Assembly (NCBI GenBank): GCA_903831485.1
Contig: CAIKXW010000205.1
Location: forward strand, 1 to 41,635
Length of the DNA: 41,635 nt
From: an uncultured Alphaproteobacteria bacterium
GTDB lineage: Bacteria > Pseudomonadota > Alphaproteobacteria > Caulobacterales > Hyphomonadaceae
Reading direction: 5' to 3'
Shown: piece by piece, positions 1 through 41,635 of the stretch
Layout: every line of letters starts with the position of its first letter
How positions within the stretch are numbered: the stretch's first letter is position 1
Program-made: the position numbers and the translations under genes
Notes under the pieces: generated by a model
The model's database searches: none
The model's input: only the letters and a program-made list of their open reading frames with translations
Told to the model about the DNA's origin: nothing

Positions 1-347
1 ACGGACTGATCATCGAGACGTCGGCGCGCAACGCCCGCGAGGTCGCACAGGCGTGGACGCCCTGGTTCGCGGCGCCGTTCGTTCGGATCGAGATTGCTGA
101 AGGGTTTGGCGACATCGACGTTGCCGATGCCCTGAAGGATTTCAAGGGGCCTGTGCTGGTGCTCGGCGGCGAGAGGGATGGCACGCTGCCGGTTCAGCTG
201 GCCCGCTCAGTGGGCAAGGCGCTGAAGGATGAGGGCATCGCTGCGGAGTATGTCGAGTTCGTGGGCGGTGGGCATTCGGACCTGATCGTGCAGGATACGT
301 TTGCGGATGTGGTCGCGGCGTTCTTTGCGCGGGTTTCCGCTACCTGA
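1..347 (+). CDS. Alpha/beta hydrolase, C-terminal part (5' end outside window)
   Basis: The reading frame is open from base 3 to the TGA at 345-347, so about 114 C-terminal residues are present. LVLGGERDG has the shape of the strand-plus-turn that carries the catalytic acid of alpha/beta hydrolases, and GGGHSDL carries the expected catalytic histidine near the C-terminus. The nucleophile elbow (GxSxG) must lie upstream of the window. The substrate cannot be read from this fragment. The gene is followed at once by an inverted-repeat element whose left arm begins within the stop codon. Family-level assignment is fairly secure; function is unknown. Confidence 0.75.
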   Translation, partial: GLIIETSARNAREVAQAWTPWFAAPFVRIEIAEGFGDIDVADALKDFKGPVLVLGGERDGTLPVQLARSVGKALKDEGIAAEYVEFVGGGHSDLIVQDTFADVVAAFFARVSAT

Positions 348-476
348 GTCATTCTCGGCCGAACGAAGTGAGTACCGCGAATGCCGGTTGAGAGCTTCAT
401 GCGTAGTCTTGCGAGTTCCCGCGCTTCTACAACCGATGTTCTCGGGATGCGCCTTCGGCTTACCCGAGAATGACTC
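346..476. repeat. REP-like inverted repeat with 13-bp arms
   Basis: A perfect 13-base inverted repeat (GAGTCATTCTCGG at 346-358, its complement at 464-476) brackets 105 bases. The right half also folds alone: TTCTCGGG at 439-446 pairs with CCCGAGAA at 463-470 around an inner GCC-TTC-GGC. Both outer arms contain a GANTC site, the CcrM methylation target of alphaproteobacteria. The element fills the gap between the hydrolase and the scaffold gene and probably is a chromosomal REP/BIME-type repeat that may also act as a terminator. Confidence 0.7.
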
Positions 477-519
477 TGAGAGGCTTGATCCCCACCCTAA
501 TCCGCCCGACATACGCACT

Positions 520-954
520 ATGTTCGGTGACCTGTACCACAATCGCGTTCTGGAGCTGGCGGCGGACATTCCGCATGTCGGCCGGCTCGGCGATGCGCAG
601 GGGTCGTCGCTGAAGGTGTCGCGCGTGTGCGGGTCCACCGTGGAGGTGGATGTGAAGCTCGACGCGGAGGGGCGCATCGCGGAGATCGCGGTGGAGCCCA
701 AAGCGTGCGCGCTGGGGCAGGCTGCGTCATCGATCCTGACACGGCATGCGGTGGGGCGCTCACTCGAGGAGATCGAGGCGGCGCGCGATGCGTTGCGCGC
801 GATGCTGAAGGATGGGGCGGAGCCGCCTGATGGCCTTTTCTGGGAGCTGCGTCACCTGCAGCCGGTGCGGGAATACCCGCCGCGTCATATCTCGACGATG
901 CTGGCGTTTGATGCCGCGGTCGAGGCGATGCGGAAGGCGCTGGGGGTGGCGTAA
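520..954 (+). CDS. NifU/IscU-like iron-sulfur cluster assembly scaffold protein
   Basis: A 144-residue protein of the NifU N-terminal (IscU-like) fold family. Two cysteine positions typical of the scaffold are visible: VCGSTVEV near residue 36 and KACALGQAASS near residue 66. The segment LAADIPHVGRL near the N-terminus matches the short alphaproteobacterial version of the family. IscU-type proteins assemble Fe-S clusters on conserved cysteines. Only two of the classical three are obvious here, so it may be a divergent scaffold or carrier rather than the main IscU. The ATG at 520 lies only 43 bases past the repeat and has no clear Shine-Dalgarno. The longer open frame upstream runs through the repeat and is not believable. 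No other isc or suf genes are adjacent. Confidence 0.8.
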   Translation: MFGDLYHNRVLELAADIPHVGRLGDAQGSSLKVSRVCGSTVEVDVKLDAEGRIAEIAVEPKACALGQAASSILTRHAVGRSLEEIEAARDALRAMLKDGAEPPDGLFWELRHLQPVREYPPRHISTMLAFDAAVEAMRKALGVA

Positions 955-971
955 CTATCGCCGGTGAGCCG

Positions 972-1087
972 CCTCATCCTTCGAGACGGCCTTTGGCCTC
1001 CTCAGGATGAGGGCTTTCCCAGTATCGGTGATCGTGGAGAGGCATCATCCTGAGGAGCGGACGAAGTCCGCGTCTCGAAGGACGAGG
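972..1087. repeat. Pair of REP-type repeats in inverted orientation
   Basis: The first unit (972-1012) folds as CCTCATCCT...AGGATGAGG with an inner GGCC-TTT-GGCC. The second (about 1043-1087) is an inverted near-copy with the inner hairpin CGGAC-GAA-GTCCG. Read on the other strand it repeats the CCTC(A/G)TCCTTCGAGACG...CTCCTCAGGATGA pattern of the first. This sequence type is a common interspersed repeat in alphaproteobacteria. The pair sits between two convergent genes and could stop transcription from both sides. Confidence 0.85.
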
Positions 1088-1103
1088 CCGTGTTCACAGC
1101 TGT

Positions 1104-2366
1104 CTATTTCGGCGAGATCTTCCAGATCTCTCCATTCGCATCATCCGTCAGCACGTAGAGCATGCCGCCCGGCCCTTGCCGCACGTCGCGGATGCGTTTG
1201 CACTTGTCGCGCAGCAGTTTCTCCTCGCCGACGACGCGGCCGTTTTCCATGTCGAGGCGGATCAGTTGCATGCCCGAGAGGCCGCCGGCGAAGACGTCGC
1301 CGCGCCAGCTGGGGAAGGCTGCGCCATCATAGATCGTCATGCCGGACAGCGCGACCGAGGGCGTCCAGAAGTACACGGGCTGTTCGAGGCCGGCCTTCTG
1401 CGTCAGGCCGCCATTGAGCAGCTTGCCGTCATTGTCGCGGCCGTAGGAGATAAGTGGGAAGCCGTAGTTCTTGCCGGCCTGGATGACGTTCAGTTCGTCG
1501 CCGCCGCGCGGTTCGTTCTCGATCAGCCAGAGTTCGCCCGTGGTCGGGTGAAGCGTCATGCCCTGCGGATCGCGGATGCCAAGGGCGTAGACCGATGGGT
1601 CGGCGCCCTTGGTGGGGACGAAGGGGTTGGAGCCGGGGATGGTGCCGTTGGTGTTGATGCGCAGCACCTTGCCCTGCGGGCTGCCGAGGTTCTGGACGCT
1701 TACATAAGGCGTGATGATGTCGGCTGTCTGGATGAAGAGCGTCGAGTCCGGCGCCTGGACGATGCGGCGCGGGATCATGCCGGGGCCTTCCTTGAGGACG
1801 GTGTAGTCCTCGAGCGACTTGCCGTCGGCAGAGAGTTTCGCGCGCACGACGGAACCGGTCATCGGCTTGCCTTCCGGCGTCGTGACGTAGGCGAGATAGA
1901 GCATGCGGTTGCTCGCGAAGTCGCGGTCCAGGATGACGTCGTGCATGCCGAACAGGCGGATGGCGTTCTTGATCACCGGCGTGCCCGTGACCGGATTGGA
2001 GGTCTTGCCGTCTGCCGAGATAAGGCGGAGACCCTCGCCGCGGATGGTGACCAGCATTTCGCCGGACGGCAGGAAGGCGAGCGCCCAGGCGTTCGGCAGG
2101 CCGGAGGCCACGACGTCCAAATTGTAGTCCTGCGAGGACTTGATGCGCGGGGCGCGGGTCTGGTCGGGCATCATCGGGGTGGGGCGGTAGTCGTCGCCGG
2201 CATTGCGAGGGACGCCGCACTTTTCGAGGCTGAGTTCGTCTTCAGCGTAGGTCATGGCCAGCTGTTCGGGCGTCGGCTTGGGCGCGACCTGGGCCAAGGC
2301 TTGGGGGGCGAAGGCGGCGGGAGCGAACACGGCCCCGGCGGCGAGGGCGATCAGCAGTCGTTTCAT
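1104..2366 (-). CDS. Secreted PQQ-type sugar dehydrogenase (glucose/sorbosone dehydrogenase family)
   Basis: A 420-residue protein with a Sec signal peptide ending near QALAQ, so it is probably periplasmic. The body is a six-bladed beta-propeller of the soluble glucose dehydrogenase (GSDH)/YliI family. IRDPQGMTLHP, ENEPRGGDELN and GKNYGFP match the conserved blades that form the PQQ and calcium sites. Family members oxidise aldoses with PQQ; the sugar and the electron acceptor are not evident here. I chose the ATG at 2366 because it directly precedes the signal peptide and has a GGACGGAA-like ribosome site. The frame opens further upstream, but that extension would bury the signal peptide. 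It is divergent from the MFS gene, with about 160 bases of shared promoter space. No PQQ biosynthesis genes are nearby. Confidence 0.85.
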   Translation of the reverse strand: MKRLLIALAAGAVFAPAAFAPQALAQVAPKPTPEQLAMTYAEDELSLEKCGVPRNAGDDYRPTPMMPDQTRAPRIKSSQDYNLDVVASGLPNAWALAFLPSGEMLVTIRGEGLRLISADGKTSNPVTGTPVIKNAIRLFGMHDVILDRDFASNRMLYLAYVTTPEGKPMTGSVVRAKLSADGKSLEDYTVLKEGPGMIPRRIVQAPDSTLFIQTADIITPYVSVQNLGSPQGKVLRINTNGTIPGSNPFVPTKGADPSVYALGIRDPQGMTLHPTTGELWLIENEPRGGDELNVIQAGKNYGFPLISYGRDNDGKLLNGGLTQKAGLEQPVYFWTPSVALSGMTIYDGAAFPSWRGDVFAGGLSGMQLIRLDMENGRVVGEEKLLRDKCKRIRDVRQGPGGMLYVLTDDANGEIWKISPK

Positions 2367-2527
2367 GTCTAGTTCCGTCCTGGCTTCAGCTTCGAAAGTG
2401 CGCACCGCGCCGAATTCATAGACGCTGCAACGCGCCACACTTCAAGTGTCGGCGCTGCGGGACTAGAAGCGACTCACGGCAAGCCCCGGCATCAGGCAGG
2501 GACTTGCGTCGGGGAAGGGACATCGTC

Positions 2528-3877
2528 TTGGACGATATACCCAAAAGAGGATCTTCCGCTGTCGTGGAGGCAGATGCGGCGTACGACAAGTTCGTCGAGG
2601 ACAATCTCAAGCGGAACTATCTCGGCCACTATGTGCACGGCATGCTCGGAATGACCGGATTTCGGCTGGTCAACACGCCGACCTTCGTGCCGGCCTATCT
2701 GCATTCGATATCGGGTTCGGACTTCTGGGTCGGCATCGGTACCAGCCTGCAGCAGCTGGGCATGATCGTGTCGCCGATCATTGGCGCATCCCAGATCGAG
2801 CATCGCAAGAAGGTGATGCCGGTGTCGGTCACGCTGGGCGTGCTGATGCGGGTGCAGATCCTTGGTCTGGCGATTTCGGGCTGGTTCATGGTTGGGCCGG
2901 TGGCGCTGGCCTTTGCGCTGCTGTTCCTGTTCCTGCTCGGCTTCTTCCAGGGGCCTCAGCGCGTGGCATTCCAGCTTCTGCTTGCGAAAGTAATCCCGAT
3001 CCGGCTGCGGGGCAGGCTGCAGGCGTGGCGCAATCTCACGGGCGGGCTGATCGCCGCGCTGCTGTCCTACTTCGCGGGCTCGTGGCTGGTGGCCAACCAT
3101 GTCTGGGGCAATGGCTATGCGACGACATTCTTCGTTGCGTTCGTTCTGACGAGCCTCGGCCTGACGGCGCTGCAGTTGCTGATGCGCGAGCCGGAGCCGC
3201 CGACGGTGCGGGCGCGCAAGAGCCTGCGCGAGCGTGTTAAGGACGTGCCGGGCCTGATGCGCGAAGATGACGGGTTCTTCTGGTTCATGGTCGCGCGTTC
3301 GCTGGTGATGGGCTCGCGGATCGGGCAGCCCTTCTTCTTCCTGTTCGCGATCTTCTCGCTCGGCATCACGGCGGAGGCGCAGCCCGAGGCGTTCGGCGCC
3401 ACGCTGGCTGTCTTGTCGATCGCCTACATGGGCGCGGACACGCTCTCGAACCTGGTGTGGGGCTATCTCGCTGACAGGCAGGGCTTTCGCTCAACCTTCG
3501 TCATCTCGACGGCAATGAACATTGCAGGCGTCGCGGGTCTGATGCTTGGAAACTCCCTGGAGACCTATGCTCTGACGTTCGTTCTGATCGGCGCGGGGCA
3601 GTCTGGGTTCAACATGTCGACCAGCAATATCGTGCTCGAGTACGGACACCCGCACGACGTGCCGATGCGTATGGCGCTGTCGAACACGGCCGAGGGAGCG
3701 GCGGGGGCGCTGGCGCCGCTGGTGGGGGCGGGGCTTGTTATGGTGTGGGGGTATCACGCGGCGTTCGTGGCCACGGTGGTGACAATGGCGGTCGCGCTTG
3801 TGGTGACGATCTGGAAGGTGGATGAGCCTCGGCGGCGGCGAGTCGTCGCCCCCGGCCAAGACGATGGCGAAATCTAG
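2528..3877 (+). CDS. MFS-type permease
   Basis: A hydrophobic protein of about 449 residues with roughly twelve predicted membrane helices in two halves, separated by a charged loop near residues 215-240. This is the usual major facilitator layout. The substrate is not recognisable. There is no ATG near the 5' end. A TTG at 2528 has GGGAAGGGA seven bases upstream and is my preferred start; an in-frame TTG at 2504 has its purine stretch too close. The N-terminus (about 35 residues) is soluble and charged. The gene ends in CTAG, which also supplies the stop codon of the convergent small gene. Family assignment is solid; the start is uncertain by eight codons. Confidence 0.8.
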   Translation: MDDIPKRGSSAVVEADAAYDKFVEDNLKRNYLGHYVHGMLGMTGFRLVNTPTFVPAYLHSISGSDFWVGIGTSLQQLGMIVSPIIGASQIEHRKKVMPVSVTLGVLMRVQILGLAISGWFMVGPVALAFALLFLFLLGFFQGPQRVAFQLLLAKVIPIRLRGRLQAWRNLTGGLIAALLSYFAGSWLVANHVWGNGYATTFFVAFVLTSLGLTALQLLMREPEPPTVRARKSLRERVKDVPGLMREDDGFFWFMVARSLVMGSRIGQPFFFLFAIFSLGITAEAQPEAFGATLAVLSIAYMGADTLSNLVWGYLADRQGFRSTFVISTAMNIAGVAGLMLGNSLETYALTFVLIGAGQSGFNMSTSNIVLEYGHPHDVPMRMALSNTAEGAAGALAPLVGAGLVMVWGYHAAFVATVVTMAVALVVTIWKVDEPRRRRVVAPGQDDGEI

Positions 3878-4065
3878 CAGCCCTGCTTCCGGGCCGAGAG
3901 CCGGCGCTCGGCCTGCTCCAGAAGCTCGAGGAACTGCTCGGAGGTCGGGTCGTCGGTGGCGAGGGCATCCACGGGGTAGATCTCGCGCAGGGGGGCCGCA
4001 AAGCGTCTCGTCCGCCACATGACGTTGGTAGAGGTACGCGTCGGCTGATCGAGGTCTTTTGTCAC
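3874..4065 (-). CDS. Small NepR-like protein (putative anti-sigma factor of the general stress response)
   Basis: A 63-residue protein starting at a GTG with GGGAAA a few bases upstream. Its C-terminal half, PLREIYPVDALATDDP followed by TSEQFLELLEQAERR, resembles the NepR core pattern LRxxYxxxxxEPxPxxFLxLLxxLE, with about three extra residues between Tyr and Phe. NepR proteins bind EcfG sigma factors and release them when the phosphorylated response regulator PhyR takes NepR away. No phyR, ecfG or sensor kinase is in the window, so this would be an orphan copy. A GGAAC-N16-CGTC sequence lies just upstream. The frame can be extended to 4203, but that would put the start beyond the mla terminator. 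Similarity is judged by eye on a short motif, so it is a lead rather than a firm call. The coding call itself is supported by the start site and the exact CTAG junction. Confidence 0.5.
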   Translation of the reverse strand: MTKDLDQPTRTSTNVMWRTRRFAAPLREIYPVDALATDDPTSEQFLELLEQAERRLSARKQGC

Positions 4066-4091
4066 GCTGTTTCCCAATGTCTGCGAGAAGA

Positions 4092-4116
4092 GACGCCCGG
4101 CGGCACGGAGCGTTCC
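4092..4116 (-). promoter_or_regulatory. Candidate EcfG-type promoter of the NepR-like gene
   Basis: On the minus strand GGAAC (4112-4116) is followed by 16 bases and CGTC (4092-4095). The EcfG consensus is GGAAC-N16/17-CGTT, so the -35 is perfect, the spacing correct, and one -10 base differs. It lies 26 bases before the GTG start. nepR genes are commonly transcribed by EcfG itself, which makes the location meaningful. Confidence 0.5.
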
Positions 4117-4154
4117 GCGTTCGCTTCCACTGGTCGCAGCTATTGTCCAGGCCC

Positions 4155-4193
4155 AACGAAAATCGGCGCGGTCCGTGAAGGATCGCGCCGATT
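4155..4193 (-). terminator. Intrinsic terminator of the mlaA-mlaC unit
   Basis: AATCGGCGCG (4161-4170) pairs perfectly with CGCGCCGATT (4184-4193). Four inner pairs, one of them a G-T wobble, extend the stem to 14 pairs around the loop GTGAA. On the minus strand the stem is followed by a T-rich stretch (TTTTCGTT). It lies 46 bases past the mlaC stop codon. Confidence 0.85.
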
Positions 4194-4239
4194 CGTTTAT
4201 CATAGGTTAGCAAAACCTTACTTGATCTCCGCCAGCTCG

Positions 4240-4896
4240 CTAGCCCTTGTAGGCTGAGCCGCGGCCGTCCTTCTTCCGCGCTTCCATGTCGGCCAGCAGG
4301 ACGTTGATGCGTCCGATCAGCTTGTTGATGTCGCCATTGTTTCGGTCGAGATAATTCACGAACTGGGCCTGTTGTTCCTGGGCCAGCCAGAGCACGGAGC
4401 CGCCGAGTTCAATGCCGACGTCGCGCACGCGATAGTTCTGGCCGTCCTGGCTCAGCAGCACATCCCAGTAGACTTTCGTGTCCTTGCCGGTCTGCGAGTT
4501 CTTGATCACGGACTCGACGGTGGAGCGCTGCGGACCGTCATCCTTCGAGCCGGTGACGCGCAGCCCCTCGCCGCGGAACTGGTCGAAGTGAACCTGGTAG
4601 ACTTCGAGGGCGTAGGTTTCGAAGATCTTGGAGTACTTGTTGAAGTCCGCCTCGCTCAGCGAGCGTGAGTTCGTGCCAATGACACGGCGCGCGATCGAAG
4701 GCATGTGCGCGAACTTGTTCATGTACTCGCCGAACTTCTTCTCGCGCTGTTCGGCCGTGAGCGAGCGGTCGTTGAGCACGCTCAACACCGAGTTCGCGTT
4801 GGTCTGTACGTAGGCCTCGGATTTCTTGTCAGCGAAGGCCGCCGGCGCGAATGCGCTCGCTACCGCAACGGCTGCAAGCATGCTCGTGAGTTTCAT
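4240..4896 (-). CDS. mlaC: MlaC-type periplasmic phospholipid-binding protein
   Basis: A 218-residue protein with a signal peptide (about 22 residues, cleavage after AFA) and the MlaC/Ttg2D fold. FARRVIG-like text (here SIARRVIGTNSRSLS), the helix FNKYSKIFETYALEVY and the central strand KVYWDVLLSQDGQNYRVRDV are typical. MlaC shuttles phospholipid between the MlaA-porin complex in the outer membrane and the MlaFEDB ABC transporter in the inner membrane. mlaA lies 23 bases upstream on the same strand. The transporter genes mlaD, mlaE and mlaF are absent here and must be elsewhere. ATG 4896 is chosen over GTG 4908 because GGAGA sits just before it. A strong terminator follows. Confidence 0.93.
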   Translation of the reverse strand: MKLTSMLAAVAVASAFAPAAFADKKSEAYVQTNANSVLSVLNDRSLTAEQREKKFGEYMNKFAHMPSIARRVIGTNSRSLSEADFNKYSKIFETYALEVYQVHFDQFRGEGLRVTGSKDDGPQRSTVESVIKNSQTGKDTKVYWDVLLSQDGQNYRVRDVGIELGGSVLWLAQEQQAQFVNYLDRNNGDINKLIGRINVLLADMEARKKDGRGSAYKG

Positions 4897-4919
4897 CGAA
4901 GTCTCCACGTACGACCCGT

Positions 4920-5663
4920 TCAGAAGTCTAGTTCGTCATCCGTCAGTTCTGGGGCGTCATTCGGCTCATCATGGGGAATTCCGATGTCGGCAGCCCTTGT
5001 GCGGCCATACAAACGCCTGAGTGTGGTATAGGGATCGATCTGCTGGCGCAGCTCGTCAAACGTTTCGATCGCGTTCTCGCGCGCATTGACGCCGCCGAGC
5101 GCCATGGCGCCAAGACGGATCGCATCGTCATTCTCGAACTGCGGATAGTTGAGCGGATTGAGCGCGACGTCGCCGCCCTTGCCGACGATATCCCGCGTGT
5201 TCGTTGGTCCGAGTAAGGGAAGGACAATGAAGGGGCCGGGGTCGACGCCCCAGACGCCGAGCGTCTGTCCGAAGTCTTCCGTCGTCCGCTGCATGCCCAT
5301 GGTGGAGGCTGGATCGAACACGCCAGCTATGCCTACTGTGGTGTTCACCACGAACCGACCCAGCGTCGCGCCAGCGTCCGGAAGCTTGCCCTGCAGCAGG
5401 TGGTTCACGAAGGTCATGGGCTCGCCGAGATTGTTGGAGAAGTTGCCCACGCCCTCGCGGATCGGCTCGTTCGTCACCGCGCGGTAGCCGTAGGCGACGG
5501 GTTCGATGACCGCCTTGTCCAGCCCTTCATTGAAGGCGAACATCTGGCGGTTGAATTCCTCGTAAGGATCAGGGTTATCCGCCGTAACGCTGGCGCACCC
5601 GGCTGTGAACAGCGCCGCAAAGGCGGCGGCGCTACAGGAAAGACGAACGTGGATTGGTCGCAT
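4920..5663 (-). CDS. mlaA: MlaA (VacJ) outer-membrane lipoprotein
   Basis: A 247-residue lipoprotein with the lipobox LFTAGC (Cys23). The family core is obvious: DPYEEFNRQMFAFNEGLD near residue 32, the GVGNFSNNLGEP segment, and the GVDPGPFIVLPLLGP stretch in the middle. MlaA forms a channel with an outer-membrane porin that removes phospholipids misplaced in the outer leaflet and passes them to MlaC. It is the first gene of the mlaA-mlaC unit. Its promoter must lie in the 164-base divergent gap shared with sahR. The acidic C-terminal tail (PELTDDELDF) is a family-variable region. Confidence 0.95.
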   Translation of the reverse strand: MRPIHVRLSCSAAAFAALFTAGCASVTADNPDPYEEFNRQMFAFNEGLDKAVIEPVAYGYRAVTNEPIREGVGNFSNNLGEPMTFVNHLLQGKLPDAGATLGRFVVNTTVGIAGVFDPASTMGMQRTTEDFGQTLGVWGVDPGPFIVLPLLGPTNTRDIVGKGGDVALNPLNYPQFENDDAIRLGAMALGGVNARENAIETFDELRQQIDPYTTLRRLYGRTRAADIGIPHDEPNDAPELTDDELDF

Positions 5664-5800
5664 GTCGATACGTTCTCACACCGCTGGGCGGATATGTGGC
5701 CGGTTTACGTTAGGATCAACCTGCACGTACCACGGTCCCCAAGGCAATCTTGCCGTAGGATGAGCAGGAGCCGGGCCAAATCATGCCCGCGGCTTGAGTT

Positions 5801-5830
5801 CATATAAGGATATGTTTATATCGTTATATG
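5801..5830 (+). promoter_or_regulatory. AT-rich palindromic operator overlapping the sahR start (probable SahR autoregulatory site)
   Basis: CATAT-AAGG-ATATG (5801-5814) is a perfect interrupted palindrome. It is followed by TTTATATCGTTATATG, which repeats the ATAT spacing and runs into the start codon at 5828. This is the most AT-rich stretch of the region. ArsR-family repressors typically bind such AT-rich dyads over their own promoters. The match to SahR operators is inferred from family and position, not from a motif search. Confidence 0.65.
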
Positions 5831-6820
5831 CATCCCGTGGCTCTTGCACACCTCGTCACGCAACTCCGCGCCGCCGGCGAGATCACGCGGGCGCGGATTC
5901 TCGCCCTTCTGGCGCATGGCGAGCTGTCCGTGGGCGAGCTTGCACAAGTGCTGAACCAGAGCCAGCCGAGACTTTCGCGTCACCTCAAATTCCTTACGGG
6001 TGCAGGGTTGATCGAGCGGCTGCCCGAAGGGGCGTGGGTGTTCTATCGGTTGCCGGCTGAGGGAGGCGCGCGGGCTCTGGTCGACACCCTGATCGCATCC
6101 GTCGATACGCACGACCCCGAACTCAAGCGCGATCTCGATCGGCTGCGTGATGTGAAGGGCGAGCGAGCAGAGGCGGCGGGCCAGTATTTCGCGCGCGTGG
6201 CGGACGAGTGGGACCGGCTGCGGGCGCTGCACTATGCAGAAGCCGACATCGAGAAGGCGGTGCTCGCCGCGGCAGGGCCGGGACCGTTCGATCTGGTCGT
6301 GGATTTCGGCACTGGCACCGGCCGCATGCTGACCCTTTTCGCGGGCATGGCGCGGCGGGTGGAGGGGATCGACCTGTCGCACCAGATGCTCACCGTCGCG
6401 CGCAGCAAGCTGCAGGATGCGGGCGCAGCCAACGCCTCGGTGCGCCATGGCGATGCGACGGCATCACCGTATGCGGACAGCTCAGCCAGTCTCGTGATCA
6501 TCCATCAGGTGTTGCATTTCCTCGACGATCCTGGCCGCGCGCTCGTCGAAGCGGCGCGGGTGCTGGCGCCGGGGGGCAGTCTGATCGTCGTCGAGTTTGC
6601 GCCGCACACGCTGGAGCACCTGCGGACTGAGCACGCGCATCGCCATCTCGGCGTGAGCGAGGCCGACATGGCGCGGTGGGCCGATCGCGCCGGGCTGACC
6701 GTGAAGGCCGCCAAGACATTTGGCGCCCCCGGCGGCGAAAAGGGAATTTCGGTGATGGTGTGGTCTGCCGACAGCCAGAAGGCCGCCCAATCATCACCGG
6801 GCAAGAGGTCCGCAGCATGA
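5828..6820 (+). CDS. sahR: SahR: ArsR-family regulator with methyltransferase-like sensor domain
   Basis: A 330-residue two-domain protein. Residues 8-76 form an ArsR winged helix (ARILALLAHGELSVGELAQ, then the recognition region QSQPRLSRHLKFL). Residues 120-310 form a class I SAM-dependent methyltransferase fold with the binding loop VVDFGTGTGR (157-166) and acidic GIDLSHQM (180-187). This architecture defines SahR, a repressor of S-adenosylmethionine-cycle genes that releases DNA when S-adenosylhomocysteine binds. The next gene is metF, overlapping by 4 bases, followed by both halves of metH, which are known members of the SahR regulon. The classic metal-binding cysteines of ArsR are absent, which fits a non-metal ligand. 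No Shine-Dalgarno precedes ATG 5828, so the mRNA may be leaderless or start at GTG 5837. An active methyltransferase remains possible but less likely. Confidence 0.88.
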   Translation: MHPVALAHLVTQLRAAGEITRARILALLAHGELSVGELAQVLNQSQPRLSRHLKFLTGAGLIERLPEGAWVFYRLPAEGGARALVDTLIASVDTHDPELKRDLDRLRDVKGERAEAAGQYFARVADEWDRLRALHYAEADIEKAVLAAAGPGPFDLVVDFGTGTGRMLTLFAGMARRVEGIDLSHQMLTVARSKLQDAGAANASVRHGDATASPYADSSASLVIIHQVLHFLDDPGRALVEAARVLAPGGSLIVVEFAPHTLEHLRTEHAHRHLGVSEADMARWADRAGLTVKAAKTFGAPGGEKGISVMVWSADSQKAAQSSPGKRSAA

Positions 6821-7677
6821 AGACGCCGACAGTTTCTTTCGAATTCTTTCCGCCGAAGAACGCGGAAATGGAAAGCAAGCTCTGGGATTCTGTGAAGCGG
6901 CTTGAGCCGCTCGCGCCGTCCTATGTGTCGGTGACGTATGGCGCCGGCGGCTCCACGCGCGAGCGGACGCACGGCATCGTCAAAAAGATGGCGGAAGAGA
7001 CGTCGCTCAAGCCGGCAGGGCACATCACCTGCGTGGCTGCGACGAAGGACGAGATCGACCAGGTGCTGCGCGATTATTGGGACGCGGGCGTGAAGCGCGT
7101 GGTTGCACTGCGTGGTGATCCGACGGCCGGCATTGGAACGCGTTATGAACCGCACCCGGGGGGCTATGCCTACGCCAACGACCTTATCGCCGGCGCGCGC
7201 AAGATCGCGGACTTCGACATCTCTGTTGGCTGCTATCCGGAGGTCCATCCGGATGCGCCGTCGCTGAAGGCGGAGATCGAGAACCTGAAGCGCAAGTTCG
7301 ATGCGGGCGCGACGCGGGCGATCACGCAGTTCTTCTTCTACCCGGATGTGTACTTCAAGTTTCTCGACCAGGCGCGGGCGGCGGGCATCACGCAGCCGAT
7401 CGTGCCGGGCATCATGTTGCAGTCCAACTTCAAGGGGCTGAAGCGCATGGCGGATCTGTGCGGGACGGCGATCCCGACGCGTATCGCCGATCTCTATGAC
7501 GGCCTGGATGGCGACGCGGAGACGCGCGATCTGGTGACAGCGCATGTGGCGGCTGAACTGTGTCACCGGCTCGCGGAGCAGGGCGTCGATCACTTCCACT
7601 TCTACACGATGAACCGTGCGGGCCTGTCGCTGTCGACTTGCCGGTTGCTAGGCATCAAGCCCGAGGCCAAGGCATGA
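6817..7677 (+). CDS. metF: Methylenetetrahydrofolate reductase
   Basis: A 286-residue TIM-barrel flavoprotein that reduces 5,10-methylene-THF to 5-methyl-THF, the methyl donor for MetH. Visible motifs are SFEFFPPK near the N-terminus (with the catalytic Glu), SVTYGAGGSTRERT, VVALRGDPT, and QFFFYPDVYFKF. Length matches the bacterial single-domain enzyme. ATG 6817 overlaps the sahR stop (ATGA), and its own stop overlaps the VOC gene in the same way, so translation is probably coupled. The frame is open upstream inside sahR, but only this start fits the enzyme's N-terminus. The operon position puts it under SahR control. Confidence 0.96.
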   Translation: MKTPTVSFEFFPPKNAEMESKLWDSVKRLEPLAPSYVSVTYGAGGSTRERTHGIVKKMAEETSLKPAGHITCVAATKDEIDQVLRDYWDAGVKRVVALRGDPTAGIGTRYEPHPGGYAYANDLIAGARKIADFDISVGCYPEVHPDAPSLKAEIENLKRKFDAGATRAITQFFFYPDVYFKFLDQARAAGITQPIVPGIMLQSNFKGLKRMADLCGTAIPTRIADLYDGLDGDAETRDLVTAHVAAELCHRLAEQGVDHFHFYTMNRAGLSLSTCRLLGIKPEAKA

Positions 7678-8129
7678 GTGATCCCGCGATCCGCATTGCG
7701 CTGGTGACGCTGGGCGTCGAGGATCTCGCGCGCGCCTCCGCCTTCTATGAAGCCATGGGTCTGAAGCGGTCGCGCGCCTCTCAGTCGACATTCTACATGT
7801 ACGACATGGCCGGCGTTGTACTGGCGCTGTTTCCGAAGGACATGCTCGCCGAGGATGCGGGCGTGCCGGGCGAGGGACACGGCTTTCGCCGCGCGACGCT
7901 GGCGTGGAATGTGGCGGATGCGGCGGCGGTTGATGCCGGCTTTGCGCGCGTGATGGCTGCGGGCGCTATCAGCCTGAAGCCGCCGTACAAGACGTCATGG
8001 GGCGGATATGTCGGACACTTTGCCGATACAGAGGGGCACCTCTGGGAGATCGCGCACAACCCTTTCTTTCCGCTGGACGCCAATGGCGCGGTTTCGGTTC
8101 CACCCCCTCGCGAAGGAGTCAAACAATGA
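7674..8129 (+). CDS. VOC/glyoxalase superfamily protein in the met operon
   Basis: A 151-residue protein of the vicinal oxygen chelate superfamily. The first motif IRIALVTLGVEDLARASAFYE and the last AGYVGHFADTEGHLWEIAHNP-like segment (here YVGHFADTEGHLWEIAHN) are typical. The Glu in LWEIAHN sits where VOC enzymes bind metal. Many relatives are annotated only as glyoxalase or bleomycin-resistance family, and the substrate is unknown. It is locked between metF and metH(N) by 4-base overlaps at both ends, so it is co-translated with the methionine enzymes. A link to methionine-cycle metabolites is a guess from position. Confidence 0.85.
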   Translation: MSDPAIRIALVTLGVEDLARASAFYEAMGLKRSRASQSTFYMYDMAGVVLALFPKDMLAEDAGVPGEGHGFRRATLAWNVADAAAVDAGFARVMAAGAISLKPPYKTSWGGYVGHFADTEGHLWEIAHNPFFPLDANGAVSVPPPREGVKQ

Positions 8130-9190
8130 CCCGGCAGGAACGCATTGCGAAGCTGAAGCAGACCGCGAAGGAGCGCGTCCTGATCCTCGATGGATCGTGG
8201 GGCGTGATGTTCCAGAAGATGGGGCTGCAGGAGAGCGATTATCGCGGCGAGCGGTTTGCGACCCACGCGGGGCAGATGAAGGGCAACAACGACATCCTGT
8301 GCCTGACGCGGCCGGACCTCGTGGCGAAGCTGCACGAGATGTATTTCGACGCCGGCGCCGACATCTCCGAGACGAACACGTTCTCCGCGACGACGATCGC
8401 TCAGGACGATTACAAGCTCGACGCGAACGCGGTGTGGGACATCAACTATGAAGGCGCGCGCATCGGGCGCGAGGTGGCGGACAGGTTCACGGCGAAACAG
8501 CCCGACAAGCCGCGCTTCCTCGCCGGCTCAATGGGGCCGCTGAACAAGATGTTGTCGATGTCGTCGGACGTGAACGATCCTGGCGCGCGGCTCGTCGATT
8601 TCGATGAGGTTTACCGCGCCTATCGCGACCAGGTGCGGGCGTTGAACGAGGGTGGGGTGGACCTCTACCTGATCGAGACGATCACCGACACGCTGAACTG
8701 CAAGGCTGCGATCAAGGCGATCATGGATCTTGAGTCTGAGGGTCTTGAGCATCTGCCGATCTGGATCTCGGGGACGATCACCGACCGTTCGGGCCGCACG
8801 CTGTCGGGCCAGACGACGGAGGCGTTCTGGAACTCGGTGAAGCACGCCAAGCCGTTTGCCGTCGGCTTCAACTGCGCGCTGGGCGCCGACCTGATGCGCC
8901 CGTTCATCGCCGAGATGGCGCGCGTGGCGGACACGCTTGTCGCGGCTTATCCGAACGCCGGCCTGCCCAACGAGATGGGGCAGTATGACGAGCAGCCGCA
9001 CGAGACGGCGCACGCGGTGGAATCGTGGGCGAAGGAAGGGCTGGTGAACATTCTCGGCGGATGTTGCGGAACCACGCCGGATCACATCCGGCATGTTGCA
9101 GAGTCGGTGAAGGGCATTGTGCCGCGCCAGCCGCCTGTGCGCGCCAAAGCGCTGCGGCTTGCCGGGCTCGAACCGTTTGAGTTGGCGTGA
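8126..9190 (+). CDS. metH: Methionine synthase, homocysteine-binding half (split MetH)
   Basis: A 354-residue protein corresponding to the N-terminal homocysteine S-methyltransferase module of cobalamin-dependent MetH. ILDGSWGVMFQ (20-30) and the zinc-site cysteines GFNC (Cys250) and GGCCGTT (Cys313, Cys314) are all present, so zinc and homocysteine binding should be intact. The pterin, cobalamin and activation modules are encoded separately at 10269-12896. Two unrelated genes lie between the halves. Split MetH is known in Caulobacter and relatives. The module transfers the methyl group from methylcobalamin on the partner protein to homocysteine. The start overlaps the VOC stop by 4 bases, and GAAGGAG lies upstream. 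Confidence 0.95.
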   Translation: MTRQERIAKLKQTAKERVLILDGSWGVMFQKMGLQESDYRGERFATHAGQMKGNNDILCLTRPDLVAKLHEMYFDAGADISETNTFSATTIAQDDYKLDANAVWDINYEGARIGREVADRFTAKQPDKPRFLAGSMGPLNKMLSMSSDVNDPGARLVDFDEVYRAYRDQVRALNEGGVDLYLIETITDTLNCKAAIKAIMDLESEGLEHLPIWISGTITDRSGRTLSGQTTEAFWNSVKHAKPFAVGFNCALGADLMRPFIAEMARVADTLVAAYPNAGLPNEMGQYDEQPHETAHAVESWAKEGLVNILGGCCGTTPDHIRHVAESVKGIVPRQPPVRAKALRLAGLEPFELA

Positions 9191-9753
9191 TGGCCAAGTT
9201 CTACGACAGCCTGAACGACAAGCATGTCGCCTTCATTGAGGCGCAGAAGATGTTCTTCGTGGCGACGGCGCCGCTGTCGGATGCTGGGCGTGTGAACCTG
9301 TCGCCGAAGGGCTATGACAGCTTTCGGATCATCGGACCCAATCGCGTGGCCTATGCCGATCTTGGCGGGTCGGGTGCGGAGACGCTGGCGCATGTTCGCG
9401 AGAACGGGCGGATCACATTCATGTTCTGCGCCTATGACGGTGCGCCCAACATCATGCGGCTCTATGGTCGCGGCGAGGTGATGCAGTTCAACGATCCGGG
9501 CTTTGCGGGGGAGATCGCGAAGTTTGCGCCGGGTCATGAGCGCGCCCGCGACATCATCTTCGCGGACATCCATCAGGTGCAGGACAGCTGTGGCTGGGGT
9601 GTGCCGTTCTACGAGTTCAAGGGCGAGCGCGAACAGTTGCGCCGCTTTATCGATCACATGGAGCGTGATGCCTGGCACGAGAGCCGGTTGATGAAGAACG
9701 CGCAGAGCATTGATGGTCTGCCGGGAATGCAGCGCACGAAAGCGGCAGAATGA
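9190..9753 (+). CDS. Pyridoxamine 5'-phosphate oxidase-family flavin-binding protein
   Basis: A 187-residue split-barrel protein of the PPOX-like family. KMFFVATAPLS followed by VNLSPKGYDSF, then ITFMFCAYDGAPNIMRLYG, is the standard pattern of the general-stress/PPOX-like group that binds FMN or F420. It is clearly distinct from the true PdxH at 38689. The ATG shares a base with the metH(N) stop (TGATG), and its own stop overlaps the next ATG, so it belongs to the met transcript. The biochemical role is unknown. Relatives are often annotated pyridoxamine 5'-phosphate oxidase family without evidence for that activity. Confidence 0.85.
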   Translation: MAKFYDSLNDKHVAFIEAQKMFFVATAPLSDAGRVNLSPKGYDSFRIIGPNRVAYADLGGSGAETLAHVRENGRITFMFCAYDGAPNIMRLYGRGEVMQFNDPGFAGEIAKFAPGHERARDIIFADIHQVQDSCGWGVPFYEFKGEREQLRRFIDHMERDAWHESRLMKNAQSIDGLPGMQRTKAAE

Positions 9754-10250
9754 TGCGGTTTGCAGTAACAGCGTTTGCAGCGTTGGGCCTTGGCGGCTGC
9801 GTCATCGCGGATGTGACAGGGGTGGCGGACACCTCGCCTGCGGGCGCCATCCAGCGGCAGTATGCGTCGCCGACGGCGTTCTACGCCAGGCACATCGTCA
9901 TCCCGCCGGGCTACGCGACGATCCGACTGCCGGGGATCATCCCCGATGAAGGCGCGTTCAGCGGCGATACTGAGGCGCAGGCCGAGAGCGTGTTCCGCAA
10001 GATCGCCGCTTCGCTGAAAGAGGCGGGCGCCAGCGAGGGCGACGTTGTCGCGATGACCGTTTATCTCGCCACGCCCACGCCGGGCGGGAACATGGATTTC
10101 GACGGCATGATGCGCGCTTATGGCCGGCATTATGGCAGCGATGCACAGCCCAATCGGCCTGTGCGCTCGACGGTGCAGGTCGCGGGCCTTGTGCGGCCGG
10201 GCATACTGGTCGAGATCGAAGTCACGGCCGCTGTGCCGGCCTCCCGCTAG
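9750..10250 (+). CDS. RidA-family lipoprotein
   Basis: A 166-residue protein with a lipoprotein signal (LGLGGC, Cys17), followed by a RidA/YjgF-like domain. AEAQAESVFRKIAASLKEAGAS, VVAMTVYLA and PVRSTVQVAGLVRPGILVEIE are the usual RidA helix and C-terminal strands, with the Arg in RST at the position that binds carboxylates in RidA. Most RidA proteins are cytoplasmic and hydrolyse reactive 2-aminoacrylate-type enamines, so a lipid-anchored periplasmic version is unusual. The ATG overlaps the PPOX gene by 4 bases. It lies between the halves of metH. Catalysis of the classic RidA reaction is unproven for this branch. Confidence 0.82.
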   Translation: MMRFAVTAFAALGLGGCVIADVTGVADTSPAGAIQRQYASPTAFYARHIVIPPGYATIRLPGIIPDEGAFSGDTEAQAESVFRKIAASLKEAGASEGDVVAMTVYLATPTPGGNMDFDGMMRAYGRHYGSDAQPNRPVRSTVQVAGLVRPGILVEIEVTAAVPASR

Positions 10251-10268
10251 TTCAAGCGAAGTAAACGC

Positions 10269-12896
10269 ATGACCCAATCCACCGCCTCCTTCATCAACAT
10301 TGGCGAGCGCACGAACGTCACCGGATCGGCGGCGTTCAAGAAGCTGATTGTCGAGGGCAGGTATGCCGAGGCGGTCGATGTCGCGCGCCAGCAGGTGCAG
10401 AACGGTGCGCAGATCATCGACGTCAACATGGATGAGGGGCTGCTGGATTCGAAGGCGGCGATGCGCACTTTCCTGCGCCTGATCGCGGCTGAGCCGGATA
10501 TCGCCAAAGTTCCGATCATGGTGGATTCCTCGAAGTGGGATGTCATCGAGGAAGGCCTGAAGAACGTCCAGGGCAAGGCGATCGTCAACTCGATCTCGAT
10601 GAAGGAGGGCGAGGCCCAGTTCCTCGATCAGGCGCGCAAGGCTTTGAGCTATGGCGCGGCTGTGGTGGTCATGGCGTTTGACGAGCAGGGGCAGGCTGAT
10701 ACCGCTGCGCGCAAGTACGAGATTTCGAAGCGCGCCTACGATCTGCTGGTCGGCATCGGCTTTCCGCCGGAAGATATCATCTTCGACCCAAACATTTTCG
10801 CCATCGCGACCGGGATCGAGGAGCACAACAACTACGCCGTCGATTTCTTCGAGGGCGTGAGGATGATCAAGCAGAACCTGCCCTATGCGCGGACGTCGGG
10901 CGGGCTGTCGAACGTGTCGTTCTCGTTCCGCGGCAACGAGCCAGTGCGACGGGCGATGCACTCGGTCTTCCTCTATCACGCCATCAGGCTTGGCTTTGAC
11001 ATGGCGATCGTGAATGCCGGCCAGCTGGATATCTACGACAACATCGATCCGGAGCTGCGCGAGCGCGTGGAGGATGTGATCCTCAACCGCCGGCCGGATG
11101 GCACGGACCGTTTGCTCGAAATCGCGGAACGCTATCGCGGCCAGAAGGGCGAAGTGCAGAAGAAGGACCTGCGCTGGCGCGAGAAGCCGGTGAAGGATCG
11201 CCTGGCGCATGCGCTGGTCAACGGTATCACGGAGTTCATCGTCGAGGATACCGAGGCTGCGCGCCTTGAAGTGGAGCGTCCGCTGCACGTCATCGAAGGG
11301 CCGCTGATGGACGGCATGAACATCGTTGGCGACCTGTTCGGCGCCGGCAAGATGTTCCTGCCGCAGGTGGTGAAGTCGGCGCGCGTGATGAAGGCGGCGG
11401 TCGCGCACCTGCTTCCCTACATGGAAGAGGAGAAGCTGCGCACCGGCATGGCCGACAAGTCCAACGGCGTTGTCATCATGGCGACGGTGAAGGGCGATGT
11501 GCACGATATCGGCAAGAACATTGTCGGCGTGGTTTTGCAGTGCAACGGCTACAAGGTGATCGACCTTGGCGTGATGGTGCCGGCGGAGCGGATTCTCGAA
11601 GCTGCGGCGAACGAGAATGCCGACATGATTGGCCTGTCCGGCCTGATCACGCCGTCGCTCGACGAGATGGTCTATTTCGCCTCCGAGATGCAGCGTCTGG
11701 GCATCCGCAAGCCTCTGCTGATCGGCGGCGCCACGACCAGCCCGGCGCATACCGCCATCAAGATCGAGCCGATGCTGAGCGACGCGCCGGTGATCCACGT
11801 GCTGGACGCAAGCCGCGCGGTCGGCGTCGTCTCGCAGCTGATGAGCGATGAAACGCGCGACAGGTTCTGGGGCGAGACGAAGGTCAAGTATGCGAAGATC
11901 CGCGAGTCGCGCTCGGGCGGGCAGGCGAAGGCGCGCGTGAGCCTGGATGCCGCGCGCGAGATGGCGCCCAAGATCGACTGGGCAGGCTACACGCCGCCGA
12001 AACCGAGCTTCCTTGGTGTGCGCGAGATCGAGGCGGATCTTGCGACACTCGCGCGCTACATCGACTGGACGCCGTATTTCGCGAGCTGGGATCTGGTCGG
12101 CCGCTATCCGATGATCCTTGAGGACGATGTGGTTGGTGAGGCGGCGCAGTCGTTGTGGAATGACACGCAGGCGATCCTGCAACGCATGATCGGCGAGCAG
12201 TGGATCCAGGCGCGCGGCGTTGTCGGCTTCTGGCCGGCGAACCGGGATGGCGATGATGTCATTGTCTGGAAGGACGAAGCGCGCAAGGCAGAGATCGCCC
12301 GCTTCTTCACGCTACGCCAGCAGATGGAGAAGACGAACGAGAAGGGCCAGCTTGCGCTCGCCGATTTCGCAGCCTCCAGAGGCGCAGACTATATCGGCGG
12401 CTTCGCGGTTACCGCTGGGCATGGCGAGATGGAGATGTCGAAAGCCTTCATCGAAAAGGGTGACGACTATTCCTCGATCATCGTGAAAGCGCTGGCCGAT
12501 CGCTTCGCTGAAGCGTTTGCGGAATACCTGCACGAGCGTGTCAGGCGCGAGTTGTGGGGTTACGTACCTGACGAGGGTCTGACGAACGACGACCTCATCA
12601 GCGAGAAGTACCAGGGCATCCGCCCGGCGCCGGGCTATCCCTCACAGCCGGACCACACCGAGAAAGCAACCCTGTTCAGACTGCTTGATGCGACTGCGAA
12701 GGCCGGCATCGAACTCACCTCGAGCTTTGCGATGAACCCGCCGGCATCGGTGTCGGGCCTCTATTTCTCTCATCCGGAAGCTGTTTATTTCGCGGTCGGC
12801 CGCATCGAGAAGGACCAGGTCGAGGATTATGCCCGCCGCAAAGGCTGGGACCTTGCGACAGCCGAGCGCTGGTTGAGGCCTGTACTCAACTACTAG
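10269..12896 (+). CDS. metH: Methionine synthase, pterin-cobalamin-activation half (split MetH)
   Basis: An 875-residue protein with the remaining modules of MetH in order. The methyl-THF-binding barrel comes first ([20 protein letters not shown] at residues 10-29; about 1-290). Then come the helical cap and cobalamin domain (about 310-540) with GDVHDIGKN, whose His412 is the lower cobalt ligand. The SAM-binding reactivation domain follows (about 560-875), with [15 protein letters not shown] near residue 785. All key motifs are intact, so together with the 354-residue upstream half this makes a complete enzyme. It starts 18 bases after the RidA gene. The N-terminus begins at the domain boundary, so the split falls cleanly between modules. 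Confidence 0.96.
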
Positions 12897-13108
12897 CTAC
12901 GCAACGGTATCGCCGCGCGCATCTATGCTTCTGGCGGCACGCGTGGGGCAGCACCTCCTGCGGCGTAGGTTTTTCTATTGACCTCAAGGGTATTCCCCAA
13001 TCTCCTGTGTGTCGTGGCGTGGTTCGATAGGCATTTAGGTTGCCCGATTCACACATAAAAAAGGACGACTGGGCCACATGGTCACACGTCGCCAGGGGAG
13101 GACGCATC

Positions 13109-15271
13109 GTGAGGCAATGGAGACGGGCGCTCGTCCTGGCCGTCAGCGCGTTCGCGCTCGGCGAGACAGCGCTGGCGCAGGATACGACACAGCAGCCCCA
13201 GGCAGCGTCCGCGGAAGACGCGGTCCAGACATTCGAGCCGGCCTTCTTCGCACGGTTCAATCCCATCACGGCTGAGGACATGGTTCGCCAGCTTCCCGGC
13301 TTCAGCCTCGATGAAGGCGCAGACCTTCGCGGCTTCGGCGCGACAGCGGGCAACGTGCTGATCGACGGACAGCGGCCCAGCAGCAAGACCAGCCTGCGGG
13401 ATGAACTCGGGCGTATCGCTGCGGGATCGGTGCTGCGCATCGAACTGATCCGGGCGTCTGCCGCTGGCGATCTCGATGTGCGGGGCTACACGGAACTCGC
13501 CAACGTGGTGTTGAAGCCAGCGACCGGCATGCAGGTCTCGACGACGTTTGCGGCGACGACGCGCTGGTACGAGCAGGGGCGCGTCGGCGCGCAGGTCGGC
13601 GCCACGCGCGCGTGGAAGACGGACAATCTCGGATTCCGCCTTGCGCTGCAGGGCACCAACCTCGGCGAGCGCGAGGAAGTGGCGGCGACGTTGCGCAGCG
13701 GGCTGGGCGCCATCGTACGCACGCAGGACGAATTCTATCAGCAGCAGGCCGGCGAGCTTCTGGTCACCGGCGCCGCGAACTGGACGCCGACGCCGCGCGA
13801 CACCTTGAATGCCAACTTCCGTATCCTCCCGCGGCTGTTCACCAACAATGCGGCGGGCAGCGTCCGGCTCCCGAACGGCACGAGTATCGGCGCCATCTCC
13901 TCCGAGTACGAAGAGAAGGACATCCTTTATGTCGATCTCGGCGGCGACTACGAGCACAAGTTCGACGGACAAAACGCGGTCAAGCTGATCAACGTCAACC
14001 GCCTGGTGAACTGGCGGCCGCAACAGGTGATCACGCAGAACGTGCTCGGCCTTCCGCAGGCTGATCAGATCGACAATTCGGACAATCGCGCCGGTGAGCA
14101 TGTGGTTCGCGGCGTCTGGACGACGCGCCCCGATACGCAACACACGATCGAGACGGCGCTGGAGGGCGCGTACAACTATCGGCGCGTCGACCGCCAGAGT
14201 CTGGCTGGTCCCATTGGCGGACCGTTTGCGCCGCAAGCCGTCGCTGTTGCATCGACCAAGGTCGAGGAAGACCGCATCGAAGCCTCGATCAATGACGTCT
14301 GGCGCATGAGCCAGCAGCTCACGCTTGAGGCAGGCTTCAACTTCGAAGCCTCGACCATCTCGCAGACGATTACCCAGCCGCCTTCGCCCGACATCGAACG
14401 CGACTTCACATACTCCAAGCCGCGGTTCGTTGCGACATGGCTGCCAAACGCGGAAGATCAGTGGCGTCTCTCCATCGTGCGCGATGTCTCACAACTCGAT
14501 TTCGGCGATTTCGCGACAGGTCTTCCGACGATCGGCAACACGTCGGCGAATGTGGGCAATCCGTTTCTTGAGCCCGAGCAGACCTGGAAGAGTAGCCTGC
14601 AGTGGAAGCGCCCGCTTGGGCCGCGCGGATCGATTTCGATCACCGGATTCTATGACGACATCGAGGACACGCAGGACTTCATCAACGCGCAGGATATCGT
14701 CGAGATCGGAATCGATCGCGGCACCCCGGTCACGGCGCCGCCTTTCTGTGTGACCCCGGCTTTCACCGCGAGCTTCTGCAGCGCTGTCGGCAATATCGGC
14801 GATGGCAAGCGCTGGGGCGGACGCATCGAAGCGACCTTGCCGCTGGATGGCGTGGGTGTCGGCGGCGGCCTGCTGAAGCTCAATCTCGGCGCGCAGGATT
14901 CCGAGGTAAGGGATCCGGAGACGCTGGAGACGCGGCAGATTTCCAGCGAGCAGGAGTTCGACTGGCTCGCCGAGTTCAGGCAAGACGTCACGTCGATGAA
15001 GTTCGCCTGGGGTGGCAAGGTCAACAGTGTGGGGCCAGTTCCGTATTACCGTGCGGACCGTCTTGAAGTGACCGAGCCAAAAGACCCCAATGTCGATCTC
15101 TTCGTTGAGACGACAGCATTGCTTGGCGGCTTGCTGGTGCGCGTGACGGCTGCAAACCTGCTCGACGTGGAACGGGAAACTGACCGGCAGTATCATGTGT
15201 CCGGGTTGGATGAGTTTCGTTCGTCCACGCTTGGCCGCAACGTGACGCTGACACTAGCAGGCGCGTTCTAG
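13109..15271 (+). CDS. TonB-dependent receptor-like outer-membrane protein
   Basis: A 720-residue protein: signal peptide (cleavage after ALAQ), an N-terminal plug domain (MVRQLPGFSL, VLIDGQRPSSKTS, IELIRASAAGD), then a long series of amphipathic strands of a beta-barrel ending in the outer-membrane signature ...LTLAGAF with terminal Phe. I chose GTG 13109 because AGGGGAGGA lies just upstream and the signal peptide follows. A TTG at 13040 would add 23 residues ahead of the signal. TonB-dependent receptors import siderophores, cobalamin, sugars and other large ligands; the ligand here is not recognisable. It follows metH by 212 bases without a visible cobalamin riboswitch. Its stop shares CTAG with the convergent flavoprotein gene. 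Confidence 0.87.
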   Translation: MRQWRRALVLAVSAFALGETALAQDTTQQPQAASAEDAVQTFEPAFFARFNPITAEDMVRQLPGFSLDEGADLRGFGATAGNVLIDGQRPSSKTSLRDELGRIAAGSVLRIELIRASAAGDLDVRGYTELANVVLKPATGMQVSTTFAATTRWYEQGRVGAQVGATRAWKTDNLGFRLALQGTNLGEREEVAATLRSGLGAIVRTQDEFYQQQAGELLVTGAANWTPTPRDTLNANFRILPRLFTNNAAGSVRLPNGTSIGAISSEYEEKDILYVDLGGDYEHKFDGQNAVKLINVNRLVNWRPQQVITQNVLGLPQADQIDNSDNRAGEHVVRGVWTTRPDTQHTIETALEGAYNYRRVDRQSLAGPIGGPFAPQAVAVASTKVEEDRIEASINDVWRMSQQLTLEAGFNFEASTISQTITQPPSPDIERDFTYSKPRFVATWLPNAEDQWRLSIVRDVSQLDFGDFATGLPTIGNTSANVGNPFLEPEQTWKSSLQWKRPLGPRGSISITGFYDDIEDTQDFINAQDIVEIGIDRGTPVTAPPFCVTPAFTASFCSAVGNIGDGKRWGGRIEATLPLDGVGVGGGLLKLNLGAQDSEVRDPETLETRQISSEQEFDWLAEFRQDVTSMKFAWGGKVNSVGPVPYYRADRLEVTEPKDPNVDLFVETTALLGGLLVRVTAANLLDVERETDRQYHVSGLDEFRSSTLGRNVTLTLAGAF

Positions 15272-16473
15272 CCTCGCGCGAGCATACCGCGCGCCGCCGC
15301 GCGGCCAGTCGCCATGCAGGCCTGCAGCAGATAGCCGCCGGTCGGCGCTTCCCAGTCGAGCATCTCGCCGGCCACGAAGGTGCGTGGGACCGATTTCAGG
15401 GCGTAGTCGTCCGATACGCTGTCCCAACCAATGCCGCCCGCAGTCGAGATCGCGCGGTCAATCCCGCTTACGCCGGTCAGCTTGATCCGCAAGCTCTTGA
15501 TCCGAATGGCGAGTTGCTCGGGGTCAGACGGTAGCGTGGGTCCTGCCACGTCCTCCCGAAGCAGGCCGGCGGCGGGCGGCGACAGCCCGGCCTTGCGCAG
15601 CCGATTTGCGATTGAGTCCTTTCGGCCTCCCACAAGCCGCGCCGTGAGGGTGTCCAGCGCCTGGTCCGGAGCAAGGTCGATCTCGAGCATGGCCTGGCCA
15701 TACGCGGTGATCGCATCGCGCAGTTTGGCGCCAAGCGCGTAGATCGCGCCGCCTTCGAGGCCGTAGCGCGCAATCATCGCTTCGCCGCGCACGGCATGAT
15801 CGCCGCTGCGGAGGCTGATGCGCTTGAGAGGTTCGCCCGCGAAGCGTTCGCGGAAAATCTCTGACCAGTTGACGACGAAGCCGGAGTTCGCAGGACGCAG
15901 CGGCGTGATTTCGGCGCCGCGTGCGCGGAACGGTCCGGTCCATCCACCGTCAGAGCCGAGCCGCGGCCAGCTGGCGCCGCCGAGGGCGAATACTGTGCCG
16001 TCCGGGGATTGTGTGTGGTCGCCGCCGGGCGTTCTAAACATGAGCTGGTCGCCATTCCAGCCTGTCCATTGCGAGCGCGCCGCGAGCGTGACGCCAAGCG
16101 CATCAAGCCGGGCAAGCCAGGTGCGGAGCAGGGGGGAGGCTTTCATCTGCGTCGGGAACACGCGCCCTGATGAGCCGATAAAGGTCTCAATACCGAGGCT
16201 CGCCGCCCAAGCGCGAAGGTCAGACGGCGTGAAGGCGCGGATTGCGGGTTCGAGACGCGGACGGGCGTCGCCATACCGGTCGAGAAAAGCTTCGAGAGGT
16301 TCTGCGTGCGTGAGATTGAGCCCGCCGCGCCCCGCCAGCAGGAATTTCCGCGCGGGGCTGGGCATGCGCTCGTGAACGGTGACCCGCCAACCAGACTCTG
16401 CCAGCACTTCGGCGGCGGCGAGCCCGGCCGGGCCTGCGCCAACCACAATGGCGTGTCGCGTCGCTGCGTTCAT
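15268..16473 (-). CDS. BaiN/HI0933-type FAD-dependent oxidoreductase (TIGR03862-like)
   Basis: A 401-residue flavoprotein. The N-terminal dinucleotide fold is AIVVGAGPAGLAAAEVLAESG, followed by the family hallmark KFLLAGRGGLNLTHAEP and, at the C-terminus, STAGGIGWDSV and the FAD-contacting GEMLDWEAPTGGYLLQACMATG. These define the HI0933/BaiN group of putative aminoacetone- or NAD(P)-linked oxidoreductases, and in particular the PP4765-like subgroup. The physiological substrate is unknown. Start ATG 16473 directly precedes the Rossmann strand; upstream in-frame codons add a low-complexity extension without support. The gene converges on the TonB receptor with a 4-base overlap at a shared CTAG. 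Confidence 0.88.
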   Translation of the reverse strand: MNAATRHAIVVGAGPAGLAAAEVLAESGWRVTVHERMPSPARKFLLAGRGGLNLTHAEPLEAFLDRYGDARPRLEPAIRAFTPSDLRAWAASLGIETFIGSSGRVFPTQMKASPLLRTWLARLDALGVTLAARSQWTGWNGDQLMFRTPGGDHTQSPDGTVFALGGASWPRLGSDGGWTGPFRARGAEITPLRPANSGFVVNWSEIFRERFAGEPLKRISLRSGDHAVRGEAMIARYGLEGGAIYALGAKLRDAITAYGQAMLEIDLAPDQALDTLTARLVGGRKDSIANRLRKAGLSPPAAGLLREDVAGPTLPSDPEQLAIRIKSLRIKLTGVSGIDRAISTAGGIGWDSVSDDYALKSVPRTFVAGEMLDWEAPTGGYLLQACMATGRAAARGMLARG

Positions 16474-16628
16474 GGCGGCACGCTGTGGACCAGCGATGGC
16501 GCGTCGGCAACCGGGGAAGGGGAATGTTGAACGCGGCACATCACGCGGCGGGTGCGAACGATTGCGCGGATGTTGCGCTGTCCTAACCTCGGCCCGATCG
16601 CGAGAATCGCGAGCCAGGGTGAGGCGAC

Positions 16629-16727
16629 ATGGCGAGGGCCGTGGTTAATGCGGTGCGCAACATCGATCTGCGCTGGGTGCGGATCGAGATAGGCTTGCTG
16701 ATCGGCGCGCTGATGATGGGCGGCTGA
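16629..16727 (+). CDS. Possible 32-residue membrane micropeptide
   Basis: A short frame starts at ATG 16629, with GAGG four bases upstream, and encodes 32 residues. The first half is basic and the second half is a short hydrophobic stretch (IGLLIGALMMGG). It lies in the 485-base gap between the flavoprotein and helicase genes. The start site is convincing, but nothing else proves translation, and chance frames of this length are common in GC-rich DNA. Confidence 0.25.
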   Translation: MARAVVNAVRNIDLRWVRIEIGLLIGALMMGG

Positions 16728-16762
16728 CCCGCGACTCTTCGGCCAGAATCAGTCCGTTAGCT

Positions 16763-16958
16763 TGACTTTAGTCTTTTTGCCCCCGATATGACGCTCGCGC
16801 TTCTGAAGAGGGGCGATATCGGCGCTCCGGCTGCGTGAGGGACCTGAGAACAGGTCCCGGCCCGTTGAGCGCCCTGAAACGATCGCTCGAACGCCCGCAC
16901 ACGCCGGGCCTTCCCATCGACAAAGCGCCTCGGCGGACCTGCACAGTCAGGCGTCCGC
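16763..16958 (+). promoter_or_regulatory. Promoter region and structured 5' leader of the DEAD-box helicase gene
   Basis: TTGACT sits at about 16763, 17 bases before GATATG, a plausible but weak sigma-70 pair. The presumed leader of about 150-170 bases contains the perfect hairpin GGGACCTG-AGAA-CAGGTCCC (16839-16858). Long structured leaders are common on cold-shock helicase genes and often control mRNA stability or autoregulation. That role is inferred here. Confidence 0.4.
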
Positions 16959-18593
16959 GTGTTCGCGCACACGAAAGACACCTCACACTTGACCCAATCT
17001 CCTGTCCATTTCCGGGACCTGAACCTCAACGCCTCGATCCTCGAGGCGCTGACTGCGAAGGGCTACACCGTCCCCACGCCGATCCAGCTTGCTGCGATCC
17101 CCGGCGTGATGGAAGGCCGCGACCTGCTCGGCATCGCCCAGACCGGCACCGGCAAAACCGCCGCCTTCGCCCTTCCGATTCTCCACCGCCTCGCCGACAA
17201 CCGGAAACCGGCGCCCAAGCGCGGCTGCCGCGTGCTCGTGCTTTCGCCGACGCGCGAACTCGCGACGCAGATCGCTGACAACTTCAAGGCGTACGGCTCG
17301 AAGCTTGGCTTCAGCGTCGCCACGATCTTCGGCGGCGTGGGGCATGGCCCGCAGCGCCAGGCGCTGGCGCGTGGCGTCGACATCGTCGTCGCCGCCCCTG
17401 GCCGCCTGCTCGACCACCTCGGCGAGCGTGATGCCGATCTCTCGCAGACCGAGATCTTCGTCCTCGACGAAGCCGACCAGATGCTCGACATGGGCTTCAT
17501 CGATCCGATCCGTCGTATCGTTCGCCACCTGCCCAAGCAGCGTCAGAACCTGTTCTTCTCGGCCACCATGCCGACGGACATCGAGAAGCTGGCCAACGAC
17601 CTGCTCAACAAGGACCCTCTGAAGGTCTCCGTAGCTCCGCCTTCGACCACTGTCGAGCGCGTCAACCAGCGCGTCGTGTTCGTGGAAGCCGGCCGCAAGC
17701 GCGGACTTCTGACGGAACTGTTCGCTGACGCGGCGTTCAAGCGCGTGCTCGTGTTCACCCGTACCAAGCGCGGCGCTGACAAGGTCGCTCGTGTGCTTGA
17801 GGGCGGCGGCGTGCCGGCCTCGGCGATCCACGGCAACAAGAGCCAGAACCAGCGCGAGCGCGCCCTGGCCGAGTTCAAGGACGGCAAGGTCCGCGCTCTC
17901 GTGGCGACCGATATTGCCGCCCGCGGCATCGACATCTCGTCAGTGACGCATGTGGTGCAGTTCGAGCTGCCGGATGTTCCCGAGCAGTATGTCCACCGCA
18001 TCGGCCGCACGGCGCGCGCGGGCAAGGATGGCTCGGCCGTCGCGTTCTGCGCCGAGGACGAGCGTTCGCTGCTGCGTGACATCGAGCGGGTCACGCGTCA
18101 GAAGATCCCCAGCGAGGATCGTCGCAACGACGCGCAGCTCGCCCAGCTGTCGGCCAACGCCAACATGGACGAGAAGCGCGGCGCCAAGGCCGAGCCGCGT
18201 GGCGATGCGCAACCGCGCCGCCAGCAGCAGCAGAAGCCGCGCCGCAACGGCGGCCGCAACGATCCCCGCAGCGAGAACCGCAACGCTCCGCGCACTGAAC
18301 CGCGCGCGGATCAGGGCCATCGCAGCGAAGGCGCAGGCAGCGAAGGCCGCTCCCGCAACCGCCGTGGCAAGGGCGGGGCATCAGGCGGCGCCAGCATGGG
18401 CGCCCGCAATGGGGCAACTCCCGGACAGCAGCAGAAACCGCGCAGCGACAAATCTGGGAACCATCGCAAGGGACAAGGTCATCGCGACCAGGCGCCTGCG
18501 CGCAGCGACGTGATGAAGGTAACTTCTGGCGCCGTGACCGGTCCGGTGACGTCCGCGAGCGACCTGATGCGTCGCCTCGCAACACAGAACTAG
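16959..18593 (+). CDS. RhlE-like DEAD-box RNA helicase
   Basis: A 544-residue ATP-dependent RNA helicase. All core motifs are visible: the Q motif region PTPIQLAAIP (39-48), motif I QTGTGKT (61-67), PTRELA, motif II VLDEADQML, motif III FSATMP, and HRIGRTARAGKDG. The last 140 residues are a low-complexity Arg/Gly/Asn/Gln-rich basic tail, as in RhlE-type enzymes, probably for RNA binding. Such helicases act in ribosome assembly and RNA turnover at low temperature. GTG 16959 has AGGCG nearby; TTG 16989, 10 codons later and just before the conserved FRDLNL, is a reasonable alternative start. The gene stands alone behind a long leader. Confidence 0.93.
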   Translation: MFAHTKDTSHLTQSPVHFRDLNLNASILEALTAKGYTVPTPIQLAAIPGVMEGRDLLGIAQTGTGKTAAFALPILHRLADNRKPAPKRGCRVLVLSPTRELATQIADNFKAYGSKLGFSVATIFGGVGHGPQRQALARGVDIVVAAPGRLLDHLGERDADLSQTEIFVLDEADQMLDMGFIDPIRRIVRHLPKQRQNLFFSATMPTDIEKLANDLLNKDPLKVSVAPPSTTVERVNQRVVFVEAGRKRGLLTELFADAAFKRVLVFTRTKRGADKVARVLEGGGVPASAIHGNKSQNQRERALAEFKDGKVRALVATDIAARGIDISSVTHVVQFELPDVPEQYVHRIGRTARAGKDGSAVAFCAEDERSLLRDIERVTRQKIPSEDRRNDAQLAQLSANANMDEKRGAKAEPRGDAQPRRQQQQKPRRNGGRNDPRSENRNAPRTEPRADQGHRSEGAGSEGRSRNRRGKGGASGGASMGARNGATPGQQQKPRSDKSGNHRKGQGHRDQAPARSDVMKVTSGAVTGPVTSASDLMRRLATQN

Positions 18594-18609
18594 TGCCCGA
18601 AACGCAATC

Positions 18610-18634
18610 GGCGCCGCTCCTTGCGGGCGGCGCC
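18610..18634 (+). terminator. Hairpin after the helicase gene
   Basis: GGCGCCGC (18610-18617) pairs perfectly with GCGGCGCC (18627-18634) across 9 bases, starting 17 bases past the helicase stop codon. No T-run follows, so it may be a 3'-end stabilising structure or a Rho-dependent end rather than a classic intrinsic terminator. Confidence 0.55.
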
Positions 18635-18859
18635 GACGCTTCTATCCCAGCGGGGGGACGTGGGGGGACTAGATCGCTGGGACCAGAACCTATTCTCTTG
18701 CGCTTGTCTCGTTTTCGTCCGCGGCAGTGGGGACAATAATCCCGAAAACCTCCTGCAGTTCCGGGCGCTCCTGACATTTGGTGAGGCGGTCCGGAAATCC
18801 AAGTGCTGGAACTGCGTCCCGATTGCGCCAGACGCCCAGCGCGCTACAAGGCGGACGGG

Positions 18860-19567
18860 ATGAGCATCTGGATGCAATTGTCGTCGCTGGCCCGGAAGGC
18901 CTTCGAGCCGGACGACGAAACGGGTACGGACGTGGCAGCGCTGACCTGCGCGCCGGATCCGGGCGATGTCGAATTCACCGCAGCAATCATCGGCCTCAGC
19001 GCAAAACTTGCGAAGGCAGACGGCCTTGTCACGACAGACGAGGTCGCGGCCTTCGCGCGCGTGTTCACCGTCGCGCCGGAGGACCGTGCGTCGATGCAGC
19101 GCGTGTTCAACATCGCGCGGCAGACTGTGCTCGGCTATGAATCCTACGCACGCCGCATCGCCAAACGTTATCGTGATCGCCCCTGCCTGCTGGAAGGGGT
19201 GCTCGACGGGCTGTTCCGCATCGCCGCTTCGGACGGCGCGATCACCTCTGAAGAGCTGAGTTACCTGCACAGCGTGGCGGGATTTTTTGCATTCAGCGAA
19301 GATCAGTTCCGCAGGATCAAGGCCAGCCATGTCGGGCCGGATGGCGACGACCCGTATCTTGTCCTGGGCGTGCGCCACGACGCCAGCTTCGAGGAGGTTC
19401 GGGCGGCCTATCGGCGCCTGATGCTGGCGAATCATCCCGACACGCTGGCTGCGACAAAGTCCGCCCCGCGCGAGTATGAACCCGTGGCGCACGAAAAATC
19501 GGCAGCCATAACCACCGCCTATGCCCGGATACGCAATGAACGCGGAATTCTCAGCCGCGCCGATTGA
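18860..19567 (+). CDS. TerB-DnaJ domain protein (DjlA-like)
   Basis: A 235-residue protein. Residues about 35-140 form a TerB-like helical domain (AAIIGLSAKLAKADGLVTTDEV and LFRIAASDGAITSEEL are paired acidic repeats). Residues about 168-235 form a J domain with the essential HPD in ANHPDTL. The order TerB then J matches the cytosolic part of DjlA co-chaperones, which stimulate DnaK ATPase. The N-terminal membrane anchor of classic DjlA is missing or very short, so it is probably soluble. ATG 18860 has AAGGCGGACGG upstream. The gene is followed by a small membrane-protein gene 47 bases on. Confidence 0.88.
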   Translation: MSIWMQLSSLARKAFEPDDETGTDVAALTCAPDPGDVEFTAAIIGLSAKLAKADGLVTTDEVAAFARVFTVAPEDRASMQRVFNIARQTVLGYESYARRIAKRYRDRPCLLEGVLDGLFRIAASDGAITSEELSYLHSVAGFFAFSEDQFRRIKASHVGPDGDDPYLVLGVRHDASFEEVRAAYRRLMLANHPDTLAATKSAPREYEPVAHEKSAAITTAYARIRNERGILSRAD

Positions 19568-19614
19568 CATTCGGGTGGCCGGACGCACCTTCATAGCCTC
19601 AGGGAGCCTTACCC

Positions 19615-19896
19615 ATGACCGAAACCCTTGGCCACGCTGATATCGGTTCGCGCCTGATGCTCGGTTTCCAGCGCGTGTTCAGCGTGTTGGCGAAGGCTGG
19701 TTTCGGACTGTTCCTGCTGTTCGCGGCGCTTGCCGCCCTCGTGGCGACGACGTTCATCGGGATCATGCTGGCGATAGCGGCTGTATTTCTGACTGTCGGC
19801 CGTCCGCGCCGCCGGGCTCAGGCTCAGGTACGGCCGGCGCCCCCTGAGACGCTCGATGCCCGTCGCACCGCCGACGGTTGGGTAATCGAGCTCTAG
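19615..19896 (+). CDS. Small single-domain membrane protein, unknown function
   Basis: A 93-residue protein with a good ribosome site (CAGGGAG) before ATG 19615. Residues about 25-62 are strongly hydrophobic and long enough for one long or two short membrane helices (GFGLFLLFAALAALVATTFIGIMLAIAAV). A basic stop-transfer segment (GRPRRR) and a soluble tail ending in DGWVIEL follow. I do not recognise the family. A perfect -35 hexamer TTGACA (19564-19569) overlaps the upstream stop codon, so it may have its own promoter, although the -10 is poor. Confidence 0.7.
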   Translation: MTETLGHADIGSRLMLGFQRVFSVLAKAGFGLFLLFAALAALVATTFIGIMLAIAAVFLTVGRPRRRAQAQVRPAPPETLDARRTADGWVIEL

Positions 19897-20031
19897 GCAG
19901 CACCATATCCGAGGTCGAGGGGCGAAAGGTTGTCGGGTGACGCCCGATAATGGCCCCGACGCGTTGCGCGATCTGCGCAATAACCACACAAGCTATCCTG
20001 ACCGCCAGCTACCTGACCAAGCCTCCCATCC

Positions 20032-20925
20032 ATGAAACCCGCAGACTTCGCGCTTCTGGTCGCCGTGTGCCTGTTCTGGGCGCTGAACCTCGTGGTCACG
20101 CGCTGGACGGTGACGGCGGGCGATGTGCCGCCACTATTCTTCGCTGCGGTTCGCGTGACGCTGCTGGCCGCTGTGCTAGCGCCATTCCTGCTGCCGGCGC
20201 CGCGCCAGATCGGCATGATGTTCGTGATCGCCATGGGCATGGCGGGCATCCATTTCGGGTTGCTGTTCCTCGGTCTTGCCACCTCAACGGCTGGCGTCGC
20301 GGCCGTGATCGGGCAGCTGGGTGTTCCGTTCACCACCATCCTGTCGATCGTCTTTCTGAAAGAGCAGATCGGCATCTATCGCACCGTGGGCATTCTCCTC
20401 GCGTTCGTCGGCGTGATCATCATCGTGCTCGATCCCGACCAGTTCACGTTCACGATCGGGGCGATCTACCTGGTCGGCGCCGCTATCGTGGGCGCGATCG
20501 CAAACATCCTGATGAAGCGCATCGATCCGATGCCTGCGATGCGGTTACAGGCGTGGATCGGGCTGTTCTCAATTGTCCCGCTCGCCCTGATGTCGCTGGT
20601 CTGGGAGACACGGCAGGCGGATGCGTATGTGGCGCTGGACTGGCGCGTCTATGCTGCCAGCATTTTTGCTGTTCTTGGCGTCTCGATCTTCGCCCACGGA
20701 AGCTTCTACCGCCTGATCAAGCAATACGACGTGACCCTGCTGTCGCCGCTGACCCTGATGACGCCGGTGATGAGCGTCGCGCTGGGCGTGTTCACGCTGG
20801 GCGAATCGGTGACGTGGCAGATGATGCTCGGCGGGGCGATGGCGCTGGCGGGAGTCGGGATTATCGGCGTGCGCCGCAACCGCCGCTTCCCTGAAGCGCC
20901 GGTTGGCGACAAGATCAGCCAATGA
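20032..20925 (+). CDS. EamA-family (DMT) permease
   Basis: A 297-residue protein with ten predicted membrane helices in two homologous halves. The EamA hallmarks are present: FWALNLVVTRW at the N-terminus, and TPVMSVALGVFTLGESVTWQMMLGGAMALAGV near the C-terminus (conserved Gly-Glu at the end of helix 9). Members export metabolites or drugs; the substrate cannot be inferred. The stop overlaps the start of the amidase gene (ATGA), so the two are likely co-translated. Confidence 0.9.
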   Translation: MKPADFALLVAVCLFWALNLVVTRWTVTAGDVPPLFFAAVRVTLLAAVLAPFLLPAPRQIGMMFVIAMGMAGIHFGLLFLGLATSTAGVAAVIGQLGVPFTTILSIVFLKEQIGIYRTVGILLAFVGVIIIVLDPDQFTFTIGAIYLVGAAIVGAIANILMKRIDPMPAMRLQAWIGLFSIVPLALMSLVWETRQADAYVALDWRVYAASIFAVLGVSIFAHGSFYRLIKQYDVTLLSPLTLMTPVMSVALGVFTLGESVTWQMMLGGAMALAGVGIIGVRRNRRFPEAPVGDKISQ

Positions 20926-21674
20926 GCTTGAACATCATCCCGGCCCCGAGCCCCAATTTCAACGAGCGGCTGCATCCGCTCGATATGCTGGTGCTGCACT
21001 ATACCGGCATGCCGGACGGACCTTCCGCCCTGGCGCGCATGACCGAAGAGAAGGAGCCTCGCGTTTCCGCCCACTACATGGTGGAGGAAGACGGTCGCGT
21101 CTTCGCGCTGGTGCCGGAAGACAAGCGCGCCTGGCATGCGGGGCGCAGCTGGTGGCGCGGGCGGGAAGACCTCAACTCCCGTTCCATCGGCATCGAGATT
21201 GTGAACCCAGGACACGAATGGGGCTACCGCGCCTTTCCGGACGAGCAGATCGCCGCCGTGGTCACGCTCTGTCAGGGAATTCTTTCCCGCTGGTCGATCC
21301 CGCAGGTGAACATCGTGGCGCATTCCGACATCGCGCCCGACCGGAAGGAGGATCCCGGCGAACTCTTCCCGTGGAAGCAGCTGGCCGAAGCCGGGATCGG
21401 CCTCTGGCCCGAGCCCAGCCGTCCCGCACCGTGGATGATGCACGGCGCATCCATCGGCGACGCGGGCATGACGGTGGATGGTCTGCAGGGCGACCTCGCC
21501 ATGATTGGCTACCGGATCGACGCGACATCTGCCTTCGACGAGCGGACAGCGGCCGTTGTGCGCGCCTTCCAGCGGCGGTGGCGTCCGTTGCGCGTCAATG
21601 GCGAGGGCGATGTCGAGACGATCACACTCGCGCATGCTGTTGCAGTGATGTCGCAGGCCGGCGCGGAACCCTAG
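20922..21674 (+). CDS. N-acetylmuramoyl-L-alanine amidase (AmpD-like) with peptidoglycan-binding domain
   Basis: A 250-residue protein. The amidase_2 domain (about 20-150) has the zinc ligands His26 in VLHYTGMP, His134 in VAHSDIAPDRKEDPG and Asp144 in the same motif, plus the catalytic Glu92 in IGIEIVNPG. A peptidoglycan-binding type 1 domain follows (about 175-240, LQGDLAMIGYRID and AVVRAFQRRWRP). No signal peptide is seen, so it should be cytoplasmic like AmpD/AmiD-type recycling enzymes that cut anhydro-muropeptides. In Alphaproteobacteria this two-domain form is common. The start overlaps the EamA gene by 4 bases, so the permease could move a related compound; that is speculation. Confidence 0.92.
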   Translation: MSLNIIPAPSPNFNERLHPLDMLVLHYTGMPDGPSALARMTEEKEPRVSAHYMVEEDGRVFALVPEDKRAWHAGRSWWRGREDLNSRSIGIEIVNPGHEWGYRAFPDEQIAAVVTLCQGILSRWSIPQVNIVAHSDIAPDRKEDPGELFPWKQLAEAGIGLWPEPSRPAPWMMHGASIGDAGMTVDGLQGDLAMIGYRIDATSAFDERTAAVVRAFQRRWRPLRVNGEGDVETITLAHAVAVMSQAGAEP

Positions 21675-21689
21675 TGTGACAGAAACGCT
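21665..21689 (+). promoter_or_regulatory. Weak EcfG-like promoter candidate upstream of the BLUF gene
   Basis: GGAAC (21665-21669), 16 bases, then CGCT (21686-21689), 57 bases before the BLUF start. The -35 and spacing fit the EcfG consensus, but the third -10 base, normally T, is C. It overlaps the end of the amidase gene, so chance is likely. Confidence 0.25.
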
Positions 21690-21745
21690 AATTCCCCGTT
21701 CACCTTTGATGCCTCATGCTCGCAGCAGGTTGAACGGAGTCGGCT

Positions 21746-22183
21746 ATGCCTTCCGGAGCCCTGCACCGTACGGTCTACATGAGCACAGCCGTCGGCGTGT
21801 TGCGCGCGGAAGAACTCGACCGCATCTATCTTCGTGCAAAGTCAGCGAATTCACGTGAAGCCATCACCGGCCTGATGCTGTTCTATGAGGGCGTCTTCCT
21901 GCAGGTGCTGGAAGGTCCAGCGGCTGGCGTCACCAGTCTGATGGAAAGGATCCGGCGCGACCGGCGGCATGCAAATCTCGTCGTGCTTGAGTCTGGAGCG
22001 GTGGACACGCGCAGCTTTCATCAGTCGCCGATGCATTTCATCGCAGCGCGGAATCTCTCGGCGGGCGAAAAGCAGGCTTTCTCCGAATTGAGCCAGGCAG
22101 TGGCGGCGCGTCCGGCCGGTCTGCCTGGCGGCCTGGGCTTGTCTGACTTCCTGGCGGCCTTTGCGGCAGCGAAACCAGCCTGA
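21746..22183 (+). CDS. BLUF-domain blue-light sensor protein
   Basis: A 145-residue protein made of one BLUF domain (about 6-100) and a short C-terminal extension. Compared with AppA with a constant offset of ten, the flavin-site residues align exactly: Tyr11 (AppA Y21), Asn35 (N45), Gln53 in FLQVLEG (Q63) and Met96 (M106). The usual Trp (W104) is Ser94. Tyr and Gln are the photocycle pair, so light sensing should be possible, but the missing Trp could change signal output. No effector domain is attached; short BLUF proteins act through partner proteins. AACGGAG precedes ATG 21746. The stop abuts the convergent coiled-coil gene inside the palindrome TGATCA. Confidence 0.9.
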   Translation: MPSGALHRTVYMSTAVGVLRAEELDRIYLRAKSANSREAITGLMLFYEGVFLQVLEGPAAGVTSLMERIRRDRRHANLVVLESGAVDTRSFHQSPMHFIAARNLSAGEKQAFSELSQAVAARPAGLPGGLGLSDFLAAFAAAKPA

Positions 22184-22357
22184 TCAGCCTTCCTTCGGCT
22201 TCGACTCCAGCGCTGCGATCTCCTGGTCGAGATCGCGGATGCGCTTTACGAGAATCGGGATCTGCACCTTGTCGTCCGTGCCCTGGGCGAGGGCGAGTTC
22301 CTGCTGGAGGCGGGAACGATCGCGACGGAGGCGGCGGATGGGAGACTGTTTCGACAT
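22184..22357 (-). CDS. Small basic coiled-coil protein, unknown function
   Basis: A 57-residue frame with TAAGG five bases before its ATG at 22357. The first part is strongly basic (IRRLRRDRSRLQQELALAQG). The second is a regular heptad-like helix (ILVKRIRDLDQEIAALESK). The two helices separated by a short DDKVQIP turn suggest a helical hairpin or dimer. I do not recognise a family. It converges on the BLUF gene with no gap at all. Codon use and the clean ends support a real gene. It could be nucleic-acid or protein binding, but no function is shown. Confidence 0.65.
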   Translation of the reverse strand: MSKQSPIRRLRRDRSRLQQELALAQGTDDKVQIPILVKRIRDLDQEIAALESKPKEG

Positions 22358-22464
22358 GGCGGCCTTATAACCGGGTTGGAGAAATTCTCTATGCCCCCGG
22401 AATAGCGCTGCGGGCGCCCAGATGGGGCTGGGCCCGGCGATCCAGCTCTTGCTAGGCTGCGGCG

Positions 22465-23112
22465 ATGACCGCGATCGACGTCAGAGACCCAAAGCAGCTC
22501 CGCAAGGCCGTGAAGGCGCTCGCAAAGCAGTGCACGATCATCGAAACCGCCCACGCACGCGTCGGGGTGCCGGAGTGGCGCACGCGGCAGGGCGATTATG
22601 CCGGTCTCGCCCGGATTATCGCTTACCAGCAGCTGTCGACCAGGGCGGCGGGCACGATCTGGGGCAGGGTGGAGGTCTTGCTCGGCAAGGTGACGCCCAA
22701 GTGCGTTCTGGCCGCGGACATCGATGCCCTGCGCGCCTGCGGGCTGTCGCGTCAGAAGATCGCCCACATCCGCTCGATCGCCGAGGCTGTGGAGAGCGGC
22801 TCGTTGAACCTGAAGCGCGTGGCGAAGGCTTCGGATAAGAATGCGCAGGCCGAACTGGTGGCTGTGAAAGGCATCGGGCCGTGGACGGCGGACGTCTATC
22901 TGATGTTCTGCCTGGGCAGATGGGATGTGTTCCCGCACGCCGATATCGGGTTGTCCGAGGCCTACCGGATGATCACCGGCGAACGTAAACGCCACCCGCC
23001 GAAGAAGTTTCTCAAGACCGGCGAGAAGTGGCGCCCCTATCGCGGCGTCGCGGCCCACATGTTGTGGTCGTACATCAACGCTGTTCGCGATGAGAAGCGG
23101 GGCGGGGCGTAG
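22465..23112 (+). CDS. DNA-3-methyladenine glycosylase II-like protein (HhH-GPD family)
   Basis: A 215-residue helix-hairpin-helix DNA glycosylase. The hairpin and catalytic region read LVAVKGIGPWTADVYLMF then FPHADIGL, with Asp160 at the catalytic position. IIAYQQLSTRAA is the usual N-terminal helix of the AlkA group. The enzyme should excise alkylated purines in base-excision repair. It lacks the N-terminal domain of E. coli AlkA, as do the short bacterial AlkA-like enzymes. No Fe-S cysteine loop follows, which separates it from Nth and MutY. The start ATG 22465 lies 107 bases from the divergent coiled-coil gene. Confidence 0.9.
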   Translation: MTAIDVRDPKQLRKAVKALAKQCTIIETAHARVGVPEWRTRQGDYAGLARIIAYQQLSTRAAGTIWGRVEVLLGKVTPKCVLAADIDALRACGLSRQKIAHIRSIAEAVESGSLNLKRVAKASDKNAQAELVAVKGIGPWTADVYLMFCLGRWDVFPHADIGLSEAYRMITGERKRHPPKKFLKTGEKWRPYRGVAAHMLWSYINAVRDEKRGGA

Positions 23113-23198
23113 GCCGGCTCACAAAGGCCCGTGGTGGCCTGTCCATCCGCGCCGTCATTCGCTACGTAGTCCCGATCTGAATCACACAAGGCACGCTC

Positions 23199-24179
23199 AT
23201 GACCGCCCGCACGCTTCGCGAATTCCTCGCCGACCCGGCGGGCGATGGACAACCCGCACCGCGCGATCTGGCCGCCCTGATTGAGGCGATCTCGGACTCA
23301 TGCCGCACGATCTCTTACCTCGTCTCCCGTGGCGCGCTGGCCGGTGTGCTCGGCACGGCTGGTACGGGCAATGTTCAGGGCGAGGAGCAGAAGCAGCTCG
23401 ACATTCTTGCCAATGACGAACTCATGGCCATGGCAAAGGCCTCCTGCGTCGTCGCCGCCGCTGCTTCCGAGGAAGAGGATGAGGCGCGTCCGCTTGCGCC
23501 GGGAGCGCCCTATCTTCTCCTGTTCGATCCGCTCGATGGCTCCTCAAACATCGACGTAAACGTTTCGATAGGCACCATCTTCTCTGTCCTGCCTGCAAGA
23601 GACGGCGAGGGCGCCTTTCTCCAGCCCGGCCGCAACCAGGTCGCCGCCGGCTATTGTGTCTACGGACCGCAGACAACGCTGGTGTTGACGCTCGGGTCCG
23701 GTGTCGTGGGCTTCACGATGGATCCGCCGACGGGTCAGTTTGTCCAGACAGCTTCGGCGCTGCGTATTCCCGAGAAGACGAAGGAGTTCGCGATCAACAT
23801 GTCGAACATGCGTCACTGGGCGGACCCCGTGCGCAGCTATGTCGATGAGTGTCTTGCGGGCGAGACCGGGCCGCGCGCCAAGAACTTCAACATGCGCTGG
23901 ATCGCCTCCATGGTGGCGGATGTGCATCGCGTTCTCACGCGCGGCGGGGTCTTCATGTATCCGTGGGACAAGCGCGAGCCCGGCAAGCCGGGCAAGCTGC
24001 GCCTGATGTATGAGGCGAACCCGATGTCGCTGCTTGTCGAGCAGGCGGGCGGCAAGTCCTTCGACGGCAAGCAGCAGATCCTCGACATTGTCCCAAGCGG
24101 CCTGCACCAGCGCGTCTCGGTTATGCTGGGCTCTCGGGAAGAGGTCGAGGTGCTGGAGAAGAAGCACGCATCGCTGTGA
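23199..24179 (+). CDS. fbp: Class I fructose-1,6-bisphosphatase
   Basis: A 326-residue metal-dependent phosphatase of gluconeogenesis. The signature [20 protein letters not shown] gives the metal-binding Asp residues, and [16 protein letters not shown] and [20 protein letters not shown] are the substrate-binding and C-terminal family motifs. Length fits class I enzymes. It acts on fructose 1,6-bisphosphate in the cytoplasm. The GTG start of the DoxX-like gene overlaps its stop codon, so the two are coupled. The ATG at 23199 has CAAGGC just upstream. Confidence 0.96.
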
Positions 24180-24568
24180 CGGCCGCTACCGCGCCACGCA
24201 GCACTTGGCGGATGCTCGGGCGCGTCTTCGTGATGTTCTGGTTCATCGGTGGCGGCATCGGCCACTTCGTGCTGACGCCGACATTCGTCTCCGTCGTGCC
24301 GCCCTATGCGCCGTTCCCGCTCGAGATGGTCTACCTTACCGGGGTCCTCGAAATCGCAGGCGCGCTTGCGCTGCTCTACAAGCCGCTACGCCACATCGCC
24401 GGCCTGTGCCTCATCGCGCTCACCATCTGCGTGACGCCCGTTCACATCCAGATGCTGATCGAGGCGAACAAGTATGCGGCGCTGGGGCCGGTGGCGCTGT
24501 GGGCGCGGCTGCTGTTCCAGCCGGTGTTCATCTGGATCATCTGGGCGAGTACGCGACGCCGCGCCTAA
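24176..24568 (+). CDS. DoxX-like membrane protein
   Basis: A 130-residue protein with four predicted membrane helices. [28 protein letters not shown] then [15 protein letters not shown] resembles DoxX/DoxD-like family members, including the His in helix 1 and the Gly-Glu in helix 2. The function of this branch is not established. It starts at a GTG overlapping the fbp stop (GTGA), so it is made from the fbp transcript. Its stop lies in CTAA shared with the convergent transhydrogenase. Confidence 0.8.
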
Positions 24569-26028
24569 CCGCCTCGTGCGGCCCGTGCAAAACGCTCCAG
24601 GGCAGCCATCGCGTCGTCCTGTGCGGCGACGCTTGGCTGGCGGCGCGGCATGCGGTTCCACGCATCGAGCGCTGCGATCTTGTAGGCCTCGGCCAGCGTC
24701 GGATAGTTGAACGTGTTCTTGACAAAGTAATCAAGCGTGCCGCCGAGATTGAGCACGGCCTGGCCGATATGGATCAGCTCGGTTGCGCCTTCGCCGACGA
24801 TGTGCGCGCCGAGCAGGCGGCGGGTTTCGAGCGCGAAGATAAGCTTCATGAAGCCCGAGCTTAGTCCCATGATCTGTCCGCGCGCCGTCTCGCGGAAGCG
24901 CGCGACGCCGCACTCGTAGGGGATGCTCTTGGCGCGCACCTGCTCTTCGGTCATGCCGATGGTCGACATTTCCGGCACCGAATAAATCCCGTACGGGAAG
25001 AATTCCGGCGGCGCCTGTGAGGGCGCGTCGAACGCATGGCAGGCGGCGATGCGGCCCTGTTCCATCGATGTCGAAGCGAGGCTCGGAAAGCCGATCACGT
25101 CGCCGACGGCGTGAATGTGAGGCTGTCTGGTGCGGTAGGTGTTGGCGTCCACAGCGATCTTGCCGCGTTCGTCGGCGGTGAGGCCAGCATTCTGGAGTTC
25201 GAGCGCATCCGTCGCGCCTTTGCGTCCAGCGGCGAACAGCACCATCTCGCTCCATATCTGGCGCGAATCCTCCAGCTCGATCAGGCAGGCGTCCGGGCCT
25301 TGCCGGCTCACGCGCTTCACGCGGCTCTGCAGGCGCAGGCTCATGCCGCGGTCACGCAGGTCGTGGATGAATTCGTCCACCAGCTCGCGGTCGATAAAGG
25401 GGAAGATCGCCTCGCCGGGCTCGATGACCGTCACCTTGACGTCGAGCGCGGAGAAGATGGTGGCGTACTCGATGCCGATGACCCCCCCGCCGATCACCGC
25501 GAGCGAGCGGGGCAGGCGTTTGAGGGCGAGGATTTCGTCCGGATCGACGATCGCATCGCCATCGAAGGGGATGAAGTGCGGGCGATAGGGCTCTGTGCCG
25601 ACGGCGAGGATGAACCGCCCTGCCGTGAAACGCTTTGTGCTCGTCGGCGAGACCACCTCGATGTGCAGCGGATCGATGAAGCGTGCTTCGCCCGTGACCC
25701 ATTCCACGCCATTGCGCGAGAACTGATGTTCAAGCACTTCGACTTCGTGGTCGAGGGTGATTGCCAGACGCTGGCGCAGGTCTTCTGCGGTGATGCTCTG
25801 CTTGTTGCGGTGAGAGCGCCCATAGACGCCGCGCTCGCGCCAGCCGGACAGGTTCAGCACGGTCTCGCGCAGCGTCTTGGACGGAATAGTGCCGGTGTGC
25901 ACGCAAACGCCGCCGACGCGCCGGCCCTTCTCGACCACAAGCACGGACTTCTTCAGCTTCGCGGCCTGCACGGCAGCGCGCCGTCCAGCCGGTCCTGACC
26001 CGATTACGATGAGATCGAACGCCTGCAT
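24565..26028 (-). CDS. sthA: Soluble (Si-specific) NAD(P)+ transhydrogenase
   Basis: A 487-residue flavoprotein of the disulfide oxidoreductase superfamily. The FAD fold is LIVIGSGPAGRRAAVQAAKL. The site that carries the redox disulfide in lipoamide dehydrogenase reads GGVCVHTGTIPSKTLRE, with only one cysteine, as in SthA/UdhA (GGCTHxGTIPSK-like). The second nucleotide fold is LAVIGGGVIGIEYATIF, and the C-terminal dimer domain includes GEGATELIHIGQAVL. SthA equilibrates NADPH and NADH in the cytoplasm. ATG 26028 has GGAGGA upstream; a TTG 11 codons earlier is less likely. The SLC13 gene lies 52 bases upstream on the same strand and may be co-transcribed. Confidence 0.94.
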   Translation of the reverse strand: MQAFDLIVIGSGPAGRRAAVQAAKLKKSVLVVEKGRRVGGVCVHTGTIPSKTLRETVLNLSGWRERGVYGRSHRNKQSITAEDLRQRLAITLDHEVEVLEHQFSRNGVEWVTGEARFIDPLHIEVVSPTSTKRFTAGRFILAVGTEPYRPHFIPFDGDAIVDPDEILALKRLPRSLAVIGGGVIGIEYATIFSALDVKVTVIEPGEAIFPFIDRELVDEFIHDLRDRGMSLRLQSRVKRVSRQGPDACLIELEDSRQIWSEMVLFAAGRKGATDALELQNAGLTADERGKIAVDANTYRTRQPHIHAVGDVIGFPSLASTSMEQGRIAACHAFDAPSQAPPEFFPYGIYSVPEMSTIGMTEEQVRAKSIPYECGVARFRETARGQIMGLSSGFMKLIFALETRRLLGAHIVGEGATELIHIGQAVLNLGGTLDYFVKNTFNYPTLAEAYKIAALDAWNRMPRRQPSVAAQDDAMAALERFARAARGG

Positions 26029-26080
26029 GGCGGGCAGATCCTCCAACGCGGGAATCTGCAATGAATCTGGTTAACGGGTG

Positions 26081-27679
26081 TTAACCGCCTCCAGCGCCGC
26101 CGAGAACGAGGGGCGCGAGGGTCACGCCCGCGATCGTCAGCACGACAAGCGCGCAGGCGTTCATGATCAGGCCACGCCGGATCATGTCCGCCTGCTTCAC
26201 CTTGCCGGTGCCGTAGGCGACGGCGTTGGAGCCAGACCCGACCGGCATAGCGAAGCCCATCGAGGCCGCCATTGCGGCGGGCACGATGAACGACGCCGCG
26301 CCAAGGGAAGGGTGGCTGGCGGCTACGGACAGCAGCACCGGACCCATCAGCGAGATTGTCGCAATGTTGGAAGCGAATTCCGTGATCACGATGACGAGCA
26401 GCCCGATGAGCAGGATCACGATGACTGGGTCCACGTCGGTAAGGCCGTTAAGTCCGCTTGCGAGGAAAGGGGACAGACCCGAAAGATCAGCCGCTGCGGC
26501 CAGCGCAAGTCCGCCGCCGAACAGCAGCAGGATGCCCCATGGGATTTTCTGCGCATCCACCCATGTCAGGAGCGGGCGCCTGCTGCCGCCGCCTGATGGG
26601 ACGATGAACAGGAGTAGCGCGCCGACAGTCGCGATGATCGTATCGACATGTCCGCTGTCGATACGTCCACCCGCCAGCAGTACGGCGCCGATCCAGTCCG
26701 CAATCAGTGTCGAAGCCATCCATAGTCCTGCGATGAGGAAGAAGACAATGGCGGTCCGCGCTTCGGGCGTTGTCAGGGGGCCGAGTTTTTCAAGCTCCTG
26801 GCGGACGCGCGCCTGAGCGCCGGCGGCTCCCTTGGCGTCTACTTCCAGGCCGCGCGACAGGATGAGCCAGACCATCGGAAGCAGGACGATGACCACCGGC
26901 ACCCCGACCGCCATCCACTGTCCGAAGGACACTTCGATACCCTCCAGCCGCAGCTGGGTCAGCGCTATACCGTTGGTGGGTGTGCCAATCGGCGTCGCCA
27001 GTCCGCCAATCGTGGCGGCGTAAGCAATCGCCAGCACCAGCGCTGCAGCGAACCTGGGGTTCTCTTGTCCGTTGAGCGCAGCCCCCGCCGCGACAGACAG
27101 CGCGAGCGGCGTCAGGATGAGGGACGTGGATGTGTTTGAGATCCACATCGAGAGGAATGCCGCCGCCACGACGAAGCCAGCGAGCATCAGGCCGGGCTTT
27201 GCGCCCCCGCGCGCCACGAGCCCAAAGGCGATCCGTGTCGAGAGTCCGCACCGTTCGATCGCGATACCAAGAAGGAAGCCTCCGATATAGAGCAGCACGA
27301 TCGGGCTGGAGTAGTAAGCGCCGAGGTCGCCGAGCCCCAGCGTGCGGATGAATTCGGGCGCCATCGCCGTTGCGTCGCGGCATAGTCCTTCAGTTGCGCA
27401 GACGAGCTGGCCGCGCGGGTTGATGCTGACCTCGATCCCGATCAGCGGGATGGCGACAATCGGAAGAAGCGCCGTTACAGCAACAGGCAGCGCCTCGGTG
27501 ATCCACCACGTTGCCATGAGGACGAGAAGGGCGAGCACCAGATGGGCTTCCCAGGGCAGACCGGCAAGCGGCAGCATCAGCGCGCCGATCGCCAGCGTCG
27601 GCCCGAGCCAGAGGCCTACCCGCGCTGCGCGGCCGGGCGAATCCGTTTCGACGTCCGTTGCGAGCTGGTTGTCCGTCAT
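26081..27679 (-). CDS. SLC13/DASS-family anion symporter
   Basis: A 532-residue membrane protein with about 11-13 helices. Both substrate/sodium motifs of the divalent anion:sodium symporters are visible: SNTSTSLILTPLA in the first half, and the second repeat SNIATISLMGPVLLS. GLATPIGTPTNGIA and AMPVGSGSNAVAYG form the family's signature loops. Likely substrates are C4-dicarboxylates, citrate or sulfate; the sequence does not decide. ATG 27679 has GCAGGA five bases upstream; codons further upstream add an unsupported 15-residue tail. It probably forms a transcript with sthA downstream. Confidence 0.9.
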   Translation of the reverse strand: MTDNQLATDVETDSPGRAARVGLWLGPTLAIGALMLPLAGLPWEAHLVLALLVLMATWWITEALPVAVTALLPIVAIPLIGIEVSINPRGQLVCATEGLCRDATAMAPEFIRTLGLGDLGAYYSSPIVLLYIGGFLLGIAIERCGLSTRIAFGLVARGGAKPGLMLAGFVVAAAFLSMWISNTSTSLILTPLALSVAAGAALNGQENPRFAAALVLAIAYAATIGGLATPIGTPTNGIALTQLRLEGIEVSFGQWMAVGVPVVIVLLPMVWLILSRGLEVDAKGAAGAQARVRQELEKLGPLTTPEARTAIVFFLIAGLWMASTLIADWIGAVLLAGGRIDSGHVDTIIATVGALLLFIVPSGGGSRRPLLTWVDAQKIPWGILLLFGGGLALAAAADLSGLSPFLASGLNGLTDVDPVIVILLIGLLVIVITEFASNIATISLMGPVLLSVAASHPSLGAASFIVPAAMAASMGFAMPVGSGSNAVAYGTGKVKQADMIRRGLIMNACALVVLTIAGVTLAPLVLGGAGGG

Positions 27680-27746
27680 TGGATCCTGCGTGCGAGCGCT
27701 TCGGACCGACCGTAGCATGGCCAATCTAGAGGAAAAGCGATCGACC

Positions 27747-28157
27747 TTAGCCGGTCACCGCACGGCCGGTGTTGACCTCGTGAGGTTCAGCCATGCACTC
27801 GCCCGTCAAGGCGGTCCAGTCGCTTGGGAATCCCTTGTCCACAAAGGTGAGTGAGAGGCGGCCCCATGTCTTGCTGCGCGTGCCATCGGGGCCTACGAGT
27901 TCGGCCGAACACATGGTCTCGTCATCAGTGTTGATCCAGTAGCCCTCAAAATGTCCGCGCGGTGCGCCGGTCGGCTCCAGGCCCTCAATGTAGAAGCGTG
28001 CGAACTTGCCCTTGCCCGTTTCAATCCTGAAGATCGCGCCGCCGTCGTAGTCGGTCTCCCAAATGATCTCGCCGAGATCAGTTTTCCATGCCTCATCGGC
28101 CATGGCCGGCGTCGCCGCCAGCAGCGCCGTGATAATGCATCCGGAAAACATCCGCAT
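27747..28157 (-). CDS. Secreted protein, unknown function
   Basis: A 136-residue protein with a signal peptide (cleavage after AMADE-like AMA). The mature part is about 115 residues, rich in aromatic residues and beta-strand pattern (GEIIWETDYDGGAIFRIETG, then RGHFEGYWI). Two cysteines (in ETMCSAEL and TGECMAEP) could form a disulfide in the periplasm. I do not recognise the family. A GGAGG-like ribosome site precedes closely spaced ATG codons at 28157 and 28151 and a GTG at 28160. It is the first of three minus-strand genes ahead of the SLC13 symporter. Confidence 0.75.
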   Translation of the reverse strand: MRMFSGCIITALLAATPAMADEAWKTDLGEIIWETDYDGGAIFRIETGKGKFARFYIEGLEPTGAPRGHFEGYWINTDDETMCSAELVGPDGTRSKTWGRLSLTFVDKGFPSDWTALTGECMAEPHEVNTGRAVTG

Positions 28158-28294
28158 CACCCTACCCCCTCCAATGCTCCAATCCCGGTGGCGACACTAT
28201 CATCGGGGCGAGGGAGCGCCACTGCGATATTCGCACGTGCGTATGCCAGGCGAAGGCTCTCGCACGCCAGAAGGGACTCTGTCAGAACCCGGCG

Positions 28295-29215
28295 ATGCTC
28301 GATGTCGTCCTGTCGCTCATACCGGTATTCTCACTGATTGCGCTTGGCGGCGTGCTGCGGCGCTTCAAGCTGCTGGCCGAGGATGGTTGGGCGGCGATGG
28401 AGCGGCTGACCTATTTCGTGCTGTTTCCGCCGATGATGTTCATGAGCATCATCGAGGGCTCGTTCGCGGGGGCCGACGCGCTGGCGCTGGGCCAGGTGCT
28501 GGCCGGGACGGTCGTCACGATGGCGGCGCTGATGCTTCTCGTCCGGCCGCTGCTGGCGAAGGACGGGCCGCAATTCACCAGCGTCTTCCAGGCCGGCATA
28601 CGCTGGAATGGCTATGTGGCGCTCGGCGTGATCGCGGGGCTGAATGGCGAGGCGGGGATAGGGCTCGCCGCAGTCGGTTTTGCCGTGCTGGTGCCGATCA
28701 ACAATGTGCTGAGCGTACTGGTGCTCAGCCGCTATGCCGGGTCTGGCCCGGCCAGCTTCGGACGCGTGACCCGCTCGATTGCGGCAAACCCGCTGATCCT
28801 GTCGACCGTGTTGGCCATCTTCCTTCTTCAGGCCGGCGTGCGTATAACCGAGCCCGTAACCCAGACGCTGAACCTGCTAGGCGATGCGACGATCGCACTT
28901 GGCCTGATCTGCGTGGGGGCAGCGCTGGACATCGGTTCGATGCGATCGGCCAAGCGTCCGCTGGCGATGGGCGCGTTGCTTCGGCTTGGCATCATGCCGG
29001 CGATCACGTTCGGGCTCTGCAACGCGATCGGACTCAGTGGAATGCCGATGCAGGTGGCGATGTTGTGCGTGGCGGCGCCCGTGGCGACGTCGTCCTACAT
29101 CCTGGCGCGGCAGTTGGGCGGGGACGCGCGCCTGATGGCAAACATCGTGACGCTCACGACGCTGCTGAGCCTCGTCACCATTCCGCTGACGATCTGGCTG
29201 ACGAGCGGCCCCTAG
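28295..29215 (+). CDS. AEC-family (auxin efflux carrier-like) permease
   Basis: A 306-residue membrane protein with ten predicted helices in two inverted halves. SLIALGGVLRRF at the N-terminus, FPPMMFMSI in the first half, LGLICVGAALDI and AAPVATSSYILARQLGGD in the second half are the AEC/bile-acid-symporter-type hallmarks. Bacterial members export malonate, malate or unidentified organic acids. The ligand here is not evident. The stop lies in CTAG shared with the convergent acetyltransferase. Confidence 0.88.
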   Translation: MLDVVLSLIPVFSLIALGGVLRRFKLLAEDGWAAMERLTYFVLFPPMMFMSIIEGSFAGADALALGQVLAGTVVTMAALMLLVRPLLAKDGPQFTSVFQAGIRWNGYVALGVIAGLNGEAGIGLAAVGFAVLVPINNVLSVLVLSRYAGSGPASFGRVTRSIAANPLILSTVLAIFLLQAGVRITEPVTQTLNLLGDATIALGLICVGAALDIGSMRSAKRPLAMGALLRLGIMPAITFGLCNAIGLSGMPMQVAMLCVAAPVATSSYILARQLGGDARLMANIVTLTTLLSLVTIPLTIWLTSGP

Positions 29216-29715
29216 AGCTGCTTCACCATGAAGACGAGATCCAGGCGCTTGCCGAACTTGCGGCCGACGCCCTTGAGCGTGCCCTGGACTTGGAAACCGG
29301 CCTGTTCGTGGAGTCTGATGGAGGCGGCGTTGCTGCTATCGATGCCGCCGACCATGGCTTCCATGCCCATCCCGCGGGCCCGGTCGACGAGTTCGGTCAG
29401 GATCATGCGTCCGATGCCGCGCCTCTGGGCGTTCGTCGCCACGTAGACGGAATGCTCGACGGTTCGGGCATAGCCGGGGAAGTCGCGGAAGACGCCGAAG
29501 CTGCCATAGCCAAGCACGTTGTGCGGCGTGACCGGATCGATCGCTGCGAGAACCGGGAAGCCGCCCGCGCGCCGGGCATCCCTCCAGTGCCGTCGCAGAT
29601 CGACCGTCGTCTCGTTCTCCGACCAGATCGAGAAGGTCTCGCGGACGGCATGGTTGTAGATGGCCGTGATGCCCGCAAGATGGGGGACATCCGCGTCGAG
29701 AACCACAACCGGCAT
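29212..29715 (-). CDS. GNAT N-acetyltransferase (phosphinothricin acetyltransferase-like)
   Basis: A 167-residue GNAT protein. IYNHAVRETFSIWSE is the N-terminal helix of the PAT/YncA-type subfamily. The acetyl-CoA loop is YVATNAQRRGIGRMIL, and NAASIRLHEQAGFQVQGTLKGVG is the C-terminal hallmark. Such enzymes acetylate phosphinothricin, methionine sulfoximine or unknown amines. ATG 29715 has GGAGG six bases upstream. The frame can be extended to 29820, but the extra residues are unlike the family. The stop is in a CTAG shared with the AEC gene. Confidence 0.9.
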   Translation of the reverse strand: MPVVVLDADVPHLAGITAIYNHAVRETFSIWSENETTVDLRRHWRDARRAGGFPVLAAIDPVTPHNVLGYGSFGVFRDFPGYARTVEHSVYVATNAQRRGIGRMILTELVDRARGMGMEAMVGGIDSSNAASIRLHEQAGFQVQGTLKGVGRKFGKRLDLVFMVKQL

Positions 29716-29843
29716 CGCGCCTCCATGCTGCGCCGCAGCGTTCGATATTCGAGACTGCATTACACGCGGATCGGCCCTAGCTCCAGCGCGCGGGCCGTGC
29801 GATTTCGGGATCGACAACAAGAAACCATCAGGGAGCCCACCAG

Positions 29844-31589
29844 ATGTCAGCAGAAGCCGCGCCGTTTCCCGTGATGTCCATCGCCCAGTGCAACGCGGTG
29901 ATGACCGCCCCCGGCGCCAAGTTCGAGATGGAAGAGAAAGTCATCAACGGCATCAGGTTGCGTACCTACAAGCATGCGCCGCTGACCCTGCGGGACGTGG
30001 TGCTCAACTCGAAGCAGTGGGATTTTCGCGAGTATCTCGTATTCGAGGATGAGCGGATCACCTACGCCGCTCACTACAAGGCGGTGGCGCATCTGGCCCG
30101 CAGGCTGCGGGAGGATTTCGGGGTGCAGAAGGGCGACCGCGTGGCCGTGGTCATGCGCAACTACCCACAATGGGCCGTCGGATTCTGGGCGGCGCTGGCG
30201 ATCGGCGCGATCGCGACCCCGCTCAATTCCTGGTGGACGGGGGAGGAGTTGGAGTATGGCCTTGCCGATTCCGGCGCCAGGGTCGCGATCGTCGATCCGG
30301 AGAAGCTGGAACGCATCCGCGATCATCTGCCGACGCTGACCCAGCTCAAGACCGTCATCGTTGCACGGGGAGGCGATGACGAGGCTGATCCGCGGATCGT
30401 CTCGCTGGAGAAGCTGATCGGATCGGCCAGGGCGTGGGCCAGCCTGCCGGACATCGAGATGCCGGCGGCCGAGGTGGGGCCCGATGACGACGCCACCATC
30501 ATGTACACATCAGGCACGACGGGGAAGCCAAAGGGCGCGCTGGCGACGCATCGCGGCATCATCTCGAACGTGTTCAACGGCATGGCCTGCCAGGCGCGGC
30601 ACTTTGTGCGCCAGGGTCAGTCGCCACCAGTGCGCGATCCGCTGAACGATCCGCCGCGCATTCCGCTGCTGGCGATCCCGTTCTTTCACGCGACAGGCGC
30701 GTTCTCGAATCTCGTGCCCGTGATCATGAACGCGGACAAGATCGTCACGATGTACAAGTGGGATCCGGGCGAGGCGCTGGAGATCATCGAGCGCGAGAAG
30801 GTCACCATGATCGGCGGCGTGCCGGCGATTGCATGGCAAGTGCTGGAGCATCCTGATCGCGACAAGTACGATCTCTCTTCGATCCAGTTTGTCGCATATG
30901 GAGGCGCGCCGTCGGCTCCAGAACTCGTGGCCACGATCAAGCGCCGGTTCCCGAATGGTCTCGCCTCGAACGGCTGGGGGATGACGGAGACGTGCGCCGC
31001 GTCCTGCGTGAATTTCGGGAAAGACTACGAAGTCCGCCCCGACAGCTGTGGGGCGCCGGCTCCGGCGATGGATTTCAAGATCGTGGGCTCGAACGGCGAG
31101 ACGCTTGGGCCCAACCAGGTTGGCGAGCTTTGGGTGAAGGGGCCGAACAACTGCAAGGCCTACTGGAACAAGCCGGAAGCGACAGCCAAGACCTACATCG
31201 ATGGCTGGGTGGTGACGGGCGACATCGGGCGGATGGACGAGGAAAGCTTCGTCTTCCTGCTCGACCGCGCCAAGGACATGCTGATCCGCGGCGGCGAGAA
31301 CATCTACTGCATCGAGGTCGAGAGCGCGCTTTACGATCACCCTGCCATCATGGACGCAGCCGTCGTCGGCATTCCGCACAAGGTGCTGGGGGAGGAGGTC
31401 GGCGCCGTCGTGCAGGTGAAGCCCGACATGGAGGTGACGGCTGACGAGCTGCGCCGGTTCACGGCCCAGAAGATTGCTGCGTTCAAGGTGCCGGTCGATA
31501 TCCAGATCCAGCGTGATCCGCTGCCGCGCAACGCCAACGGCAAGATCATGAAGAGCGAATTGCGAACGCGGTTTGCGCCGCGGCCCTGA
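29844..31589 (+). CDS. AMP-forming acyl-CoA ligase
   Basis: A 581-residue class I adenylate-forming enzyme. The phosphate loop is IMYTSGTTGKPKGALATH (about 216-233), the A5 region is SNGWGMTETCA, A7 is YIDGWVVTGDIG, A8 is FLLDRAKDMLIRGGENIYCIEVE and A10 with the catalytic lysine is PLPRNANGKIMKSELR. It activates a carboxylic acid to its CoA thioester through an acyl-adenylate. The chain length is unknown; the motif set fits medium/long-chain or CaiC-like ligases. An 18-base spacer separates it from a good AGGGAG ribosome site. A terminator begins within its last codons. Confidence 0.92.
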   Translation: MSAEAAPFPVMSIAQCNAVMTAPGAKFEMEEKVINGIRLRTYKHAPLTLRDVVLNSKQWDFREYLVFEDERITYAAHYKAVAHLARRLREDFGVQKGDRVAVVMRNYPQWAVGFWAALAIGAIATPLNSWWTGEELEYGLADSGARVAIVDPEKLERIRDHLPTLTQLKTVIVARGGDDEADPRIVSLEKLIGSARAWASLPDIEMPAAEVGPDDDATIMYTSGTTGKPKGALATHRGIISNVFNGMACQARHFVRQGQSPPVRDPLNDPPRIPLLAIPFFHATGAFSNLVPVIMNADKIVTMYKWDPGEALEIIEREKVTMIGGVPAIAWQVLEHPDRDKYDLSSIQFVAYGGAPSAPELVATIKRRFPNGLASNGWGMTETCAASCVNFGKDYEVRPDSCGAPAPAMDFKIVGSNGETLGPNQVGELWVKGPNNCKAYWNKPEATAKTYIDGWVVTGDIGRMDEESFVFLLDRAKDMLIRGGENIYCIEVESALYDHPAIMDAAVVGIPHKVLGEEVGAVVQVKPDMEVTADELRRFTAQKIAAFKVPVDIQIQRDPLPRNANGKIMKSELRTRFAPRP

Positions 31590-31605
31590 CCGCGTTCGGT
31601 TTTTT
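31563..31605 (+). terminator. Intrinsic terminator overlapping the end of the acyl-CoA ligase gene
   Basis: CGAACGCGG (31563-31571) pairs perfectly with CCGCGTTCG (31590-31598), and the 18-base loop contains a CGCGG that could pair inside. GGTTTTTT follows directly (31599-31605). The left arm is inside the coding sequence and the right arm just past the stop. Confidence 0.85.
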
Positions 31606-31618
31606 ACCTCTCCGGTTG

Positions 31619-31642
31619 GGAACGTCGATCAAGGGCTCCGTT
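31619..31642 (+). promoter_or_regulatory. EcfG-like promoter candidate 1 of the small membrane-protein pair
   Basis: GGAAC (31619-31623), 15 bases, CGTT (31639-31642). Both hexamer cores match the EcfG consensus exactly, but the spacer is one base shorter than the usual 16-17. It lies just after the terminator. Confidence 0.35.
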
Positions 31643-31646
31643 TCGC

Positions 31647-31671
31647 GGAACTCTGACCGACGAACTGTGTT
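31647..31671 (+). promoter_or_regulatory. EcfG-like promoter candidate 2 of the small membrane-protein pair
   Basis: GGAAC (31647-31651), exactly 16 bases, TGTT (31668-31671). Consensus is GGAAC-N16/17-CGTT, so only the first, least conserved -10 base differs. The ATG follows 28 bases after the -10, a fitting distance for a short leader. Confidence 0.5.
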
Positions 31672-31699
31672 GTTTGGGGAACCAATACAGAGGGACCCC

Positions 31700-31924
31700 A
31701 TGAGCCGCACGACAATCTGGTCTGTCCTTGTCTTTACAGTTTTCGCGTTCGCCGCCGCCATCATGGTTTTCTGGATCCGCGATGGCTCGCTGCGTGAAGC
31801 GGGCGCTTCGATGGACAACCTGCTGAGCAATGCGGGCAGCGAGATTTCAGAACCCATAAGTGAGATCGTTGACAAAACTGGCGCAACATTCCAGCGCGCG
31901 GCCGACGGGGATGACCGCACCTAA
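31700..31924 (+). CDS. Small single-helix membrane protein (first of a paralogous pair)
   Basis: A 74-residue protein with one N-terminal membrane helix (about 7-28), then WIRDGSLREAGASMDNLLS, a polar helix, and the terminal DGDDRT. AGGGA lies just before ATG 31700. The next gene encodes a paralogue with the same layout and the same last six residues. I do not recognise a known family. The orientation rule (Arg after the helix) suggests a cytoplasmic tail, but this is weak. It lies directly behind two EcfG-like promoter candidates, so a role in general stress is possible. Confidence 0.75.
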   Translation: MSRTTIWSVLVFTVFAFAAAIMVFWIRDGSLREAGASMDNLLSNAGSEISEPISEIVDKTGATFQRAADGDDRT

Positions 31925-31949
31925 GCGGTCTCTTCAGGGAGGATTTGAT

Positions 31950-32177
31950 ATGCGGCTACTGGGCGGAATTGTTGTCGCGATAGCCGTCGGCTTCATCATG
32001 GTGATGGGCTATTTCTGGTGGCGCGATGGCTCGCTTCAAGCGGCCGGCGCCAACATGGATGAGGGCCTGTCGAAGATCGACCAGACGACGCAGCCGCTTC
32101 AGGACTCGGTCGGCAAGGTAGGCGAAGGCGTCAAGGAAACCATCGACAACGCCAGCGACGGCGACGACCGCACCTGA
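31950..32177 (+). CDS. Small single-helix membrane protein (second of a paralogous pair)
   Basis: A 75-residue protein, paralogous to the preceding gene: one membrane helix (about 4-24), then WWRDGSLQAAGANMDEGLS, a polar amphipathic helix with Gln/Lys/Gly repeats, and the end DGDDRT. An excellent GGGAGG ribosome site precedes ATG 31950, only 25 bases after the first gene, so the two share a transcript. The fixed RDGSL-x-x-AGA-x-MD motif and the acidic end are the parts most likely to be functional. Function unknown. It converges on the ZntB gene with a 2-base gap. Confidence 0.78.
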   Translation: MRLLGGIVVAIAVGFIMVMGYFWWRDGSLQAAGANMDEGLSKIDQTTQPLQDSVGKVGEGVKETIDNASDGDDRT

Positions 32178-32179
32178 AC

Positions 32180-33211
32180 CTAGATCCACCTGCGCCATTT
32201 GAGGAAGGCGAGCACGCCGACCCCGAGTGCGCAGGTGACGCCGACCACCATCCCGAACGACCAGGGCTCGTGCGCCCATGGAATGCCGGCGAGATTCATG
32301 CCGAGGAGGCCGGTCACGTAGGATAGCGGCAGGAAGATCGCGGACACGATCGACAAGGCCAGAAGACGCTGGTTGAGCGTTTCCTGTCGTTGGCCAACCA
32401 CCTGATCCTGCAGAACGGCCGCACGATCGCGGATCGAATCCAGCTCTTCGGCGATGCGAATGATATGGTCGGACGTATCGCGCAGGATCACCTGATCGTC
32501 ATCGTCGAATACTGGCGCGCCAGACCGGCGCATCCTTGCCTCACGCTGAAGCTGGGTCATGGCTTCCGACTGCGGCTGCACATACCGGCGAAGGAGGAGG
32601 ATGGTGCGTCGAAACTCTGCAAGGTCGCGCGGCGATAGCCGGCCCTTTTCGTTGAGCATCGTCTCTTCGAACTCGTCCGCTTCCTCCTTCAGCTGCTCCA
32701 CCACAGGGTCGATATAGTCGACCAGCTTGGATGCGATGCGGGCGAGCAGGTGGGCGGATGACGTCGGCGGATCGCGGCCGGTTTCCTCGCGGACTTCGTG
32801 GATCGCCTTCACCGGATAGGACCGCATCGAGATGACGAGATTGCTGGTCGCCCAGATGCGGACGGAGATCATGTCTTCCGGTTCGGCGCCTGGATTGTGG
32901 TTGACGCCCCTCAGGTTGAGCAGCAGGCCGTCCTCATAGGGCGCACAGCGCGGACGCGACTCGGTCTGCAACAGGGCGGCGATCACCGCTTCGTCGAGAT
33001 CGCTGGATTCCTCGAGCCATTCCCGCGTCTCGGCCGCAAGGCGATTGAAGTGCAGCCAGCGCCAGCCGAGCTCGGGACAAGCAGCCGTCGGCTTTATCTT
33101 TGTCCAGTCAACGCGTGAAATGGCCCCGTTCGGCTCGAAATCGAAGCCGAAAATGAAGGCTTCGGCATTCGGTTCGGAATGGTCGTTCCGTTCGACGGGG
33201 GAGATGGGCAT
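32180..33211 (-). CDS. zntB: CorA-family metal ion transporter (ZntB-like)
   Basis: A 343-residue protein. The large soluble N-terminal part (1-280) ends in a long helix (RDTSDHIIRIAEELDSIRD). Two C-terminal membrane helices follow, with the CorA signature GLLGMNLAGIP (the GMN motif is intact). The length and the GxxxMNxxGIP context fit ZntB, which transports zinc (and other divalent cations), rather than the magnesium channel CorA. The pore motif does not decide the ion. sodC lies 60 bases upstream on the same strand, and zinc is a SodC cofactor, so a shared role is conceivable. Confidence 0.88.
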   Translation of the reverse strand: MPISPVERNDHSEPNAEAFIFGFDFEPNGAISRVDWTKIKPTAACPELGWRWLHFNRLAAETREWLEESSDLDEAVIAALLQTESRPRCAPYEDGLLLNLRGVNHNPGAEPEDMISVRIWATSNLVISMRSYPVKAIHEVREETGRDPPTSSAHLLARIASKLVDYIDPVVEQLKEEADEFEETMLNEKGRLSPRDLAEFRRTILLLRRYVQPQSEAMTQLQREARMRRSGAPVFDDDDQVILRDTSDHIIRIAEELDSIRDRAAVLQDQVVGQRQETLNQRLLALSIVSAIFLPLSYVTGLLGMNLAGIPWAHEPWSFGMVVGVTCALGVGVLAFLKWRRWI

Positions 33212-33271
33212 CGGCGGCGCCTGATAAGGGGTCGCCCGCTTCTAGACCGGTTTTCGCCGGGCCTGCCAGTC

Positions 33272-33805
33272 CTAGTTCCGGATCGCTGCGCAGGCGACGC
33301 GGTCGCCCGAATTTCCCAGCGGCTGGCTGGTGTGGTCGTCGGGATTGGCGTGGATCACCAGCGCCGAGCCATCGGCGTCCTGCAGCTCGGAGACCGTCAG
33401 CAGGGTCGTGAAAACCTCGGTTGCGGCAGACCCATCGCTGGCGGCGGAAATGTTCGGCAGGTCGCCATTCTCCGGGCCATGCACATAGAGCAGCCCGTGA
33501 TCCGTGTTGGACTTCTGGATGTGGCCTGCGGCGTTCGCGAACTTCGCGGGATCGGAGCAATTGCCAACAGCATGCAGATGCATGCCGTGCCATCCCGGCG
33601 AGAGACCGCCGGCGGTAATGATCACGCGCATCAGGACACCGGTGAGGGCGGGTGTGAACTGGACTGTGCCGATTTCCGCGCCGCTATTGTTGGTCAGGGC
33701 CGCCTCTGTGGCCGGGCCGCCAGCCGTGTTCATGGCGGGAGGAGGATCCTGCTCCGATGTCGCGCATGCAGTGAGGAGCAGGGCGAGAGCCGTTGCACGC
33801 AGCAT
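33272..33805 (-). CDS. sodC: Cu/Zn superoxide dismutase, lipoprotein
   Basis: A 177-residue periplasmic enzyme with the lipobox LLLTAC (Cys14). The metal ligands are recognisable: the His pair in GMHLHAVGNCSD, His in AAGHIQKSNTDHG, the Asp in NGDLPNI, and the copper His in LVIHANPDDHTSQPLGNSGDRVAC. The intrasubunit cysteines are also present (NCSD and VACAA). The usual glycine-rich HFNP segment is altered (HIQKSN). It should convert superoxide to peroxide at the envelope. ATG 33805 has GGAATC nearby. The frame extends upstream into the tlyA promoter, but that part is not the signal peptide. Confidence 0.92.
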   Translation of the reverse strand: MLRATALALLLTACATSEQDPPPAMNTAGGPATEAALTNNSGAEIGTVQFTPALTGVLMRVIITAGGLSPGWHGMHLHAVGNCSDPAKFANAAGHIQKSNTDHGLLYVHGPENGDLPNISAASDGSAATEVFTTLLTVSELQDADGSALVIHANPDDHTSQPLGNSGDRVACAAIRN

Positions 33806-33883
33806 GGTGATTCCTGGACTTGCGGAAGGCGGCAGTTGCCAATCTAAAGGCCCGGGACACGCGACGGTTCCCCGAAGGGCGCG

Positions 33884-34636
33884 ATGACGAGCGGCAATGA
33901 AAGCGGTGGACGGCGGCGGCTGGACGTCGAGCTGGTTCAGCGCGGCCTCGCGCCGACGCGTGCGCGTGCGCGCGAGGCAATCGAAGCCGGCAAGGTGCAC
34001 GTCGATGGCGTTGCGGCGACGAAGCCCGGCCAGCTGGTTGGCGATGGTTCGTTGATCGAAGCCGAGGCGGCCCATCCATGGGTGTCGCGCGGCGGGTTGA
34101 AGCTTGATCATGCGCTGACGGTGTTTGGTGTCGATCCGGCTGGCCGGCATTGCCTCGACATCGGCTCATCGACCGGAGGCTTCACGGATGTGCTGCTGGC
34201 GCGCGGCGCGCGGCGGATTGTCGCGATTGATGTGGGTGTGGGGCAGCTGCATCCGCGGTTGCGGGAAGACAAGCGCGTTGTCAGTCACGAATCGACCGAT
34301 GCGCGAAATCTCGATGCGGCACTCGTCATCGAGCCGCCGACGCTGATCGTGTGTGATGCAAGCTTCATCGGGCTCGCCAAGCTGTTGACGCGACCACTGG
34401 AACTGGCAGCGCCGGACGCGATGCTGGTGGCGCTGTTCAAGCCGCAGTTCGAGGTTGGGCCAGCAAATGTCGGCAAGGGCGGCATCGTCTCCCGCCCCGC
34501 CGCTGTTGCGGCTGCGGCGGACGAGCTGGAGCGGTGGCTTGCGAAGGTGGGGTGGGTCGTCAGGCAGTGGTCGGATAGTCCTATCACCGGCGCGGATGGC
34601 AATCGCGAGCGACTGTTCGTCGCGCGAAATTACTGA
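33884..34636 (+). CDS. tlyA: TlyA-type rRNA 2'-O-methyltransferase
   Basis: A 250-residue protein. An S4 RNA-binding domain comes first (RLDVELVQRGLAPTRARARE, about 11-70). An RrmJ-like methyltransferase follows, with the SAM loop DIGSSTGGFTDVLLARGA (about 88-105) and DASFIGLAKLL. TlyA methylates the ribose of cytidines in 16S and/or 23S rRNA; the old name haemolysin is a historical misnomer. The start ATG 33884 is divergent from sodC with 78 bases between. The end of the gene is followed by hairpin sequences. Confidence 0.92.
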   Translation: MTSGNESGGRRRLDVELVQRGLAPTRARAREAIEAGKVHVDGVAATKPGQLVGDGSLIEAEAAHPWVSRGGLKLDHALTVFGVDPAGRHCLDIGSSTGGFTDVLLARGARRIVAIDVGVGQLHPRLREDKRVVSHESTDARNLDAALVIEPPTLIVCDASFIGLAKLLTRPLELAAPDAMLVALFKPQFEVGPANVGKGGIVSRPAAVAAAADELERWLAKVGWVVRQWSDSPITGADGNRERLFVARNY

Positions 34637-34733
34637 TCAGCTTGTCCTCAGAATCAGACGAGCCGTACTGCTCGCGCAATGCGGCTCGCCCTCACAGGCC
34701 CTGGGTTGGGGGGACGGGCCTGTCCTTTAAGAG

Positions 34734-34764
34734 TGGCCGCGGCGGCCGAAAGGCGTTGCGGCCA
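34734..34764. terminator. Hairpin between the convergent tlyA and glycine-zipper genes
   Basis: TGGCCGC (34734-34740) pairs perfectly with GCGGCCA (34758-34764) across a 17-base loop. It lies two bases from the stop of the minus-strand gene and about 100 bases past tlyA, so it could end transcripts from both sides. No clear T-run. Confidence 0.45.
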
Positions 34765-34766
34765 GT

Positions 34767-35348
34767 CTAATCGATGACTTGCCACTCACCATAATAAGCG
34801 TCGCGGCAGACTTCTACCGGGCGGCGGATCTGAGAGCCGTCAGGCAAGCGCGTTACCTGAATGGACCCGGTGCAATCAGCCCCTGCGAATTCGTCGTTGC
34901 GCGAGTAGGATCGCCTGTCGTCCCGGTAAAGGTCACGGCTGTATCCTTCATGTCGCAGCCCGCCATCGAGATACGGATCGTCGCCGTGACGTTGGGACCC
35001 ATAGCCTGCATCGCCATAGTGCTGGCCGCCATAGTTTGGATTGCGATTGTAGTCTGACCCAGCGCCGTAACCGTTGTTATAGCCCTGTGGCGGCGGCCCG
35101 CAGCGGACATTGCCGCCGGCGCCTGCGCCGATCATGCCGCCAAGCACTGCGCCAACCGCGGTCCCATCACTGCGGTGGCCGCTGGCGGCGACATTGCTGC
35201 CGAGGATGCCGCCGAGAATGCCGCCGACGATTGCGCCGCCGACCTGGTTATTCTGTCGGACTTCCTGGCAGGAGCGGCTCTGAGCGAAGGAGGCAGGAGC
35301 AGCGACGGCCATGACGGCCGAAATCAGGAGCAGGGCCTTGATACGCAT
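34767..35348 (-). CDS. Glycine-zipper envelope protein, unknown function
   Basis: A 193-residue protein with a signal peptide (cleavage after SFAQ). A glycine-zipper stretch (GGAIVGGILGGILGSNVAA and AVGAVLGGMIGAGAGG, about 45-95) follows, of the kind found in the 17 kDa/SlyB-like surface antigens. The next 60 residues are rich in Tyr, Asn and Gly (NNGYGAGSDYNRNPNYGG), a disordered low-complexity linker. A short folded end has two cysteines (DCTGS, EVCRD). It is probably exported to the periplasm or outer membrane. GGAGG lies 8 bases before ATG 35348. Function unknown; the zipper suggests membrane association. Confidence 0.83.
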   Translation of the reverse strand: MRIKALLLISAVMAVAAPASFAQSRSCQEVRQNNQVGGAIVGGILGGILGSNVAASGHRSDGTAVGAVLGGMIGAGAGGNVRCGPPPQGYNNGYGAGSDYNRNPNYGGQHYGDAGYGSQRHGDDPYLDGGLRHEGYSRDLYRDDRRSYSRNDEFAGADCTGSIQVTRLPDGSQIRRPVEVCRDAYYGEWQVID

Positions 35349-35444
35349 CGGGGAATACCTCCGGACACACATTGTCAGGAGAGACAATCCGGCCCGCCAC
35401 CTGAACGGGACCTGAAGGAACTGCTGAAGGCTATCGCCCGGTCT

Positions 35445-36536
35445 TCAGCGGCCAGTCTGACCGCGATGGCGCAGCATGTGGTCGGCCAACACGCAGGCCA
35501 TCATTGCTTCGGCAACCGGAACAGCTCGTATTCCGACGCAGGGATCGTGGCGGCCCTTGGTGCGGATGTCGGTGTCTTCGCCCTGCGTCGTCACGGTCTG
35601 GCGCGGGGTGAGGATGGACGAGGTCGGCTTCACGGCGATGCGCGCGACGACTGGCTGCCCGGACGAGATTCCGCCGAGCACGCCGCCATTGCTGTTCGAC
35701 AGGAAGGCAACGCTGTTACCCGACCGGCGCATCTCGTCGGCGTTGTCTTCGCCCGATAGCGCAGCAGATGCGAAGCCCGCGCCGATCTCGACGCCCTTGA
35801 CCGCGTTGATGCTCATCAGCGCGCCCGCGAGGTCAGCGTCCAGCTTGCCATAGACGGGCGCGCCCCATCCGGGGGGCACGCCTTCGGCCACGACTTCGAT
35901 GATGGCGCCGCAGGACGAGCCGGCCTTGCGTGTCTCGTCGAGGAAGGTTTCCCACTTGGCTGCCTTCTCCCTGTCGGGACACCAGAATGGGTTCTGCTCG
36001 ACGATATCCCAGTTCCAGTTGTCCCGGTTGATGGCGTGCGGTCCGATCTGCACGACCGCTCCGCGGATGGTGATCGCAGGGCCGAGCGCCATCCTGGCAA
36101 CGGCGCCAGCCGCGACGCGTGATGCTGTCTCGCGTGCGGATGAGCGACCACCTCCGCGATAGTCGCGCACGCCGTATTTCCGGTCGTAGGCATAGTCGGC
36201 ATGGCCGGGTCGATAGCTGTCGCGGATCTCGCTGTAGTCCTTCGAACGCTGGTCGGTGTTTTCGATCATCAGCGAGATCGGCGTGCCGGTGGTCACCGGT
36301 CCGCCGGTGCGGTCATCCTCGAACACACCGGAGAGGATGCGGACCTTGTCCTCTTCCTGACGTTGCGTGACGAAGCGCGAAGTCCCTGGACGGCGCTTGT
36401 CGAGGAATTGCTGGATGAACTCCGGCGTCAGCGTGAGTCCCGGCGGGCAGCCATCGACCACGCAGCCGATGGCGGGCCCATGACTTTCGCCCCAGGTCGT
36501 CACGCGGAAGAGGTGGCCAAAGGTGTTGTGCGACAT
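35445..36536 (-). CDS. aroC: Chorismate synthase
   Basis: A 363-residue enzyme that makes chorismate from 5-enolpyruvylshikimate-3-phosphate with reduced FMN, the last step of the shikimate pathway. Family signatures are [18 protein letters not shown] at the N-terminus, [21 protein letters not shown] in the middle, and the end motif [23 protein letters not shown]. Length is normal and no key residue is missing. It lies 101 bases after terC on the same strand with a hairpin between them, so it probably has its own promoter. No other aro genes are in the window. Confidence 0.97.
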
Positions 36537-36592
36537 TGGTGCGGTTTAGGGGCAGGACCGTGCGAATGCAAATCCTGGCAGGGCGTCCCGGG

Positions 36593-36624
36593 CCTGTCGT
36601 CCCAGCTTTTGCCGGGACGACAGG
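36593..36624. repeat. REP-like hairpin between terC and aroC
   Basis: CCTGTCGTCCC (36593-36603) pairs perfectly with GGGACGACAGG (36614-36624). An A/C mismatch and two inner GC pairs around TTTT follow. This is typical of interspersed alphaproteobacterial REP sequences (CGTCCCGG-type). It could also stop terC transcription. Confidence 0.7.
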
Positions 36625-36637
36625 TAAGGCGTTAACG

Positions 36638-37666
36638 CTAGTGCGCCGGCTTCGCTGTCCGGACGAGCGAGACGAGGATTGCTCCGCCCAGCAGCACCAG
36701 GGTGGCGATCAGAGACCAGTGCGGCTCAAGATAGGGCACCAGTTTCAGCTCCTTGCTGAGCAGGAAGTTCCAGATGATCTTCACGCCGATCAGCACCAGC
36801 ACGGCGGCAAGGCCGAACTTAAGGTATTTGAACCTGTCCGCCGCAGCCGCCAGCATGAAGTAAAGCGAGCGCAGGCCGAGGATCGCAAAGATGTTCGAGG
36901 TGTAGACGATGAACGGATCGCGCGTGACGGCGAAGATGGCCGGCACACTATCGATTGCGAAGATGATGTCCGCCACCTCGACCGCGACCAGTGCGATGAG
37001 CAGGGGGGTCGCAAAGAGGACCATCTTCCCTGACGCGTCCGGCAGGCGAACGACGAAGTTGTGGTTCCGGATCTCCTTGGTCACCGGCATGAAGCGCTCG
37101 AACAGGCGGATGATCCACGTCGGGTCCGGGGCTTCATGCGGCTTGCTCGCCGAGACGAGCATTTTCACGCCGCTGAAGATCAGGATCGCGGCGAAGATGT
37201 AGAGAACCCAGGTGAGCTGGTTCACGATGGCCGAGCCCGCGCCGATGAAGATCGCGCGGAATACGACTGCGCCGATGATGCCCCAGAACAGCACGCGATG
37301 CTGATAGGCCGGGGGGATGGCAAAGAACGCGAAGATCATCGAGATGACGAAGATATTGTCGAACGCCAGCGCAGTTTCGAGCAGGTAGCCCGTCAGGTAC
37401 TGGATCGTCGCCTGCCCGTTCAGGTTTTCTGGTGAATCATAGAAGGCCGGATCGGGTTCGTAGAGGAAATAGACATAGCCCGCGAACGCCATCGCACAGG
37501 CCGCGAAGCTTCCCCACATCAGGGCGCTTTTCCCGGCGGATATGCGGCCGTCCTTGTTGTTGATCAGGGCCAGGTCGACCCAGAGGACGAGCGCGACGAA
37601 GGCGAGAAAGGCAAGCCACAGCCACACCGGCTGTCCGGCGAATTCGCCGAGCATTTCCAAATTCAT
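36638..37666 (-). CDS. TerC-family integral membrane protein (Alx-like)
   Basis: A 342-residue membrane protein with seven to nine helices. The TerC hallmarks are FDNIFVISMIFAFFAIP in helix 3, EVADIIFAIDSVPAIFAVTRDPFIVYTSN in the middle, and ILGLRSLYFML. Family members such as Alx/MntH-associated proteins move or sense manganese, or give tellurite resistance; the substrate here is not shown. The conserved acidic residues (Asp in FDN, Glu in EVAD, Asp in IDS) are all present. ATG 37666 precedes the first membrane helix. An upstream-extended frame exists without support. I see no manganese (yybP-ykoY) riboswitch in the 267-base upstream gap. Confidence 0.92.
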   Translation of the reverse strand: MNLEMLGEFAGQPVWLWLAFLAFVALVLWVDLALINNKDGRISAGKSALMWGSFAACAMAFAGYVYFLYEPDPAFYDSPENLNGQATIQYLTGYLLETALAFDNIFVISMIFAFFAIPPAYQHRVLFWGIIGAVVFRAIFIGAGSAIVNQLTWVLYIFAAILIFSGVKMLVSASKPHEAPDPTWIIRLFERFMPVTKEIRNHNFVVRLPDASGKMVLFATPLLIALVAVEVADIIFAIDSVPAIFAVTRDPFIVYTSNIFAILGLRSLYFMLAAAADRFKYLKFGLAAVLVLIGVKIIWNFLLSKELKLVPYLEPHWSLIATLVLLGGAILVSLVRTAKPAH

Positions 37667-37933
37667 GAGGGGAACATCCGGTCCGATGCGCCGCGTCCGC
37701 GCAAGGAGGCTTTCGCCCGCCTGAGTCCGACATCGCGCAAACCGCCATTCGCGCCAGAGGGGCCCGGACCAAACTCTGCGCGGATATTGCCGTTCGTCGC
37801 GGCTCTGGGAAGAGGGCGTCCCTACGGCCAAACGACGTTTCTACTTCACGAATTCGTTGGCATCCTGCGTGGCGGCCTAACCATCTGCTGATATACGGTC
37901 CGCGCGTAAGCGGGATTACTGGAGCAACATGCC

Positions 37934-38689
37934 ATGACCTATGACTTCAAAGGCAAGACCGCCGTCGTCACGGGAGCCAGCCGCGGGATCGGCGAGGCGA
38001 TTGCCCGGACATTGGCCGAAGATGGCGCGAAGGTCGCGCTGGTGGCGCGCTCGGCCGACAAGCTGAAGGCGTTGGCGGCTAGCCTGCCGAACGGCGCTGT
38101 CGCGATCGAAGCGGACATGGGATCGGCCGATGGCTGGCGCAAGGCGGCTGATGGCGCGCTGGCGGCGCTGGGCGAGATCGACGTGCTAGTCAACAATGCC
38201 GGCGTCAGTGCGGCGCAGGCGATGGGCAAGGTGACGGGTGAGGGGCTGGATGAGACGTTCAACGTCAACGTGCGCAACCTGATCCTGCTGACCGATGCGC
38301 TGTCGGCCTCGCTGATCAAGCGGAAGGGCAATGTGGTGAACATCTCCTCCGTCTCGTCCTTCTCGGGCGCGCTGGGGCAGATTGCCTATGCGGCGTCGAA
38401 GGGCGCGGTGAATTCCTTCACGCGGAATGCCTCGATCGATCTTGGCCGCGCAGGCGTTCGCGTGAATGCGGTGGCGCCGGGCGTGATCGACGATGGCATG
38501 TGGTCGACAGCGTTCGCCAAAGGGCTGGACCGCGAGAAGACGCTGGAGCGGATGGGGCGGCTGGTGCCGCTGGAGAAGCGCTGGGGTTCGGCCCAGGAGA
38601 TCGCAGACGCGGTGGCGTTCCTGGCGTCGGAAAAGGCGACCTACGTCACCGGGCAGGTGCTGCGCGTTGATGGCGGGATGATCGTCTGA
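37934..38689 (+). CDS. Short-chain dehydrogenase/reductase
   Basis: A 251-residue classical SDR. The cofactor motif is [14 protein letters not shown] (11-24), LVNNAGVS follows near residue 86, and the catalytic Ser-Tyr-Lys are in [23 protein letters not shown]. The Arg in RSADK after the second strand points to NADP(H). It resembles 3-oxoacyl-ACP reductases (FabG-like), but the real substrate is unknown. ATG 37934 has GGAGC upstream. The stop TGA shares its last base with the pdxH ATG (TGATG), so the two are coupled. Confidence 0.9.
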
Positions 38690-39360
38690 TGGCCGACAAG
38701 GTAATTCCCCCGACCCCGTCCGCCGAAGAGTACGCCCGGGCTGTCGCCGCTTCGGCGGATGACCCGACGCTGTTCGCGACGACTGATCCGTTCGCCCTGT
38801 TCGCGGAATGGCTGGCCGAGGCGCGGAAGACCGAGCCGAACGACTCGAATGCAATGGCGCTTGCCACTGCGGACGCACATGGGGCGCCGGATGTTCGGAT
38901 GGTTCTGTTGAAGGACGTGTCGAAGGACGGGTTCGTGTTCTTCTCGAATGCCGAGAGCCGGAAGGGGCAGCAGCTGGGTGTGAATGCCCAAGCTGCGTTG
39001 TGTTTCCACTGGAAGAGCCTGCGCCGGCAGGTGCGGATTTCGGGCAGGGTCGAGTCGGCTCCCGAGGAAGAGGCAGACGCCTATTTCGCGACACGGGCCA
39101 AGGACAGCCAGATCGGCGCCTGGGCGTCCGAGCAGTCGCGGCCGATGGAGGGGCGGTTCGCGCTGGAGAAGCGGATCGCCATGTTCGCCGCCCGCTATGG
39201 CCTGGTGAAGACGCCGCGCCCGCCGCAATGGCAGGGGTGGCGGGTTGTGCCGACGCGGATCGAGTTCTGGCGCGATCGGCCATTCCGGCTGCATGACCGG
39301 CTGGAGTTCACGCGCTCCGGGCCCGGGCAGGGATGGACGACACAAAGGCTTTATCCCTGA
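38689..39360 (+). CDS. pdxH: Pyridoxamine 5'-phosphate oxidase (PdxH)
   Basis: A 223-residue FMN enzyme that makes pyridoxal 5'-phosphate from pyridoxine or pyridoxamine phosphate. The family signatures are [57 protein letters not shown], and the C-terminal [19 protein letters not shown] plus HDRLEF and the end RLYP. All residues of the FMN and PLP sites seen in E. coli PdxH appear present. It is coupled to the SDR by a one-base stop-start overlap. This is the true PdxH of the window, unlike the PPOX-like protein in the met operon. Confidence 0.96.
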
Positions 39361-39424
39361 TCCATGCCTGAGAGCCGGCCGTTGGCGCGGGCGTAAACCT
39401 TTGGCAAGCTGAACGCGGATACGA

Positions 39425-39440
39425 GTCAGTTCAAACTGAC
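39425..39440 (+). promoter_or_regulatory. Perfect 16-bp palindrome upstream of the cyclase gene (operator candidate)
   Basis: GTCAGTT-CA-AACTGAC, with perfect 7-base arms, ends 13 bases before the cyclase start and just before its GAGGGAG ribosome site. A GANTC site overlaps the left arm. The size and symmetry fit a TetR- or GntR-type operator. No regulator gene is adjacent. Confidence 0.6.
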
Positions 39441-39453
39441 CTGAGGGAGCGAC

Positions 39454-40401
39454 ATGGATTTCCTGAAGCGGGCGCTGCTGGTGATCGCCTTGTCGGCGTG
39501 TTCGGAAGGCGCGATTGCGCAGGTGGCAGAACATAAAGAGCCGTGGTGGGACTCGCCGTGGGGCGAGGCGGACCGGCTGGGGAACGTCAACAATCTGAGC
39601 GCCGAGGGCGTGAAGAAGGCGGCCGGGCTGGTGAAAACCGGCAAGGTCTATGCGCTGGGCGTTCCGACTGCGCCGGAGAGCGCGGCTTATGGGACGCGGA
39701 AATACACGGTCGAGCGCCAGCCGGGGCCGGATGCGGATTACACGCCGAACGGATCGCAGCGGGTGACGGCATTTGACGAGCGTATCGTCTCGTCGATGGG
39801 GATCGGCACGCAGATCGACGGGTTCGGGCATCTGGGCGTCGATCACCACTACTATAATGGCGTAACCGGCAAGGAGGTCGCGACCACGCGGGCGCTGCAG
39901 CTGGCCGATGTGCCGCCGATCGTGACGCGCGGCGTGCTGATCGACATGGCGAAACACTATGGCAAGGCCAGCCTCGAAGTCGGCGACATGTACAACCGCG
40001 CCGAGATCGAGGCCGCGATGAAGGCTCAGGGCGTGACGCTGGGGAAGGGGGACGTTGTCCTGTTCCACACCGGCTGGATGGCCGCGAAGATGCTGAGCGA
40101 CAAGGACGTGTATCGCTCTCGTGAGCCGGGCATCGGCGAGGACGGGGCGATTTTCCTGGCGGATCTGGGCGTCGTCGCGATCGGATCGGACACGGTGGCG
40201 CTTGAGGCGCTGCCCTCGCCGCCGGGCAAGACCTTCATCGTTCACCAGACGCTGCTGGCCAAGAAGGGCGTGCATGTGCTGGAGACGATCGACACCAACC
40301 AACTGGCGGCGGACGGGGTGAAGGAATTCCTGTTCGTGCTGGGAATCCCGCGATTTGTTGGGACGGTGCAGATGGTGATCAACCCGGTAGCGATCAGCTA
40401 A
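39454..40401 (+). CDS. Cyclase-family metal-dependent hydrolase, exported
   Basis: A 315-residue protein. The N-terminus is a signal-like hydrophobic segment (LLVIALSACSEG) ending in IAQ; ALSAC could also be a lipobox, so it is probably exported. The cyclase/kynurenine-formamidase domain follows, with GIGTQIDGFGHLGVDHHYYNG (the His/Asp/His metal motif, HxGTHxDxPxH-like, with the first His changed) and the C-terminal catalytic region. Family members hydrolyse amides or lactones such as N-formylkynurenine. The substrate here is unknown. GAGGGAG precedes ATG 39454. It is behind a 16-base palindrome. Its stop overlaps the convergent gene by 8 bases. Confidence 0.85.
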   Translation: MDFLKRALLVIALSACSEGAIAQVAEHKEPWWDSPWGEADRLGNVNNLSAEGVKKAAGLVKTGKVYALGVPTAPESAAYGTRKYTVERQPGPDADYTPNGSQRVTAFDERIVSSMGIGTQIDGFGHLGVDHHYYNGVTGKEVATTRALQLADVPPIVTRGVLIDMAKHYGKASLEVGDMYNRAEIEAAMKAQGVTLGKGDVVLFHTGWMAAKMLSDKDVYRSREPGIGEDGAIFLADLGVVAIGSDTVALEALPSPPGKTFIVHQTLLAKKGVHVLETIDTNQLAADGVKEFLFVLGIPRFVGTVQMVINPVAIS

Positions 40402-41032
40402 GCGCGCGGGGGCTATCCCGGAAGCTGGCGCTTCCGAGGCAGTCGGCAATAAGCAGCATTTGGAAAGCGGGCGTACCTCGGGCTGAGGTGAGCCCGCCCC
40501 CCTGCTGCCGCCTGCGCTGCGCTTCGGCGCGCCATGTCGACGGGCGCTCAATATGACTAGCAACACCCATCGCCTCATGGTGGGCACGGCGCAGCGCGTC
40601 CGTCGAAGCATGGGCGACAAGGACATCGCGCGAGATGCGCTTGAAGCGCTCGCGGATGACCGCCTCTGGATCGACCGCCGAGCGGGCAAGCGGGAAGCGA
40701 CGGCTCATGTCGAAGGGCGTCCGGGGGCAGGGGCCGCCGTAGGGGGGGGGTGGCGTGAGCAGGATCTTCGTGTCGTCGAGCTGGAGAGCTTGGCCTTCGA
40801 GCAGTTGCGCCACGCCTTGAGCGATCAGCTGGTCGCGGAGCCATTCGGAGTGGCGGAGATCCGCCCAGCTGTCGCGCCAGTCTGGCTTGAACCTGTGCGT
40901 GCGGCGGATGCGCTTGAAGCGCGTCACATAGCCGAGGAGCGTTGCGAGCCACGCCACAAATGCATGGAAAGGCCAGGCCCACTCATGGGTGTAGCCCGTT
41001 TCATATGCGTCGTGGCTTTGCTCGACGGTCAT
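40394..41032 (-). CDS. Unknown protein with one hydrophobic helix and repeat-derived C-terminus
   Basis: A 212-residue protein I do not recognise. The N-terminal part has a hydrophobic helix (PFHAFVAWLATLLGYV), then basic segments and a proline-rich turn (LTPPPPYGGPCP). A helical middle part follows (about 110-160). The last 50 residues are coded by DNA with strong inverted repeats (40419-40436 and 40467-40497) and look like read-through of a repeat rather than a folded end. ATG 41032 is the most likely start; the upstream extension to 41089 is unsupported. The overlap with the cyclase end and the unusual C-terminus make the 3' boundary uncertain. Confidence 0.55.
   Translation of the reverse strand: MTVEQSHDAYETGYTHEWAWPFHAFVAWLATLLGYVTRFKRIRRTHRFKPDWRDSWADLRHSEWLRDQLIAQGVAQLLEGQALQLDDTKILLTPPPPYGGPCPRTPFDMSRRFPLARSAVDPEAVIRERFKRISRDVLVAHASTDALRRAHHEAMGVASHIERPSTWRAEAQRRRQQGGGLTSARGTPAFQMLLIADCLGSASFRDSPRALS
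40419..40497. repeat. Inverted repeats within the 3' part of the unknown gene and after the cyclase gene
   Basis: CGGAAGC-TGGC-GCTTCCG (40419-40436) is a perfect 7-pair hairpin 18 bases past the cyclase stop. GCGGGC (40467-40472) and ACCTC pair with GAGGT and GCCCGC (40492-40497), forming a second hairpin. Either could terminate the cyclase transcript. Confidence 0.6.
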
Positions 41033-41206
41033 GGGCGCGATTATACGGCCGCAAATACGCCCACCGATTTGGCGCCAGCGTTTCCCCAAGGTTCCCGGCG
41101 GAAGTGATTGATCGCGTTGGATTTTGCGGCTCAGTTTCCCTCAAACGCGAACAACGGCTTCCCATCAAGCTTGGCGCTGTGGCGGGAATGGTGAGGCGTC
41201 TTGAGA

Positions 41207-41359
41207 CCCCCTCCGTCATGCGCGCGAAGGACGCGCATGCCGCCTCCCCCCAGTCGCGTGGCGACTGGTGGAGGCAAGAGGCGCTGGCGCTTGCCGCACT
41301 CACTTGCAACGCAAGTGGGGCAGGCGGCGCGCCGCGAAGCGGCGTGATGGAGGGGGGGG
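41207..41359. repeat. Interspersed repeat built from a chain of short hairpins
   Basis: The ends are imperfect inverted repeats (CCCCCTCCGTCATG at the left, GTGATGGAGGGGGGG at the right). Inside are CATGCGCG...CGCGCATG (41217-41239), CCAGTCGC-GTG-GCGACTGG (41250-41268), CACTTGC-AAC-GCAAGTG (41301-41317) and a CCGC-GAA-GCGG hairpin near 41335. This looks like a non-coding chromosomal repeat. No transposase or target duplication is seen. It occupies much of the 516-base gap between the unknown gene and the edge gene; the rest of the gap shows only the hairpin described at 41435. Confidence 0.7.
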
Positions 41360-41434
41360 CGATCGACAGCGTGAGGACTTGATCGGAGGGGCCACTGGGT
41401 CCGAAGACGCGCGAGGCATGGCCCCAAATGTGTT

Positions 41435-41464
41435 CGTGCCCGCCCGGATGACCGGACGGGCACG
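41435..41464. terminator. Strong hairpin in the intergenic region
   Basis: CGTGCCCGCCCGG (41435-41447) pairs with CCGGACGGGCACG (41452-41464) around ATGA, 13 base positions with one mismatch. It lies between the unknown gene and the minus-strand Lys/Ala-rich gene, about 85 bases past the latter's stop, so it could end its transcript. A nested inverted repeat ATTGGGC...GCCCAAT (41488-41533) lies closer to that gene. Confidence 0.5.
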
Positions 41465-41548
41465 AGGAATACACTAGTCTCTGGGAATTGGGCGGCCTCT
41501 AAGAGGCGCTGGCCAAGGACTGGCTGCCCAATGCGAAGAGCTTAGCTA

Positions 41549-41632
41549 CTACTTCTTCTTCTTCGCAGCTTTCGCCGGCTTCTTGGCGGCGGCTTTCGCC
41601 GGCTTCTTCGCAGCTTTTTTGGCAACAGCCAT
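41549..41632 (-). CDS. Lys/Ala-rich histone H1-like basic peptide (possibly the C-terminus of a longer gene)
   Basis: The frame gives 27 residues from ATG 41632, built of KKPAKAA-type repeats and ending in KKKK. This is the composition of bacterial histone H1-like tails and of C-terminal extensions on HU- or topoisomerase-type proteins. Only three bases of the window remain upstream, so whether the ATG is the true start or the gene continues past the edge cannot be decided. Such tails bind DNA non-specifically. Confidence 0.5.
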   Translation of the reverse strand: MAVAKKAAKKPAKAAAKKPAKAAKKKK

Positions 41633-41635
41633 GGA

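Follow-up and report, generated by a model that had tools for sequence, protein, structure and literature searches.

The closest described systems to the gene reported here are NepR homologues that accompany a canonical NepR. In S. melonis Fr1, a leucine and an aromatic residue are needed for the activity of both NepR (L32/Y36) and its paralogue NepR2 (L31/F35), and the authors suggest that NepR2 forms no complex with EcfG (available text of PMC6599016). Of the three extra NepR homologues examined in M. extorquens, not one bound an EcfG; negative feedback through PhyR was proposed for MexAM1_META2p0735, and META1p2700, which has a putative EcfG promoter, showed no PhyR binding and no effect on overexpression (accessible portion of PMC4814048). 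The same portion gives RsiA1 and RsiA2 of S. meliloti as a precedent for redundant anti-sigma factors (PMC4814048). Our search of the literature on NepR, EcfG and the general stress response found no earlier report of this gene in Hyphomonadaceae, nor does the accessible part of PMC12148442 mention it. Here we describe an orphan paralogue of NepR, divergent in sequence and preceded by a conserved ECF-type promoter, and we establish computationally its homology to NepR, its conservation in part of the host's family and its possession of an ECF-type promoter of its own.

The window, by which we mean the whole 41,635-nt stretch of DNA analysed, carries this gene between mlaC and a convergent transporter gene, with the following features:

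2504..3877, plus strand: MFS transporter gene, convergent, downstream neighbour (PF07690)
3874..4065, minus strand: orphan NepR-like gene (ORF call), 63 aa, GTG start at 4063-4065
4092..4116, minus strand: ECF-type promoter, -35 element GGAAC at 4112-4116, 16-nt spacer, -10 element CGTC at 4092-4095, then T
4161..4193, minus strand: hairpin of 14 pairs between mlaC and the small gene, terminator-like on the plus strand only according to the scanner
4240..4908, minus strand: mlaC, upstream neighbour (PF05494)
4920..5663, minus strand: mlaA (PF04333)

The initial annotation had read a 63-residue GTG gene with an LRxxY...FLxLLxxxE core, preceded at 26 nt by GGAAC-N16-CGTC, and both elements are real: the translation contains LREIY...FLELLEQAE, and the promoter motif lies at that distance from the GTG. 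The stop codons of this gene and of the MFS gene overlap in a common CTAG. A longer in-frame reading from an ATG at 4203 gives 109 aa, which is how the protein appears in one database cluster of 43 members (P0002). We rejected it and retained the GTG because the N-terminal extension runs across the 14-pair hairpin, because the homologous upstream DNA lies in a different frame in loci L002 and L087, and because a stop stands two codons ahead of the GTG in L088. Across the orthologues the start codon occupies the same place or one close by, even at 26% protein identity. The hairpin is probably the end of the mlaAC transcript, and its position between mlaC and the orphan nepR makes it probable that the latter is transcribed on its own; a search of Rfam returned no family above threshold within 3400-6000. 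The view that the gene stands alone was borne out, as phyR, ecfG and canonical nepR had no match anywhere in the window at E 1e-3, and adjacency to phyR or ecfG is absent from the 1.9-3.2-kb orthologous loci as well, a situation shared by some published NepR paralogues. Elsewhere in the window, an ArsR-type DNA-binding domain is fused to a methyltransferase (5828-6820), directly followed by a methylenetetrahydrofolate reductase gene (6814-7677) and, downstream of it, by an ORF that resembles homocysteine methyltransferases, a label taken from reading the sequence.

Orthologues occur in 11 of the 105 genomes of the host's family. A protein search returned eight homologues of the 63-aa protein, two of them bearing a name, which was "hypothetical protein", and a search with MlaA led to four near relatives, two of them Hyphomonadaceae. 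A profile built from the gene's own family (A2) found orthologues in 10 of the 105 genomes at E 1e-7 or better, and an improved profile (A3), run over 398 genomes of the order, a draw that left one carrier (G003) outside, added the eleventh (locus L129 of genome G101, E 9.5e-7). The neighbourhood is largely kept, with mlaC adjoining the gene in nine of eleven orthologous loci and the MFS gene likewise in nine: locus L095 of G100 has the MFS gene and no mlaC match within a mere 516 nt of upstream contig, L096 of G104 has mlaC and no MFS match, and L129 has a match to neither. Values of dN/dS between the window gene and nine of ten orthologues lie between 0.34 and 0.66, with 1.16 against L096 and 0.95 for the pair L092-L094; all are rough, the pairs being short and divergent, and selection on the gene looks purifying in most comparisons.

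The Pfam NepR profile (PF18557), which the initial annotation had named as the check, does not recognise the gene: neither the 63- nor the 109-aa form of the window protein matched, nor did any of the 15 members of A3, and a match of one family member to PF10147 (E 0.016) we judged to be chance. Homology therefore rests on the lineage-specific and profile tests, three of which point to NepR. First, no NepR had gone into A2, and in 17 of the 20 non-orthologous loci that were fetched its match proved to be canonical nepR, with phyR on one side and ecfG on the other (E 5e-5 to 5e-3). The three remaining loci were not NepR: by inspection of the sequences, L113 reads as MarR-type, and in L103 and L115, which lack phyR and ecfG, the match falls on frames of the same 170-aa length. 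The 20 loci fetched with A3, eight of them places already among the A2 loci, comprised 15 canonical nepR genes with phyR and ecfG, four members of a second orphan class and the eleventh orthologue; A3 also found the carriers' own canonical nepR in five of the ten carriers drawn (E 1.6e-5 to 6.8e-4). Second, when A3 was compared with 177,635 PDB sequences, NepR chains ranked first (2lfw_B, E 0.018) and second (3t0y_B, E 0.53, not significant on its own), ahead of an unrelated chain at E 0.87. We take 2lfw to be the NepR of S. melonis and 3t0y that of C. crescentus. Third, an independent profile, for which Pfam alone had supplied the 11 canonical NepRs (one incomplete), placed the window gene first of 736 frames in the window (E 0.0026, against 0.13 for the runner-up). 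Among 620 frames, the 11 orthologues took the first eleven places (the weakest, L129, at E 0.37), and none of 5000 shuffles of the window protein, 4781 of which were scored, attained its score. Such modest E-values are expected with some 40 comparable residues. An hhalign comparison with 21 canonical NepRs gave a probability of 97.3 but is partly circular, because the profile used, A4, contains NepRs retrieved by A2. Common ancestry with canonical NepR is thus well supported at the level of sequence, and the annotation's description of the product as NepR-like stands on these three tests together with two predicted helices. In every one of the 11 carrier genomes a canonical nepR scores above Pfam's cut-off, so that the orphan gene is an additional copy there.

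The second orphan class (L126, L141, L142 and L144, each near position 1500) lies in other genomes of the family. It has no phyR, ecfG or mla match in its loci of about 3 kb. Like the gene described here, it has GGAAC-N16 upstream, followed, as judged by eye, by GGTT or TGTT; unlike that gene, this class retains the VPDEF turn of canonical NepR and adjoins an amidohydrolase-like gene, labelled from its sequence. A3 gave an extra match in seven more genomes, which may belong to this class.

The initial annotation had called the promoter EcfG-type, and its ECF character is borne out by conservation. In the window, the pattern with spacers of 15-18 nt occurs five times, against 2.16 +/- 1.5 expected, and 7 of 100 shuffles reach five, so that the window by itself gives no excess over chance and the motif is significant only because both motif and spacing are conserved across orthologues. 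In each of ten orthologues out of ten, GGAAC-N16-CGTC stands 23-57 nt upstream of the start codon, and in L129 it lies 29 nt ahead of the ATG; extended to CGTCT, it precedes all 12 genes (the window's and 11 orthologues), while the 16 spacer bases vary. The part of the claim that names EcfG is plausible and unproven, since the -10 element is CGTC, whereas canonical nepR is preceded by GGAAC-N16/17-CGTT in every one of these 11 genomes. Summed by hand over the 11 carriers and set against a single control spacing of N13, GGAAC-N16-CGTT is enriched (488 sites against 304) and GGAAC-N16-CGTC is not (653 against 728). A reversed-pattern control (488 against 417 for CGTT; 653 against 1548 for CGTC) was discarded, since reversing the letters alters the word composition of the pattern. 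The common -10 variants tested in Sphingopyxis (TGTT, CATT and GGTT) all retain the final TT, according to the text available of PMC7083833. A -10 element both conserved and unusual suggests either a weak EcfG promoter retained as such or recognition by a different ECF sigma factor.

Comparison of residues indicates which parts of NepR the family has kept. The 21 canonical NepRs aligned share invariant R, G, LR, Y, V, E, P, F, L and AD; the first-helix L and Y/F and the second-helix L and A are retained in all 12 orphan proteins, and the G and P in few. Members of the family vary in the glycine that precedes the first helix core, in the V..E.VPD turn and in the length of the linker, and the FLxLL region, whose conservation the annotation had expected, is largely conserved, with F, W, M or L in its first position. 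Aligned by motif with S. melonis, the window gene and 11 of 11 orthologues carry the leucine and aromatic hot spots. A structure model predicts helices at 15-29 and 40-62 (mean pLDDT 77, pTM 0.36), a weak test in that two helices are common.

We lean towards a role for the protein in negative feedback, as a regulator of the NepR2 type competing for PhyR (or EcfG). This is the best supported reading because two published EcfG-controlled extra NepRs are described as PhyR-binding negative regulators, as far as the accessible text of their sources goes, and because the hot spots are kept. An ECF sigma factor, most simply EcfG, would switch the orphan nepR on; the two-helix protein would then occupy the NepR-binding surface of PhyR, leaving canonical NepR free to silence EcfG and so producing negative feedback. 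Alternatively, the orphan protein may bind EcfG directly. By either route the general stress response would be dampened or brought to an end, as has been proposed for S. melonis NepR2 and M. extorquens META2p0735, and the gene is thus probably another brake on it besides NepR. Against this reading count the missing match to PF18557, the erosion of canonical invariants, a -10 element of CGTC whose pattern shows no enrichment in the carriers, the M. extorquens homologues, of which none bound EcfG and META1p2700 did not bind PhyR either, and the view of the S. melonis authors on NepR2 and EcfG.

The alternative that survives best, itself unlikely in our estimation, is that the protein is a NepR-derived anti-sigma factor for another ECF sigma factor, one that prefers CGTC and drives the gene's own promoter in a partly insulated loop. 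The constancy of CGTC followed by T at all 12 orphan genes, against CGTT at the canonical nepR of the 11 carriers, is what such a factor would leave, and candidates exist: the first ecfG is seen in nine of 11 carriers (the exceptions, G003 and G100, have a nepR contig that ends nearby), a second EcfG-like factor 45-55% identical to the first is present in seven, and there are additional, more distant ECF matches. Beside the second factor, a NepR match occurs in four genomes, three of these matches exceeding Pfam's cut-off (L185-L191 and L213-L216 for both observations). Yet no second EcfG of the 45-55% class was found in G002, G004, G095 and G096, whose assemblies may be incomplete. GGAAC-N16-CGTCT[AC] occurs only 2-7 times per genome, 45 times in all across the 11 carriers, and tblastn found no EcfG-like gene in the 30 of these 45 loci that were fetched. 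The orphan nepR accounts for nine of the 30, and the sole other site seen in two genomes (L167 and L169) lies inside a frame of more than 750 codons. In one genome, GGAAC-N16-CGTCTA stands ahead of a receiver-domain-like protein (L162, near position 1500, minus strand) that weakly resembles PhyR (29% identity, E 6.6e-7).

Next in order of probability, and likewise doubtful, is that the protein serves as a redundant second anti-sigma factor: like NepR, it would itself bind EcfG and be set free by PhyR, after the manner of RsiA1 and RsiA2. Shared ancestry, the two-helix layout and the S. meliloti precedent (PMC4814048, as far as its text is available) agree with this account; against it, the turn and linker that the aligned canonical NepRs keep are lost here, and the accessible portions of the descriptions of the two feedback paralogues, from S. 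melonis and from M. extorquens, give no finding of EcfG binding. That a short ORF in an mla locus resembles LRxxY/FLxLL by chance and has an unrelated role, as the missing Pfam match and the position behind mlaC in most loci might suggest, is largely refuted and very improbable, for the three profile tests point to NepR and L129, without mla neighbours, retains both promoter and motif.

Returning to negative feedback through PhyR, the initial annotation's suggestion that the orphan protein could tune the general stress response is reasonable, and other NepR paralogues offer precedents for it (PMC6599016 and PMC4814048, in their available parts). It is conceivable, though we would not expect it, that one group within the family has wired a NepR copy outside phyR-ecfG to a private promoter whose -10 element, CGTCT, is kept unlike that of the general stress regulon. 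This copy would then respond to another sigma factor or only to very high EcfG activity; if true, it would be a threshold brake or would link two ECF circuits to each other. The 12 promoters provide a natural series: their unusual -10 element is conserved, while canonical nepR in these genomes retains CGTT at its promoter, so that how these bacteria limit their general stress response becomes directly testable. Short as they are, and able to drop below Pfam detection, NepR paralogues easily escape notice, and a profile built from the family exposes a second orphan class in other genomes.

A gene of this kind is already known; its novelty lies in its sequence class, in its locus and in an unusual -10 element that is conserved. 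With canonical NepR the gene shares the two-helix core with LRxxY and FLxLL and a GGAAC-N16 promoter, and it differs in standing apart from phyR and ecfG, in falling below Pfam detection, in having mostly lost the turn and the glycine, and in carrying CGTC instead of CGTT. META2p0735 of M. extorquens is, like this gene, an extra NepR homologue in a genome with a canonical nepR; it has an upstream EcfG-type promoter where ours has an ECF-type one, it belongs to another lineage, and stress-induced promoter activity dependent on PhyR and EcfG as well as binding to PhyR have been demonstrated for it, whereas our evidence comes from sequence (PMC4814048, available text). NepR2 of S. melonis Fr1 is likewise a small, divergent NepR-like protein present besides the canonical NepR, and both it and the gene described here retain the leucine and aromatic hot spots and receive no conclusive name from BLAST; NepR2 adjoins ecfG, whereas the present gene, known from its sequence alone, adjoins mlaC and an MFS gene and has CGTC as its -10 element (PMC6599016, available text).
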